Source of the DNA: Thioalkalivibrio sp. AKL19
Lineage (GTDB): Bacteria; Pseudomonadota; Gammaproteobacteria; Ectothiorhodospirales; Ectothiorhodospiraceae
Direction of reading: 5' to 3'
Length of the DNA stretch: 64,000 nucleotides
Assembly (NCBI RefSeq): GCF_000420165.1
Contig: NZ_ATUK01000013.1
Span: forward strand, 124,001-188,000
Below, piece by piece: positions 1 through 64,000 of this stretch. The notes under the pieces are model-generated. The model worked only from the letters and a program-made list of their open reading frames with translations. It was not told the DNA's origin and searched no databases. Position 1 is the first letter of the stretch, and each line of letters opens with the position of its first letter. A program made the position numbers and the translations under genes.

Positions 1-1
1 G

Positions 2-676
2 GCGCTGGGCTTCGAGTACCTCGTGCGGGTGTGGAACTATCTCCCCGCCATCAATGACCCGGTGGACGGCCAGGAACGCTATCGCGGCTTCTGCAGCGGG
101 CGCGCGCGGGTCTTCGAGGCATTGCCGGCGTACGAACGCATCCTGCCGGCGGCCACTGCGATCGGTACGCATTCCGACGGGCTGCTGATCTACTTCATTG
201 CCACGCGCGAGGCCGCGGCCCGGATCGAGAATCCGCGCCAGGTCAGTGCCTACCGCTACCCGCGCCAGTACGGCCCGCGCAGCCCCTCGTTTGCGCGCGC
301 CAGCCTGTGGCAGTCGGGGCCGCGGGCCGCCGAACTGTTCATCTCCGGAACGGCGAGTATCGTGGGCCATGAAAGCCGGCATGTCGGGGACCTGGGGGCG
401 CAGATCGACGAGAGCCTGCGTAACATCGGGGTGTTGCTGGAACAGGCCGCCACGCACCACCCGGTCCACGCCGATGCCCCGCGGGAGCTGTCGGCACTGA
501 AGGTCTACCTGCGCCGAGCCGCCGACGCGCCGGCCGCCGAGGCGCATCTGCGGGAACGCCTGGGCCACGATGTACCCTGGCTGTTGCTGCACGGCGATAT
601 CTGCCGTGAGGAATTGCTGGTGGAGATCGAGGGACTGTACTCGGAGCGTCTGACGGAGACGCTCGCGATACCATGA
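2..676 (+). CDS. Chorismatase-like protein (FkbO/Hyg5/XanB2 family), 5' end missing
   Basis: Only the C-terminal ~224 residues lie in the window; the reading frame is open from base 2, so the start is upstream. The family hydrolyses or rearranges chorismate to dihydroxycyclohexadiene-carboxylate or hydroxybenzoates; XanB2-type members supply 3- and 4-hydroxybenzoate for aryl-polyene pigment and ubiquinone. Family-like blocks seen here are SGRARVFE, GLLIYFIATR, the ISGTASIVGHES block and the closing HGDICREELLVEIEG block, which carries the conserved acidic residues of the active-site region. A UbiE-type methyltransferase follows 71 bp downstream on the same strand, which fits quinone or aryl-polyene metabolism. 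Which product this enzyme makes cannot be told from the fragment. Confidence 0.75.
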   Translation, partial: ALGFEYLVRVWNYLPAINDPVDGQERYRGFCSGRARVFEALPAYERILPAATAIGTHSDGLLIYFIATREAAARIENPRQVSAYRYPRQYGPRSPSFARASLWQSGPRAAELFISGTASIVGHESRHVGDLGAQIDESLRNIGVLLEQAATHHPVHADAPRELSALKVYLRRAADAPAAEAHLRERLGHDVPWLLLHGDICREELLVEIEGLYSERLTETLAIP

Positions 677-747
677 CGGATTGATGCCGGGCCGGACGGA
701 CTGCCGCGAGAGGGTGGTCACCGGTCCCTAGCCAGGGAGAACACGCA

Positions 748-1494
748 ATGCAGCCGACCACCAAGAAGCCGCACCCGGTCCTGAAGGACTACTACGGCGA
801 CGAGGCCAGCCGCCGCGCCTACGTCGACGACCTGTTTGACCGGACCGCCCCGTATTACGACCGCATCCTGCGGGTGGGCTTCTTCGGCACCGGCCAGTCG
901 TATCGCCGGTTTGTCCTGAAACAATCCGGTCTGGAGGCCGGTATGGAGGTGCTGGACGTGGCCACCGGCACCGGCCCGGTTGCGGAGGAGATCCGCAAGG
1001 TGGTGGGGGACGATCACCTGACCTGCGTCGACCCGAGCCGCGGCATGATGGATATCGCCCGCACCAAGATGGATGCCACCTTCATCCAGAGCCTGGGCGA
1101 GCAGATGCCGCTGCCGGACCAGCAGTACGACCGTCTGTACATGGGGTATGGGCTTCGCCATGTGCGCGACCTGCACGAGTTGTTCAGCGAGTACTTCCGC
1201 GTGCTGAAGCCGGGCGGGCGCTGCACTATCCTCGAGGTCTCGCGGCCACGTACGAAGTTCCAGTTTGGCCTGGCACGCTTCTATTTCCGCGATTTCGTGC
1301 CGTTTGTGGGCAAGGTGCTCACCCGCGACCCGGACGGGCAACTGCTGATGCGCTATTTCTGGGACACCATCGATCAGTGCGTCCCCCCGGACGACATCAT
1401 GGAAACCCTGCGATCCGTCGGTTTCGAAGACGTGCAGCGCAATGTCCAGCTCGGCGTCTTCAGCGCCTACATGGCGACGCGCCCGGCCGGGTAG
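748..1494 (+). CDS. UbiE/COQ5-family class I SAM-dependent methyltransferase
   Basis: A 248-residue soluble methyltransferase. SAM-binding motif I is VLDVATGTGPV at about residues 68-78, an acidic strand-2 end (CVDPS) lies near 93-97, and LKPGG is at about 153-157, the usual order of the Rossmann-fold family. The N-terminal DRTAPYYDRI and the GLRHVRDL segment resemble UbiE, but the diagnostic YDxMN motif of true UbiE is replaced by YDRILRVGF, so the substrate is uncertain. An AGGGAGA ribosome-binding site precedes the ATG. Position after a chorismatase-like gene suggests a hydroxybenzoate-derived substrate (ubiquinone ring or aryl-polyene head group); this is inference. Confidence 0.75.
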   Translation: MQPTTKKPHPVLKDYYGDEASRRAYVDDLFDRTAPYYDRILRVGFFGTGQSYRRFVLKQSGLEAGMEVLDVATGTGPVAEEIRKVVGDDHLTCVDPSRGMMDIARTKMDATFIQSLGEQMPLPDQQYDRLYMGYGLRHVRDLHELFSEYFRVLKPGGRCTILEVSRPRTKFQFGLARFYFRDFVPFVGKVLTRDPDGQLLMRYFWDTIDQCVPPDDIMETLRSVGFEDVQRNVQLGVFSAYMATRPAG

Positions 1495-1502
1495 ATCGCC
1501 CC

Positions 1503-1760
1503 GTGGCCCGGCTGAAGGTGAAGGTGGCGCCGGGCAGCAAGCGCAACGCCTTGGCCGGGTGGATGGGCGACACCCTCAAGCTGCAAGTGCGGGCGCCGCC
1601 GGAGAAGGGCCGCGCCAACGAGGCCGTGATTGCGCTGCTGGCGGCCGAACTGGGTTGCCCGAAGTCGGCCGTGGAGGTGGTAGCTGGCGCGACCTCGCGC
1701 AGCAAGACGGTGACGGTGGAGGGCTGGACCGAGTCCGACTTGCGCCACGCGTTATCCTGA
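1503..1760 (+). CDS. DUF167 / YggU family protein
   Basis: An 85-residue protein with the DUF167 signature: VKVAPGSKRNAL near the N-terminus, then LKLQVRAPPEKGRANEA and a SRSKTV segment. The family is small, soluble and of unknown biochemical role. The GTG start lies 8 bp past the methyltransferase stop, and starting there gives the usual family length and N-terminus; an earlier in-frame start would overlap the methyltransferase by more than 100 bp. No clear Shine-Dalgarno is visible, so translational coupling to the upstream gene is likely. Confidence 0.8.
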   Translation: MARLKVKVAPGSKRNALAGWMGDTLKLQVRAPPEKGRANEAVIALLAAELGCPKSAVEVVAGATSRSKTVTVEGWTESDLRHALS

Positions 1761-1817
1761 TGACTCATGACTGTGACGCGGCTCGTGCCTGACGAGCCCC
1801 TGTGAAGGGAACTACGG

Positions 1818-2852
1818 ATGAACCGCCTGACCCTGACCCGACCGGATGACTGGCACCTGCACCTGCGCGACGGCGACGTCCTCGCTTCGGTGCTGCCGGA
1901 TACCGCGCGCCGCTTCCGCCGCGCGATCATCATGCCCAACCTGAAGCCACCGGTGACCACGGTCGAGGCCGCGGGCGACTACCGTGACCGCATCCTGGCG
2001 GCGCTGCCGGAGGAGGCGGACTTCGAGCCGCTGATGACGCTGTATCTCACCGAGGGCACGACCCCGGGGATGATCGACGCGGCGAAGGCCTCCGGGTTCA
2101 TCCACGGGGTCAAGCTGTACCCGGCCGGCGCCACGACCAATGCTGCCAGCGGGGTAACCGATATCCGCCGTTGCTATCCGGTGTTCGAGGCCATGCAGCG
2201 GGTGGACCTGCCCCTGTTGATCCACGGGGAGGTGACCGATCCGGACGTGGACATCTTCGACCGCGAGGCGGTGTTCATCGAGCGCCACCTGGAACCGCTG
2301 ATCCGGGACTTCCCCGAGCTGCGCGTGGTGCTGGAGCACATCACCACCGAATCCGCCGTGCAGTTCATCCACGACGGGCCGGAACACGTTGCCTCCACCA
2401 TTACCCCGCAGCATCTGCTCTACAACCGCAACGCGCTGTTCGCCGGCGGGATGCGGCCGCACCACTTCTGTCTGCCGATCCTGAAACGCGAGCGTCACCG
2501 CAAGGCCCTTTTGGAGGCGGCGACCAGCGGGCACCCACGGTTCTTCCTGGGGACCGACAGTGCGCCGCATCCGCGCCACGCGAAGGAGTCGGCCTGTGGC
2601 TGCGCGGGGATCTATTCCGCGCACGCGGCCATCGAGCTGTACGCGGAGGCCTTCGCCGCGGCGGAGGCGCTGGATCGGCTGGAAGGCTTTGCCAGCCATT
2701 TCGGACCGGATTTCTACAAGCTGCCGCGCAACACCGACACCCTGACGCTGGAGCGCTCCCCGTGGAACGTACCGGAAGCGGTACTGTTCGGGCATGACCC
2801 GGGTGTGCCGTTGCGCGCGGGCGAGACCATCGCCTGGCAACTGGCTCAATAA
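1818..2852 (+). CDS. pyrC: Dihydroorotase, class II (PyrC)
   Basis: Zinc amidohydrolase of de novo pyrimidine synthesis: reversible cyclisation of N-carbamoyl-aspartate to dihydroorotate. At 344 residues it has the E. coli PyrC length. Metal and catalytic residues are in place: HLHLRDG at 13-19 (H13, H15), the lysine that is carboxylated in GVKLYPAG (K99), H136 in LIHGE, H174 in LEHIT and D247 in GTDSAPH. An AAGGGA ribosome-binding site sits 7 bp before the ATG. It stands alone between small genes, as pyrC often does in gammaproteobacteria. Confidence 0.96.
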
Positions 2853-2926
2853 ACGCGCTCGCCGAACCCGGCACTACGGGTGCGGTCAGCAGGGTAGTAG
2901 ACAATGGACAGGATGAGGACACCGGC

Positions 2927-3406
2927 ATGACGGAACCCAACGTGCAACGCGGAACCCTGTGGTTCTGGATGGCCATCAGTCTCGGGGTGGCGTTGCTGAT
3001 TATCGCGCTCGGCGTCAGGCTGGAGCCCGCCGGTGCCGCGATCCTGCGTGCCCCGCTCAGTTCGCCGGCGGCCGGCGCGCTCGGGTTTGGCCTGCTGATG
3101 GTCTGGGCAGCCTATGCCTATGCGCTGTCCGCCGGGCGTGCCGCGGGCAGCCAGGAAATGGGGGTGGTGATCCTCAATCTCGGTCTGCCGGTGGCCCTGA
3201 TCCTGCTGTGGGGGGCCGAACTGAACGCGCTGGCGTTCTTTGTGGCGATCGGGTGGACGCTGACCCTGGGCGGAATGGCCATGCGCCTGTTTCGGCGCGA
3301 GGCCCTGGCCGGGGTGATGATGCTGCCCATCATCGGGGTGAGCCTCACGGGGATCCTGCTGTCGCTGACCCTCTGGGTCGTGCCGGCCGCAACGGGCGGC
3401 GCCTGA
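2927..3406 (+). CDS. Small integral membrane protein of unknown function
   Basis: 159 residues with four or five hydrophobic helices: about 12-33, 45-67, 79-98, 100-118 and 127-150. The N-terminal 10 residues and short loops are polar. No family is recognised. An AGGATGAGGAC stretch before the ATG can serve as ribosome-binding site. It converges on the GGDEF-EAL gene with an 18-bp gap. The high fraction of Leu, Gly, Ala and Val and the lack of conserved polar residues within helices give no hint of transport or catalysis. Confidence 0.7.
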   Translation: MTEPNVQRGTLWFWMAISLGVALLIIALGVRLEPAGAAILRAPLSSPAAGALGFGLLMVWAAYAYALSAGRAAGSQEMGVVILNLGLPVALILLWGAELNALAFFVAIGWTLTLGGMAMRLFRREALAGVMMLPIIGVSLTGILLSLTLWVVPAATGGA

Positions 3407-3424
3407 CCGGGGCGGGCCCGCTGC

Positions 3425-5392
3425 CTACACGGCCCGGTGCATCGGGTCGGGAATGGGCAGCGATTCGGGCGCGCCCCGGGCGTGCGCGAAGAAGGCATCC
3501 GCGTCCATGGGGCGGGCGAACAGGTAGCCCTGAAAACGCAGGTCGCCATGGGTTGCCAGCCACTGGTACTGGGCGTCCGTCTCGACCCCCTCCGCAACAA
3601 CCTGTAGCCGAAACTGCCGGGCGATATCGCAGATGGTGCGTACCATGGCCTGGTCGTCGGCGTCGTGGTCCACCTGACGGACAAAGCTCCGGTCGATCTT
3701 GAGTTCGTCGAAGGGCAGGCGCTTGAGATAGCTGAGAGAGGAAAAGCCCGTCCCGAAGTCGTCCATGGAGAAGCGCAGGCCCATCTGGCGCAGGGCCTGC
3801 ATGATGTGGATGACGCGGTCGGTATCCTCGGCCACCACGTGTTCGGTGATCTCCAGGGTGATGCGGTGGGCGTGCTCGCGGTCCAGGTAGCGGGCGATCA
3901 GCTCCTGCATGCGATGCACGAAGTTCAGGTGGACCAGCTGGCGCGGACTGATGTTGATGGCCAGCTGCTCCAGGTGGAATCCGGTGCGGTCCCAGTCGCG
4001 CAGGGCCTGGAAGGCGCGCGCGATGACCGCGTCGCCCAGTTCGCTGATGTAGCCGGTCTGCTCGGCAATAGGGATGAACTCCGCCGGTGAGACCGGGCCG
4101 AGCTCGGCGCTTTGCCAGCGGATCAGGGTTTCGGCGCTGCGGATATGGCCGGTGGCATCCACCTGCGGCTGGAACAGGACCTCGATCTCGCGGTTGTGCA
4201 ACGCGAAATGCAGGCAGCGTTCGATCTGCAAGTGCCGCTCTACGGCCCGCGACAACTCGTCGCTGAACACCACCACGCCGTCGCGGCCGCGGTCCTTGAC
4301 CTCGTACATGGCAATATCCGCCTCGCGTACGAGCTGATGCGAGTCGACCGGGTGGTCCGGCTCGATCAGGCGGATCCCGATGCTGGCGCTCACGTGCAGG
4401 TGGTGGCTGCGGATGATGTAGGGCGTCTTGACCACCTGCAGGAGCGAGCGCGCCAGCCGGCGGGCGGCGCGCTCGCAGGTCTGGCGGTCGCCCTTGCCAG
4501 GGGCGACGATCACGAACTCGTCACCGCCCAGGCGGGCGAGGTGATGGCCGGGGGGAAGGGCGTTGGCGAAGTCGCGTGTCACGGATTTGAGCAGCTCGTC
4601 CCCGATGTCGTGTCCCAGCAGGTCGTTGACCGTCTTGAAGTGATCCAGATCGATCAGCAGCAGGAAGGAGTGCTGGCGGTGGTGCTGCAGCACCTCCAGG
4701 CTCTCTTCGAGGTGCTCGATGAAGGCCGCGCGGTTGTTCAGGCCGGTGAGGGCGTCGTGCGAGGCCTGGTGGAGGCTGTCGCGCAGCAGGCCGAAGCTGC
4801 TGCTCGCGGCGTAGTACAGGACCAGGGCCAGGGTCGCCGAGAAGGCCGCCAGGACGTACCCGTACCAGTCCCCGATCAGCAGGAAATAGATCGCCAGCGG
4901 TGCGATCATGGCGGGGATCAGCGGCCGGAACACCCAGGGGGCCGGATAGAGCAGGGCCGCCACCACGGTGGTGGCGCCGATCTGGGTGAAGATGGCGATA
5001 TAGTGGAGGTTCTGGGAGTCCAGGCGGACGAAGACCAGGAAGATTACGGTCCACAACGCCACATAGAGGTACAGAAAGAGGGTGAGCCGGATCCGCCAGC
5101 GGATGCGTTGCTCGGGGGCCAGTGGCGATCGGTGGTAGCGCCAGTACAGCTGCAGCCCCCACAGCGAGGCGGCGGCCATCACGGCGTACCAGGACACGGC
5201 CGCGGTGAATGCGCCGTGCAGAGTGCCGAGCAGGATATATCCCAGCCCCGGCAGCAGCGACAAGGCCACCAGGACCGGGATCTGCCGGGTCAGGTAGGAG
5301 TCGAAGCGCGGGTCGGCCCGCAGCGCCTCCCGCGCCGGTGCAAGGGCATGCACGGAGGACGCCGACGGTTTGTCTCCCTGGGTGAGTGCCAT
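3425..5392 (-). CDS. Membrane-bound GGDEF-EAL protein (putative c-di-GMP phosphodiesterase/cyclase)
   Basis: 655 residues. Six hydrophobic helices (about 38-58, 62-80, 102-122, 132-150, 156-172, 176-195) lead into a GGDEF domain (from ~208; LGGDEF active loop) and a C-terminal EAL domain. The inhibitory I-site is absent: PPGH stands where RxxD belongs. The EAL domain keeps its catalytic set: ETL in place of EAL, NISPRQL, EITEHV, DDFGTG, KIDRSF, AEGVE and QGY, so phosphodiesterase activity is expected; the intact GGDEF loop leaves cyclase activity possible. The chosen ATG has CGGAG upstream; the reading frame is open further 5' but without membrane-protein character. The integral membrane sensor has no family I can name. 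Confidence 0.9.
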   Translation of the reverse strand: MALTQGDKPSASSVHALAPAREALRADPRFDSYLTRQIPVLVALSLLPGLGYILLGTLHGAFTAAVSWYAVMAAASLWGLQLYWRYHRSPLAPEQRIRWRIRLTLFLYLYVALWTVIFLVFVRLDSQNLHYIAIFTQIGATTVVAALLYPAPWVFRPLIPAMIAPLAIYFLLIGDWYGYVLAAFSATLALVLYYAASSSFGLLRDSLHQASHDALTGLNNRAAFIEHLEESLEVLQHHRQHSFLLLIDLDHFKTVNDLLGHDIGDELLKSVTRDFANALPPGHHLARLGGDEFVIVAPGKGDRQTCERAARRLARSLLQVVKTPYIIRSHHLHVSASIGIRLIEPDHPVDSHQLVREADIAMYEVKDRGRDGVVVFSDELSRAVERHLQIERCLHFALHNREIEVLFQPQVDATGHIRSAETLIRWQSAELGPVSPAEFIPIAEQTGYISELGDAVIARAFQALRDWDRTGFHLEQLAINISPRQLVHLNFVHRMQELIARYLDREHAHRITLEITEHVVAEDTDRVIHIMQALRQMGLRFSMDDFGTGFSSLSYLKRLPFDELKIDRSFVRQVDHDADDQAMVRTICDIARQFRLQVVAEGVETDAQYQWLATHGDLRFQGYLFARPMDADAFFAHARGAPESLPIPDPMHRAV

Positions 5393-5494
5393 CGGCTCCG
5401 TGAGGGGGCTTGTGCAGAAGGGCCGGACATTACGGTAAATCCATCCAGGGCTCAATGCGTGGGTAGGTGAGCCGCCGCAGTTACGGGGAACGAG

Positions 5495-5869
5495 ATGCTG
5501 CTGACCGAGGCACAAATCGAGGCGCAACTGACCGATGCGGCGCGTCGGGGCGAATTCGACGATCTCCCCGGGAGCGGCCAGCCCCTGGAACTGGATGACG
5601 ACAGCGCGGTGCCGGAAGAGCTGCGCATGGCCTACCGGGTGATGAAGAACGCCGGTTATGTGCCCGAGGCCGTCCAGATCCGGGGCGAGATCGCCTCCGT
5701 GGAGGCCCTGCTGCAGGCGGCGGACGACGAGGCCTCGCGCCAGCATGCCGCCCGGCGCCTGCGCGTGTTGCTGGATCGCCTGAATCGCAGCGGTGATGGC
5801 CGGGGGATGGTCTCGGAGTCCGGCTATTTTCGCCAGCTATGCGAGCGCATGGACGGCCCTGCGCGATGA
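5495..5869 (+). CDS. DUF1992 (DnaJ-homologue C28-type) protein
   Basis: 124 residues with the DUF1992 signature near the N-terminus: an amphipathic helix, AARRGEFDDLPGSGQPL, then LDDDSAVPEELRMAYRVMKNAGYVPE. The domain occurs in bacterial proteins and in eukaryotic DNAJC28; its role is unknown. The gene ends in an ATGA overlap with the radical SAM gene, so the two are probably translationally coupled. It diverges from the GGDEF-EAL gene across about 100 bp that should hold promoters for both. Confidence 0.85.
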   Translation: MLLTEAQIEAQLTDAARRGEFDDLPGSGQPLELDDDSAVPEELRMAYRVMKNAGYVPEAVQIRGEIASVEALLQAADDEASRQHAARRLRVLLDRLNRSGDGRGMVSESGYFRQLCERMDGPAR

Positions 5870-6954
5870 ACCCGCTCCATGGCCCCCTGAGAGGGCGCGG
5901 CGCGACCCTGGACCCGGACGCGCGTTTCGAGCCAACCCGGCGGGAACCCTTCGATGACGGGTGGGAAGGGGATGGCGAGGCCCCGCCACCGCTGCGCACC
6001 GAGGTCACGGTCGAGCACCCGCGCCGCGTGCTGTCGTGGAATCAGTCGCCGGATGTGCCATTCGAGCTCTCGCTGAACCCCTATCGCGGCTGCGAACACG
6101 GCTGCTCCTACTGCTTCGCTCGACCGGCACACGCCTACGTGGGGTTGTCGCCGGGACTCGATTTCGAAAGCCGCCTGTTCGCCAAGGTGGGTGCGGCCGA
6201 GTGCCTGCGGCGCGAGCTGGCAAGGCCCTCGCACCGGGTGACGCCGCTGGCCCTGGGCATCAACACGGATGCCTACCAGCCCGTCGAGCGCGAATGGCGG
6301 ATCACGCGGGAGCTTCTGGAGGTGCTGGCCGAGACCGGACACCCAGTATCAATCGTGACCAAGTCGGCCCTGGTCGAGCGTGACCTGGACCTGCTGGCGC
6401 CGATGGCGGAACGCGGGCTGGTCCAGGTTGCCGTTTCGCTGACCACCCTCGACCGGAGCCTGTCGCGCCATCTGGAGCCACGCGCCGCGGCTCCGCAGCG
6501 GCGCCTGCAGACGATCGAGCGGCTGAACGCGGCGGGGGTGCCGGTCAACGTTCTGGTGGCGCCGCTGATCCCCGTGCTGACGGATGGCGAACTGGAATCA
6601 CTGCTGGAGGCGGGCGCGGCGGCCGGCGCGGTGGCGGCCGGGTATGTGCTTTTGCGGCTCCCGCGCGAGGTCGCGCCACTGTTCGAGGACTGGCTGCGCC
6701 ATCATCATCCGCTCAAGGCCGACCACATCCTGCAGCGCCTGCGGGAGGCGCATGGCGGCAAGCTGTATGACGCCACCTTCGGCCATCGCATGCGCGGGGC
6801 CGGCGCCTACGCCGAGCTGTTGCGCCAGCGCTTCCGGCTGGCCCGGCGGCGCGCGGGACTGGCCGGGCGCCTCGTGGAACTGGACTGCGGCCAGTTCCAG
6901 CCGCCGGCGCGGCCGCGAAAGGCCCATGCCGAGGGCCAGATGGACCTGTTCTGA
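5866..6954 (+). CDS. PA0069-family radical SAM protein
   Basis: 362 residues. The radical SAM cluster motif CxxxCxxC is CEHGCSYC at residues 76-83, set in NPYRGCEHGCSYCFARPAHAY, typical of the PA0069 family of SplB-related proteins. The cluster would bind [4Fe-4S] and S-adenosylmethionine; the reaction is unknown. The ATG at 5866 overlaps the DUF1992 stop as ATGA; an upstream in-frame ATG at 5839 would lengthen the overlap and is less likely. The C-terminal ~100 residues are Arg-rich and contain the HPLKADHIL and YDATFGHRMRG blocks expected of the family. Confidence 0.88.
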   Translation: MNPLHGPLRGRGATLDPDARFEPTRREPFDDGWEGDGEAPPPLRTEVTVEHPRRVLSWNQSPDVPFELSLNPYRGCEHGCSYCFARPAHAYVGLSPGLDFESRLFAKVGAAECLRRELARPSHRVTPLALGINTDAYQPVEREWRITRELLEVLAETGHPVSIVTKSALVERDLDLLAPMAERGLVQVAVSLTTLDRSLSRHLEPRAAAPQRRLQTIERLNAAGVPVNVLVAPLIPVLTDGELESLLEAGAAAGAVAAGYVLLRLPREVAPLFEDWLRHHHPLKADHILQRLREAHGGKLYDATFGHRMRGAGAYAELLRQRFRLARRRAGLAGRLVELDCGQFQPPARPRKAHAEGQMDLF

Positions 6955-7102
6955 TCAAGGTAGCCGGGTGCGGGGCGGCGCGGGATACAGCGCCACGATC
7001 CCGGGTGGTGGCCACCGTCGGGCCGGGAAAGGGGCGGGCAGGCCCGATCCCCGGAAGCGCCGATCTGGTTTACAGTGGGCCTTCGTGAACAAGGGCGGGA
7101 CG

Positions 7103-7912
7103 ATGCCGGAGACCTCCACAACCCCTACCGATCCCGCGGCCTGGTGGGGCCGCCGGCCGCTCGCTGCTGGGCAGCACGGCCGCTGGTCCATCGGGCCGCT
7201 CGATCTCTGGCTGCTGCACGGCGATCAGGAATGGCAGTTGGTGCTCGAACGTCCTCGCGACTCCGCCGATGCCACCCTGGCGATCGATGTCCCCTGCAAT
7301 GATGCGTTTCCGGAATCGGCCAAGGACCGGCTGCGTTTCGCCGGCTCTCCGGTCGGCACCGAGCCGGAATTGCGCGTGGCCCTGGCGGACCGGGCGATGG
7401 TGAGCCGTCCGCAGGATCCTTTCTACGTGCCGTCCCAGGGGGAGGTCACGCTTTATCTGAGTACGCCGGCCTGGGTGCAGCTGTACCTGGGACCGGCCCG
7501 AGTACAGGAATTCCCGGTCTACACGCCTTCCGATACGTGGTTCGGCGCGAGCACCGTGAACGGCGAACTGTGCTATGCCACCCGCACCCAGGCGCGCCTG
7601 GACCTGGCCGACGTGCCGGAACGGCCGCATCGCGTGGTGACCCCGCTGACCATTGCCAACAAGGCGGACGACGCGTTGTTCCTGGAGCGGGTGAACCTGC
7701 CGGTGCCGCGTCTGCCGGTCTACGCCGACGAGCACCACCGGCTGTGGACCCCGGCGGTGCGCATGGAGCGCGAGGAGGACCGCGACATGGCAGAGATGAA
7801 GATCGACTCCGGGCCACCGGCCGTGGCGGCCGGTGCGCGACGCATTGCCGAGCCTCGCCAGGCCGGGGGACGGCATTTGATGGTGCGGGCGTTCACCGCC
7901 CTGTTTCAGTAG
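7103..7912 (+). CDS. DUF432-like protein paired with a mechanosensitive channel
   Basis: 269 residues, soluble, no signal peptide and no membrane helix. Sequence style (WSIGPLDLWL, YVPSQGEVTLYLSTPAW, PSDTWFGASTVNGELCYATRT, RVVTPLTIANKADDAL) and its place 15 bp ahead of an MscS gene match the DUF432 family, which is often encoded next to MscS channels. The family role is unknown; a regulatory or accessory function for the channel is inferred from linkage. AAGGGCGGGA gives a ribosome-binding site for the chosen ATG; a GTG 18 bp earlier is the alternative. Confidence 0.65.
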   Translation: MPETSTTPTDPAAWWGRRPLAAGQHGRWSIGPLDLWLLHGDQEWQLVLERPRDSADATLAIDVPCNDAFPESAKDRLRFAGSPVGTEPELRVALADRAMVSRPQDPFYVPSQGEVTLYLSTPAWVQLYLGPARVQEFPVYTPSDTWFGASTVNGELCYATRTQARLDLADVPERPHRVVTPLTIANKADDALFLERVNLPVPRLPVYADEHHRLWTPAVRMEREEDRDMAEMKIDSGPPAVAAGARRIAEPRQAGGRHLMVRAFTALFQ

Positions 7913-7927
7913 GGAGCCACGTACACC

Positions 7928-8815
7928 ATGAATGAATGGCTACAAGCGGCCGAGGCCTTCGTGACCAGCGAGGCCTTTCTCGCGGCGATCCGCGCGGTGC
8001 TGTACCTGCTGGTCGGCCTTCTGGTGGCACGGCTGGTGTCGCGCGGACTGGCGCGGATGCTGGAGGACAAGCTCGACGCCCAGCAGGTGATGCTGACCCG
8101 GCGCATCAGCTTCTACGTGATCGTGCTGCTGGTGCTGGCCTCGGCGCTGCGCGAACTCGGGTTCGACCTGACCGTGCTGCTGGGCGCGGCCGGCATCCTG
8201 ACGGTCGCGCTCGGCTTTGCCTCGCAGACATCGGCCTCCAACCTGATCTCGGGGCTGTTCCTGATTGGCGAGCGGCCGTTCTCCGTCGGGGACGTGATCA
8301 AGGTCGGGGATGCCACCGGCGAGGTACTCTCGATCGACCCGCTGTCGGTGAAACTTCGGACCTTCGACAACCTGATGGTGCGGGTGCCCAACGAGAGCCT
8401 GGTGAAATCCCAGCTGACCAACCTCAGCCGCTTCCCGATCCGTCGGCTCGACATGCAGGTCGGGGTGGCCTATCACACCGATCTCAAGCAGTTGCGGGAC
8501 ATCCTGATGACGGTGGCGGAGGGCAATCCGGTGTGCCTGGAGGAACCCAAGCCGTTGTTCATCTTCCTCGAATACGGGGACTCCGCGCTGAAAATCCAGT
8601 TCTCCGTCTGGGCACGGCGGGAGAAATTCCTGGATCTGCGCAACTCCATGCACGAGGGCGTGAAGGCGGCGCTGGACGAGGCAGGCATCGAGATCCCGTT
8701 CCCGCAACGCACCCTGGGCAGTCTGGGCGGCCCGCTACCGGTGCGCATCGTCGACAACGTGTCGGATGTCGAGGCGGAAGCCGCCGCCCCGACGGAGCCG
8801 GGCGCGCGCTCCTAA
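7928..8815 (+). CDS. mscS: MscS-family small-conductance mechanosensitive channel
   Basis: 295 residues, close to E. coli MscS. Three N-terminal helices (about 18-37, 59-80, 83-110) are followed by the beta-domain block GERPFSVGDVIKVGD and the family motif VRVPNESLVKSQLTN. The third helix is Gly/Ala-rich (LLGAAGILTVALGFASQT), as needed for pore packing. A heptameric inner-membrane channel that vents solutes on hypo-osmotic shock is expected. The tail beyond residue ~265 (DVEAEAAAPTEPGAR) is an acidic, low-complexity extension. It shares a short 15-bp gap with the DUF432-like gene and is probably co-transcribed. Confidence 0.92.
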   Translation: MNEWLQAAEAFVTSEAFLAAIRAVLYLLVGLLVARLVSRGLARMLEDKLDAQQVMLTRRISFYVIVLLVLASALRELGFDLTVLLGAAGILTVALGFASQTSASNLISGLFLIGERPFSVGDVIKVGDATGEVLSIDPLSVKLRTFDNLMVRVPNESLVKSQLTNLSRFPIRRLDMQVGVAYHTDLKQLRDILMTVAEGNPVCLEEPKPLFIFLEYGDSALKIQFSVWARREKFLDLRNSMHEGVKAALDEAGIEIPFPQRTLGSLGGPLPVRIVDNVSDVEAEAAAPTEPGARS

Positions 8816-8840
8816 GTGGCAAGGGCCCGGCCGGACGTGC

Positions 8841-8873
8841 GGGCGCGGCCCGGGGAGAACCGGCTCAGTCCAG
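8841..8873. repeat. Imperfect direct repeat of the nuclease gene's 3' flank (copy A)
   Basis: This 33-bp stretch matches bases 9309-9341 at 26 of 33 positions, including the shared GGGCGCGGCCCG start and TCAGTCCAG end. In the second copy the TCA is the stop codon (read on the minus strand) of the secreted nuclease gene. The two copies flank the hairpin repeat and the MITE-like element. A local duplication is possible; in DNA of this GC content a chance resemblance is not fully excluded. Confidence 0.4.
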
Positions 8874-8882
8874 GGACGTAGC

Positions 8883-8907
8883 ATGGGATGAGCGGAGCGA
8901 ATCCCAT
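8883..8907. repeat. Intergenic hairpin repeat (ATGGGAT...ATCCCAT)
   Basis: Perfect 7-bp arms ATGGGAT and ATCCCAT surround an 11-base loop GAGCGGAGCGA. Units of the form TGGGATGAGCGnAGCGAATCCCA are a common intergenic repeat type in gammaproteobacteria. The following CTGCGTTTCGCTGCGC resembles the partner half of such repeats and runs directly into the MITE-like insertion. No gene is seen in 8816-9332 apart from these elements. Confidence 0.6.
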
Positions 8908-8950
8908 CAAGGAACTGGCACGACGCGGGAAGTGCTGCGTTTCGCTGCGC

Positions 8951-9253
8951 TTAAGGAGACGCTGATTTAATCGCGCGTCCGCGCTCGAGTCGCTTTTGCG
9001 TGCGAACAAGGCGCGGTGACTGCCGTGCAGTCATTCTGCACAAGGGAACCGCAACGCAGTTCCCACGCCCGTTGTTATCAAAAACGGCCGGCCGAGCCCC
9101 TGCGTTCAATGGCTTGTGGGGTTGGTGCCCCCTGTTCCCCGATCCTGCGTTGCGCCGCTTGCGGGTAGAACCACTACCCGCTGCACGACGTGCCTTGTCT
9201 CGGAAAACAGGGGGCACCAACGCGGACGTGCGATTAAATCAGCGTCTCCTTAA
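8951..9253. mobile_element. MITE-like non-autonomous element inserted at TTAA
   Basis: Terminal inverted repeats are perfect over 24 bp (8951-8974 and 9230-9253, including the flanking TTAA) and continue to 33 bp with one mismatch; the ends read GGAGACGCTGATTTAATC. TTAA at each outer edge is probably the target-site duplication. Inside lie nested inverted repeats: GTGCAG/CTGCAC (9025-9041), GGGAAC/GTTCCC (9044-9064), GCGGGTAG/CTACCCGC (9161-9181) and a 16-bp pair at 9121-9136 and 9206-9221. At about 300 bp it is too short for a transposase; the open frames inside show no transposase motif. A TTAA target would suit IS5-group YTAR specificity, which is inference. Confidence 0.75.
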
Positions 9254-9332
9254 CCGCACCCCTGTGTCTGCGGTTCAGGGATCGCGACCATGAACCGTTT
9301 CGGCGCGTGGGCGCGGCCCGCGGAGGCCACAG

Positions 9333-11039
9333 TCAGTCCAGACGCAGATCGGCCCAGACCGGGTCGTGGTCCGAGGCGCGCCAGGGGCCCTCGGCGGGTG
9401 CGCGCCCGTCAAACCCGAGGAACCGGGGTTCATCCGCATTGACCGGCCAGGTCGCGCCATCGGTTACGCGTACGCGCAGCGATTCGGGGCCCAGCAGGTA
9501 GTCCAGCTGCCCGGCCTGGCCGCGAAACACATAGGTATGCGCCCGGGCCGGGTTGTCGTGGACGAGATCGCGTTTCCCGGCGGCGGTCAGGGTCCGGATC
9601 GGGTCTTCGGTGGCGTAGGCGTTCAGGTCGCCGAGGATCAGCATGGGGGTGTCGGCATATTCGCCGCGGCGCTGTTCGCGCAGCCATTCCACCAGGCGCT
9701 CGGCCTGCGCGGTGCGGCGTTCGTTCCAGCACCCCTGGCCGCGGTCGATGTCGCCCGCGTCGGGACACCCGCTCTTGGCCTTGAAGTGAACCACCACGGC
9801 ACCGAAACGCTCGTCGGTTCCGGTGGGTGCGAACCAGCCCAGCAGCGGTGGCCGATGGTGCACGTCGTCGCGGTCGGCGGCCGACGCGATCAGGCGCAGG
9901 CGTTCGGGCCGGTAAAGCAGGCCGACCTTGATGGCGTCGTCTCCAGGCGCCGGGTGCGCGACGGCGGCGTACTGGCCGCGTTCGGAGTGCCGTGTGTTCA
10001 GGCGGGTCACCAGCTTGGTGCGGGCGGCTGCGGCATTTTCCAGTTCCACGGCGCCGAGCAGATCCGCGTCCAGTCCCTGGAGCAGGGCGTCCAGCTTGGC
10101 CGTCTGCCGATCGCGTTCCGCCCGGGTCTGTGCGCCGCGCTCGCCCAGGGTGACGAAATCGTTCTCCAGGTTGGCCGTTGCGATGCGGAGGTGGCCCGCC
10201 GCCGGGGCCGGCACGGGTGCCGGTCGTTCCCCGCCGGACCAGTCAATCGTCTCGGTGGGGTGGATGCGATACTCGCCGAAGGCCCGGGTGAGGATGCCGG
10301 TCAGGCCTTCGACCCGGCTTCCCGCGCGGCGGGTGCCCTGGTGGTCGAGATAGGGGATCGGATCGGGGTTGGCACGGTAGCTGCCATCATCGAGTTCGAT
10401 CTGGCGGGCCGCGTCCCGATCCGTCCCCGGGCGCCCGGTCTGGCCGGGATGGATCAGCCGCCCGCCGGCAGCGAGGGTCAGGCTGCCGTAGCGACCGAGG
10501 TCGTGGTTGGCGGTCACGGTTAGTGCCTGCGTCAGGCGCACACGCAGGTCGCGGTGTTCGTCGAGGCGGTCGGCATCCTCGGGCAGGCGCAACGGGATGG
10601 GGTCGGGCAGGCCCGCGTGGCCGCAGTTTTCCACCCGATGCAGGCGCGAGACTTGCGGCCGGCCGCGGTGGCGGCTGAAGTCACCGTGCACCTCCAGACG
10701 CTGTCCGGCCTCGACCGGGTCCTGACGCGGGGCATAGACGAACAGGCCCGTGGCATCCGCCCCCGATCCCTGTTGCAGATAGAACCCGTCGAGCTGGTCG
10801 GGCCCCATGAATACGCCGGTCGCGACGCCTTCGACGATGACGGCGTTGCCCTCGGCGACCTGTCCCGCCCGGAGTTCGGAGAGCGGCGTCCGCTCGGCGC
10901 CGGGATCGGGACAGGCGACCCGGGCCTGTGCCGGGCCCGCGGTCCACAGCGCCAGCAGGACCACGGCCATCGCCCCCGCGGCGGTGGTGGCCCTGGGGCG
11001 GGTTGTACAAGCCGGGGATGCAGGGTTCAGCCGATCCAT
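9333..11039 (-). CDS. Secreted endonuclease/exonuclease/phosphatase-fold nuclease (ExeM/NucH-like)
   Basis: 568 residues. A long signal peptide (hydrophobic 20-35, likely cleavage after AQA at 39) indicates export. Residues ~50-150 look like an OB-fold region (GQVAEGNAVIVEGVATGVF, GFYLQQGSG), then from about 290 comes an exonuclease-endonuclease-phosphatase domain: IATANLENDF, AVELEN (metal-binding Glu), LGDLNAY and the terminal ASDHDPV. This order matches extracellular nucleases such as ExeM, which degrade extracellular DNA during biofilm turnover or phosphate scavenging. It is transcribed toward the MITE-containing region and lies 19 bp downstream of the NsrR-like gene, so the two could share a transcript. 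Confidence 0.85.
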   Translation of the reverse strand: MDRLNPASPACTTRPRATTAAGAMAVVLLALWTAGPAQARVACPDPGAERTPLSELRAGQVAEGNAVIVEGVATGVFMGPDQLDGFYLQQGSGADATGLFVYAPRQDPVEAGQRLEVHGDFSRHRGRPQVSRLHRVENCGHAGLPDPIPLRLPEDADRLDEHRDLRVRLTQALTVTANHDLGRYGSLTLAAGGRLIHPGQTGRPGTDRDAARQIELDDGSYRANPDPIPYLDHQGTRRAGSRVEGLTGILTRAFGEYRIHPTETIDWSGGERPAPVPAPAAGHLRIATANLENDFVTLGERGAQTRAERDRQTAKLDALLQGLDADLLGAVELENAAAARTKLVTRLNTRHSERGQYAAVAHPAPGDDAIKVGLLYRPERLRLIASAADRDDVHHRPPLLGWFAPTGTDERFGAVVVHFKAKSGCPDAGDIDRGQGCWNERRTAQAERLVEWLREQRRGEYADTPMLILGDLNAYATEDPIRTLTAAGKRDLVHDNPARAHTYVFRGQAGQLDYLLGPESLRVRVTDGATWPVNADEPRFLGFDGRAPAEGPWRASDHDPVWADLRLD

Positions 11040-11058
11040 GGCCGAAGGATAAGGGTGT

Positions 11059-11496
11059 TCAGGCGCTCTTGCTGGGATTCAGCAGTCCGTAGAGATAGTC
11101 CGGGGCCTGGGTAACGTCCGCGATGGTGTAGCGATCGAGCACAGCCAGGAACGCATCGCGGGCATCATTGAGCACGCCACGCAGCTGGCAGCCGGGCAGG
11201 ATCGGGCAGACGGGGTTCTCGCAGTCGACCACGTTCAGGTTGGGCTCCATGTCGCGGATGACGCTGCCCACGTTGATCTCGCCCGGCTCACAGGCGAGCG
11301 AGATGCCGCCCCCCTTGCCGCGGCGGGTGATGATGTAGCCCTTCTGACCGAGCTGGTGGACGATCTTGACCAGATGGTTGCGCGGAATCGAGAACTGTTC
11401 GGAGATGTCACTGACGGTCACGCGCTGTTCGCGCGGCTGGACGGTGAGGTACATCAGGACACGAAGGGAGAAGTCGGTATAACGGGTGAGTTGCAT
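11059..11496 (-). CDS. nsrR: Rrf2-family regulator, NsrR-like (nitric-oxide sensor)
   Basis: 145 residues: winged helix-turn-helix in the first ~80 residues (MQLTRYTDFSLRVLMYL, FSIPRNHLVKIVHQLG, TRRGKGGGISLA) and a three-cysteine cluster ligand loop DCENPVCPILPGC, spaced C-x4-C-x5-C as in E. coli NsrR (C91, C96, C102). NsrR binds a [4Fe-4S] or [2Fe-2S] cluster and represses NO-defence genes until NO damages the cluster. No NO-detoxifying gene is adjacent; the divergent neighbour is a chemoreceptor and the downstream gene a secreted nuclease, so its targets may be elsewhere. Confidence 0.88.
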   Translation of the reverse strand: MQLTRYTDFSLRVLMYLTVQPREQRVTVSDISEQFSIPRNHLVKIVHQLGQKGYIITRRGKGGGISLACEPGEINVGSVIRDMEPNLNVVDCENPVCPILPGCQLRGVLNDARDAFLAVLDRYTIADVTQAPDYLYGLLNPSKSA

Positions 11497-11519
11497 AGGG
11501 GGATCGTCGGCTGGTTTCG

Positions 11520-11545
11520 AAGGATATGCTTGAACGTATATTTCG
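11520..11545. promoter_or_regulatory. Possible NsrR-type operator between nsrR and the chemoreceptor
   Basis: The AT-rich patch with half-sites ATATGCTT and ATATACGTT (opposite strands, around a TTnAA centre) lies 24-49 bp before the regulator's ATG, in otherwise GC-rich DNA. The symmetry and the AA...TT ends loosely recall the NsrR consensus of inverted AAGATGCATTT-like arms. The match is imperfect. If real it would allow autoregulation. The rest of 11497-11742 shows no gene. Confidence 0.3.
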
Positions 11546-11742
11546 TTGAACCTTAATCGCTCCGGACTTTCGTCACAAGCGCGGTGGTCACGACGTTAGG
11601 GCAGTACGCGTCCGTTACCGACCCGGAGTCGCTTCAACAGTTCCGGACGAGCGTTGTGCTGGAAGCGACCGGGACCTTCAGGATTGCCACCGTGGGCCGT
11701 TAACGTGCAATGGCCGGGATGGACTGGGACCAGGGGGATTCA

Positions 11743-13050
11743 ATGGAGCGGGGAAACGGGTGGCTGAGTGGCCTTTCGCTGGCGGGGCGTTTCTCGCTCG
11801 CGCTGAGCGGCATCGTCGGGGTGTTCTTTCTGATCGCGGCCGCGGCGGTGTTCTGGCACACGGCGACCCTGAAAAGCGGCATGGAGAGCACGCTGACCGG
11901 GGTGATGCAGCAGCACGAGACCACGCCGGCCCTGGAGGCCGAAGTGGCGGCCGAGGTGGACCGCCTGCTTGAGCTCGCGGCCTGGCAGGTCAACGCGATG
12001 ATGCTGGGCGTCGCGATCGGCGTCGTCGTGGTGGTGTACTTCCTGTTCGTGTTCATGATCCGGCGGCGCCTGGCCCGGCTGGCGACGCGATTCCGCGCGG
12101 TATCGGAGGGCGAGGGCGATCTGCGTCAGCGTATCGAGGCGCCCAGAAATGACGGGATCGACCGGCTGGCGCGGCTGTTCAATGCCTTCATCGAGCGCCT
12201 GCAAGGCATGGTGTCGGAGATGGTGGAACATGCCCGCGAGCTGGGCGATTCCGTCGGCACGCTGCACCGGGTGGCGGAGGAGACCAACCAGGAGGTGCGG
12301 CAACAGCAGGCCCGTCTGGGGCAGGTTGCCACGGCGATGAACCAGATGACGGCTTCCGCCGAGGAGATCGCCCGGAACGCCCGTACGGCTTCCGAGGCCG
12401 CCGATCAGGCGGAGAGCGAGACACGCAACGGATCGGAGGTCGTGGATGCCACGGTCCGGACGATGCGCGAACTGGCCAGCGAGATCGGGACCGCGAACGC
12501 CGAGGTGTCGCGGCTGCAGACCGAATCGGACCAGATCGGGTCGGTCCTCGACGTGATTCGGGGAATCGCCGAGCAGACCAACCTCCTGGCCCTGAATGCC
12601 GCCATCGAGGCCGCTCGTGCCGGAGAGCAGGGACGGGGATTCGCCGTGGTGGCCGACGAGGTACGCACGCTCGCCACCCGGACGCAGGAGTCCACGACCG
12701 AGATCCAGGCGATGATCGAGCGGCTGCAGGGCGGCGCGCGTTCGGCGGCCAGCGCGATGGAGCGCAGCCGCGAAAGGGGCGAGGCCGGGGTGGACGAGGC
12801 CGCCGGGGCCGGCGAGGCCCTGCACGCCATTCGGTCCGCGGTCGAACGCATCCGGCATCTCAACAACGAGATCTCGGGGGCGGTGTCACAACAGGCGGAG
12901 GTCGCGCGCGAGGTCGACGGGACCCTCACCGAGGTCAGCCAGGGGGCGCAGGTCACGGCGGGCAATGCCGAGGCCACCGCCAGCGAGACCGATGCCCTGG
13001 TGGGGCGGATCGAGCAGCTGCGGGGGCTGACCACGCAATTCCGGGTCTGA
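11743..13050 (+). CDS. Methyl-accepting chemotaxis protein
   Basis: 435 residues. Two membrane helices (about 17-38 and 85-106) bracket a very short periplasmic segment of ~46 residues, so there is no room for a usual ligand-binding domain. A HAMP domain (~107-160) leads to a signalling coiled coil whose hairpin tip is intact ([34 protein letters not shown]). The receptor would control CheA through CheW. The ATG at 11743 is preceded by AGGGGGAT; an ATG 33 bp earlier has no such site. It is divergent from the NsrR-like gene. With its minimal periplasmic part it may sense membrane state or a partner protein. Confidence 0.9.
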
Positions 13051-13169
13051 CCCGCCGCGGGTGGGGTGCGTGAACCGGGTACCTGCCCGGGTGCGATACG
13101 ATTCCCGGCGTGTTCCGGGCGTTTTCCGTATACTGCGCCCCGCCTCGGGATCACGGAGTCGCTCCTGCA

Positions 13170-14051
13170 ATGACAGTCTGGGTCGCCATCCTGCTCGGGA
13201 TCGTGCAGGGCATCTTCATGTTTCTGCCAGTCAGTTCGACCGCCCATCTGGTCCTGACCCAGCACTGGCTCATCCGCCAGGGCGAACCTCTGCCACCGCC
13301 CGAAAGCCCGGAGATGATCCTCTTCGACCTGGTGGTGCATGTCGGCACCCTGGTCTCGATCGTCTTCGTCTTCCGCAAGAGCCTGGTCCGGCTCACCGGC
13401 GGGATTGCCCGGGAGAGCTGGCAATGGGCCGCGGCCCGTGGGTCGGCCGGACGTGAAATGCTGTTCCTGCGCCTGGCCCTGCTGGTTGTGCTCTCGGTGT
13501 TCGCCACCGCGGTGGTCGGTTTCACCCTGAAGGCGGGCTTCGAGCAGGTGTTTGCCCACCCGACTCTTATTGCGGGCACGCTGAGCCTGACCGGGGTACT
13601 GCTGTGGTGGACGGACCGGCTCCAGCGCCGCCCCCTGGGCCTGCGCCAATTGAGCCCGAAGATTGCCACCATCATCGGCGTGGCTCAGGGCTTTGCGCTG
13701 ATCCCGGGGCTCTCGCGCAGCGGCATGACCATCACCTTCGCCCTGTTTACCGGGCTCAAGCGGCGCTGGGCGGCGGAGTACAGCTTCTTCCTCGCGATTC
13801 CGACCATCCTCGCCGCCACTGCGGTGCAGTCGCTGGATGTTCTGAACGGCAACGGGCTGGGGGAGCTGAACTGGACGGCCCTGGCGGTTGGCTTCGTGGT
13901 CTCCGCCCTGGTCGGCATCGTGTCGCTGAAGATGGTCCTGTTCTTCCTGTACCGCGCCAACCTCAAGGTCTTCTCGTTCTACCTCTGGGCGCTGGCGCTG
14001 CTGGTCCTGTTCGGTTTCCTCGACGTGGAGATCATGTACAGCGGCAAGTAA
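13170..14051 (+). CDS. uppP: Undecaprenyl-diphosphatase (UppP/BacA family), altered active-site motif
   Basis: 293 residues, hydrophobic throughout, with the two family motifs: QGIFMFLPVSSTAHL near residues 13-27 and PGLSRSGMT at 179-187. UppP removes a phosphate from undecaprenyl diphosphate so the carrier can be reused in peptidoglycan and polysaccharide export; high activity gives bacitracin resistance. The canonical (E/Q)xxxE motif (EGLTE in E. coli) reads QGIFM here, so the second, functionally important glutamate is Met17. STGH is also STAH. It may be a variant subfamily or a paralogue with changed activity. The ATG at 13170 places the first helix at the N-terminus as in the family. Confidence 0.85.
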   Translation: MTVWVAILLGIVQGIFMFLPVSSTAHLVLTQHWLIRQGEPLPPPESPEMILFDLVVHVGTLVSIVFVFRKSLVRLTGGIARESWQWAAARGSAGREMLFLRLALLVVLSVFATAVVGFTLKAGFEQVFAHPTLIAGTLSLTGVLLWWTDRLQRRPLGLRQLSPKIATIIGVAQGFALIPGLSRSGMTITFALFTGLKRRWAAEYSFFLAIPTILAATAVQSLDVLNGNGLGELNWTALAVGFVVSALVGIVSLKMVLFFLYRANLKVFSFYLWALALLVLFGFLDVEIMYSGK

Positions 14052-14061
14052 GCGGGCCGGC

Positions 14062-16584
14062 TCATTCCGGGCCCCGCAGTACGGCCAGCGGTGCCTGATC
14101 CAGCACCCGTCGGGTTCCCAGCCAGCCCGCCAGGGCAATCCCCAGCGTCCCGCCGCCGATCCCGTATACAAAGGTCAGCGGGTTCACGCTGTAGTCGAAC
14201 TCGAACACCTGCCAGGCGAGCAGGGCGCCAACCGCGGTGGCGATGACGGCCGCCAGCAAGCCGGCCAGCAACCCCAGGGCCCCGAACTCGGCCAGCAGCC
14301 CGTTGCGGATATGCTCGCGGCGTGCCCCGAGGGTGCGCAGCAGGGCGGCTTCGCGCCGGCGTACGTCGCGGGTGGCCTGAACCGCCGCATACAGCACGGT
14401 CAGGCCGGCGATCAGCGTGAACAGGAAGACGTATTCAACCGCTCGCGTGGCCTGGTCCATCACGTCGCGCACCTGGGCCAGGATCGCGCTGACGTCGATG
14501 GCCGATACCGCGGGGAACTCCCGCAGCCACTGGTTCTGTGCCGAGCGCTGGTCGTCGGGCACGTGCATGGCCGTGATGAAGGTGCGCGGCTGCTCGTCCA
14601 GCAGCCCAGGGGGCCCGATGACGAAGAAATTGACCTGGAAACTGTCCCAGTTGACCTCACGGACGCTGGTGATCGGGCTCCGGATGGCCTGCCCGCCGAC
14701 CCGGAAGGTCAGGTAATCCCCGATCTCGAGGTCGAAACGCTCCATCAGGCCGGCCTCGACCGACCAGCCCGTATCGGGATCCTGTCCTTGCGCGTCGAAC
14801 CAGTGCCCGTCGACGATCCGGTTGTGCTCGGGCGGGGTTTCCGCATATGACAGGTTGAACTCGCGGTCCACCAGCCGGCGGTCGCGATCGTCGTCGAAGT
14901 CCTCCGGACGCACCCGGTCGTCATTAATCTCGATCAGGCGCCCGCGGATCATCGGGTCGAGTTGCGGGCGCTCGAGCCCGGCGGCCTCCACGCGGTCCGC
15001 AAACGCCTGTTCCTGCCCCGGCTGGATGTTGATGAAGAACTGGTTGGGCGCGTCCTCCGGGATGCTGGCATCCCAGGCCTCCAGCAGGTCGACCCGGACG
15101 ATGGCCAGCAACAGGAGCGCGAGGATCCCGACACTGAACGCGACCAGCTGGACCGCACTCAACCCCCCGCGCCGGGACAGGTTGGCCAGGCCGAAGCGCA
15201 GGGCCATGCCGCCGCGATTGCGCAGCGGCCGAAGGGCCAGCACCAGCGCCATGCCCAGCACCGACAGCAGGGCGATGGCCAGGGCTGTCCCCAGCAGGAC
15301 CCAGGCAGCCAGTCCGGGATCGGCCGCCTGCCAGTAGAGCAGGCCGCCAAAGGCCAGAAGCGCCAGTGCCCCGGATAACCACACCGAGGTGGGCGGCAGC
15401 CCAAGGTCGCGCCGGAGGACGCGCAAGGGCGAGACCTGGCCGATGCGCAGCAGCGCGGGCAGGGCGAAGCCCACGGCCGTGATCATCCCGACCCCGATGC
15501 CCGCGATCACTGGGCGCCATCCGGGCGGCGGCAGATCGCCGGCCAGCCAGTCCCCGAGCAGCGCCGCCAGGACAAACTGGGCGGCAAAGCCGATCGCCAG
15601 GCCGATCCCGCTGGCCACCAGGGCGACCAGCACGACCCGACCGAAATAGGTCAGCAGGACCTGGCGGCCGCTGGCGCCCAGCGCGCGCATCACCGCGGCC
15701 GGATCGGCGCGGCGCTGGGCAAAGTGGTGAGCGGCTACGGCGATCGCCGCTCCGGCGAGCAGCACGGCCATCAGCGAGGCGAGCCCGAGGAATCGCTCGG
15801 CGCGTTCGATCGCGGTACGCAGTTCCGGGTTGGCGTCTTCCAGCCCCAGCAGGCGCTGACCCGATTCCAGTTCGTCCTCCAGCCAGCCACGGAATCCCTC
15901 AACCCCGGCACTCGGGCCCGCGGCAAAGAATTCGTAGCGCACCCGGCTCCCGGGGCCGATGAGGCCGCTGGCCTCGAGGTCGTCGAACGCGAGCATCAGG
16001 CGGGGGGCAATATCGAGCAGGTTGCTGCCGCGGTCCGGCTCGTGGGTGATCACGCCGGTGACCTCCAGATCGAGGTCGCCGACCTCGACCCGGTCTCCGG
16101 TCTCGATTCGAAGGGCGTCAAGCAGCGCCGGCTCGAGCCAGGCCGTCCCGGGCTCCGGGCCCAGGTCACGAGTCTGTTCGTCGGCGTCTCGTCCAGGCCG
16201 GATCCGCGCCTCGCCCTTGAGCGGCCAGCTCGACTCCACCGCACGCAGGGCCGCCAGGCGGGATTCGTCGTCGGTGGAAAAGACCACACTGGGCAGAGAG
16301 GCTGTCCGGGCCGTTTCCAGGCCGTATTCGGCGGCTTCGGCCGGCCAGCCCGCCGGCAGGGGGTTGTCGCTGACGACCGCCAGGTCGCCACCCAGAAGCG
16401 CGGTGGCCTGCTGGGCCATGCCCCGGTCGACCCGGTCGGTGAAGAAGCCGACGGCCGCGACCGCGGCGACCGCCACCACCAGGGCGGCGGCCAGTACCCG
16501 TAGCTCGGCCGAGCGCCATTCGCGCCAGGTGCCCCTTAGCAGCGCGCGCAGGGGCCCGCGGCCCCGGTTCCGGGTCAAGGTCAT
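14062..16584 (-). CDS. ybbP: ABC transporter permease, YbbP family (FtsX-like)
   Basis: 840 residues, matching the large duplicated FtsX-type permeases. Hydrophobic segments occur near the N-terminus (VLAAALVVAVAAVAAVGFF), in a middle group (~260-480) and at the C-terminus (~715-830), with large extracytoplasmic loops between. The start ATG overlaps the stop of the ATPase gene as ATGA; upstream in-frame codons lie within the ATPase. With the ATPase it forms a YbbA-YbbP type complex; the E. coli genes lie beside tesA, as here, and their substrate is unknown, although lipid or toxic-product handling has been proposed. Confidence 0.9.
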   Translation of the reverse strand: MTLTRNRGRGPLRALLRGTWREWRSAELRVLAAALVVAVAAVAAVGFFTDRVDRGMAQQATALLGGDLAVVSDNPLPAGWPAEAAEYGLETARTASLPSVVFSTDDESRLAALRAVESSWPLKGEARIRPGRDADEQTRDLGPEPGTAWLEPALLDALRIETGDRVEVGDLDLEVTGVITHEPDRGSNLLDIAPRLMLAFDDLEASGLIGPGSRVRYEFFAAGPSAGVEGFRGWLEDELESGQRLLGLEDANPELRTAIERAERFLGLASLMAVLLAGAAIAVAAHHFAQRRADPAAVMRALGASGRQVLLTYFGRVVLVALVASGIGLAIGFAAQFVLAALLGDWLAGDLPPPGWRPVIAGIGVGMITAVGFALPALLRIGQVSPLRVLRRDLGLPPTSVWLSGALALLAFGGLLYWQAADPGLAAWVLLGTALAIALLSVLGMALVLALRPLRNRGGMALRFGLANLSRRGGLSAVQLVAFSVGILALLLLAIVRVDLLEAWDASIPEDAPNQFFINIQPGQEQAFADRVEAAGLERPQLDPMIRGRLIEINDDRVRPEDFDDDRDRRLVDREFNLSYAETPPEHNRIVDGHWFDAQGQDPDTGWSVEAGLMERFDLEIGDYLTFRVGGQAIRSPITSVREVNWDSFQVNFFVIGPPGLLDEQPRTFITAMHVPDDQRSAQNQWLREFPAVSAIDVSAILAQVRDVMDQATRAVEYVFLFTLIAGLTVLYAAVQATRDVRRREAALLRTLGARREHIRNGLLAEFGALGLLAGLLAAVIATAVGALLAWQVFEFDYSVNPLTFVYGIGGGTLGIALAGWLGTRRVLDQAPLAVLRGPE

Positions 16585-17291
16585 GCCAGCACACCGTCCT
16601 GAATGGAGATAATGCGATCGCATTGCCCGGCGATTTCGGGGTCATGCGTGACCAGCACCAGGGCCGTGGCCGGTCCGTCGCGGTCGGGATGTCGCGCCAG
16701 CCCGAACAGCAGTTCGATGATCCGGTGGCCGGTCTTGCCGTCGAGGTTCCCCGTGGGTTCGTCGGCGAAGAGCACGGCCGGGTGATCGACGATCGCGCGG
16801 GCAATGGCCACGCGCTGCTGTTCGCCACCGGAAAGCTGGTGCGGATAGTGCGCGGCACGCTCGGACAGGCCCACCCGCTCCAGGGCCTGTTCGGCCCAGA
16901 GGCTCAGCGTCTCCTGGTCACGGCCGGCATGGGCCGGGTTGAGCTCCAGCGGCAGCAGGGTGTTCTCCATCGCCGTCAGGGCGGGCAGTAACTGGAACGA
17001 CTGGAACACGAAACCGACCCGGCCGGCACGCAGCGCCGCCCGGCCGTCCTCGTTCAGTTCGCTGATCGTTTGTCCGAGCAGGCGAACTTCTCCCGCGCTC
17101 GGGGCGTCCAGACCTGCGAGCAACCCGAGGAGGGTGGACTTTCCGGAGCCCGAAGCTCCGAGGATCGCCACCGTCTCACCCGCCTGGACCGCCAGCGAGA
17201 TGCCGCGCAGGATGTCCAGGGGGCCGCTGGGTCCGTTGATCCGCTGCTCGAGGTCCCGGGCTTCCAGTACAAATGACGAGGATGCATCCAT
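16581..17291 (-). CDS. ybbA: ABC transporter ATP-binding protein, YbbA family
   Basis: 236 residues, LolD/MacB-type ATPase. Walker A GASGSGKST at 45-53, Q-loop in FVFQSFQLLP, signature LSGGEQQRVAIARA, Walker B AVLFADEPTGNLDG and the switch histidine in LVTHDP are all present. It would drive the FtsX-like permease encoded next. Its ATG at 17291-17289 and the ATG of the divergent esterase at 17290-17292 overlap in the tetranucleotide CATG, so the promoter must lie inside the esterase gene or the true start is slightly internal. Confidence 0.94.
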   Translation of the reverse strand: MDASSSFVLEARDLEQRINGPSGPLDILRGISLAVQAGETVAILGASGSGKSTLLGLLAGLDAPSAGEVRLLGQTISELNEDGRAALRAGRVGFVFQSFQLLPALTAMENTLLPLELNPAHAGRDQETLSLWAEQALERVGLSERAAHYPHQLSGGEQQRVAIARAIVDHPAVLFADEPTGNLDGKTGHRIIELLFGLARHPDRDGPATALVLVTHDPEIAGQCDRIISIQDGVLA

Positions 17292-17976
17292 GTTGCGTAT
17301 TCCGTTGGTCGTGATGGGCTTGATCGCGTTGCTATGGAGTCCCGGAGCGGCCGCGAATTCCCCGGAAGGTCAAAATCCTTCCCCGGAGCCCCTGACGATC
17401 CTGGTCTTCGGGGACTCCCTCAGCGCGGCCTATGGCATGCCCGAGTCTGCCGGCTGGCCGGCCTTGCTGGAAGAGCGCCTTGAGGAGCGCGAGCGGGACT
17501 GGGAGGTGGAGAACGTATCCATTAGCGGTGATACCACAGCGGGTGGCCGGACGCGGTTGCCGGAGGTGCTGGACCGTACCGCGCCCGTCCTCGTCATCCT
17601 GGCCCTGGGCGGTAACGACGGCCTGCGCGGCCTGCCACCGGCCGCTATGCGCGAAAACCTGGAGGCCATGGTCGAGGCCATCGAGACCGCGGGTGCCGAG
17701 ACCCTGTTGCTGGGTATTCGCATCCCGCCCAACTACGGGCGGCGTTACACCGAACGCTTCGAGGCGGTGTATGCCGATCTGGCCGAGGCCCGCGAGCTTG
17801 CGTTCGAGCCGTTCTTTCTCGAGGACATCCTGCTCGAAGACGGCATGCTGATGGACGACGGAATTCATCCCAGCGAGGCGGCCCAGCCCCATCTTCTGGA
17901 CGCGGTGTGGTCGCGTCTCGAGCCCATGGTGAAGGCGGCCGAGGCCGGCAAACCGCCGTGCAACGGCGACGGGTAG
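17290..17976 (+). CDS. tesA: TesA-type GDSL esterase/lysophospholipase, periplasmic
   Basis: 228 residues. A signal peptide (MLRIPLVVMGLIALLWSPGAAA) targets it to the periplasm. SGNH-hydrolase blocks are present: GDSLSAAYGM (nucleophile Ser43), the Gly in block II (VSISGDTTAGG), GGNDGLRG (block III Asn) and DDGIHPSE (catalytic Asp and His near the C-terminus). E. coli TesA is a thioesterase I, protease I and lysophospholipase L1 with broad acyl-ester specificity. It is divergent from ybbA, the same neighbourhood as in E. coli. The polypeptide is acidic, as are many exported proteins here. Confidence 0.93.
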   Translation: MLRIPLVVMGLIALLWSPGAAANSPEGQNPSPEPLTILVFGDSLSAAYGMPESAGWPALLEERLEERERDWEVENVSISGDTTAGGRTRLPEVLDRTAPVLVILALGGNDGLRGLPPAAMRENLEAMVEAIETAGAETLLLGIRIPPNYGRRYTERFEAVYADLAEARELAFEPFFLEDILLEDGMLMDDGIHPSEAAQPHLLDAVWSRLEPMVKAAEAGKPPCNGDG

Positions 17977-17994
17977 CACGGGGAGGCAGGCGCC

Positions 17995-18321
17995 TCAGTC
18001 GGCGAGGAGGGCCCGTATGTCGGCGACCACCGACTCCGGAAGCAGTTGGCGCAGGACCGGGTGCAGGTCGTGTTCGACCTCGGACAGCAGTGACAGGGTG
18101 CGGACCTCGGAGTGACGGCATAACGGGTTGCCGTACTGGTTGGTCTGAATCCGGCGTTCGGCCCCCATCGTCATCAATGCCACACCGGGCAGCCCGCGCG
18201 GGCCTTCGTCGAGGACTTCGATGAGTTCCACCATGCAGCCGTCCACCTCGCCCTGGATGCCAATCAGCGGGGCGAGGAGGTCGATCATGCGGCTGGACTG
18301 TTCGGTCGTCAGCGTAGCCAT
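17995..18321 (-). CDS. Hypothetical protein, 108 residues
   Basis: No family recognised. The sequence is soluble, without signal peptide or membrane helix, and mostly helical by composition, with two cysteines (one in GCMVEL, one in NPLCRHSE). Leu-rich segments at both ends (LLAPLIG, VLRQLLPESVVADIRALL) suggest a small helical bundle. It converges on tesA with an 18-bp gap and lies downstream of tRNA-Arg on the same strand. Regular codon use typical of the neighbours supports it as a real gene. Confidence 0.55.
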   Translation of the reverse strand: MATLTTEQSSRMIDLLAPLIGIQGEVDGCMVELIEVLDEGPRGLPGVALMTMGAERRIQTNQYGNPLCRHSEVRTLSLLSEVEHDLHPVLRQLLPESVVADIRALLAD

Positions 18322-18385
18322 TTGCCTACCTTACGACCGAAGTGGGCGCGGCGCCAGACCGGGAATGCCCGGCGCCGGCGGGAGA

Positions 18386-18462
18386 TGGTGTCCCCGGCAG
18401 GATTCGAACCTGCGACCTGCCCCTTAGGAGGGGGCTGCTCTATCCAGCTGAGCTACGGAGAC
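18386..18462 (-). tRNA. tRNA-Arg (anticodon CCT)
   Basis: Read on the minus strand the 77 bases fold as a cloverleaf: acceptor GTCTCCG with CGGGGAC (two G-T/T-G type pairs), D-arm TAGCTCAGCTGGATAGAGC, anticodon stem GCCCC/GGGGC with loop CTCCTAA (anticodon CCT), T-arm with TTCGAAT, discriminator A and encoded CCA. It reads the rare AGG codon. Confidence 0.96.
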
Positions 18463-18475
18463 CTGGAAAACGCGG

Positions 18476-18481
18476 AGTATA
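18476..18481 (-). promoter_or_regulatory. -10 element of tRNA-Arg promoter
   Basis: TATACT on the minus strand (AGTATA on plus) lies 14 bases before the tRNA 5' end, which is a normal distance for a -10 box. A -35 element is not evident in the GC-rich DNA beyond it. Confidence 0.5.
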
Positions 18482-18510
18482 AGCGTGGCAACCCCGCAGC
18501 CCCAAACGGC

Positions 18511-19440
18511 TCATGCGGCAGTCCTGTCCCCGGGGACGAGCTGGTGGTGCGCCCAGTCGAGAAATTCCTCCAGCGTTGCGCGACCGGTGTGCGGGGCTTC
18601 CGGGCCCGCCAGGTTGCGGTAGGTCACGTATCCCGAGTCGTGTTCCAGCACGCGCCGCACGGCCCAGTCCGCGTCGCCCTTCCCGTTGCTGAAACAGGTG
18701 CCGGGCCGGATCGCGTTCGGCGTAATGGGGTCGGGGTGGTGATGATGACGCCGGGCCAGCAGGTACAGGCGTGCAAGATCGTCCTCGGTCAGGTCGAGGT
18801 AGAGGTTCATCTCGCGCATGGCATGTTCGAGATCGGCGCGTCCGAGTCCGGCCTGTTCCAGGGCGCCAAGGGGCGGCTGCCCCGGGCTTTCGGGTGGGGG
18901 CGTGAGGCGCGCGGGATACCGCCGCCAGGGGAATGGATAGTTGATGATGACGGCGACCAGCAGCATGACCCCGACGCTGCTGAGGACCGGGTGCAGCAGA
19001 AACCAGGGTCCCAGGGCCGCTACCGAGTCGCCGCCCACGACGGCATACAGGGCGGTGGCGCCGCCGGGTGGATGCAGACAGCGCAGGTAATGCATCAGCC
19101 AGATCGCCAGTCCGACGGCGAACGCCGCCGCCAGTAGCGGGTGGGGCAGGAGGTCCCGCGCGAGGACGCCCACGATGGCCGCCACGCCATGCCCGCCTAG
19201 GACGTTCCATGGCTGCGAGAGGGCGGCGTGCGGCGCAGCGAAGAGCAGGACGGCGGTGGCGCCCAGGGATGCGAGAATCAGCCCGTTGATGCCGTTCTCG
19301 GTAACCGACGCGGCGACCTCCAGCGAGAGGTACAGGCCGATGATCGCGCCGACCAGCGCGATCAGCTTGTCCCAGTGGTTGGTGGTGTCGAGAAAATCGC
19401 CGAACAGCGATCCGCGTCCAGTGCGCAAGCCAGCCTCCAT
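18511..19440 (-). CDS. HPP-family integral membrane protein
   Basis: 309 residues. The N-terminal ~180 residues hold four or five membrane helices with the diagnostic LHPPGGATAL motif and NVLGGHGVAA, which define the HPP family. Cyanobacterial plastid relatives transport nitrite; function in proteobacteria is unproven. After residue ~185 comes a hydrophilic cytoplasmic region containing a histidine run (RRHHHHPDP) and a DSGYVTYRNLAGPEAPHTGR segment that has no family I recognise. The His run could bind metal. It follows tRNA-Arg divergent upstream DNA without a clear operon partner. Confidence 0.85.
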   Translation of the reverse strand: MEAGLRTGRGSLFGDFLDTTNHWDKLIALVGAIIGLYLSLEVAASVTENGINGLILASLGATAVLLFAAPHAALSQPWNVLGGHGVAAIVGVLARDLLPHPLLAAAFAVGLAIWLMHYLRCLHPPGGATALYAVVGGDSVAALGPWFLLHPVLSSVGVMLLVAVIINYPFPWRRYPARLTPPPESPGQPPLGALEQAGLGRADLEHAMREMNLYLDLTEDDLARLYLLARRHHHHPDPITPNAIRPGTCFSNGKGDADWAVRRVLEHDSGYVTYRNLAGPEAPHTGRATLEEFLDWAHHQLVPGDRTAA

Positions 19441-19851
19441 AAGCTTGAAGCAGAATGCATATTCGGCGCGGGGGTCTTCGGCGTCAAGTGGCCCTGTCAG
19501 GAAGCTGCCCCGGCACAGCGTCCGGCGCTACCGGGTTGCCCGGAGGCGACGTTTCGATCGGAACGCCCAGGCTTCGTACCGTGGGGTGGGGCAATGCCGC
19601 GAACGGGGTGCTGTGGTCGGAGTGGTCCGTCCGGAGAGGGTGACCGGGATGGCGCACGGGGCCATTGCGGATTGTGGCGCTATGCCTGACGGATCTTGTC
19701 GCGCGGGTTTTCCATGAACCGGTGCAGGGTCGCGCGTGGCGTCGGCGAGCAGACGGCCGTTGCGGATCGACCGGATGCCCGCGAGGCCCATCTGGCAGTC
19801 ACCGGTTGGGCGACAAACCAGGGATCGCGGGAGGGGCCCTCGGGTGAACCG
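19441..19851. other. 411-bp intergenic region, no gene recognised
   Basis: Open frames here are short, of atypical composition for the window and resemble no known protein. It should contain the HPP promoter. The end near 19690-19790 carries codon-like periodicity on the minus strand but no convincing product; a decayed gene cannot be excluded. Confidence 0.4.
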
Positions 19852-22107
19852 TCAGGTCCGGCCGGTGCCTGCAGAGGCGGGCAGGGCGGGTGGCAGCCCC
19901 TGCGAGAGTGGGGCGGGGGCTCCGAGGTAGTAGCCCTGAGCGAAGTTGAATCCCAGGTCCCGGACACGCCTGAGTTGTTCCGCCGCTTCGATCCCTTCCG
20001 CCACGGTGGTGTAGCCCGCATCGGCGATCATTTGAACCAGACTCTCGACGATTTGATGCTGGTCCGGGGAATCCAGGGAACGTATCAGGCTGATGTCGAA
20101 CTTGACCGTGTCCACGGGCATGGATGCGAGGTAGCGGAGGGATGAGTAGCCACTGCCAAAATCGTCGAGGGCAACCTGAAAACCTTGCTGGCGAAGCTGC
20201 TGGAGGTTCTCCGTGGCCTGCCCGATCTCCGTGATCAGGGCAGTCTCCGTGACCTCGAGGATGATCTGCCGGTCCTGCAGGAAGGGCACGAACGCCTCCA
20301 TCCACTGGGCGATTCCGGAATTCACGACGGTGGGGCCGGAGAGGTTGATCGAGATGCCGAGGCCGGCCGGGATTTGGGAGGTTCGCAGGTCCCGGAGAAT
20401 GCGATTCAGTATGGCCCGGTCCAGGTCGACCTCCAGGCGACGCGCCTCGACGACGGGAAAGATATCGGCCGGGCCGATGACTTCGTCCATGTGTTCGATG
20501 CGCAGAAGGGCCTCGACATAAGAGGCATGACGGTCGTCGAGTGCGATAACCGGCTGGTAGCTCATGCGAATCCCGGTTCCCCGGGTCACGGCCTCGTACA
20601 CGGCATTGTTGATCCAGTTCGAATAAAGCCCCTGCGTATCCTTCGCCAGTTCCGGGGTGAATATCACGACATGCGAGGACCCCGGGCGCTTGGCCTTGTA
20701 CATGGCAACGTCAGCCTGCCACTGCATAGCCAGAAGAGACGCCTCGTCGTTGCCAGGCGCGACGGCCATGCCGATGCTGACCTTGATCGGCTCCCGCACC
20801 CCGAAACGGTTGAAATCGGTCATCCGGATCCGCTCCAGGCAACGCTCACCCAGGCTCCGGGCGCCCGATTGGTCGCAGTCGAGGAGGATCGCCGCGAATT
20901 CGTCGCCGCCGATGCGGAACAGGTGTTCCCCGTCCCGCAGGACCTCGTCGATGTTGCGCGCCACAGCCTGCAGGACCGCGTCACCCACCGGATGACCATA
21001 GCTGTCGTTAATGGCCTTGAAGTGATTGATATCGAACAGGGCAAAGCACACCGGGTAGGTGTGGCGCGCGGCCAGTCGCGGAAGGGTGTCCCAGTATTCG
21101 TCAAAGGCCCGGCGGTTGCGCACACCGGTGAGGGCATCATGGTGCGCGATACGCCAGAATTCGCGGTTCTTCTCCTCGAGGCTCGAATGGACGTCCTGGA
21201 GCTGGGCCTGGTAGGAGTTCAGCGACTCGCGGATCTTCTCCGTTTCCGCGATGGGCAATACCCCGCCGACACGTTCCAGCACCAGGCCTCCGGCGCTTTT
21301 GCGAAGCCGGTCGATATGGCCGGAAATGTGGCGCAGCGGGCGCACGATCAGATAAACGAGCGTGGCGAACAGGGCGAGCGTAATGATCCCCAGGATGCCC
21401 CCGAGATTGATTACGGCCCCTGAGAGTAGTTCCTCCACCTGGTCGGCCATGGGGTTGGGGCGAAGATCGAACCGGGCGTGCCCGACGAGATCGCTCGCCG
21501 GGATCGCGTGCTGCTCGCCAAAATCGAAGCGGATGGATTCGGGATCGATAAAGCGGAACACATGTCCCTCGCGCAGGGCATCGAGAAACCGGCTCTTCAG
21601 GCCGACGAAGCCCGGCGGCGCCTGGGCCCCATTGATCGGCGGGATTGCCTCGATGACCATCAAAAGCGGCTCTGAGTCGCCCCGCACCGCACGTGGATCG
21701 GGAGGCGGAAGGTCAATCATCCCGGGCAAATGGACCGTGTCCGAGTTCGCCAGGGCGACCCCCTCATGGTCATAAACCTGGGCGTCCAGGACCCGGTCGG
21801 CCAGAATCCCGGCCTGGTGCATGCGGTGATTCTTCCAGTAGCCATAGTACTGCGGGGTGCCGAGCTGCTGGCGCACCTCTTCCCAGCGGGCGAATCGGGA
21901 TGCCTGTTGTGCCGCCTGCGTGCGGACGCGCTCCAGCGCGTTGGCAAGCTCCTGACGCGCGGCCTCGCGAGCACTTTCGTGGATCTCCCCGCGCAGTTGG
22001 TCGACCTGGTGCCAGGTGTAGAGTCCGAAGCCGGCGAGCGTGACGAGGGCAACCGCCGCCAGCAGGAGAGCGTAGTGCGTGATGGAAGGGATGCGCGTTC
22101 GGATCAT
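19852..22107 (-). CDS. Sensor GGDEF-EAL protein with CHASE4-like periplasmic domain
   Basis: 751 residues. One membrane helix at about 10-30, a ~200-residue periplasmic part (ARWEEVRQQLGTPQYYGYW; CHASE4-like), a second helix near 237-260, a HAMP-like linker (VRPLRHISGHIDRLRK), a GGDEF domain (IGGDEF) and an EAL domain. The I-site position reads RDGE, i.e. RxxE, a near-miss to RxxD. EAL residues are present: EALLRIE, NLSGPTV, EVTETAL, DDFGSG, KFDISL, AEGIE, QGY. The start ATG overlaps the stop of the upstream hydrolase gene as ATGA, so the pair is translationally coupled. The likely output is c-di-GMP control in answer to a periplasmic signal, perhaps one made or removed by the hydrolase. Confidence 0.9.
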   Translation of the reverse strand: MIRTRIPSITHYALLLAAVALVTLAGFGLYTWHQVDQLRGEIHESAREAARQELANALERVRTQAAQQASRFARWEEVRQQLGTPQYYGYWKNHRMHQAGILADRVLDAQVYDHEGVALANSDTVHLPGMIDLPPPDPRAVRGDSEPLLMVIEAIPPINGAQAPPGFVGLKSRFLDALREGHVFRFIDPESIRFDFGEQHAIPASDLVGHARFDLRPNPMADQVEELLSGAVINLGGILGIITLALFATLVYLIVRPLRHISGHIDRLRKSAGGLVLERVGGVLPIAETEKIRESLNSYQAQLQDVHSSLEEKNREFWRIAHHDALTGVRNRRAFDEYWDTLPRLAARHTYPVCFALFDINHFKAINDSYGHPVGDAVLQAVARNIDEVLRDGEHLFRIGGDEFAAILLDCDQSGARSLGERCLERIRMTDFNRFGVREPIKVSIGMAVAPGNDEASLLAMQWQADVAMYKAKRPGSSHVVIFTPELAKDTQGLYSNWINNAVYEAVTRGTGIRMSYQPVIALDDRHASYVEALLRIEHMDEVIGPADIFPVVEARRLEVDLDRAILNRILRDLRTSQIPAGLGISINLSGPTVVNSGIAQWMEAFVPFLQDRQIILEVTETALITEIGQATENLQQLRQQGFQVALDDFGSGYSSLRYLASMPVDTVKFDISLIRSLDSPDQHQIVESLVQMIADAGYTTVAEGIEAAEQLRRVRDLGFNFAQGYYLGAPAPLSQGLPPALPASAGTGRT

Positions 22108-22985
22108 TGCGCCTGTTGCCTTTGGAGGGCCCACTCGATCTCGTCCAGCAGGTCAAACTCGTGCAACTGATCGAAGAAGTGATTGGCGCCGTCGACAATG
22201 CGAACCTCCGCACCATGCTGTCGTAAGGTCTCGATCCATTCCAGGTCGATCCGGTCATCGCCACTGCCCGCAATGAGCGTGGACGGAACGCCGATCGACT
22301 GGAAGGCCTGATCGGTGCGCTGCTTGTCCCAGTCGTAGTAGGAAAGGTATGCCGCGGGCGTGGTGACATACTCGTGACAGAAACCCAGGGCGAATTTCTC
22401 CAGCCCGGGATCGTTGCGGGCAAGGGCCGCACGGGCGCGGGCAGCATGTTCGGGGGATTCAAAAGCGACTTCGCCGTACCCGAAAAACGTCACACTGATA
22501 AAGATGGCATATCCCACGGGGGCTCCCGGGGAGTGAGCAAGGTAGTCCAGCAGGTTCACGCTGCCGGCGCTGTGGCCGATCAAGACGGGTTCCTGACCGG
22601 TTTGTTCGTGGAGCCATTCGACCCACGTCGCGATTTCATCCCGTGTCTGCGGCATGGAATGGGTGTGCACGGCCTCGCAGGGCAGGCTGGCGGTGCGCCG
22701 GTCGATACCGAGTGTCAGGCTGTGGGTCAGGACACTGTATCCCGCGTCGGCGAGCGCGGTCGCGAGACGGCGTACCGTGGGGAAATGATGGGTCTGCAGA
22801 AAACCATGCTGGATCAGGATCGCGGGCATGTCCGGGTCGCCGGCCCAGTACGCCGCTTCAGCGGAATCCCCGGACGGCATCTGCAGGGTCACGGATACTT
22901 CTTCGCCACTTGCGAACGCCGGGCCCAGGCTCAACAGGGTTACGGCCATAAACGCCACCGCGCTTCGCAAACACCATCCGGACAT
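22104..22985 (-). CDS. Secreted alpha/beta-hydrolase
   Basis: 293 residues with a signal peptide (hydrophobic 8-22, likely cleavage after AFA at 26). The alpha/beta-hydrolase features are HGF oxyanion loop (60-62), nucleophile elbow GHSAGS with Ser139, a probable acid Asp in GSGDDRIDL (~245) and His in DGANHFFDQ (~266). The substrate is unknown; an ester, lactone or acyl compound in the periplasm is possible. It is coupled (ATGA) to the GGDEF-EAL sensor gene, and a perfect FNR/ANR box lies about 110 bp upstream, so the pair may be switched on under low oxygen. Confidence 0.8.
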   Translation of the reverse strand: MSGWCLRSAVAFMAVTLLSLGPAFASGEEVSVTLQMPSGDSAEAAYWAGDPDMPAILIQHGFLQTHHFPTVRRLATALADAGYSVLTHSLTLGIDRRTASLPCEAVHTHSMPQTRDEIATWVEWLHEQTGQEPVLIGHSAGSVNLLDYLAHSPGAPVGYAIFISVTFFGYGEVAFESPEHAARARAALARNDPGLEKFALGFCHEYVTTPAAYLSYYDWDKQRTDQAFQSIGVPSTLIAGSGDDRIDLEWIETLRQHGAEVRIVDGANHFFDQLHEFDLLDEIEWALQRQQAQ

Positions 22986-23090
22986 GGTCGTATCTCCCTG
23001 ACCTCAAGAGCCGGCAAATGCCAATGGAAATTCCTTGCCCACAATCTAGCAGCATCGTGCGGCCACGGCGTGGGTGGAGTCGGATGCGTC

Positions 23091-23104
23091 TTGATCTGGA
23101 TCAA
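23091..23104 (-). promoter_or_regulatory. FNR/ANR-type operator upstream of hydrolase/GGDEF-EAL pair
   Basis: TTGATCTGGATCAA is a perfect match to the FNR/ANR consensus TTGATnnnnATCAA. On the minus strand a possible -10 box TAGATT (plus 23043-23048) follows; a transcript start near 23036 would place the operator centre at about -61.5, the usual class I activator position. The only downstream gene in this direction is the secreted hydrolase at 22985. The remainder of 22986-23195 shows no gene; a run of seven T (23142-23148) faces plus and has no partner gene. Confidence 0.7.
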
Positions 23105-23195
23105 GAACCGCTTGGATACCGTATCGGTAAGGCCTGAACGGTTTTTTTCTGGATCTCCGAGGCGCGTTGCAGGCGTGTCGGGCTGCGGGAATCCG

Positions 23196-24011
23196 TCAGG
23201 GTGTCTCGGCCTCGAGAATGAGCGAAACCCGTCGGTTCTCCGCGCGCCCCCCGGGGGTGTCGTTGGGGGCGACCGGAAGGGTGTCGGCACGACCCACCGC
23301 GCGCAACTGGCCAGGTGCCACCCCGCGGGTGACCAGGTACCGAACGACGCCGGAGGCGCGCGCCGAGGACAGCTCCCAGTTGGACGGGAAGCGTTCGGTC
23401 GCAATGGGGACGTTATCCGTGTGACCTTCCACGGTGACGGGACCCGCGTGATCTTCCAGGATGGGGAGCAGATCCTCCAGCAGCGCCTCTCCATCCGGGC
23501 GCAGGTCCGCCTGGGCCGTGCTGAACAGGATGTCGTCGCGGATGCGGAGCTCCAGCCGGCCGGGCTGCTCGACGACGTCTACACCGTCGGGGGCGCGGGT
23601 GCGCAAGTCTCCAGCCTCGACCTCAACCTCCGATGGATGCTCCGGGTCCGCCTCCGCGACGGCCGGATCCTCTGTACGGGCGGGTTCGAGGATGGGCGCC
23701 TCCACCAGCGCGGGATGGACCAAAGGCTCGACGAGAGCGCTGCGATCCGGGTGGGCCAGTGCGATGGGGCTGGCCGAGACGGCGCGTGGGTCGTCCTCGC
23801 GCGGGTCCATGAAGGTCAACAGGATTACGAACACCACGATGACCAGGGTCAGGACGTCCAGGTAGGTGAGAATCCAGGCGTGTTCGTCGTCGCGCTGGCG
23901 CTCCCCCGGGTAGGACCCAAGAAAGGCCTGCTCCGGGCGGGTGGCGGCATGGGCGTCCATCTCCGCCTGCAGGGCGGCTCGTTCCGAGGTGGAATAGGCG
24001 GGGCCGGGCAT
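23196..24011 (-). CDS. motB: MotB-like stator protein with OmpA-type peptidoglycan-binding domain
   Basis: 271 residues. One membrane helix (about 47-67; ILTYLDVLTLVIVVFVILL) contains Asp52, the proton/sodium-carrying aspartate position of MotB. A long acidic, Pro-rich linker (70-150) leads to an OmpA-like domain (~160-265; VEGHTDNVPI, SNWELSSARA, NRRVSL). With the MotA-like gene 4 bp upstream it would form a torque-generating or gliding-type stator anchored to peptidoglycan. No other flagellar gene is in the window, so it may power flagella made elsewhere or be a stand-alone Mot/Tol-like motor. Confidence 0.85.
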   Translation of the reverse strand: MPGPAYSTSERAALQAEMDAHAATRPEQAFLGSYPGERQRDDEHAWILTYLDVLTLVIVVFVILLTFMDPREDDPRAVSASPIALAHPDRSALVEPLVHPALVEAPILEPARTEDPAVAEADPEHPSEVEVEAGDLRTRAPDGVDVVEQPGRLELRIRDDILFSTAQADLRPDGEALLEDLLPILEDHAGPVTVEGHTDNVPIATERFPSNWELSSARASGVVRYLVTRGVAPGQLRAVGRADTLPVAPNDTPGGRAENRRVSLILEAETP

Positions 24012-24015
24012 GGGG

Positions 24016-24855
24016 TCAGCGCCGCTCGGTCGATTCGTCCGGATCGCGCGTTTCCTCGGCCGCGGGATCTTCGCCGTTGAGCGGGGCCTGGCGGATCTCG
24101 TCGCTGTGGTTCTCCATGAACGAGCGCAGGGTCTCGCGGATGTAGCCCGGCGAGCGCCCCTTGCGCATGAGCATGATGCCCTCCAGCACCATGGTCATCA
24201 GCACGACCCGCTCCTCGGTTCGCCGCTCCAGCTTGATGGCGATGGGCCGGAAGACCAGGTTGGCGAGCAGGATGCCGTAGAACGTGGTGATCAGGGCGAT
24301 GCCCAGGTTCACCGCGATGACGGTGAAGTCGTCGCTCTCGGTGGTCAGCAGCAGGTTGATCAGCCCGATCAGCGTCCCGAGCATGCCGAAGGCCGGGGCA
24401 TAGGTGGCCATGGTCCGGAACATCTGGGCATCGGCCTGTTCGCGGGCGCGCAGGCGGGCCATGCGCCAGTTGAGCAGGTCGGAGACGTCGTCCATCGGGG
24501 TGTCGTCGATGACCAGCTGGATGCCGGTGCGCAGGAACGGGTTGCGGATCTGGTCGAGGCGATCCTGGATGCGCCGCAGGTTCTGCGAGAACCAGTAGCG
24601 CGAGACCTGGACGATCTCCTCGAGGTCCTGGGTGACGTCGTAGCGCTCCTCGCGGATCGCGTTGGCGCCGGCGCGAAACACGCGCATCACTTCGTGGAAG
24701 GGGTAGCTCATCAGCGTGGCCGCGATGGTGCCGCCCACCACGATGCCGAGGCCGGGCAGGTTCAGGAAGGCGTCGAGGTCCTGCGAGGAAAACGCGATAA
24801 CGCTGCCGAACACCAGCAGGCTGCCGAAAATGCCAAGGAGGGTGGAGAGATTCAT
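24016..24855 (-). CDS. motA: MotA-like stator proton/sodium channel subunit
   Basis: 279 residues with four membrane helices (about 2-22, 33-50, 155-178, 185-206) and a cytoplasmic loop between helices 2 and 3 carrying charged residues (Arg/Asp-rich, ~60-150) as needed for contact with FliG. The pore motif APAFGMLGTLIGL matches MotA, including the conserved Pro. It is 4 bp ahead of the MotB-like gene. The acidic tail (GEDPAAEETRDPDESTERR) is unusual. PomA/MotA type cannot be told by eye, so ion specificity is open. Confidence 0.88.
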   Translation of the reverse strand: MNLSTLLGIFGSLLVFGSVIAFSSQDLDAFLNLPGLGIVVGGTIAATLMSYPFHEVMRVFRAGANAIREERYDVTQDLEEIVQVSRYWFSQNLRRIQDRLDQIRNPFLRTGIQLVIDDTPMDDVSDLLNWRMARLRAREQADAQMFRTMATYAPAFGMLGTLIGLINLLLTTESDDFTVIAVNLGIALITTFYGILLANLVFRPIAIKLERRTEERVVLMTMVLEGIMLMRKGRSPGYIRETLRSFMENHSDEIRQAPLNGEDPAAEETRDPDESTERR

Positions 24856-24977
24856 GCATGCTTCCGGGAAAGGACCGTCGCAAGCTTAAAACAGGCGACC
24901 GGATGGCGTCTGCCCGCGTGTGATGGCGAGGGCATTCCCGCGTACACTCGGACCGTCAACCGATAAGGAGCGGCCGC

Positions 24978-25568
24978 ATGGATATGACCTGGGTGGTACT
25001 CGGGATACTGGTTCTGCTGGTGATCTGGGGCGTGTGGACCTACAACCGCCTGGTGACCTCGCGCAACCGCTACAAGAATGCCTTTGCGCAGATCGATGTC
25101 CAGCTGACCCGTCGTTACGACCTGATTCCCAATCTGGTCAAGGTCGCGGAACGCTACATGAGCCACGAGCGTGACACCCTCGAGGCGGTCATCCAGGCGC
25201 GCAATCAGGCCCAGCAGAGCCTGCAGGAAGTGGCGGGCGATCCGACCAACGCCGACGCCGTGCGCAAGCTGTCCAGCTCGGAGCAGGGGCTTTCCGGGGC
25301 GTTGGGTAGGCTATTCGCACTGTCCGAGAGTTATCCCGACCTCAAGGCCAACGAGAACATGATGCAGTTGTCCGAAGAGCTGACCAGCACCGAGAACCGG
25401 GTTGCCTATGCCCGTCAGGGTTTCAATGACGCCGTCATGCAATACAACATCCTGCGCGAGATGTTCCCGAACAGCCTGATCGCCAACAACTTCGGCTTTC
25501 GCCCGGCGCAGCTGCTGGAGATCGAGGATCCGCAGAAGCGCGAGCCTGTTCAAGTGAACTTCTCCTGA
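24978..25568 (+). CDS. LemA family protein
   Basis: 196 residues: one N-terminal helix (about 5-22) followed by the LemA coiled-coil domain. The diagnostic segment YDLIPNLVKVAERYMSHE and the later ENRVAYARQGFNDAVMQYN are intact. LemA proteins have a single N-terminal anchor and often precede an M48 protease gene, as here (13-bp gap); a role in protein quality control or cell-envelope response is inferred from the pairing. Confidence 0.92.
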   Translation: MDMTWVVLGILVLLVIWGVWTYNRLVTSRNRYKNAFAQIDVQLTRRYDLIPNLVKVAERYMSHERDTLEAVIQARNQAQQSLQEVAGDPTNADAVRKLSSSEQGLSGALGRLFALSESYPDLKANENMMQLSEELTSTENRVAYARQGFNDAVMQYNILREMFPNSLIANNFGFRPAQLLEIEDPQKREPVQVNFS

Positions 25569-25581
25569 TTGCCGGGGCGCC

Positions 25582-27549
25582 ATGAATTTCTTCGAGCATC
25601 AGGACCGGGCGCAGCGTCGGACCCGCTGGTTGCTGTTCCTGTTCGGTCTGGCCGTGCTGGCGATCGTGCTGGTGATGAATGCGATCGTGCTGGCGCTGTT
25701 CGGCCAGGCCGAGCCGGTGGCGGCGGGCGAACCCTGGCTGACCCGGGACTTCCTGTCCCGCAATGTCGGCGTCATGGTCTGGACGACCGTGCTGACGGTG
25801 GGGCTGATCGGGCTGGGCAGTCTCTACCGCACCCTCGGCCTGCGCGATGGCGGAGGCACCGTCGCCCGCGAACTGGGCGGGACGCGCGTGGACGGGGACA
25901 CCCGCGACCCATTGCGGCGGCGCCTGATGAACGTAGTGGAGGAGATTGCCATCGCCTCCGGGGTGCCGGTGCCCGAGGTCTATGTGCTGGAGCAGGAGGC
26001 GGGCATCAACGCCTTCGCGGCCGGGTACTCACCGGATGACGCAGCCATTGCCGTGACCCGGGGAGCGCTGGAACAGCTGGATCGCGACGAGCTGCAGGGG
26101 GTGGTGGCACACGAGTTCGGGCATGTCCTGAACGGCGATATGCGCCTGAACATTCGCCTGATGGGCATGCTGTTCGGGATCCTGGTGATGGCCCTGATCG
26201 GCCAGCGCGTGCTGCTCGCCATGCGCCTGTCACGCAACAACCGCAATGCCGGCGGCATCGTCGCCGCGGGTCTGGCATTGATGGTGGTGGGTTATATCGG
26301 GCTGTTTTTCGGGCGCTGGATTCGCGCATCCGTCTCGCGCCAGCGGGAATACCTCGCGGATGCCTCGGCCGTGCAGTTCACGCGGCAACCGGATGGCATT
26401 TCGGGTGCCCTGAAGAAGATCGGTGCGGGGCAGACGGCGCTGCGCGCGGATACCGAAGAGGTCGGGCACATGCTGTTTGCTTCCGGGGCGCTGGGGCAGA
26501 TGTTCGCGACGCATCCGCCGCTGGTCCGGCGCATCCAGGCGATCGAGCCGGGGTTCGATCCGGAGGAGCTGGAGACGATCCGCGAGCAGATGGAGAAGGA
26601 TGCGCAGACCCGCCGTACGGAACAGGAGGCCCGGGCCGAGGCCGAGGCGCGCGACCGCAAGCCGGCGGCCGAGCCCGGCAACCTGTTTCTGAACCCGGGG
26701 CAGCTGATGGAGAACATTGGCGATCCGGGGCTGGCGCAGATCCTCGGGGCCGGACTCCTGGTGGCGGCGATGCCCGGGCCGCTGGAACGCGCCGCGCATT
26801 CCGATGCCTGGGGTGTGGAGGTCCTGCTCTATCTGTTGATCAGCGCCGATGCCGAGGTGCAGGACCATCAGCTGCTGCGCATTGCCGCGAGGCGGGGCGC
26901 CGAGAGTGAATCCCGGGTGCGCACGCTGCTCGATGCCGAACCAGAACTGCGCCCGGACCTGCGGATCCCGCTGCTGGAGATGAGCTTCCCGGTCGTGCGC
27001 CAGCGCCCGCGCGAGGAGCGTCAGGCGCTGGAAACGCTGATCGACGAGCTGATCCGCGCCGATGGCCGGGTGTCGGCCTTTGAATATGCCACGGGGCGCC
27101 TGCTGCGGCGTCAGCTTCGCGATCTGGATCAGCCCGCGCGTTCCCGCCCGGGCGGGCGGCAACGTCTGGATCACCTGGCCAGCCATGCCCGGGACGTCCT
27201 CGCCGTGCTTGCTCACCACGGCCATCCGGACAATCCCGAGCAGGCGCGGGCGGCCCTGCACTCGGGGCTCGTCGCCCTCGCGGTCGCGGATCCGGACGAT
27301 GACGGGATTGCGGCCGCGCTCGAGGGGGCGGCCGATGCGTCCACCTGGGCCGACGGCCTCGATCGCATACTGGAGGCACTCGATGCCCTGCGCCCGGCCG
27401 ACAAGCAGCGTCTGGTCACCGCCATGCTGGCCACGATCACCCATGGGGGAGAGACGGTGATCGCCGAGGTGGAGTTGTTGCGGGCGATCGCTGCGTCGCT
27501 GCATGTGCCGTTGCCGGTCGCGGAGATGCCTGCGGCCGAAGCGGAGTAG
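25582..27549 (+). CDS. M48-family membrane metallopeptidase with long C-terminal extension
   Basis: 655 residues, far longer than HtpX (~290). Residues ~1-320 are an M48 protease: helices near 17-40 and 63-83, zinc motif HEFGH at 177-181, further helices near 194-215 and 222-247, and a REYLADASAVQ segment supplying the third zinc ligand. The region from ~370 to 655 has no membrane helix; a stretch with LIDELIRADGRVSAFEYATG recalls TerB-like acid-Gly helices, but this is only a suggestion. It directly follows lemA and would act in membrane-protein or stress proteolysis. Confidence 0.88.
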   Translation: MNFFEHQDRAQRRTRWLLFLFGLAVLAIVLVMNAIVLALFGQAEPVAAGEPWLTRDFLSRNVGVMVWTTVLTVGLIGLGSLYRTLGLRDGGGTVARELGGTRVDGDTRDPLRRRLMNVVEEIAIASGVPVPEVYVLEQEAGINAFAAGYSPDDAAIAVTRGALEQLDRDELQGVVAHEFGHVLNGDMRLNIRLMGMLFGILVMALIGQRVLLAMRLSRNNRNAGGIVAAGLALMVVGYIGLFFGRWIRASVSRQREYLADASAVQFTRQPDGISGALKKIGAGQTALRADTEEVGHMLFASGALGQMFATHPPLVRRIQAIEPGFDPEELETIREQMEKDAQTRRTEQEARAEAEARDRKPAAEPGNLFLNPGQLMENIGDPGLAQILGAGLLVAAMPGPLERAAHSDAWGVEVLLYLLISADAEVQDHQLLRIAARRGAESESRVRTLLDAEPELRPDLRIPLLEMSFPVVRQRPREERQALETLIDELIRADGRVSAFEYATGRLLRRQLRDLDQPARSRPGGRQRLDHLASHARDVLAVLAHHGHPDNPEQARAALHSGLVALAVADPDDDGIAAALEGAADASTWADGLDRILEALDALRPADKQRLVTAMLATITHGGETVIAEVELLRAIAASLHVPLPVAEMPAAEAE

Positions 27550-27587
27550 GTGCGCCGGACGCGGGTGCGGTGCCCCGGCACGCACGG

Positions 27588-27593
27588 TATGAT
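27588..27593 (+). promoter_or_regulatory. -10 element of tRNA-Leu promoter
   Basis: TATGAT ends 11 bases before the tRNA 5' end. Immediately upstream a hairpin of GTGC and GTGCC arms (27565-27585) covers the -35 region; it may end transcription of the M48 gene. Confidence 0.5.
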
Positions 27594-27604
27594 ACGGCCG
27601 CTCC

Positions 27605-27691
27605 GGGGGCGTGGCGGAACTGGTAGACGCATCGGACTTAAAATCCGCTGGCCGCAAGGCCGTGCCGGTTCGATTCCGGCCGTCCCCACCA
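27605..27691 (+). tRNA. tRNA-Leu (anticodon TAA)
   Basis: 87 bases, class II with a long variable arm. The acceptor GGGGGCG pairs with CGTCCCC (one G-T), the D-arm is GCGGAACTGGTAGACGC, the anticodon loop is CTTAAAA (anticodon TAA), the T-arm contains GGTTCGATTCC, and CCA is encoded. The anticodon stem has one mismatch at its outer end (T/C). It reads UUA and UUG. Confidence 0.95.
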
Positions 27692-27992
27692 GAAAAAACC
27701 ATCGGTGACCGTTGGCCCCGTTTTCGGGCCCTATTTGTGGCCACGCCCTTGTGACCAACATGTCACCTGAGCCTGGGCCGCCAGGTCCGCTGGCCGAGCG
27801 CTCTTCCTCGAACTACGGAATATCCCAGGCGTCCGGCATGCGGGAGCAGAACCGCAGGGTGGCCTTGTTCTTGTGCAAACAAGAGTTCCAGCCCCTATGC
27901 TCTGCTCTGAAGCTTTGTAGTTGAGTCGCACGCAGACGAGGCCGTGGGGCCGTGGTCACGAGCGTCGCATCTGTGTCGCCCGGGAGGCCCTG
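27692..27992. other. 301-bp region between tRNA-Leu and the QueC-like gene, no gene recognised
   Basis: Short frames on both strands lack support. GC content falls toward the QueC-like gene. The hairpin GGCCCCG-TTTT-CGGGCC (about 27714-27731) may end the tRNA transcript. No copy of the tRNA 3' end (a possible att repeat) was found here or behind the QueC-like gene. Confidence 0.4.
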
Positions 27993-28763
27993 ATGAGCCG
28001 AAATCGGACAGCAATGATCGATATCCTGTGGACCGGGGGATGGGACTCGACCTTCCGCGTGCTGGATCTGCTGGCACGGCACGAGGAAATGATCCAGCCA
28101 CATTACGTGCGGGATCGAGATCGTCGATCCTGGGAGATCGAGGAGGAAACCATCGAGGCCATCCGCGGACGTGCTAACCGCCGCTTCGGGGATCGAATCC
28201 TCTTACCGAAGCGGCGGGAGAAGTCCGATATCGAGGTGCCCGAACAGGTTAAGGCCTGGTTCCGTCCCCTGAACCGACAGTTCCGCCTCGGATCGCAATA
28301 CATGTGGCTGTCGCAGTACTCCATGAGCGAGACCGGCGGTCGGCTGGAACTCTGCGTTCATGTCGATGACAAGGCACACAAGGCCATAAGCTGGGCGCAG
28401 CGCAACAGACATAACAAGGATGCCACCGAGCTGGTGGAGGCGGTGGATGGTCTGCTGCTGTCGAGGTTTCAGTTTCCAATCCTGGACGCTTCCAAAATCG
28501 GAATGCAGCGGGCAGCAAAGGAGGCCGGCTTCGACGATCTTCTGGAGCGGACCTGGTTCTGTAATCAGCCCACCCGCGATGGGCGACCGTGTGGCTTTTG
28601 CGGTCCCTGCACCTGGACGCTTGAGGAAGGCCTGGGCTACCGCATTCCCGCTGACCGGCGTTTTCGCTCCAACCTCTACCGCAGGATCGGCCGCCACTTG
28701 CCTAGCTGGCGCCTCCGCCAGGCGTTTCTGCGCAGGGTCCGGGGGCAGGACGAGGTGCGGTGA
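27993..28763 (+). CDS. QueC-like PP-loop ATPase with zinc site
   Basis: 256 residues. A PP-loop (WTGGWDST, residues 13-20) of the SGGxDS type binds ATP. C190, C200, C203 and C206 in CNQPTRDGRPCGFCGPC have the C-x9-C-x2-C-x2-C spacing of the QueC zinc site. QueC turns carboxy-deazaguanine into preQ0; QueC-like proteins also occur in polysaccharide loci and in the QatABCD and type IV CBASS defence systems. None of their partners (queD/E/F, qat genes, TGT) is adjacent. The gene stands alone beside tRNA-Leu with visibly lower GC, suggesting transfer. GGGAGG precedes the ATG at 27993. Its true product is unknown. Confidence 0.7.
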   Translation: MSRNRTAMIDILWTGGWDSTFRVLDLLARHEEMIQPHYVRDRDRRSWEIEEETIEAIRGRANRRFGDRILLPKRREKSDIEVPEQVKAWFRPLNRQFRLGSQYMWLSQYSMSETGGRLELCVHVDDKAHKAISWAQRNRHNKDATELVEAVDGLLLSRFQFPILDASKIGMQRAAKEAGFDDLLERTWFCNQPTRDGRPCGFCGPCTWTLEEGLGYRIPADRRFRSNLYRRIGRHLPSWRLRQAFLRRVRGQDEVR

Positions 28764-28768
28764 CGCCA

Positions 28769-28787
28769 AGACGGAACGTTTCCGTCT
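28769..28787. other. Hairpin after the QueC-like gene
   Basis: Perfect 8-bp arms AGACGGAA and TTCCGTCT flank a 3-base loop, 6 bp past the stop codon. There is no T-run, so it is a weak or Rho-assisted terminator at best, or a protein-binding palindrome. Confidence 0.4.
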
Positions 28788-28878
28788 GGGAAGCGGTCTT
28801 GTGCGGGCGCTTGACCGTTTCCGTTCGCCGGCCGATGACGCATAGTAGAATCCTCTGCGAGGCCCAAAAAGACGCGGC

Positions 28879-31131
28879 ATGAGCCCACCCCCGGACACGA
28901 CAAAAGAATCGGATGCCCGCGCGGCCACGTCTTCGACGCGGGTCCGAACCACCGAGCCTCATGTCACGGGCTCGGTGGTCGCGGCGCTTCTTGCGGGGGC
29001 ACTGTTCGCGTTGCTGTTCCTGGCGATCGACCACGGCTGGAAGCAGCAGATGGCCGAACGCTATCAGCAGACCCTCGCGACCGAGGCGAACAGCCTCCGC
29101 TCGCGCCTGGAAAGTGTGCTCAACGCCTCGGTGCACGCGACGATCGGGCTTGCCGCCTACGCCTATGTGCATCCGGAGCTGAACGAGGACGAGTTTGCCC
29201 GTGCCGCGGAGCGGCTGTATCGCGGGCAGCCCGAGTTGATTCGATCCCTGACCCTGGCACGCGGCGAGATCCTCGAACTGGTCTACCCGCGTGAGGGCAA
29301 CGAGGACGCTATCGGGCTCAATCTGGCCCGGCATCCGCAGCAGTCCGCCTCCTTCCATCGAGTGCTGGAGAGTCGCGAGACCGTCGTCGCAGGGCCCTGG
29401 CCGCTGGCCCAGGGCGGACGCGGGCTCCTGGTGCGGGCCCCAGTCCTGACCGAGCCGGAAGACGTATCCGCCCCGGGCAATCCATGGAGCCTGTCGAGCA
29501 TCGCGCTGGACTTCGACACCCTGTTGCAGCAGGCCGGCCTCGATCCGGGACCCGGCGGGCTGCAGGTGGCTCTGCGTGGCCGGGACGGTACCGGTGCCGA
29601 GGGCGAGGTTTTCTACAACCCCGGCGACATCGATGTCGCCGGCGCGCCGCTGGAATTCGATGTGAACTTTGCCGGCGGGCAGTGGGGCATGGTGGCCGAA
29701 CCGCTTCCGAGCCCGTCGGCGACGGCCCGGCCTGCGGCATGGTGGGTGCTGGGGGTGGTGGGAGTGGTGGCGGTCAGCGGCTACACCTTCCGCATCGGGC
29801 AGGGCATGCGTCAACGCCGGGACGCCCTGACGCGCTATCAGGCGCTGGTCAATCGCCTGGAGGACGCGACGCTGGTGGTCGCCGGGCGACGGATCCTGTG
29901 GGCGAATCCGGCCTTCGAGCGCATGACCGGGGTGGCGCCAACACCTGGCCAGCCCCTTTCCACGCTGGACGTGATCCACCCCGACGACCGTGCGCGCCTG
30001 CCGCCGGAGCTGGACTTCTCCAGTGCCGACGTGCCGCAGGAACCCCGTGGGCGCGAGATCCGTGTGCGGGTGTCGGGTGGGGACCAGCGTTTCCATCTGT
30101 TGCGCTGGGTGCCGATCGACTGGGAGGGGCAACGGGCTTCTCTGCTGAGTTTTGTCGATGTGCACGAAAATCGGATGCTGTTCAATGCCCTCAGCGAGGC
30201 GCGCGATCTGCAGGACGCGCTGTTCGAGGCCATGCCGGGTGATGCCCTCGTGATTGACGAGGACGGGCTGGTGTTGCGCGTGTTCGGGGAGGCCCGACGA
30301 GGCCGCGACCCGCGCACCTCTGCCGCGGGGCACAGCCTCCCGGAGCTGCTGCCGGACGAGGTGGCCCGGCGCTTCTCGAGTCTCGTGCAGCGGGCATTGC
30401 GCGAAGGCCGGATGCAGGAGATCCAGTACCGCCTCCACGCCAGTGCGTTTCACGGGGGTGACCCCGCCGTCGCGCCGGAGGAAACGCGCTGGTACGAGGC
30501 GCGCGTACGGCCGATTCACACGCCGTTTGAAGGCACGTCCGCGGTGGTCTGGCACGCCCTGGACGTGACCGAACGCAAAAAGCTCGAGGATCGCATGCAG
30601 GCCCTCGCCTGGGAGGATCCATTGACGGGGACGGCCAACCGCGCCGCGCTGGAGCGAGCGTTCCCGCGGCTGGCCGCGCGGGCGGATCGCAAGGAAGGCC
30701 AGCTGGCCCTGCTGTTCATCGATCTGGACCGCTTCAAGCCGGTGAACGACCAGTACGGCCACGCGGTGGGGGACGATCTGCTGCGCCAGCTGGCCCGGCG
30801 CCTGGCCGGCAGTCTGCGCCCGGATGACCTGCTGGTTCGTCTGGGGGGCGACGAGTTCATCGTGCTGAGTGCTCCCCTGCATCGGCCGGAGGAGGCGCGG
30901 GGCCTGGTGGAACGCCTGCGGCAGGCATTCAGCGCGCCCTTCGAGCTGCATCCCGGTCACATGGAGGCGGTGGAACAGTCCTTGTCCTGCAGCATTGGCG
31001 TCGCGTTCTATCCACGAGACGGCCAGCGTCTCGCGGACCTGATGATGGCGGCGGATCACGCGATGTATCGCGTCAAGGCCGCCGCCCGCGATGCCGTGGC
31101 CTACGCCTCGGAGGAACCGCCCGGGCCCTGA
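28879..31131 (+). CDS. CHASE-PAS-PAS-GGDEF diguanylate cyclase
   Basis: 750 residues. A helix at about 32-50 and another near 285-306 enclose a periplasmic CHASE-type domain (LRSRLESVLNASVHATIGLAAY, FARAAERLYRGQPEL, NGLARH-like core). Two PAS-like regions follow (~320-430, ~440-565) and a GGDEF domain from ~575. LGGDEF is intact and the inhibitory I-site RPDD (RxxD) is complete, so feedback-controlled diguanylate cyclase activity is expected. No EAL domain follows. Its 3' end overlaps the 3' end of mnmC by 31 bp on the opposite strand. Confidence 0.9.
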   Translation: MSPPPDTTKESDARAATSSTRVRTTEPHVTGSVVAALLAGALFALLFLAIDHGWKQQMAERYQQTLATEANSLRSRLESVLNASVHATIGLAAYAYVHPELNEDEFARAAERLYRGQPELIRSLTLARGEILELVYPREGNEDAIGLNLARHPQQSASFHRVLESRETVVAGPWPLAQGGRGLLVRAPVLTEPEDVSAPGNPWSLSSIALDFDTLLQQAGLDPGPGGLQVALRGRDGTGAEGEVFYNPGDIDVAGAPLEFDVNFAGGQWGMVAEPLPSPSATARPAAWWVLGVVGVVAVSGYTFRIGQGMRQRRDALTRYQALVNRLEDATLVVAGRRILWANPAFERMTGVAPTPGQPLSTLDVIHPDDRARLPPELDFSSADVPQEPRGREIRVRVSGGDQRFHLLRWVPIDWEGQRASLLSFVDVHENRMLFNALSEARDLQDALFEAMPGDALVIDEDGLVLRVFGEARRGRDPRTSAAGHSLPELLPDEVARRFSSLVQRALREGRMQEIQYRLHASAFHGGDPAVAPEETRWYEARVRPIHTPFEGTSAVVWHALDVTERKKLEDRMQALAWEDPLTGTANRAALERAFPRLAARADRKEGQLALLFIDLDRFKPVNDQYGHAVGDDLLRQLARRLAGSLRPDDLLVRLGGDEFIVLSAPLHRPEEARGLVERLRQAFSAPFELHPGHMEAVEQSLSCSIGVAFYPRDGQRLADLMMAADHAMYRVKAAARDAVAYASEEPPGP

Positions 31132-32972
31132 TCCGCATGCCGGGCGGGGTCGAGACGTGCCGCGGTGGCGGCCTCCAGGGGCTCGATCAGTCCCAGTAGA
31201 TGGTCGGCCAGCCATTCGGCCGCCAGGGGGGCATACAACAGGCCCCGAGAGCCGTGAGCAAGGTTCAGCAGGATACGTCCGTGCCGGTCCAGCCGGCTGC
31301 GGCCGACGAGCGGCAGGCGGTCCCGCACGACGGCCCGTTCGCCGGCCCAGTGGTCCAGAACCTGGATGGCTTCGGCATGCTCGAGGCCCGGAACCCAGGC
31401 AAGGTGGCGCAGGTTCGCCGCATCGTCCTCGGCGAGGGGGGAGCGGTCGCGGGCCTCGCCAGCGCCCTCCGTGCGGCGGTACGTCGCGCCGATCCAGGCG
31501 CTGGTGCCCGGCCCCGGGATGCAGTAGCCCTGACCGGTGGCAACGTATCCGCCCCAGTCGGGCAGGGGGGCTGCAATGCGGGTCATCTGTCCGGTAACGG
31601 TCGAGATCGTGGCCTGTTCCGGACACAGGGATGTCCCGCAACCGGCGGCATTGGCCAGGACGACGGCGTCGAACGCCTCCGTCCCCGCCGGGGTCTCCAG
31701 GCGCACGCCACCGTCCGGTACGGTTCCCGGCTCGACCCCGGTCACTGGCTCCGGTCGCACGGGCGGCAGGTCACGGGCCAGGGCGCGACACAGGGCCGCC
31801 ATGTCCACCGCTAGGCCCTGCGGGTAGTAAAGATGGGGCGCATCGGCGCAGCGCGGCCCCTCCGGGTCGAATAGCAGACCGGTCGCCGCATGGCCGGCCT
31901 TGCGCAGCCGCGTGACGCGTTTCTGGCCGTGGGCGCTGATCCCGTGGAAGGCCACCCCCGATGCCAGGCGAAGCGTCTCGCGGGTTGTGCCTTCCAGCTC
32001 GTCGATCAGGGCACGGGTGCGGCGCATGCCCGCCAGGGCGATATCGTTCAGCTCGGTGTCCCGGGGATGGAGGTTCGGCAGCAGCACGGCGGCCGGGTTG
32101 CCGGAGGCACCCCCGGCGACGCCGTCCGGGTCGAAGATTGTCGTGCGGATACCGCGCCGCTGCAGGGCATGCGCCGTGGCGAGCCCGGCGAGGCCGGCGC
32201 CCACCAGTGCGACATGCCGAGCGTCATGGGCGACAGGGAAGGGCGGTTCCGCCGGTGGGCCCTGGAAAGTTCCGGTCAGGCGTTCGCGCTTGTGCCCGTG
32301 GCCGGCCACCCGCTGGACCGTGAATCCGACGGCTTCCAGATCGCGCCGGACCTGGCCCGCCGCGGTGTAGGTCCCGAACGTCGCCCCGGGCGCGGACAGC
32401 CGCGCCACCTGGCGGAAGACGCCGGTGTTCCAGAGTGCGGGGTTGCTGCGGGGCGCGAAGCCATCGAGGAACCAGGCGTCGATGTAGCCCCGGACCTGGG
32501 CCAGCAGGGGAGCCGCATCGCCGAGGCCAAGGGTCAGCACCGCCCGGGCCCCCGGAAACTCGATGCGGTGCAGTCCCGGAACCGGTGGCGGGTACTGCTC
32601 GCGCAGGGCCCGGCTGTCGGGATCATCCAGCCCCAGATGACGATGCAGCGTGGCAAGGTCTTCCGGCGAGAGCGGGTGGGCCTCCAGGCTCAGCAGCGAC
32701 AAAAAGGCGTCGCGTGGCGCGTACTGCCGCCATTGGTCCAGTGTCTGCAGGAGGTTCAGGCCGGTGCCGAAGCCGGTCTCGCCGATGGCGAAGTGCCGGC
32801 ATCCCGCGAAACGTCCGGGCAGCCGGTTGGCTTCGATGAAGACCTCCTGGACCTCGGCCCGGGGGTCCCGGGAGCCGAAATAGCCGTCGCCGTAGTCGAC
32901 AGCATAGGGCATGCCGTCACGCCATTCGAGGCGTGCCCAGTCGAGGATCGGGCGCGGAGAGTGGGAGGTCAC
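31101..32972 (-). CDS. mnmC: Bifunctional tRNA modification enzyme MnmC
   Basis: 623 residues. The N-terminal ~250 residues are a methyltransferase (GETGFGTGLNLLQT, FLDGFAPRSNPALW), the C-terminal part an FAD-dependent oxidoreductase (VALVGAGLAGLATAHAL dinucleotide motif near 255). The enzyme turns cmnm5(s2)U34 into nm5 and then mnm5(s2)U34 in tRNA. GTG start; the MnmC N-terminal region (ILDWARLEWRDGMPYAVDYG) needs a start at or before this codon, while the M in DGMPY would be too short. Its 3' end overlaps the diguanylate cyclase gene. MnmA, which makes the s2 part of the same nucleoside, is encoded at 51 kb. Confidence 0.93.
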   Translation of the reverse strand: MTSHSPRPILDWARLEWRDGMPYAVDYGDGYFGSRDPRAEVQEVFIEANRLPGRFAGCRHFAIGETGFGTGLNLLQTLDQWRQYAPRDAFLSLLSLEAHPLSPEDLATLHRHLGLDDPDSRALREQYPPPVPGLHRIEFPGARAVLTLGLGDAAPLLAQVRGYIDAWFLDGFAPRSNPALWNTGVFRQVARLSAPGATFGTYTAAGQVRRDLEAVGFTVQRVAGHGHKRERLTGTFQGPPAEPPFPVAHDARHVALVGAGLAGLATAHALQRRGIRTTIFDPDGVAGGASGNPAAVLLPNLHPRDTELNDIALAGMRRTRALIDELEGTTRETLRLASGVAFHGISAHGQKRVTRLRKAGHAATGLLFDPEGPRCADAPHLYYPQGLAVDMAALCRALARDLPPVRPEPVTGVEPGTVPDGGVRLETPAGTEAFDAVVLANAAGCGTSLCPEQATISTVTGQMTRIAAPLPDWGGYVATGQGYCIPGPGTSAWIGATYRRTEGAGEARDRSPLAEDDAANLRHLAWVPGLEHAEAIQVLDHWAGERAVVRDRLPLVGRSRLDRHGRILLNLAHGSRGLLYAPLAAEWLADHLLGLIEPLEAATAARLDPARHADQGPGGSSEA

Positions 32973-32988
32973 GGGTCCGGAAAAGCCG

Positions 32989-33014
32989 GCGGAGCGCAGG
33001 GTTCTGCGCTCCGC
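32989..33014 (-). terminator. Hairpin terminator after the M23 endopeptidase gene
   Basis: Perfect 11-bp arms GCGGAGCGCAG and CTGCGCTCCGC with a 4-base loop; on the minus strand the stem is followed by CGGCTTTTCC, a short T-run. It sits just ahead of the mnmC start and would separate the two genes. Confidence 0.6.
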
Positions 33015-33045
33015 GAGCGGTACAGGGAGTGGACGGGTCAGTTCG

Positions 33046-34545
33046 TCAGCGCGTCAGTTCGTCGAACGAGGTAAAGGCAACCTGCTGGTTCCGAACCCCG
33101 TTGTCGAGTTGTGCCAGCAGGGTCTGGCTGATGGACTTGAAACGGTCGAGCTCGTCGCCTTCCAGGGCATCGCTTTCCGGGAGCTCCACGCGCATCGGGT
33201 TCTGCGGCCGGCTGTTCACGTGAATCTCGTAATGCAGGTGAGGCCCGGTGCTGCGCCCGGTGTTGCCGGACAGCGCGATGCGGTCGCCGCGTTCCACGGT
33301 CTGGCCGGGGCGCACCAGCTGACGGTCCAGGTGCAGGTAGCGCGTGGAATAGCCCTGGCCGTGTTCGATGACGATAAAGCGTCCGGCGTAGGGATGGTTC
33401 TCCACGCGGGTGACGCGGCCATCGGCCGGGGCCAGGATCGGGGTGCCCACCGGCATGGCGAAGTCTGTCCCGTGGTGCGGGGCGACCCGCCCGGTGACCG
33501 GGTGGCGACGGCGCGGGTTGAAGCTGGAGCTGATGCGGTAGTTTCCGGCAAACGGTCGGCGATCAAACGGCGGAAGAAGGCTCTCGCCCTCGGGGGTGTA
33601 GAACCGCCCGTTGACGTTGCGCGCGGCGCGGATCTCGATGCGTTCGCCCTCGTAGTCGAAGGCGAGCAGGCGCAGATTGTGCGGGGTATCGTCGCCCACC
33701 AGGGTTTCCTGTTCCACCAGCAGCGTGAACTGGTCCCCGGTGCGGGCGTGCGTGCGCACCGGCAGGTAGCGGTCCAGGAGCACGGCGAGGGCGTTGGCGG
33801 CCCCCGGCGAAATATCGGCGCGTTCGGTCAGGGCCGAGGCGATGTTGCCGTCGATCTCCGCGTTGATGATCAGGTGACTGACCTCGCGACCGTTCTCGAC
33901 TTCCGCGCGCTCGAAGTCCCAGCCATCGGCCTCGCGGATCCATTCGTGTCCGCTGGCGCGAGAGGTCCACAGGCGCATGCGGGTCAGGTAGCCCTCGTCG
34001 TCCACCTGCCATTCGATCTCCTGGCCGGGACGCACCCGGTTCAGGATCGAGGCGTTGTCGTCATCGTCCAGCAGCCGGTAGAGCGTCGCGAGCGGGAGAT
34101 CCCATTCGCGCTCCCAGAGGCCGGTCAGGCGCTCGCCGTCCTTCAGGGTATGACTGTGCCACTCGTCATCGGTGGCCTCGGCCTCGGAGACCGAATCGGC
34201 GTCACCATCGAGATCGAAGGTCTCGTACGAGGTGGGGGCCTCGGCATCGGGGTCGACGGTGGTGTCGTCAAAGCCGGGGGCGGGCTCGTCCATCATGTCG
34301 GTGGCGAACGCGACGGTCTGTGCGCCCTTGTCGAGCGATGCCGGGCTGATGCCGGCCCCGCCGGCCGGGTGGTCGGCCTGCGCCAGCGACAGTTTGGCGT
34401 TGGGGAGCGGGTTGCCGGCACCGATCGGGAGCGGCTGGGAGGTCTCGGCAGGCTGGGAGGCGAGCAGGAGGCTGGTCCCCACCAGGATGGCGAGTCCGGC
34501 GGTGCCCGCCAGAAAGAAATGCGATGTCTTTCTGCTGTAACCCAT
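33046..34545 (-). CDS. M23 peptidoglycan endopeptidase, MepM-like
   Basis: 499 residues. An N-terminal helix (9-29) anchors or exports it. A long acidic segment (50-110) leads to an OapA/LysM-like region (HTLKDGERLTGLWEREWDLPL), then an M23 domain near the C-terminus with HHGTDF (zinc His, Asp) and HLHYEIHVN (HxH). The family cuts cross-links or cell-wall peptides to allow growth. The chosen ATG is preceded by AAGGG. The overall order matches MepM of E. coli, though the name stands on domains only. It ends at a strong hairpin before mnmC. Confidence 0.88.
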   Translation of the reverse strand: MGYSRKTSHFFLAGTAGLAILVGTSLLLASQPAETSQPLPIGAGNPLPNAKLSLAQADHPAGGAGISPASLDKGAQTVAFATDMMDEPAPGFDDTTVDPDAEAPTSYETFDLDGDADSVSEAEATDDEWHSHTLKDGERLTGLWEREWDLPLATLYRLLDDDDNASILNRVRPGQEIEWQVDDEGYLTRMRLWTSRASGHEWIREADGWDFERAEVENGREVSHLIINAEIDGNIASALTERADISPGAANALAVLLDRYLPVRTHARTGDQFTLLVEQETLVGDDTPHNLRLLAFDYEGERIEIRAARNVNGRFYTPEGESLLPPFDRRPFAGNYRISSSFNPRRRHPVTGRVAPHHGTDFAMPVGTPILAPADGRVTRVENHPYAGRFIVIEHGQGYSTRYLHLDRQLVRPGQTVERGDRIALSGNTGRSTGPHLHYEIHVNSRPQNPMRVELPESDALEGDELDRFKSISQTLLAQLDNGVRNQQVAFTSFDELTR

Positions 34546-34572
34546 ATGGCCCTTGCCCCGGAGAGTTTCCGC

Positions 34573-34578
34573 TTTATA
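34573..34578 (-). promoter_or_regulatory. Candidate -10 element for the M23 endopeptidase gene
   Basis: TATAAA on the minus strand lies 28-33 bases before the ATG, with an AT-rich stretch (TTTATTG, AAAAAA) upstream, unusual for this GC-rich DNA. The -35 match is poor. Confidence 0.35.
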
Positions 34579-34644
34579 CCACGTTTTTTCGGGCAATAAA
34601 CACCGTCCGCCGGAGCGCGCGGGCCGTTTCGCCGCCGAGGTTCC

Positions 34645-35427
34645 TCAGGATCGGATCCCGACTCCACGATTGAGAAGCACCAGGGCGATGCCGTAGAGGA
34701 CGGCGATGAAGCCGGCGATGATTGCAAACGACATGGCGATCGGGAAATCACTGTGCCCCAGGCTGCCGTAGCGGAAGGCGTCGACCATATAGAGGATCGG
34801 ATTCAGCATGGAGACCCCTTGCCAGAACTCCGGCAGCAGGCTGATCGAGTAGAACACTCCACCCAGGTAGGTCAGCGGGGTCAGGATGAACGTGGGGACG
34901 ATGGCGATATCGTCGAAGGTACGCGCGAACACGCCGTTGATCAGACCGGCCATGGCAAAAAGGATGGAGGTCATGAGCACGATGACCAGCATCACCAGTG
35001 GGTTGTGAATGCTGAGCGGGCTGAAGAACAGCGAGACGAGCAGCACCGCAACGCCCACCGACAGGCCGCGGGCCACACCACCGAAGATGAACCCGAGGAT
35101 GATCACGCTGTTGGGGATGGGCGAGACCAGCAGCTCCTCGATGTGGCGCTGGAACTTGGACCCGAAGAACGACGACACCACGTTGGAATAGCTGTTGGTG
35201 ATCACCGCCAGCATGATCAGGCCGGGTACGATGAAGTCCATGTAACGGTAGCCTTCCATCTCCCCGATGCGCTCGCCGATCAGGCCGCCGAAGATGATGA
35301 AGTACAGCGCGGTGGTGATTACCGGGGGCAGGACCGTCTGCACCCAGATCCGCGCGAAACGCAGGACCTCCTTGGTGACGATGGTGCGGAAGGCCGTCCA
35401 GTAGTGGCGCAGGTGCGAGTCGCTCAT
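34645..35427 (-). CDS. yadH: ABC-2 type transporter permease, YadH family
   Basis: 260 residues with six membrane helices (about 30-50, 65-90, 108-130, 143-165, 173-195, 230-252) in the ABC-2 layout, with YMDFIVPGLIM, and PLTYLGGVFYSISLLP near the fifth helix, typical of YadH/ABC-2 permeases. It pairs with the ATPase whose stop overlaps its ATG (ATGA). The substrate is unknown. Confidence 0.92.
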   Translation of the reverse strand: MSDSHLRHYWTAFRTIVTKEVLRFARIWVQTVLPPVITTALYFIIFGGLIGERIGEMEGYRYMDFIVPGLIMLAVITNSYSNVVSSFFGSKFQRHIEELLVSPIPNSVIILGFIFGGVARGLSVGVAVLLVSLFFSPLSIHNPLVMLVIVLMTSILFAMAGLINGVFARTFDDIAIVPTFILTPLTYLGGVFYSISLLPEFWQGVSMLNPILYMVDAFRYGSLGHSDFPIAMSFAIIAGFIAVLYGIALVLLNRGVGIRS

Positions 35428-36401
35428 GCCTGGTTCTCCGGCTGCTCGGTGGTGCCGCTGGCGCCCGGTGTCAGGTGACTGGGGCTCTGTCCGGGGCGGG
35501 TCATGCGGATGAACAGCTCCTCCAGCCGGTTGGACTTGTTGCGCATGCTCTGAACCCGGATGCCGGCCTGATCCAGCACGCGGAACAGGTCGTTCAGGTG
35601 CTGGCCACTGCGGATGTCCGCTTCCAGCGTCAGATCGTCAATCTGGCGCAGGACGATCGGGGCATCCTGCGGGATGCCGGGCGGGGGCTCGCTGAGATCC
35701 AGCACCATGGTCTCGGTCTCGAGCTTGGCCAGCAGCTGCTTCATCGTGGTGTTTTCGACGATGCCGCCGTCGTCGATGATCGCGATGTTGCGGCAGAGCG
35801 TCTCCGCCTCCTCGAGGTAATGCGTGGTCAGGATGATGCTGCGCCCGTCGGTGTTGATCCGGGTGAGGAAGTCCCACATGGAACGGCGCAGTTCGATATC
35901 GACGCCGGCGGTGGGTTCGTCGAGGATCAGCAGGCGTGGTTCGTGAACCAGGGCGCGCGCAATCATCAGGCGCCGCTTCATGCCGCCGGAGAGTGTGCGC
36001 GCCATGTCCTTGCGCTTCTCCCACAAGCCCAGTTCGTTCAGGTAGTGCTCGCAGCGCTCCCAGGCCTCGCGGCGCGGGATCCCGTAGTAACCGGCCTGAT
36101 TGACCACGATCTCGCCAATCGGCTCGAAGTTGTTGAAATTGAACTCCTGGGGGACCAGTCCGATGGAGCGCTTGACCGCCTGCAGGTCGGTGTCCAGGTC
36201 GTGACCGAAGACCTTGACCGTTCCGGCCGTCTTGTTGATCAGCGAGGTGATGATGCCAATGGTCGTCGACTTGCCGGCCCCGTTGGGGCCGAGCAGGGCG
36301 AAGAAGCTGCCCGGTGCCACCTCGAGGTCGATGCCCTTGAGGGCCTCGAATCCGTTCTTGTAGGTCTTCTTCAGCCCGCGGATTTCCAGCGCTGGCGTCA
36401 T
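35424..36401 (-). CDS. yadG: ABC transporter ATP-binding protein, YadG family
   Basis: 325 residues. Walker A GPNGAGKST, signature LSGGMKRRLMIARA, Walker B RLLILDEPTAGVD and switch His in TTHYLEE are present; residues beyond ~230 form the DrrA-type extension. The reading frame is open further 5' but the ATG at 36401 has AGGAC upstream and gives the family N-terminus (ALEIRGLKKTYKNG). It works with YadH; both end-to-start overlaps indicate one operon. Confidence 0.93.
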   Translation of the reverse strand: MTPALEIRGLKKTYKNGFEALKGIDLEVAPGSFFALLGPNGAGKSTTIGIITSLINKTAGTVKVFGHDLDTDLQAVKRSIGLVPQEFNFNNFEPIGEIVVNQAGYYGIPRREAWERCEHYLNELGLWEKRKDMARTLSGGMKRRLMIARALVHEPRLLILDEPTAGVDIELRRSMWDFLTRINTDGRSIILTTHYLEEAETLCRNIAIIDDGGIVENTTMKQLLAKLETETMVLDLSEPPPGIPQDAPIVLRQIDDLTLEADIRSGQHLNDLFRVLDQAGIRVQSMRNKSNRLEELFIRMTRPGQSPSHLTPGASGTTEQPENQA

Positions 36402-36504
36402 GGTCACGTCCTGTAGCGGTCGGGGTTTCCCTGCATGGAGCGATCCCGGGGGATCGACAAGGTGCGTATTATGGAGGCTTTGAATCGTTGTCGAGGAAAG
36501 CCGC

Positions 36505-37890
36505 GTGGATTCTGTTTTTGTTGCGTCGTCGGAAACCGCCGTTTTGCTGATCCCGGTCAGCCGCGAATCCCTTCCGGTTCGCCTGGAGAGTGCCCCGGCC
36601 AGCTGGGGCAAATGGGTGGAGGCCTCCGGGTTCGAGGCGGAGCCGGGGGCCACCCTGCGCATCCCGAACGCCGAGGGCGGGCTGGAGGCGGTCCTGGCCG
36701 GCTTCGATGCGGAGACGCCGATCTGGATGCTGGCAGGCGCGGCGGAATCCCTGGGTACGGGGGACTATCGCCTGGAGACGGATTTTCTCAACCCCGAAGT
36801 GCAGAACCTCGCCGCGATCGGGTGGGGTCTGGGGCGGTACCGCTTTGACCGCTACCGCGAGGCCCCGGAACGCGCGCCACGCCTGGTCTGGCCGGAGGAC
36901 GCGGATCCGGCCAGGGTGCTGGCGTTCGTCGAATCCATCAGCCTCACCCGTGACCTGATCAACACCCCGGCGGCCGACATGATGCCCGCCAACCTGGCGG
37001 TGACGGCGCGGGAACTGGCCGAGCAGTTCGGTTGCAGCCTGCATGTGGTCAGTGACAGCGACAAGCTGGAGCAGGACTTCCCCTGCATCCATGCCGTGGG
37101 CGCGGCGAGTCACCATGGTTCAAGGGTCATCGAGCTGACTTGGGGCCCGCCGGACGCGCCCTCGCTGGTGCTGGTGGGCAAGGGAGTGTGCTTCGATTCC
37201 GGCGGGCTGAACCTCAAGCCCGGGAATTCCATGCGCCAGATGAAGAAGGACATGGGCGGGGCCGCCATCGTGCTGGGCCTCGCGCGGCTGATCATGGCGC
37301 AGAATCTGCCTCTCCGGCTGACCGTGCTGGTCGGCGCGGTGGAGAACGCTATCGGCGCCGGGGCCTTCCGGCCGGGGGACGTCCTCACCGCGCGCAACGG
37401 CAAGCGCATCGAGATCGACAACACGGACGCCGAGGGGCGGCTGGTGCTGGCCGATCTGCTGGATCGTGCGGGGGCCTTCCATCCCGACCTGCTGGTGGAT
37501 TTCGCCACCCTTACCGGGGCTGCGCGGGTGGCCGTGGGGACCGAGATCAGCGCTTGCCTCACCCAGGACGAGGGCTGGGCCCGGGCGCTGGTCGAACCGG
37601 CCCGCGAATGGGACGACCCGGTCTGCCAGCTGCCGCTGCACGCGCCGTACCGGTACATGCTCGACAGCGACGTCGCGGACATCGCGAACAGCTCCAGCGG
37701 TGGCCTCGCCGGGGCCATCACGGCCGGTCTGTTCCTGAAGGAGTTTGTCCCCGAGGGGACGACCTGGATGCATTTCGACATCATGGCCTTCAACGAGCGC
37801 GCACGGCCGGGTCGGCCCAAGGGGGGCGAGGCCATGGGCCTGCGGGCATTGTTCGCGGCGCTGGAGTCGCGCTACGGGCAGGCCGGGTAG
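36505..37890 (+). CDS. M17-family leucyl aminopeptidase
   Basis: 461 residues. Metal and catalytic motifs of the M17 family: VGKGVCFDSGGLNLKP (Lys, Asp), the signature NTDAEGRLVLAD and the following DFATLTGAARVAVG. The N-terminal ~150 residues are the variable domain. It removes N-terminal residues from peptides in the cytoplasm with two metal ions. The start is GTG with GAGGAAAG upstream. PepB-like rather than PepA-like length; the precise name is not assigned. It is divergent from yadG by about 100 bp. Confidence 0.92.
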   Translation: MDSVFVASSETAVLLIPVSRESLPVRLESAPASWGKWVEASGFEAEPGATLRIPNAEGGLEAVLAGFDAETPIWMLAGAAESLGTGDYRLETDFLNPEVQNLAAIGWGLGRYRFDRYREAPERAPRLVWPEDADPARVLAFVESISLTRDLINTPAADMMPANLAVTARELAEQFGCSLHVVSDSDKLEQDFPCIHAVGAASHHGSRVIELTWGPPDAPSLVLVGKGVCFDSGGLNLKPGNSMRQMKKDMGGAAIVLGLARLIMAQNLPLRLTVLVGAVENAIGAGAFRPGDVLTARNGKRIEIDNTDAEGRLVLADLLDRAGAFHPDLLVDFATLTGAARVAVGTEISACLTQDEGWARALVEPAREWDDPVCQLPLHAPYRYMLDSDVADIANSSSGGLAGAITAGLFLKEFVPEGTTWMHFDIMAFNERARPGRPKGGEAMGLRALFAALESRYGQAG

Positions 37891-37901
37891 CGGGCCGGGC
37901 C

Positions 37902-37918
37902 GGGGGAGAGATTCCCCC
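37902..37918. terminator. Small hairpin between convergent aminopeptidase and glutamate dehydrogenase genes
   Basis: Arms GGGGGA and TCCCCC with loop GAGAT lie just past the aminopeptidase stop. No T-run follows, so it is only a possible weak bidirectional terminator. Confidence 0.35.
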
Positions 37919-37952
37919 CTGCCGCCCGCCCTCCAGTCGCCGACTATAGCGG

Positions 37953-39380
37953 TCAGATGAGCTTGAGGTCGCTGCGGGCGCGGATGATCTTGCGCAGGGC
38001 GATCAGGTAGGCAGCGGTGCGGTAGTCAAGGATCTCGCCGTTGCTTTCCACCTCGCGGACCTCGTGCATCTCGCGGAAGGCCTCGCGCATGGTGTCCTCG
38101 AGGCCCGAGCGGACCAGGTCGATCTCCTCGGCCCCGCGCACGACGGCGTCACGAATCCATTCCGGGATGCTCTCGTTGGTCATCATCTCGATGGCCGTGA
38201 CGATGTGCTGGCCCTGGGCCTGGTCATACCGGCGTTCCAGGCGCCCGAAGCGCATGTGGGAAAGGTTCCGCACCCACTCGAAGTAGGAGACGACGACGCC
38301 GCCTGCGTTCACATAGACGTCGGGCAGGATCGTGACGCCCCGGTCCCGCAGCGCCTGATCCGCCTCCCACGTGCAGGGGCCATTGGCGGCCTCGGCGATC
38401 AGGCGGGCCTGGATGCGGTCGGCATTGTCGCGGTGGATCGCCCCTTCCAGCGCGGCGGGGATCAGGATGTCGCAATCGCGTTCCATGATGCGGTTGCCAT
38501 CGCGCACGAACTCGACCCCCGCAAAGCCCTCCATGGTGCCGCTGCGGCGCACGTAGTCGTGCAGCGCCTCAACATCGATACCGTCTTCGGAATACACCCC
38601 GCCATCGCTCTTGATGACGCCGACAATCTTCGCGTGGTCATCGTGCTGCAGAAAGCGTGCGGCGTAGTAGCCCACGTTGCCAAAGCCCTGAATGATGATG
38701 CGCTGGTCGCCCAGGCCGCCCTTGAAACCGGCCTCGCGGGCCGCCGAGCCTTCGCGGAAGAAGGCCTGAAGCGCATACTGCACGCCGCGCCCGGTCGCCT
38801 CGAGGCGACCGACGATGCCCCCCAGCTCGACCGGCTTGCCGGTGACCGAGGCGGCATGGTCCAGGTCCTCCGGGTGGCGCTCGCGATAGGTCTCCATGAT
38901 CCAGGCCATTTCGCGCTGCGAGGTCCCGACATCCGGGGCGGGCACGTTCTGGGCCGGGCTGATGTAGTCGCGCTGGATCAGTTCGTGGGCGAAACGCCGG
39001 GTGATGCGTTCCATCTCCCATTCGTCGTATTTCTGCGGGTCGATCCGCAGCCCGCCCTTGGAACCGCCGAAGGGGATATCCACGATGGCGCACTTGTAGG
39101 TCATCAGGGCCGCCAGTGCCTCGGCGTGCTCCTGGTCCATGGTCGCCGCAAAGCGCAGCCCGCCCTTGGACGGCATCCGATGCGCGGAGTGCACGGCCCG
39201 CCAGCCGCTGAACACTTCGATGCGGTCGCGAAAACGGATCGGAAAGCTCACCTGAATGACAGAATCACAGGTCTTCAGCGCCTCCCGGGCCCCCTCGGGC
39301 AGCTCAAGGTACGCCATGGCCCGGTCGACCATGTGTGAGACACTATCGAGAAAGGTTTCAGGGACTTCGCTTTCCGACAT
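37953..39380 (-). CDS. Glu/Leu/Phe/Val-type glutamate dehydrogenase
   Basis: 475 residues, longer than the ~420 of the NAD-linked hexameric form. Glutamate-site elements MPSKGGLRF and TYKCAIVDIPFGGSKGGL carry the conserved lysines; the Rossmann motif GFGNVG lies near 240. It would interconvert glutamate and 2-oxoglutarate plus ammonia. An AAAGGA site precedes the chosen ATG; an ATG 30 bp earlier lacks one. Coenzyme preference was not read. It is divergent from dusA by 56 bp. Confidence 0.88.
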   Translation of the reverse strand: MSESEVPETFLDSVSHMVDRAMAYLELPEGAREALKTCDSVIQVSFPIRFRDRIEVFSGWRAVHSAHRMPSKGGLRFAATMDQEHAEALAALMTYKCAIVDIPFGGSKGGLRIDPQKYDEWEMERITRRFAHELIQRDYISPAQNVPAPDVGTSQREMAWIMETYRERHPEDLDHAASVTGKPVELGGIVGRLEATGRGVQYALQAFFREGSAAREAGFKGGLGDQRIIIQGFGNVGYYAARFLQHDDHAKIVGVIKSDGGVYSEDGIDVEALHDYVRRSGTMEGFAGVEFVRDGNRIMERDCDILIPAALEGAIHRDNADRIQARLIAEAANGPCTWEADQALRDRGVTILPDVYVNAGGVVVSYFEWVRNLSHMRFGRLERRYDQAQGQHIVTAIEMMTNESIPEWIRDAVVRGAEEIDLVRSGLEDTMREAFREMHEVREVESNGEILDYRTAAYLIALRKIIRARSDLKLI

Positions 39381-39436
39381 GATGGCAATCCTTTCTGGTG
39401 TGGCCATGCCGCCCGCAAGGCATGGAGGCTTCGCTG

Positions 39437-40426
39437 ATGAGTGACGCGGGATCCGCTCCCGACCCGCGGTTTTCGGTGGCACCGATGATGGACTGGACGG
39501 ACACCTGGTGTCGCCGGTTCCATCGGCTGCTGACCCGGCGGGCATTGTTGTACACCGAGATGGTGCATGCCAACGCGGTGATTCATGGCGATCGCGACCG
39601 GTTGCTGGGGTATGCGCCGGTGGAGCACCCGCTGGCCCTGCAACTGGGCGGTTCCGAACCGGCCACGTTGGCCGACGCCGCCCGGATCGCGGCCGAGCGC
39701 GGCTACGACGAGATCAACCTGAACGTTGGCTGCCCTTCCGACCGCGTGCAGTCGGGCGCCTTCGGCGCCTGCCTGATGGCACAGCCGGGCCTGGTCGCCG
39801 ATTGCGTCGCGGCGATGCGGCAGGCCGTGGATGTCCCGGTCACCGTCAAGCACCGGATCGGCATTGATGACCAGGATTCGGAGGCGGACCTGCATGCCTT
39901 CGTGGAACGCGTGGCACAGGCCGGTTGCCGGCACTTCGTAGTGCATGCGCGAAAGGCCTGGCTGCAGGGCTTGAGCCCCAGGGACAATCGCGACGTCCCG
40001 CCGCTGGACCACCAGCGCGTGTACCGCCTGAAGACGGAATTCCCGGACCTGACCATCGTGCTGAACGGCGGACTGGACGATGTGCCCGGCGCCCGCAGCC
40101 ATCTGGAACACGTGGACGGCGTGATGTTCGGCCGCAAGGCCTATCACGAGCCCTGGAGCCTGGCCGCGGTCGATCGCCTGTATTTCGGCGCGGCGCAGGA
40201 CCCCACTCGCGAAGCGGTGCTGGACGGCATCCTGGCGCTGGCGGAACAGATGCGCCGCGACGGCGTTCCGCTGGCCCGCCTGACCCGTCACATCCTGGGG
40301 CTGTTCCACGGCGAGCCCGGGGCCCGCCGGTGGCGCCGCATCCTGACCGAGGGTGCCCACCAGGCGGACGCCGGGCCGGAACTGATCGTGCAGGCGGCGC
40401 AGGCCTGTCTGCCTCGGGCCGCCTGA
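39437..40426 (+). CDS. dusA: tRNA-dihydrouridine synthase A (DusA)
   Basis: 329 residues, TIM-barrel flavoenzyme with SVAPMMDWTD at the N-terminus, NLNVGCPSDRVQ (catalytic Cys) and HARKAWLQGLSP. It reduces U20 and U20a of tRNA with FMN and NADPH. ATG at 39437 with GGAGGC upstream. Convergent with roxA; a small GGGC/GCCC stem sits in the 23-bp gap. Confidence 0.94.
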   Translation: MSDAGSAPDPRFSVAPMMDWTDTWCRRFHRLLTRRALLYTEMVHANAVIHGDRDRLLGYAPVEHPLALQLGGSEPATLADAARIAAERGYDEINLNVGCPSDRVQSGAFGACLMAQPGLVADCVAAMRQAVDVPVTVKHRIGIDDQDSEADLHAFVERVAQAGCRHFVVHARKAWLQGLSPRDNRDVPPLDHQRVYRLKTEFPDLTIVLNGGLDDVPGARSHLEHVDGVMFGRKAYHEPWSLAAVDRLYFGAAQDPTREAVLDGILALAEQMRRDGVPLARLTRHILGLFHGEPGARRWRRILTEGAHQADAGPELIVQAAQACLPRAA

Positions 40427-40449
40427 CGACCCCCGACGGGCGTGCCCGG

Positions 40450-41622
40450 TTATTCGGCCGGGTCGTCCGGCGCGAGCCAGCCGGCCTCGAGCCCGTCCGC
40501 GAGGACCTGCCGGATCGCGGGGATTGCCTCCTCCCACTCCGCGATGCTGAGCGTGTCGGCGCCACAGAAGGTCTCGAGCACTTCGGGTGCAACGGCCTGT
40601 GCCGGATAGTCAGTGCCGGCGATGCACAGCACCGGACCGTCCGGGCCGCGGAACCATGCGCGCCGCACGCCCGGATGAACGATGAACCGGGTCGCCGGGG
40701 TCGCGCGGGCCGCGAGCGACGGGTCTTGCGGGGCGAGCTCCACGTTTCCGGCCGGTCGGGTCAGGAAACGGCCCAGGTAAGCGTCCAGGTCGTGGTCCTC
40801 GGCCGCCAGCAACGCGCGCAGGGCCGCGCGCAGTTCGCCCCGGTCCGCCGCCGGGATCTCGGTGGCATGCGTGACCGGGTGCCGACCGGGATCCTCGAAG
40901 CGCGCCTGGTCGCCGATCACGTTGGCGCGTTCCTCGAGAAAGCCGGTCAGTACGTCGAGGATGGTCGGGGCCCGGAAGCCGACCGACCAGGTCATGCACG
41001 CCTTGTCCAGGGACATGCCGTAATGCGGCAGTCCGGGCGGCAGGTAGAGCAGGTCGCCGGGCCCCAGCTCCCAGGACTCTGTGGGCTCGAACGCCTGCAG
41101 GATGGCCAGCGGGAGGTCGTCGTGGCACGCCAGCGATCCGGGCGGGTCCTGGATCTGCCAGCGGCGTCGCCCGGCGGCCTGGAACAGGAAGACGTCGTAC
41201 TGGTCCACATGCGGGCCGACCGAGCCGCCGGGCGGGGCATAGGAGATCATCAGGTCGTCCCGGCGCCAGCGCGGGACGAAGTCGAAGCGCGCGAGGAACT
41301 CCGGACCCCCGGGCCAGAAGCGCTCGACATCGGTGACCAGCAGCGTCCAGTCACGCTGGGGCAGCCCGCCCAGGCGCTCGGCATCGAAGGGCCCGTACTC
41401 GACATCCCAGTCCTGGCGATCGACATGACCGCTGACGATACGGCTGGCGGCGTCGGCATCGGTCGCCAGCCCGGCGAGGTCGTCGGGCTCGATGGGGTTG
41501 TCGAAGCCGGGGATGGCGCCGCGCACCAGCAGCGGGCGCTGCTGCCAGTAGTCGCGCAGGAATTCGGCGGGGGTGAGGCCGCCGAGCAGGGCGAGCGGTT
41601 GGTTCGGGTCCGGGGCCGCCAT
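40450..41622 (-). CDS. roxA: Ribosomal protein L16 arginine hydroxylase RoxA (YcfD family)
   Basis: 390 residues. A JmjC/cupin iron-2-oxoglutarate oxygenase: HVDQYDVFLFQ provides the HxD pair, LPPGLPHYGMS the third His, and the C-terminal ~150 residues are the dimerisation and winged-helix part. RoxA hydroxylates an arginine of 50S protein L16. It follows purB by 13 bp on the same strand, a pairing seen in other gammaproteobacteria. Confidence 0.9.
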   Translation of the reverse strand: MAAPDPNQPLALLGGLTPAEFLRDYWQQRPLLVRGAIPGFDNPIEPDDLAGLATDADAASRIVSGHVDRQDWDVEYGPFDAERLGGLPQRDWTLLVTDVERFWPGGPEFLARFDFVPRWRRDDLMISYAPPGGSVGPHVDQYDVFLFQAAGRRRWQIQDPPGSLACHDDLPLAILQAFEPTESWELGPGDLLYLPPGLPHYGMSLDKACMTWSVGFRAPTILDVLTGFLEERANVIGDQARFEDPGRHPVTHATEIPAADRGELRAALRALLAAEDHDLDAYLGRFLTRPAGNVELAPQDPSLAARATPATRFIVHPGVRRAWFRGPDGPVLCIAGTDYPAQAVAPEVLETFCGADTLSIAEWEEAIPAIRQVLADGLEAGWLAPDDPAE

Positions 41623-41635
41623 GCCGCGCGCCGGA

Positions 41636-44481
<2,846 letters not shown>

Positions 44482-44488
44482 GGAACGG

Positions 44489-46438
44489 TCAAGCGGTCTC
44501 GACGGGAAGCACCACGGCCGGGCGGAGCAGCTCCCGGAAATTGGCAAACGGGACCGGGTACGAGTAGAAATAGCCTTGGGCCGTATGGCAGTCGAGCGCC
44601 TGCAGGACTTGCGCTTGGCGCTCGGTCTCCACGCCCTCCGCGATCACGTCCAGGCCCAGCGTGCGGGCCATCAGCACGATCGCGCGCACGATCTGCGAGT
44701 GACCCTCGCCCTGGTCGAGGTCCTTCACGAAGGAACGATCGATCTTCAACGTGTCCGCGGGGATCTGTTTGAGCTGCATCAGCGAGGCGTGGCCGGTACC
44801 GAAGTCGTCGACCGCCAGGGACATCCCCACCTGGCGCAGGCGCTGGAAGACCCGGGCCGCTCCCTGCGGGTCGTCCATGATGCTGGTCTCGGTCAGCTCG
44901 AGCTCGATGCAGCGGGGCGGGATGCCGGCCTCGCGGATGATGCGATGGAACCCCCCGGCGAGGTCCGGCTGGCGCAGCTGGCGGGCGGAGACATTGATCG
45001 CGACGCGCGGCAGTTCCTCCTCCGGCATGTGCAGGGACTGAAGGTCCCGGCAGACCTGGCGCAGGACCCATTCCCCGATCTCCTCGATCAGGGTCATGTC
45101 CTCGGCCAGCTCGATGAAGTGTCCCGGCGGGAGCAGGCCCAGTTTCGGGTGCTGCCAGCGAATCAGGGCCTCCGCGCCGATGATGCGTCCACTCGCGAGT
45201 TCCACCTTCGGCTGGTAGTGCAGCACGAGCTGGTCATTGGCGATCGCCTGGCCCAGTTCGTTCTCCAACTCGAAGTGGCGGAAGGTCCGGGCGTTGAGAT
45301 CCTGGGTGTAGAAGCGGAACCCGTTGCGGCCGCGCTGCTTCGCCTCGTACATCGCGGCGTCCGCGTTGCCCAGCAGGGTATCCGGATCCTCGCCGTCGTA
45401 GGGGTAGATCGCGATCCCGCAGGAGACACTGCTGACCACCGGCTGGTCGAAGATCTGGCGTTCGGTGGCCGTCTTGCGCACGACGTCCGTGACCAGACGG
45501 ACCACCCCTTCCAGTCCCTGGCCGTCCTCGACGAGGATGCCGAACTCGTCGCCGCCCAGGCGCGACAGCGTGGTCCGCAGGTGGCGGCCCGAACGCTCGC
45601 GGGCCTGGTTCAGGAGCTCGGAGAGATCCTGGGCGACCTTGCGGATCAGCTCGTCGCCCGCGCGGTGGCCGAGGGAGTCGTTGGTACGCTTGAAGTTGTC
45701 GAGATCCAGCAGGATCAACGCCACGTGCCCCGCATTGTCCGCGTGGCGCTCCATGGCCTGTGACAGCCGGTCGCTAAACAGCATCCGGTTGGGCAGGTTC
45801 GTCAGCGAATCGTGCGACATGTGGTGCAGCAGCTCGCGTGACTGGCGTTCCGTGATCCGCTGCAGGGCCTTCTGGCGCCGGTCCATCATCTGGAACAGGT
45901 CGGCGCTCTCCAGCGCGTAGGCGGTGTTGAACAGCACCATGGTCAGCGTCGACAGGATCATCTCGTAGCGCTGCAGCTCCGCCTGGTGGAAGCGGGCGAC
46001 GAACATGCCGCGAATGCGGGTGCGCGTGGAGATGACGTGCAGCAGCACGCTGTCGCCCGCCGCCGGGGAGGGCAGGCAGACCGGGTGATTTTGGTGCAGC
46101 GCCCAGGAGAACTGCCCGTCCTGGATGAGCTGTTCAACGGTATCCGCGAGGTCCGGCTCCAGCTCGCCCGGTTGTTCCTGGTAGGCCAGGTTGAAGGAAC
46201 AGTCGTTGTCCAGGACATACACGGCCATGTCCTGCGCCGGGAGCAGGCGGCGGATGGACTCGATGGTGTTCTGGATGATGAGCTCGGGGCTGCGGTTGCG
46301 GTCGGTGTCGCCAAAGATCGCCGTGGTCGAGGCGAGCACGTCCATCGCGTAGGCGTTGGCCTCCAGGGCCTCCTCGAGGAAGCGGATGCGCTCATGGAGG
46401 GCGTTGACCTCCTCGGGCGTTCGGTACGATGGGCTCAT
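44489..46438 (-). CDS. Cytoplasmic GAF-like-GGDEF-EAL protein
   Basis: 649 residues without membrane helices. Residues ~1-230 include a GAF-like sensory region (LVDTVEQLIQDG-type pattern, LHVISTRTRIRGMFVARF). The GGDEF domain (LGGDEF) lacks the RxxD I-site. The EAL domain keeps EALIRW, NVSARQL, ELTETSI, DDFGTG, KIDRSF, AEGVE and QGY, so phosphodiesterase activity is likely. It is last in the apparent operon and follows the HDOD gene by 29 bp. AAAGGA stands ahead of the ATG. Confidence 0.88.
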   Translation of the reverse strand: MSPSYRTPEEVNALHERIRFLEEALEANAYAMDVLASTTAIFGDTDRNRSPELIIQNTIESIRRLLPAQDMAVYVLDNDCSFNLAYQEQPGELEPDLADTVEQLIQDGQFSWALHQNHPVCLPSPAAGDSVLLHVISTRTRIRGMFVARFHQAELQRYEMILSTLTMVLFNTAYALESADLFQMMDRRQKALQRITERQSRELLHHMSHDSLTNLPNRMLFSDRLSQAMERHADNAGHVALILLDLDNFKRTNDSLGHRAGDELIRKVAQDLSELLNQARERSGRHLRTTLSRLGGDEFGILVEDGQGLEGVVRLVTDVVRKTATERQIFDQPVVSSVSCGIAIYPYDGEDPDTLLGNADAAMYEAKQRGRNGFRFYTQDLNARTFRHFELENELGQAIANDQLVLHYQPKVELASGRIIGAEALIRWQHPKLGLLPPGHFIELAEDMTLIEEIGEWVLRQVCRDLQSLHMPEEELPRVAINVSARQLRQPDLAGGFHRIIREAGIPPRCIELELTETSIMDDPQGAARVFQRLRQVGMSLAVDDFGTGHASLMQLKQIPADTLKIDRSFVKDLDQGEGHSQIVRAIVLMARTLGLDVIAEGVETERQAQVLQALDCHTAQGYFYSYPVPFANFRELLRPAVVLPVETA

Positions 46439-46467
46439 GCAACAGCGTCCTTTGCCTGCATACGGGC

Positions 46468-47307
46468 TCAGTCGAGGAGGATCGCCTGCATCTGGTCCAG
46501 ATGCTTGCGGGCGTGGCCGATGATGTCTTCGTAGATCGGCATCTCCAGGCCGATGCGGTCGAAGGTCTCGGGGGCGACCGGCGGCACAAACCGCTCGCCG
46601 GACGATCCCAGCCGCAGCGAATTCGCGATGCTGTCGGCGACGTGCACGATGGCGGTCTCCACCGGAAACGCGCGGGCCTGGTCCGGGGCGTGGTGGTAGC
46701 GCGTGGCCTCTACCTGGGCCGGGGCCATGCCCCATTCCTCCAGCAGGGCGGAGCCGATCGCCGCATGATCGAAACCGAGCAGTTCGCGCTCGGCCTCGAA
46801 CAGCAGGCACTGCTCGCGCTCGCGGATGTTGATCAGTTCCTCGGTGCGGCTGCCCAGGCGCAGGAACAGCAGCAGTCGTCCCAGGTCGTGCATGATCCCG
46901 TACAGGTACAGGCGCTCGATGTTCGCCTCGCGCCGGAAACGCGCGATGGACCGACTGAGAACGCCCACGGCGATGCTGTGGCGCCAGAAGGATTCCATGT
47001 CCACACCGATCACCGGCAGACCGCGAAAATGCTCGATGACGATCGTCGACAGCACGATCTGGCGCATCTGCTGCAGGCCAATGATGGACACCGCCCGGTG
47101 CAGGGTGTCGATCGGTTCCGGGAACCCGTACAGGGAGGAGTTGGCCATCCGCAGTGTCTTGGCGGCGATGGTCGGGTCCAGCTCCACCGCCTCGGTAATC
47201 CCGGCCACGTTCGCGGTCGGGTCGCTAAGGCGCGTGAAGATTGTGTTGTAACTACCGGAAAAGCTGCACAGCGCGTCGTCCTGCTCGAGAAACTCGGCAA
47301 CCGTCAT
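46468..47307 (-). CDS. HDOD-domain protein
   Basis: 279 residues. The HDOD domain covers ~15-215: AVELDPTIAAKTLRMANSS, RAVSIIGLQQMRQIVLS, YGIMHDLGRLLLF, and HAAIGSALLEEWG-like segments. HDOD resembles HD-GYP but lacks its nuclease metal set; it is a signalling or scaffold domain in proteins linked to c-di-GMP, motility and stress. Its ATG overlaps the upstream stop by one base (TAATG), so translation is coupled to the small gene before it. Confidence 0.85.
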   Translation of the reverse strand: MTVAEFLEQDDALCSFSGSYNTIFTRLSDPTANVAGITEAVELDPTIAAKTLRMANSSLYGFPEPIDTLHRAVSIIGLQQMRQIVLSTIVIEHFRGLPVIGVDMESFWRHSIAVGVLSRSIARFRREANIERLYLYGIMHDLGRLLLFLRLGSRTEELINIREREQCLLFEAERELLGFDHAAIGSALLEEWGMAPAQVEATRYHHAPDQARAFPVETAIVHVADSIANSLRLGSSGERFVPPVAPETFDRIGLEMPIYEDIIGHARKHLDQMQAILLD

Positions 47308-47693
47308 TACGCACTCCGGGCGTTGGGGCCGCGGCGCATCAGTTCGTCCAGCAACTGCTCGCGGGCCAGGCGGTAGATCCCGTCCATCGGATGGGCCGTC
47401 ACGTCACAGTGACGAAAGCGCTCGGACAGGATGGTATCGGCTTGCTCCTCCATCTCCGGCGTGGGCCGGGCGGCCGCCGGTGTCTCCGGGGGGGTGTCCT
47501 GGCCGTCATTGGCCGCCGCATGTTCGTCCTCGATGACCTCGACGGTGCTGATGCCCCAGGACAGCAGCACGCGAATCTGCTTGTCCTGGAGGACCATGCC
47601 GGCGGGGATCAGGAGACGGCCCGAACGGTCATGCACCGCCGTCGCCAGCGTCTGACCGGACTGTACCGACTCCGTGGATATCCGTCGCCCCAT
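47307..47693 (-). CDS. Hypothetical protein linked to HDOD/c-di-GMP module
   Basis: 128 residues. The N-terminal ~55 residues (GRLLIPAGMVLQDKQIRVLLSWGISTVEVIED) look like the beta-rich segment that often precedes HD-GYP and HDOD domains; an acidic, Pro/Ala-rich linker (~60-80) and a helical tail with HPMDGIYRLAREQLLDEL follow. No named family. It lies 10 bp behind acnA and is coupled to the HDOD gene. It could be a split-off regulatory part of the HDOD protein. Confidence 0.6.
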   Translation of the reverse strand: MGRRISTESVQSGQTLATAVHDRSGRLLIPAGMVLQDKQIRVLLSWGISTVEVIEDEHAAANDGQDTPPETPAAARPTPEMEEQADTILSERFRHCDVTAHPMDGIYRLAREQLLDELMRRGPNARSA

Positions 47694-47703
47694 GGATCAG
47701 ACC

Positions 47704-50457
<2,754 letters not shown>

Positions 50458-50472
50458 GTGCGTCTTCCGCGT

Positions 50473-51153
50473 TCAGGTATTGAGTCGATTGAGGATGTCG
50501 TTCGCTTCGCGAATCAGCCGCTTGCGGCCAAAAAGTAGTTTCCAGCGCGATCCGCCGGCCTGGCGCCAGAGGACCGCCGCGCGGATCCCGGCCAGCAGCA
50601 GGGCGCGGATGCGCGCCGCGGTTTCGGGGTTGGACAGGTTGTTCTGTTCGCCCTGCACGATGATGCGCGGGCCGAGCTCGGAGATGGTCTCCTTGTAGAT
50701 CTCGGCCAGCCGGGCAATCACGCTTTCGTGCGTAATGTGGAAGTAGTCGATCTGGCGCTGGGCGCCCTGCAGGCCGTCGGTCAGCTTCTGCAGCATGTCG
50801 TCGCGCTTTTGCAGCTTGCGCTCGAGGAAGATCAGCCCGATGGCGTAACGGGTGATCTCCATGTCCGGCGGCTTGCTGCCGTTTTGCAACTGGCTCTCGA
50901 TGCGCTCCAGGCCACTGCGCAGGCTGACCGCCTCGCGGTAGACGGCCTCGGGAGTCTCGGCGTCGAAGGCGAACAGGCTGCCGATCAGGACCTCGAATTC
51001 GTATTCGTCGCAATTGCCGCGCCAGGCCAGATCCTTGACCAGGCTCGCGCACTGGAAGAGGGCGGCCAGCGCCAGGGTGCGGTTGTGATCGGAGCGGTCC
51101 AAACCAGTCGGTTCCTTGGGTGGGTCGGAGTCGGGTCGCCGGGCAGCGGCCAC
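50473..51153 (-). CDS. hflD: High-frequency lysogenisation protein HflD
   Basis: 226 residues from the GTG used here. The HflD core [21 protein letters not shown] and the later [18 protein letters not shown] match the family. HflD in E. coli binds phage lambda CII and is a peripheral membrane protein. A TTG at 51102 with AAGGA before it gives the usual short N-terminus and may be the true start. Positioned between mnmA and acnA on the same strand. Confidence 0.88.
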
Positions 51154-51177
51154 TATACCGGAAGTGGCCTGGGAGAC

Positions 51178-52275
51178 TCACGGCGCATTCGTGGTTCGTG
51201 TGGCGATCACCGCCCCGCCCAGGCAGACATCACCACGGTAAAAGGCGATGGACTGCCCCGGCGTCGCCGCCCGTTGGGGTATGTCGAAGACCACGGTGGC
51301 GCCGGTCGTGTCCAGTGCCTGCACCCGGCATTCCTGCAGGGGCTGGCGATGGCGCAAGCGGGCCTGGAGTGGTTCACCAGGGACCGGTACATCGTGGATC
51401 CAGTGAACGGGCTCCGTCGTCAGCGAGGGGCTCATCAAGAGCGGGTGCAGCGGGTCCTGGGCGACGACCAGGGTGTTGCCCTCCAGGTCCTTGTCGACGA
51501 CGTACCACGGGGCCTCGGCGAAGCCGTCGACCCCGCCGATCCCCAGGCCCTGGCGCTGGCCGAGGGTGTAGAACATCAGGCCCTGGTGGCGACCGACCAC
51601 CTGGCCCTCCGGGGTGCGCATGTCTCCCCCGGAGGCCTTTAGATACTGGGCGAGGAAGTCGCGGAAGCGTCGCTCGCCAATGAAGCAGATCCCGGTGGAG
51701 TCCTTGCGGGCGTGGTTCGGCAGGCCCAGTTCGCGCGCCCGCTCCCGGACCCGGTCCTTGGGGGTGTCGCCCAGCGGGAACAGGGCGGGGCGCAGTTGTT
51801 CCTGGGTCAGGGTGTGGAGGAAGTAGGTCTGGTCCTTGTTGGCATCGGCTGCCGTACACAGTTCGCTGTAGCCGGCGTGGTGGCGCACCCGGGCGTAGTG
51901 ACCCGTGGCGATCCGGGTGGCGCCCAGCTCGCGGGCGTGGTCGAGGAACGAGCGGAACTTGATCTCGCGGTTGCAGAGGATGTCCGGGTTCGGGGTACGC
52001 CCGGCCTCGTATTCATGGAGGAACCGGGCGAACACCCGCTGGCGGTAGTCCTCGGCAAAGTTGGCCTTGTGCAGCGGGATTTCCAGGCAGTCGGCGACTT
52101 CGCGGGCCATTTCGTAGTCGGCCTCGGCGGCGCAGTATTCGGCGTCGTCGTCATCCTCCCAGTTCTTCATGAAAAGGCCTTCGACGCGGTAGCCGGCCTC
52201 CAGCAGACGGCTGGCCGCGACGGCGGAGTCGACCCCGCCGGACAGGCCGATGATGACGCGCTCGCGACCGGTCAT
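51178..52275 (-). CDS. mnmA: tRNA-specific 2-thiouridylase MnmA
   Basis: 365 residues. PP-loop GLSGGVDS at 10-16, catalytic Cys101 in DILCNREIKF and Cys197 in STGICFIGERRF. It adds the s2 sulphur to U34 of Lys, Glu and Gln tRNAs, taking sulphur from the Tus relay, and acts with MnmC. Its ATG overlaps the nudJ stop as ATGA. The nudJ-mnmA-hflD order is the E. coli order. Confidence 0.96.
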   Translation of the reverse strand: MTGRERVIIGLSGGVDSAVAASRLLEAGYRVEGLFMKNWEDDDDAEYCAAEADYEMAREVADCLEIPLHKANFAEDYRQRVFARFLHEYEAGRTPNPDILCNREIKFRSFLDHARELGATRIATGHYARVRHHAGYSELCTAADANKDQTYFLHTLTQEQLRPALFPLGDTPKDRVRERARELGLPNHARKDSTGICFIGERRFRDFLAQYLKASGGDMRTPEGQVVGRHQGLMFYTLGQRQGLGIGGVDGFAEAPWYVVDKDLEGNTLVVAQDPLHPLLMSPSLTTEPVHWIHDVPVPGEPLQARLRHRQPLQECRVQALDTTGATVVFDIPQRAATPGQSIAFYRGDVCLGGAVIATRTTNAP

Positions 52276-52733
52276 TGCGCGGCGGTCCGCACAAGACTGC
52301 CGACCGACTCCAGGGGCAGCCGCAGGCCCTCGCGGTATCGGCGGATGCTGCGCATCACCAGCGGGCTGCGCAGCGGCCAGTCGCGTTCGGCCCTCTCGGG
52401 GGTCAGCCAGTGCAGGGCATGGATCGCCGGGTCGCGCGGCGCGGGCGATGGCAGCGGGGTCGCCGCACCGGAAAAGGTGACGCGCAGAATCACGGCCCCG
52501 CCCGCCAACTCCAGCAGGTCACAACCCAGGGTGGCGTCGGGCGTGAACGCCATGCAGGTTTCCTCCCGGACCTCGCGTACCACCGCGCCGATCAGGTCCT
52601 CTCCGGCATCCAGGTGTCCGGCCGGCTGGTTCAGGACCCGGCGCCCGCCATCGGTTTCCTCGACAAACAGGAACTGACCATCGTGTTCGATCACGGCGGC
52701 CACGGTGATGTGACAGGGGAGGCGGTCGGTCAT
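52272..52733 (-). CDS. nudJ: NUDIX phosphatase NudJ
   Basis: 153 residues, the length of E. coli NudJ. Nudix box at 39-60: [22 protein letters not shown], with E45, R53, E54, E57 and E58 placed as required. NudJ hydrolyses thiamine-PP and (d)NTP-type substrates. The ATG chosen follows CCGCC without a strong ribosome-binding site; the frame is open further 5' but starts there would run into icd's control region. It overlaps mnmA. Confidence 0.88.
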
Positions 52734-52826
52734 GCGGCGAATGATAACGCAGCCGCCGGGGCAGGCTGCCATTCCGGAACGCGCAATCCGTACCCCTTCG
52801 CCCACCGGAAACGGCGTTTCGGCATG

Positions 52827-52832
52827 TATAAT
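52827..52832 (+). promoter_or_regulatory. Consensus -10 element upstream of icd
   Basis: TATAAT, a perfect -10 hexamer, sits 55 bp before the icd ATG; the -35 region (CCGGAA) is poor, as for activated promoters. The divergent nudJ promoter should lie in the same 154-bp gap. Confidence 0.55.
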
Positions 52833-52887
52833 CGAGCCATACGCAATCAACCCATCGATTTTCTCGAGTTCCGCACAAGGAGTTTGC

Positions 52888-54144
<1,257 letters not shown>

Positions 54145-54257
54145 CGAACGGGCAGCAGGTGGTCGGAGTGTCCGTAAGGGCACTTGGCCCCAGCCCGGAA
54201 CCATTCGAGGATGGAGACGACCCAAACGAGTAACCGCTGAAGGCGCGAGTTCGACCG

Positions 54258-54584
54258 ATGAGTGAAGACAAGCCCCAAAACCCCGATCGAGACGACTCGG
54301 TAACGGTCGAAGAATCGAGGCCGGAGCTCAAGCCACCGCGACAGTACAAGGTGGTCCTGCTCAACGACGATTTCACGCCGATGGAGTTCGTGATCGAGGT
54401 ACTGGAGACCTTCTTCAGCATGGATCGCGAAAAGGCCACCCGGGTGATGCTGCACGTGCACACGCGCGGCAAGGGAGTATGCGGCATCTTTACCCGGGAT
54501 GTGGCCGAGACCAAGGTGGCGCAGGTGAACGACTACGCCCGCAGTCATCAGCACCCACTGCTTTGCTCGATGGAGGAGGCCTGA
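54258..54584 (+). CDS. clpS: ATP-dependent Clp protease adaptor ClpS
   Basis: 108 residues. The N-degron-binding core [16 protein letters not shown] and [21 protein letters not shown] are conserved. It hands N-end-rule substrates to ClpA, encoded 5 bp later. The N-terminal tail (~30 residues) is acidic and flexible as in the family. Confidence 0.95.
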
Positions 54585-54589
54585 CTCCC

Positions 54590-56860
54590 ATGCTCGACAA
54601 GGAACTCGAATTCAGCCTGAACATGGTCTTCAAAGAGGCCCGCGAAAAACGTCACGAGTTCGTGACCGTTGAGCACTTGCTGATGGCGCTGGCGCAGAAT
54701 CCCAGCGCGGCCACGGTGCTGCGGGCTTGCGGGGGCGATCTCGATCGCATCCGTGACGAGCTTGAGGCCTATATCGACGAGAACACGCCGCGCATCCCGC
54801 CGAACGATTCGCGCGAGACGCAACCGACGCTGGGTTTCCAGCGCGTGCTGCAACGGGCGGTGTTCCACGTGCAGTCCAGCGGACGCAAGGAGGTGTCCGG
54901 CGCCAATGTCCTGGTCGCGCTGTTCGGCGAGCAGGACAGCCAGGCCCTGTACGTACTGGGCCAGCAGAATATCTCGCGCCTGGACGTGGTCAATTTCATC
55001 TCGCACGGCATCTCGAAGGTGGGCGAGGACGAGCTCGGGGCGCAGCCCACCCCGAACGAGTCCCAGGCCGAGCCGGTGGAAGGCGAGCGCGACGACAAGA
55101 CCAACGCGCTGCAGCTCTACGCCAGCAACCTCAATGACAAGGCACGCAGGGACGAAATCGACCCGTTGATCGGTCGCGATCACGAGATCGAGCGGACCAT
55201 CCAGATCCTCTGCCGCCGGCGCAAGAACAACCCGCTGCTGGTGGGCGAGGCCGGCGTCGGGAAGACCGCCATTGCCGAGGGTCTCGCCCGGCGCATCGTC
55301 GACGACCAGGTGCCGGAGGCGATCGAATCCGCCACCGTCTATGCCCTGGACCTCGGCGCCCTGGTGGCCGGTACCAAGTATCGGGGTGACTTCGAGAAGC
55401 GCCTGAAGGGCGTGCTGGCCCAGCTCAAGAAGGAGCCGGGGGCGGTGCTGTTCATCGACGAGATCCACACCATCATCGGGGCCGGCGCGGCCTCCGGCGG
55501 GGTGATGGACGCCTCCAACCTGATCAAGCCGATGCTCGCCTCGGGCGAATTGAAGTGTATTGGGTCCACCACCTATCAGGAATACCGCGGCATTTTCGAG
55601 AAGGATCGCGCCCTGGCGCGGCGCTTCCAGAAGATCGAGGTGCCGGAGCCGACGGTGGACGAGACCGAGCAGATCCTGCGCGGGCTCAAGTCCCGGTTCG
55701 AGATGCACCACAACGTGCGCTTCACCAAACCGGCCCTGCGGGCGGCCGCGGAGCTGGCCGATCGCTACATCACCGACCGCTTCCTGCCGGACAAGGCGAT
55801 CGACCTGATCGACGAGGCCGGGGCCAGTCGGCAGTTGCAGCCGGTCAGCCAGCGCAAGAAGACCATTGGCGTGCAGGATATCGAGACGATCGTGGCCAAG
55901 ATCGCGCGCATCCCGCCGAAGTCGGTCTCCAGCTCCGACAAGGAGACCCTGCGCAACCTCGACCGCAACCTGAAGATGACCGTCTTCGGCCAGGACGAGG
56001 CCATCGGGACCCTGGCGACCGCCATCAAGATGGCGCGCTCTGGGCTGGGCGATATGGACAAGCCGATTGGCTCGTTCCTGTTTGCCGGCCCGACGGGGGT
56101 GGGCAAGACCGAGGTCACGCGTCAGCTGGCGCAGCAGATGGGCATCCACCTGGCCCGCTTCGACATGTCCGAGTACATGGAGCGGCACACCGTGTCCCGC
56201 CTGATCGGGGCCCCGCCGGGCTATGTCGGCTACGACGAGGGTGGTCTGCTGACCGACGCCATCCTGAAGCATCCGCATTGCGTGTTGTTGCTGGACGAGA
56301 TCGAGAAGGCGCACCCGGATGTCTTCAACGTGCTCCTGCAGGTGATGGACCACGGCACGCTGACCGACGCCAACGGCCGCGAGGTGGACTTCCGCAACGT
56401 GATCCTGGTGATGACCACCAACGCCGGCGCCGAACAGGCGAATCGTCCGTCGGTGGGGTTCACCCAGCAGGACCACTCCAGCGATGCAATGGAGGCAATC
56501 AAGCGCACCTTCACACCGGAGTTCCGCAACCGCCTGGATGCCACGATCCAGTTCGGCCCGCTGGACGAGGCCACCATCCTGAACGTGGTGGACAAGTTCC
56601 TGATCCAGTTGCAGGCCCAGCTCGACGAGAAGAAGGTGCACCTGACCGTGGAGCCGGAGGCCCGGGCCTGGCTGGCCGAGCACGGCTACGACGCCAAGAT
56701 GGGCGCGCGGCCGATGGCGCGCACGCTGCAGGAGCACATCAAGAAGCCCCTGGCCGACGAGCTGCTGTTCGGGCGCCTTGCGCATGGCGGGGAAGTGGTG
56801 GTCCGACTGGGCGAGTCCGGCCTGGAACTGGACATTCAGGAGGCGGCTGTGTCGTCCTGA
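54590..56860 (+). CDS. clpA: ATP-dependent Clp protease ATPase subunit ClpA
   Basis: 756 residues, E. coli ClpA length. N-terminal repeat ([19 protein letters not shown]), Walker A1 GEAGVGKT, Walker B1 LFIDEIHTI, Walker A2 GPTGVGKT, B2 [12 protein letters not shown]; the middle coiled coil of ClpB is absent. The ClpP-docking loop reads VGF at 622-624 in place of IGL/IGF. It unfolds substrates for ClpP. Coupled to clpS. Confidence 0.96.
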
Positions 56861-56900
56861 CGCGGCGGTTCGGCGCAGGCGGGTCCGCAAGGGCCCGCAA

Positions 56901-56935
56901 ACGAAGAAGCCCCGGTCCGGCCGGGGCTTCTTCGT
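56901..56935. terminator. Bidirectional terminator between clpA and infA
   Basis: Perfect 15-bp arms ACGAAGAAGCCCCGG and CCGGGGCTTCTTCGT with a 5-base loop, ending in T-rich bases on both strands. It lies between convergent clpA and infA. Confidence 0.85.
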
Positions 56936-56947
56936 AGGAGAGGGAAC

Positions 56948-57166
56948 TTACTTGTTGCGGTAGACGATGCGACCCTTGGTCAGGTCGTAGGGCGTCATCT
57001 GCACGATCACCTTGTCACCGCGCAGGATCCGGATGTAATGCTTGCGCATCTTTCCGGAGATGTGCGCCGTGATCGTGTGCCCATTTTCGAGCTCCACCCG
57101 GAAGGTGGTGTTCGGGAGCGTCTCGACGACGGTGCCCTCCAGCTCGATTTCGTCTTCCTTCGCCAT
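56948..57166 (-). CDS. infA: Translation initiation factor IF-1
   Basis: 72 residues, the usual IF-1 length, [22 protein letters not shown] and the C-terminal [15 protein letters not shown] of the S1/OB fold. It helps IF-2 and IF-3 select the start codon. AGAGGA precedes the ATG. Convergent with clpA across a strong terminator; clpA-infA adjacency is common in gammaproteobacteria. Confidence 0.97.
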
Positions 57167-57197
57167 ACAGTTCCTCTCGTATTGAATCAAGGTGGCG

Positions 57198-57227
57198 ACA
57201 TTATCCGGATGCGCCGGTGGAACACAA
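57198..57227 (-). promoter_or_regulatory. Candidate infA promoter
   Basis: On the minus strand TTGTGT and TAATGT are 18 bp apart; -10 ends about 32 bp before the ATG. Match is moderate. Confidence 0.4.
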
Positions 57228-57317
57228 GTCATGACGCGCCTCGCGCCGCTTGCTGGTCGCATCAGAGGGGCGGCTGAACCGGGCGGTGGCCGCGCGAGGC
57301 ACGCCTATCCTCCGCGT

Positions 57318-57346
57318 TTGCCGACACTTAACGGACCGCCTACACT
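57318..57346 (+). promoter_or_regulatory. Candidate fabD promoter
   Basis: TTGCCG and TACACT are separated by exactly 17 bp, four of six matches each; the ATG of fabD is 31 bp further. A CGCGCG...CGCGCG pair lies in the 5' leader. Confidence 0.5.
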
Positions 57347-57377
57347 ACGCGCGCTTTCACGCGCGAGACCATTGCGA

Positions 57378-58322
57378 ATGACAACATCTTGGGCAGCTGT
57401 TTTTCCGGGGCAGGGTTCCCAGTCCACCGGCATGCTGGCCGATCTGGGCGACGATCATGCCATTGTCCGCGACACCTTCCAGGAGGCGTCGGACTGCCTC
57501 GACGCCGATCTCTGGAGCCTGTGCCAGCACGGGCCCGTGGAGCAGCTGAACCAGACGGAATGGACGCAACCGGTGATGCTGGCCGCGGGGGTTGCCGCCT
57601 GGCGGCTGCTGAGCGAACAGACGTCCGCGCGTCCGCAGGCGGTTGCCGGGCACAGCCTCGGCGAATACAGCGCCCTGGTCGCCGCCGGGGTGCTCCGCTT
57701 TCCCGATGCCGTTCGCCTGGTGGCCGAACGCGCCCGGGCCATGCAGGCCGCCGTACCGGAAGGCGAGGGCGCGATGGCCGCGATCCTGGGGCTGGAGGAC
57801 GACGCGGTGCGGGGTCTTTGCGACGAGCACGCGGGGGGCGAGGTACTGGAGGCCGTCAACCTGAACGCCCCGGGCCAGATCGTCATCGCCGGTAATGTGG
57901 CGGCGGTCGAGCGGGCCGTGGGGGCGGCGAAGGATGCGGGGGCCAAGCGAGCCCTGAAGCTGCCGGTATCCGTCCCCTCGCATTGTGCGCTGATGCGCCC
58001 TGCGGCGGATCGCCTGCAGGCCGCGCTGGACCGCACCACCTTCAACCCGCCGGCGATCCCGGTCTGGCAGAATGTGACGGCAGCACCGGCGGATTCCGCC
58101 GAGGTGATCAAGGACAATCTCGCCGCACAGCTGTATCGTCCGGTGCGCTGGGTCGAGATCGTACAGGGGCTGCGCGGACAGGGCGTGGCGGTACAGGTCG
58201 AATGCGGCCCGGGGCGCGTGCTGACCGGTCTGGCCAAGCGGATCGACCGCGAACTGGAACTGTTCGATGTCGCCGACCGCGATACGCTGAAGGCCACCCT
58301 CGAGCGCCTGGGGCGGGATTGA
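57378..58322 (+). CDS. fabD: Malonyl-CoA:ACP transacylase (FabD)
   Basis: 314 residues. FPGQGSQ near the N-terminus, GHSLGEYSAL with the catalytic Ser, and a later SVPSHCALM with the catalytic His. It loads malonyl onto ACP for fatty-acid synthesis. The usual upstream plsX-fabH-rpmF genes are not present; infA, divergently transcribed, precedes it. The ATG at 57378 gives the usual start. Confidence 0.95.
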   Translation: MTTSWAAVFPGQGSQSTGMLADLGDDHAIVRDTFQEASDCLDADLWSLCQHGPVEQLNQTEWTQPVMLAAGVAAWRLLSEQTSARPQAVAGHSLGEYSALVAAGVLRFPDAVRLVAERARAMQAAVPEGEGAMAAILGLEDDAVRGLCDEHAGGEVLEAVNLNAPGQIVIAGNVAAVERAVGAAKDAGAKRALKLPVSVPSHCALMRPAADRLQAALDRTTFNPPAIPVWQNVTAAPADSAEVIKDNLAAQLYRPVRWVEIVQGLRGQGVAVQVECGPGRVLTGLAKRIDRELELFDVADRDTLKATLERLGRD

Positions 58323-58402
58323 GCCGGCTCGCCCGGGATCTTCTGGGTGGGCCAGCCACCCCCGTCGTCGTGAATCCCTTTTACTGAAGCAAAGGCACAA
58401 CC

Positions 58403-59140
58403 ATGTCCGACAGCAAACGTGTAGCCCTGGTCACCGGCGCCAGCCGCGGAATCGGCGCCGCCATCGCACGCCGACTGGCCGAGCAGGGCCTTCAGGTAAT
58501 CGGCACCGCCACCAGCGAGGCCGGCGCCGACCGGATCACCGAGGCCCTGAAGGAATGGGGCGGCCGCGGTATCGCAATGGACGTAACCGATGCCGAATCC
58601 GTCGCCGGCGGCCTGAAGGCGATCCAGGACCAGGAAGGGGCGATCGAGGTGCTGGTGAACAATGCCGGCATTACCCGCGACAACCTGTTCATGCGCATGA
58701 AGGACGAGGAGTGGGATGCGATCATCGACACCAACCTCTCCGCCGCCGTGCGCCTGACCCAGCGGCTGCTGAAGGGCATGATGAAGCTGCGCCGTGGGCG
58801 CATCATCCTGATCGGATCCGTGGTGGGCTCCACCGGCAACGCCGGGCAGACCAATTACGCGGCCGCCAAGGCGGGACTGGCAGGCTTTGCCCGCTCGCTG
58901 GCGCGCGAGGTCGGGAGCCGCAACATCACGGTCAACACCGTGGCCCCCGGGTTCATCGACACCGACATGACGCGCGATCTGGGTGACGACACCAAGGAGG
59001 CTCTGCTGGGACAGATCCCGCTGGGGCGGCTGGGTGCGCCGGAGGAGATCGCCGCGACGGTGGGTTTCCTAGCCTCGGAAGAGGCGGGTTACATCACCGG
59101 CGAGACCTTGCACGTGAACGGCGGGATGTTCATGCACTGA
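58403..59140 (+). CDS. fabG: 3-oxoacyl-ACP reductase (FabG)
   Basis: 245 residues, short-chain dehydrogenase. TGASRGIG nucleotide motif near the N-terminus, NNAG, catalytic Ser (IGSVVG), and YAAAK (Tyr, Lys). NADPH-dependent reduction of the 3-oxo group. Second gene of the fab run, 80 bp after fabD. Confidence 0.95.
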   Translation: MSDSKRVALVTGASRGIGAAIARRLAEQGLQVIGTATSEAGADRITEALKEWGGRGIAMDVTDAESVAGGLKAIQDQEGAIEVLVNNAGITRDNLFMRMKDEEWDAIIDTNLSAAVRLTQRLLKGMMKLRRGRIILIGSVVGSTGNAGQTNYAAAKAGLAGFARSLAREVGSRNITVNTVAPGFIDTDMTRDLGDDTKEALLGQIPLGRLGAPEEIAATVGFLASEEAGYITGETLHVNGGMFMH

Positions 59141-59173
59141 TCACGACGGGCCGGCCGCAGGCCGCCCTTATGG

Positions 59174-59210
59174 CCCGCTGCGCGGATCGCTAGATCGCGG
59201 CGGGGCTTTT
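59174..59210 (+). terminator. Hairpin with T-run between fabG and acpP
   Basis: CCCGC-TG-CGCG pairs with CGCGGCGGG (bulged TG) and is followed by CTTTT. It would stop or reduce read-through from fabG. A TAGAAT box (59214-59219) just beyond it may be the acpP promoter -10. Confidence 0.5.
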
Positions 59211-59268
59211 CTCTAGAATGGCGGACCTTTCAACGAAGCCGCCTCACACCGAAGGGGATTTCTGAACC

Positions 59269-59508
59269 ATGAGTAGCATTGAAGAACGCGTCAAGAAGAT
59301 CGTTGTCGAGCAACTGGGAGTCAAGGAAGAGGACGTGACCAACGCCGCCGCTTTCGTCGACGACCTGGGTGCGGATTCGCTGGACACGGTGGAACTGGTG
59401 ATGGCGCTCGAAGAGGAATTCGAGACCGAGATCCCCGACGAGCAGGCGGAAAAGATCACCACCGTGCAGCAGGCGATCGATTACATCAACGAGCACATGA
59501 AGGACTGA
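59269..59508 (+). CDS. acpP: Acyl carrier protein
   Basis: 79 residues, acidic. Phosphopantetheine site [10 protein letters not shown] with Ser37, as in E. coli AcpP. Carrier of growing acyl chains for FabD/G/F. AcpP levels are often set by its own promoter; a -10-like TAGAAT lies 50 bp ahead. Confidence 0.97.
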
Positions 59509-59545
59509 TCCGACGCCTCCGGGCGCCGGTCAGGACGACGCGAAC

Positions 59546-59571
59546 GGGCCTTCCTGCGCGCAGGGCGGCCC
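59546..59571 (+). terminator. Possible attenuating hairpin between acpP and fabF
   Basis: GGGCC and GGCCC arms surround the palindrome CCTGCGCGCAGG; no long T-run follows (CTTCGTCGTT). Weak terminator or RNA stabiliser at the acpP 3' end. Confidence 0.45.
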
Positions 59572-59619
59572 TTCGTCGTTTCGCTGAACGCGTATTTCAG
59601 TCTTTCGAGGAGAACATCA

Positions 59620-60858
59620 TTGGCTAAGCGACGTGTCGTGATTACCGGACTGGGGATCGTCTCCCCGGTCGGATCCACTATCGACAAGGCCTGGAGCAAC
59701 ATCAAGGCCGGCAAGAGCGGCATTTCCCCCATCGATGTCTTCGATGCCTCGGAGATGCCGGTAAAGATCTCCGGTGCGGTTCGGGACTTCGAGGCCAATG
59801 ACTACGTCCCGACGAAAGACCAGAAGAAGATGGACACCTTCGTCCTCTACGGGATCGCCGCCGGGCTGCAGGCCCTGGACGATTCGGGGCTGGAGGTGAC
59901 CGAGGAAAACGCCGAGCGCATCGGGGTCGCCATTGGCTCCGGGATCGGTGGTCTGCCGTACATCGAGCGCTCCTACGGCGCGTATCTGAAGGGCGGGGCG
60001 CGCAAGATCTCGCCGTTCTTCGTGCCCAGCGCCATCATCAACATGGTGGCCGGGAACCTGTCCATCATGCGCAACCTGCAGGGCCCGAACATCTCCATCG
60101 TCTCGGCCTGCGCCACCGGTACCCACAACATTGGTGACGCCGCGCGCATGATCGCCTACGGCGATGCCGACGCGATGGTTGCCGGCGGCGCCGAGATGGC
60201 CACCACGCCCCTCGGCATTGGTGGGTTTGCGGCCGCGCGGGCGCTGTCCACCCGCAACGACGACCCGGAACGCGCCTCGCGTCCCTGGGATCAGGACCGC
60301 GACGGCTTCGTGCTCAGTGACGGTGCCGGCGTGATGATGCTGGAAGAGTACGAGCACGCGAAGGCCCGCGGGGCCAACATCTACTGCGAGATCGCCGGGT
60401 TCGCCTGGAATGCCGATGCGCACCACATGACGCAGCCCGTACAGGATGGCTCGGGCGCCGCGAAGTGCATGCATCGCGCGCTGAAGGATGCGGGCGTGAA
60501 TCCGGAAGAGGTCGGGTATATCAATGCCCACGGGACGTCGACCCCGGCCGGTGACCTGGCCGAAACCCAGGGGCTGAAGAAGGCCTTCGGCGATCATGCC
60601 TACAAGCTGCTGGTGAACTCGACCAAGTCGATGACCGGCCACCTGCTGGGCGCCGCCGGTGGCATCGAGGGCGTGTTCACGGCCCTCGCGCTGCGCGACC
60701 AGGTCTCGCCGCCAACCATCAACCTGGAGAACCCGGGCGAGGGTTGCGATCTCGATTACGTCGCCAACGAGGCGCGCGAGATGAATACCAAGGTCGGGCT
60801 GTCCAACTCGTTCGGGTTCGGCGGCACCAACGGCACCCTGGTGTTCCGCAGCATCTGA
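59620..60858 (+). CDS. fabF: 3-oxoacyl-ACP synthase II (FabF)
   Basis: 412 residues. Active-site Cys164 in [11 protein letters not shown]; His pair in NAHGTSTP and [25 protein letters not shown] at the C-terminus. Condenses malonyl-ACP with acyl-ACP. The start is TTG with CGAGGAG upstream; no ATG or GTG offers the family N-terminus ([15 protein letters not shown]). Confidence 0.95.
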
Positions 60859-60873
60859 CGCTGCGGCGCCGCC

Positions 60874-62223
60874 ATGGCGGTCCATCAACTGGCCGCCGGG
60901 GTCGATTTCGCGGCCCTGGCGCGGCGTTTCCCCGAACGCTATCCGCACCTGCTGGAGTCGGCCCTCATCGGGCAGGCTCCCGCACGCTTTTCCATCCTGT
61001 TTGCCTTTCCCGGGCGGACGCTTTCCAGTGCATCCGCGGACGATGTGCTCGGCGCACTGGATCAGGATCTCGCCCGGTCGCCGGCACTCGACGCTGATGA
61101 TGCCGCTCATGCCCATCTGCCCTTCCTAGGGGGGTGGTTCCTCTACGCGGGCTACGAACTGGCCTGGCACCTTGAACCGGCTCTGGGCCGGTGCCGGGGT
61201 GACCCATGGCTGCCGGACGCACTGGTGACCCGTTTCCCGGGCGCCCTGATCCATGATCACCATGAGGGCACGACCTGGTGGGTGGACGAGGAGGGAGTGC
61301 CGGCGCGGCGGGAGCAGGTGGAGTCCGACTGCGCGGCAGTGCGAGGCGCAGTGGAGGCCAGGAGCGAAGCGCTGCCCGGCCTTGCCCTGCGGGAAGAGCC
61401 CCCGGAACAGTACCTCCACGCGGTGCAGCGGGGGCTGGAATACATCCGGGCCGGCGATACCTTCCAGGTCAACCTGTCGCGGGAATGGCACGCCACGGCC
61501 CGCGCGGCGCTGGATCCGGCGGTGCTGTACGCGCGCCTGCGGGAGGCGAATGCGGCACCGTTTGCGGCCTGGCTGCAACTCCCGGGTGCGCATGTCATCA
61601 GTTCTTCGCCCGAGCGCCTGGTGTCGGTGGAGGCGGGCATGGTCGAGACCCGGCCGATCGCGGGGACGCGACGGCGGGATGCGAATGCCGAGGAGGACCA
61701 GCGCCTTTTCAGTGAGTTGACGTTCAATCTAAAGGAACGGGCCGAGCACGTGATGCTGGTGGACCTGGAACGCAACGATGTTGGACGGGTCGCCGAGACC
61801 GGGAGCGTCCGGGTGGCCGAATTGATGACCATCGAGAGCTACCGCCGGGTGCACCACATCGTGTCCAGCATAGTCGGACGCCTGCGTGCCGGGACCACGG
61901 CGGCCGATGTCCTGCGCGCGGTCTTTCCGGGGGGCACGATTACGGGCTGCCCGAAGATCCGCAGCATGCAGATCATCCAGGAACTGGAACGACATGCCCC
62001 ACGCGGCGCCTATACCGGCGGTTGCGGATACGTCAGCCGGCATGGGCGCATGGACACGAATATCCTCATCCGTACCCTCGTGGTGCGCGGAAACGAACTG
62101 CGCTTCCGGGCCGGCGCCGGGATCGTCGCGGACTCCGATCCCGAGCGCGAACTGGAGGAGACACGGCACAAGGCACGTGGCCTTCTGGAGGCGCTCGGCG
62201 GCGCGAACGAGGACGTGGCGTGA
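60874..62223 (+). CDS. pabB: Aminodeoxychorismate synthase component I (PabB), PIAGT type
   Basis: 449 residues of the chorismate-binding family: GDTFQVNLSREW, SSPERLVS, NLKERAEHVMLVDLERNDVGRV, GGTITGCPK. With an amidotransferase (PabA, not here) it makes 4-amino-4-deoxychorismate for folate. The active-site segment is PIAGT at 261-265; E. coli PabB has PIKGT with a catalytic lysine, while TrpE has PIAGT. A group of PabB proteins carries the Ala form; the pabC neighbour supports PabB over TrpE. Confidence 0.88.
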   Translation: MAVHQLAAGVDFAALARRFPERYPHLLESALIGQAPARFSILFAFPGRTLSSASADDVLGALDQDLARSPALDADDAAHAHLPFLGGWFLYAGYELAWHLEPALGRCRGDPWLPDALVTRFPGALIHDHHEGTTWWVDEEGVPARREQVESDCAAVRGAVEARSEALPGLALREEPPEQYLHAVQRGLEYIRAGDTFQVNLSREWHATARAALDPAVLYARLREANAAPFAAWLQLPGAHVISSSPERLVSVEAGMVETRPIAGTRRRDANAEEDQRLFSELTFNLKERAEHVMLVDLERNDVGRVAETGSVRVAELMTIESYRRVHHIVSSIVGRLRAGTTAADVLRAVFPGGTITGCPKIRSMQIIQELERHAPRGAYTGGCGYVSRHGRMDTNILIRTLVVRGNELRFRAGAGIVADSDPERELEETRHKARGLLEALGGANEDVA

Positions 62224-63032
62224 TCCTGGTCAACGGAGAAGCGGAAGGCCGGATTGCGCCCCTCGACCGCGGTCTGTTGCTGGGCGACGGACTGTTCGAG
62301 ACCCTGCTTGTACGCGCCGGTCGACCCCAGTTATGGGCGTATCACCGCGACAGGCTCTGGCGGGGCCTGCAGCAGCTGGGTTTCCCGGAACCGGACGAGC
62401 CACAGATCCTGGCGGAGGTCGCCCGGGTCGCCGTGCCGGGCAGCTGCCTGGTGCGGCTGACGCTGACCCGTGGCGAGGGGCCGCGGGGCTATGCGCCGCC
62501 GGAGAACGCGACCCCCACACGGATTGTGAGCGGGGGGGCGCCCATTGAGGAAACACCACCCTACGCGCGGGCACCGTTGATCGTGGGCCATTCGGAGGTC
62601 CCGGTGGGCGTGAATCCGGCCCTGGCGGGGCTTAAGCACACCAGTCGCCTGGAACACGTGATGGCGCGACGCAGCTGGCAGCCGGGATGGGACGAGGCGA
62701 TCCTCGACGATGCCCTTGGGCGCGTCGTGAGTGCGACCCAGGGCAATCTGTGGCTGCGCGAAAAGCGCCGCCTGGTGACGCCGCCGGTCGAGCAGTCCGG
62801 GATCGCCGGGACCCGGCGCGCCTGGATACGGGATCACGCGGCCCGGTTCGGGTTCGAGGTCGTCGAGGCCTATCCGGACCCGGTCCGTTTGGAACAGGCG
62901 GATGGCCTCTACGTCACAAGTGCGCGCCTCGGTTTGACCCCGGCGCGACGGGTCGAAGCGGACAAGCCGGGGCCCGCGTGGCAGGATGATCCGCTGTATC
63001 CAATGGGAATCGCGTTGCATGAAGCGGATTAG
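62220..63032 (+). CDS. pabC: Aminodeoxychorismate lyase (PabC)
   Basis: 270 residues, PLP-dependent fold type IV. Catalytic Lys in GLKHTSRLEHVMAR, DRGLLLGDGLFET near the N-terminus and VTSARLGLTPAR near the end. Makes p-aminobenzoate and pyruvate. GTG start overlaps the pabB stop (GTGA), so translation is coupled. Confidence 0.93.
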   Translation: MILVNGEAEGRIAPLDRGLLLGDGLFETLLVRAGRPQLWAYHRDRLWRGLQQLGFPEPDEPQILAEVARVAVPGSCLVRLTLTRGEGPRGYAPPENATPTRIVSGGAPIEETPPYARAPLIVGHSEVPVGVNPALAGLKHTSRLEHVMARRSWQPGWDEAILDDALGRVVSATQGNLWLREKRRLVTPPVEQSGIAGTRRAWIRDHAARFGFEVVEAYPDPVRLEQADGLYVTSARLGLTPARRVEADKPGPAWQDDPLYPMGIALHEAD

Positions 63033-64000
63033 TCTCGCCGTACTGGCCTTCGTGGTGGTGCTGGCCCTGGTGGCCGCGTGGTGGTTGAGCGAGGATTACC
63101 GCGCGCAACTGGATACGCCGCTGGTGCTGGAGACGTCGGAGCGTTACCAACTCGAATCCGGTCAGGGGCTGCGCGCGGTCAGTCAGTCGTTCGCGGAGCG
63201 GGGCTGGATCGATTCCGCATGGGTGGCCGAGGTCTATGGCCGTCGGCAGGGAATCGCCCCGCGTCTGCAGGCAGGGGAGTATGCGGTCACCCCGGGGATG
63301 ACGCCGCGCGACTTGCTCCACGCGATGGCCCGTGGCGATGTCGTTCAGCACCGCCTGACATTCCCCGAGGGCTGGACCATCCGTCAGGCGCTGGCCGCCT
63401 TGCGCGAGCATCCCGAGCTGGTCGGTCCGCCCGAATCCGTCGGCGTGCACAACCTGCTCGAGACCCTCGGTCTTTCGGACCTGGAACATCCCGAGGGCTG
63501 GTTCCTTCCGGATACCTACTTCTTCGGATCCGGGACCAATGCCCTGACGGTGCTGGAGCGCGCGCACCGGGCGATGCGCCTGCATCTCGACCGTGCCTGG
63601 GAAGACCGCATCGAGGAACACCCGGTGGACTCGCCCTACGAACTCCTCATCCTGGCCTCGATCATCGAGCGCGAGACCGGGCGCGGCGACGAACGCGACC
63701 GCGTGGCCGGCGTGTTCGTGAATCGCCTGCAACGCGGCATGCGTCTGCAGACCGATCCGACGCTCCTGTATGTGCAGGAACCGGGCGTGCAACGGCTGAC
63801 GCGCGACGAACTCGACCGCGACCATCCCTACAACACCTACACCCGGGTCGGGCTCCCGCCGACGCCGATCGCGCTCCCCGGGCGGGCGGCCCTGCAGGCC
63901 GCGGCCCGGCCGGCCGATACCAACGACCTGTTCTTTGTCTCGCGCGGCGATGGCAGTCATCATTTCTCCGAGACGTATCGCGAACACCGCGAGGCCGTGA
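63019..64000 (+). CDS. mltG: Endolytic murein transglycosylase MltG (YceG), 3' end missing
   Basis: The first ~327 residues are present; the frame is open to the window end. One N-terminal helix (about 4-25), the LysM-like segment (RYQLESGQGLRAVSQSFAERG, AGEYAVTPGMTPRD) and the YceG catalytic region with LASIIERETGRGDERDRVAGVF; the Glu of that ERE is the catalytic residue position. Cleaves nascent glycan strands at the inner membrane. Its ATG overlaps the pabC 3' end by 14 bp; pabC-mltG is a common order. Confidence 0.95.
   Translation, partial: MKRISLAVLAFVVVLALVAAWWLSEDYRAQLDTPLVLETSERYQLESGQGLRAVSQSFAERGWIDSAWVAEVYGRRQGIAPRLQAGEYAVTPGMTPRDLLHAMARGDVVQHRLTFPEGWTIRQALAALREHPELVGPPESVGVHNLLETLGLSDLEHPEGWFLPDTYFFGSGTNALTVLERAHRAMRLHLDRAWEDRIEEHPVDSPYELLILASIIERETGRGDERDRVAGVFVNRLQRGMRLQTDPTLLYVQEPGVQRLTRDELDRDHPYNTYTRVGLPPTPIALPGRAALQAAARPADTNDLFFVSRGDGSHHFSETYREHREAV

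Follow-up and report, generated by a model that had tools for sequence, protein, structure and literature searches.

A QueC-like gene inserted alone beside tRNA-Leu in Thioalkalivibrio represents a family of putative amide-forming PP-loop enzymes

The gene studied here is located in a window of 64,000 nucleotides from Thioalkalivibrio sp. AKL19 (contig NZ_ATUK01000013.1), which is the whole stretch of DNA that was analyzed. It occupies positions 27993–28763 on the forward strand and encodes a QueC-like protein of 256 amino acids with a PP-loop and a zinc site, as supported by the list of open reading frames, the motifs, the predicted structure and the dN/dS ratios. A Shine-Dalgarno-like GGGAGG (27982–27987, forward strand), recognized by eye, lies 5 nt upstream of the ATG at 27993, the N-terminus has about the same length as in the two nearest homologs, and no sigma-70-like promoter match was found for the gene. 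A gene for tRNA-Leu(taa), identified with ARAGORN at 27605–27691 on the forward strand, is located 301 bp upstream. On either side lie two forward-strand genes that serve as syntenic anchors among related genomes, one at 25582–27549, which we take to encode an M48-type membrane peptidase, and one at 28879–31131 (starting at 28975 according to one gene caller), which is presumably a GGDEF-type signaling gene. The reading frame, its Cx9CxxCxxC site, its low GC content and its tRNA neighbor had all been pointed out in the original prediction, and were confirmed by the list of reading frames, ARAGORN and the composition analysis.

The gene is an insertion and stands alone at this tRNA site. Alignment with relatives that lack the segment places the inserted DNA at 27692–28777 (forward strand), with the QueC-like gene as its only gene. 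The left end falls at or just past the 3′ end of the tRNA-Leu gene, where the identity with four relatives stops at CCACCA, and the right end is approximate, between 28777 and about 28814. Within the genus, 30 genomes were searched with the anchor protein encoded at 25582–27549, and 21 of them gave matches (E-value of 1e-50), some of which represent a second paralog, and 10 of the matched anchor loci made up the sample for the synteny comparison. No QueC-like gene was called after tRNA-Leu in any of these 10 related genomes, and the GGDEF-type gene is the next one after the tRNA in eight of them. At locus L106 no GGDEF-type gene was called, and at L103 an ORF with a GIY-YIG domain (PF01541; 3142–3450) intervenes at the same tRNA-Leu site, which suggests that the site may accept single-gene inserts. 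The absence of the insert between the same anchors in 10 of 10 relatives supports the foreign origin that had been proposed for the gene. An attL/attR pair was considered and rejected, since only the tRNA copy itself and short repeats of 11–15 nt were found: at up to three mismatches, neither an attR-like repeat nor a second copy of the tRNA end was present in the window, and no other repeats than the short ones were seen around the insert. There was also no integrase among the called neighbors of the gene.

Base composition was compared among the genes called in the window with products of 120 amino acids or more, 49 in number with the gene itself counted in. Its GC content is 61.2% against a mean of 66.9% (z of -2.0, with two called genes lower still), its GC3 value of 73.5% against 85.0% (z of -2.9) is the lowest of all, and its codon usage ranks second by divergence. 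The most divergent codon usage among the 49 genes tested was observed for the gene at 62220–63032. Composition alone is weak evidence for transfer, because the gene at 22104–22949 has almost the same GC3 value; the insertion is better shown by synteny.

Two close copies of the gene were identified. The ortholog in Thioalkalivibrio versutus AL 2 (L022; 78% identity) is located 268 bp after a tRNA-Leu gene and is followed by an integrase-like C-terminal fragment, a weak match to PF00589 (19.6 bits, under the cut-off of 27.1), and then by the contig end. In a MAG (L038; 71% identity), a truncated tRNA at the start of the locus, which was read by eye as tRNA-Asn and was not reported by ARAGORN, precedes the copy by about 345 bp, and transposase fragments (PF05598, PF01610) follow downstream of the copy. 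A tRNA 3′ end precedes all three close copies, two of which are near contig ends. The dN/dS ratios (NG86) were 0.18 between the window gene and T. versutus, 0.14 between the window gene and the MAG, and 0.18 between T. versutus and the MAG, indicating that the gene is constrained by purifying selection.

A scan of genome contigs for homologs recovered two loci only. Within the order, 12 of 47 genomes contained homologs. The class sample contained matches at E-values below 1e-60 in three of 369 genomes and weak matches only (2.8e-7 or worse, most of them short and located in the cysteine region) in another 34; of the 27 weak-match loci that were examined, 17 contained an ORF whose loop and cysteine motif are of the QueC type. 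Four of 398 genomes matched at an E-value of 1e-8 in the phylum sample. Four families, picked because the first sample held a match, gave matches in 31 of 198, 10 of 201, 16 of 151 and one of three genomes. The family genes for which genomic context was collected amount to 84, an uneven sample that excludes the matches G796, G977, G1186, G1235, G1253 and G1303. Paralogs were observed in the genus g504, with three to five in each of four genomes (G861, G887, G911, G930) and, in two cases (L185, L189), as divergently oriented neighbors; the g504 loci are L177, L185, L189, L192–L196, L199, L200, L202 and L204–L206.

Three motifs characterize the window protein, all on the forward strand. Motif and profile alignments identify the PP-loop WTGGWDS (residues 13–19; 28029–28049) as the counterpart of SGGxDS in QueC and place the zinc site FCx9CGxCxPC (28560–28610) at C190, C200, C203 and C206, spaced C190-x9-C200-x2-C203-x2-C206 (Cx9CGFCGPC). 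The motif alignment further revealed GxQYxWL (residues 100–106; 28290–28310), a family motif in the region of VPxRN in QueC. The patterns WT[GS]G[WFY][DA]S, PxY, [GA]xQY and Cx7-9CxxCxxC each occur in 84 of 84 members. Residues W13, T14, G16, S19, P36, Y38, R44, S46, E50, Q102 and Y103 are invariant, as are F189, C190, C200, C203, P205 and C206 around the zinc site, and D18 is kept in 83 members, the PP-loop aspartate being replaced by alanine in one (L190). No further cysteine column is conserved in at least 90% of the 84. The QueC motifs SGGxDS, YxQxHxxE and YPDC were found in none of the members and a loose VPxRN pattern in four, not including the window protein; all four motifs were present in 11 of 11 QueC controls. 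The 84 make up a coherent and apparently uncatalogued QueC-like family of predicted ATP pyrophosphatases, and a literature search by titles and the starts of abstracts, mostly outside subscription journals, retrieved no published description of it.

The QueC ancestry that was originally suggested for the protein is borne out as a distant one. The Pfam QueC model (PF06508) gave 19.5 bits for the window protein, below the gathering score of 22, and matched 13 of 15 rows at an E-value of at most 0.1 in a set that included two true QueC-type rows. NCBIfam returned nothing relevant for the window protein; across 18 family members its QueC model matched three (best E-value of 6.1e-5) and its QatC model one (0.0099). 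An hhalign comparison with the QueC profile gave a probability of 96.4 (E-value of 1.3e-9) over 191 columns, and with the QatC profile 77.2% over only 50 columns, with 26% identity there. Sequence searches against solved structures yielded no significant match, the best being QueC (3bl5) with an E-value of 0.12 when a profile was used. A structure predicted with AlphaFold2 from 18 aligned sequences (pLDDT of 91.6, pTM of 0.86) had no Foldseek match in the PDB at an E-value of at most 0.001, and the best hit was YcfA (1.5e-3) rather than QueC. VIA-align placed Cap9 (9nto; Z of 12.3, 2.9 Å over 160 residues), QueC (3bl5; 10.6) and QatC (9y02; 10.2) in the lead, followed by YcfA (10.1) and the nitrile synthetase ArtA (9.5), where rows within 1 Z of each other are tied; TtuA, NcsA and ThiI were among the structural matches listed. 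The BFVD structure search was of little informative value: its 18 matches at an E-value of at most 0.001 carried the names of deazaguanine synthases, an ATPase, an adenine alpha hydrolase and one queuosine protein, or were unnamed or uncharacterized. In a tree of 104 rows, inferred with a quick search, rooted on the non-family rows and with Cap9 left out, the 84 members were separated from 20 QueC, QatC, cluster-4-like (three control sequences) and paralog rows with an SH-aLRT value of 97. The proteins from the window, T. versutus and the MAG formed a clade (100) with no supported nearer kin, in particular none with support among the members from polysaccharide loci.

The window protein shares with QueC (3bl5) the PP-loop Rossmann fold, a zinc site of four cysteines at the corresponding position and distant homology, but it lacks SGGxDS, YxQxHxxE, VPxRN and YPDC, and its gene is not beside queD or queE. 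Cap9 of type IV CBASS (9nto) is the best structural match and has a similar core; it keeps the YxDC and RN motifs and adjoins a CD-NTase (PMC13329287), whereas the window protein lacks the H(x)4YxDCxxxF and RN motifs and no CD-NTase was recognized by eye among its neighbors. QatC (9y02, 9y01) resembles the window protein in its QueC-like core, the replaced deazaguanine motif and a similar CGxCxPC end, but is about 400 amino acids long with large N- and C-terminal extensions and Cx19CGxCxxRR, all of which are missing from the protein of 256 amino acids, and no QatA, QatB or QatD of a qatABCD system was seen beside the gene. The WbpG-type N-acetyl sugar amidotransferases, cluster 5 of PMC13329287, are likewise PP-loop enzymes of polysaccharide loci, but with CxxCx6CxC and SGGxDSxY instead of Cx9CxxCxxC and WTGGWDS. 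The nitrile/amide synthetases ToyM/QueC, ArtA/NitB and PesC activate carboxylates or amides with ATP (PMC13060819), and this is the chemistry that we propose here. Cluster 4 QueC-like proteins accompany a PfkB kinase; by eye, neither a PfkB neighbor nor CH(x)5CxxCxGCxK was found for the window gene. Plasmids of Rhizobium/Agrobacterium (L235:691–5053, L236:643–5054) carry a short QueC-like gene in company with a carbohydrate kinase, a TIR gene and an HhH-GPD/DNA lyase, arrays that resemble cluster 4 of PMC13329287 and may represent a defense setting.

The genome has a canonical queC adjoining queE (L036, 8917–10300; queE was named by eye), and the window protein is only about 20% identical to this QueC. 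The window gene is therefore not the housekeeping queC, an identity that was rejected, and the concern that it might be the only queC of the genome falls away. Its neighbors, read by eye, include no queuosine gene, in agreement with the original prediction. A second divergent QueC paralog of 213 amino acids was also observed in the genome (L035:9010–9651), apparently among housekeeping genes, with an SGGIES loop, no YPDC, 107 bits to PF06508 and a PADLOC QueC match of 7.7e-23.

The genomic contexts of the relatives provide hints about the substrate. We defined a polysaccharide locus as one with at least three specific matches within 8 kb, and a borderline locus as one with one or two; ABC-, AMP-ligase- and phosphatase-like matches were left out of the count as non-specific, and the gene caller was retrained for the GC-rich loci of group f13. 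By these definitions, 26 of the 84 genes are located in polysaccharide loci, four are borderline and 54, including the window gene, have no such context, a count that measures likeness among loci rather than independent annotation because the reference proteins were taken from the same loci. The control gave one specific polysaccharide match in 205 genes of 13 loci, the window included. Homologs are thus not confined to polysaccharide loci, and this objection to the original prediction does not apply. The numbers in loci, borderline and without context were 10, 2 and 0 for f185, 2, 2 and 40 for f13, 0, 0 and 10 for f171, and 14, 0 and 4 for the Ectothiorhodospiraceae-like group, a label that rests on two named records. 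No specific polysaccharide gene was present within 8 kb of the copies in the window, L002, L022 and L023, the four that are solo or beside a tRNA in the window gene's own group. As independent annotation, exosortase-A-associated (XrtA-type) models scored above the cut-off at L025 (TIGR03097) and L028 (TIGR03098 and TIGR03099), and neighbors in polysaccharide loci also match ATPgrasp_ST, PGA_cap and Polysacc_synt_3. At L023 (11636–13799), a distance of about 440 bp separates the family member from a CAP12/Pycsar TIR gene (PF10137; PADLOC TIR effector models), and an ORF for a group II intron reverse transcriptase is close by.

We tentatively favor, at somewhat less than even chances, the hypothesis that the window gene encodes an ATP-dependent, carboxylate-adenylating and amide-forming enzyme that acts on a substrate other than 7-carboxy-7-deazaguanine (CDG), likely an acid of a surface glycan, and that was carried to the tRNA site as lone cargo. 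The substrate and reaction that we infer for the window protein are as follows. Since the PP-loop and the zinc site are kept, ATP would be bound at WTGGWDS and used to adenylate a carboxylate (or amide) on a non-CDG substrate, after which the attack by ammonia or an amine would yield an amide, with the zinc site in a structural role. The amide is the economical guess, and a nitrile could be formed in a second round, as in QueC. The substrate class would most likely be an acid or acyl group destined for a glycan of the cell surface, which we propose because the 26 relatives occur in exopolysaccharide loci with flippase, ATP-grasp, acyl-carrier and AMP-ligase genes. The enzyme from the window may work by itself on a glycan whose synthesis is encoded at another place in the genome, and its gene may be the lone cargo of a tRNA-integrating element. 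The glycan reading is weaker for the window gene, which has no polysaccharide gene nearby.

The main rival is that the same adenylation chemistry is directed at a free small molecule, such as an amino-acid-derived acid, with polysaccharides as one use among several, which we consider possible but on balance unlikely. It is suggested by the f13 loci, where 21 of 44 genes, from eight genera, diverge from a gene pair for a Haem_oxygenas_2 protein (“iron-containing redox enzyme”) and a glyoxalase-fold protein (L070, L167–L176, L178–L184, L186–L188), and in 17 of the 21 a class III aminotransferase gene lies no more than four genes away; the Pfam names of the three clusters are based on one representative each. 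One of these loci (L175) has two polysaccharide-type genes nearby too. The oxidase was matched in 25 of 198 f13 genomes: 21 orthologs with 65–100% identity all adjoin a family member, and four distant oxidases (43–44%) occur in f13 genomes without one. The divergent QueC-like gene and the oxidase/glyoxalase pair may form a small biosynthetic unit, and none of the 10 f171 members has a specific polysaccharide gene nearby, as would also suit a small-molecule substrate. On the other hand, the same oxidase query found nothing when 28 genomes from other groups were searched, that of the window included, which makes the oxidase unlikely as a general partner, and the pair was rejected in this role. 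Furthermore, the 21 pair-linked genes fall within one clade of 22 (SH-aLRT of 98), so that the linkage may have been inherited once. A different PP-loop reaction, for instance sulfur transfer or the modification of tRNAs or bases, could be imagined from YcfA as the top Foldseek match in the PDB and from TtuA, NcsA and ThiI among the structures listed, but all four share the general PP-loop fold, the QueC zinc pattern is present in 84 of 84 members with no additional cysteine column at 90% conservation, and PMC13329287 ties sulfur transfer to a different cysteine motif in LarE; we regard it as quite improbable. That the gene is the leftover of a decaying island, without a present function, would be consistent with its solitary position and with the lack of an integrase, an attR-like repeat and a sigma-70-like promoter match, but seems very improbable given the low dN/dS ratios in three pairs and the intact motifs.

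Deazaguanine chemistry and defense, both put forward in the original prediction, are minor possibilities. A Cap9-like ligase that transfers CDG onto a protein or another amine, perhaps as a stand-alone defense, is improbable in our view. Its appeal is that Cap9 is the closest solved structure, that the setting is mobile, that a TIR gene is located near the family member at L023, and that PADLOC gave weak matches among relatives (at an E-value of at most 1 in a set of 15 rows, QueC matched six and QatC four, two rows being QueC and a paralog). However, in both Cap9 and QueC the base is read by the tyrosine and aspartate of YPDC, which stack on it (PMC13279940), and the E. coli QueC variants Y35A, R99A and Y131A are inactive (PMC13329287). 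The absence of YPDC and YxQxHxxE from 84 of 84 members makes CDG an unlikely substrate and, together with the missing VPxRN in the window protein, leaves the deazaguanine proposal unsupported. The loss of YPDC is not fatal to a defense function, because QatC also lacks the motif, its reaction being described as unresolved in PMC13279940. Nor did a role in defense receive support from the searches: PADLOC matched no family at an E-value of at most 10 for the window protein and none for its three nearest neighbors or for the L069 proteins, no neighbor with an MG-G/T N-terminus was seen by eye beside the gene, and no homologs were found in phages, plasmids or IMG/VR. The gene was accordingly rejected both as a known defense gene and as a phage or plasmid gene, and the earlier remark that no known defense partner is adjacent agrees with the PADLOC result for the three neighbors. 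What remains of the predicted stand-alone QueC-like modification enzyme is the distant ancestry, the solitary position and the foreign origin, but not deazaguanine or defense.

Our findings concern a protein of the QueC kind and not a new fold. A survey of the superfamily published in 2026 (PMC13329287) was built on members of PF06508, and the motif set of the family fits none of the seven clusters with motifs described there (1–6 and 9), clusters 7, 8 and 10 not being detailed in the survey. With this family, the idea that an active site of the QueC type was turned to another acid becomes open to testing, two kinds of genomic context give leads to the substrates, and caution is called for against labeling every QueC-like gene outside queuosine operons as deazaguanine-related or defensive. 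A broader hypothesis, speculative and rather doubtful as a whole, is that the family is a branch of the QueC superfamily, so far undescribed, which moved off deazaguanine to make amides or nitriles on other molecules, with at least two roles, in exopolysaccharide tailoring and in work with the oxidase/glyoxalase pair. In some hosts, including the one studied here, the gene would then travel as a one-gene tRNA cargo with the potential to change the cell surface, and thereby the sensitivity to phages, in a single step.
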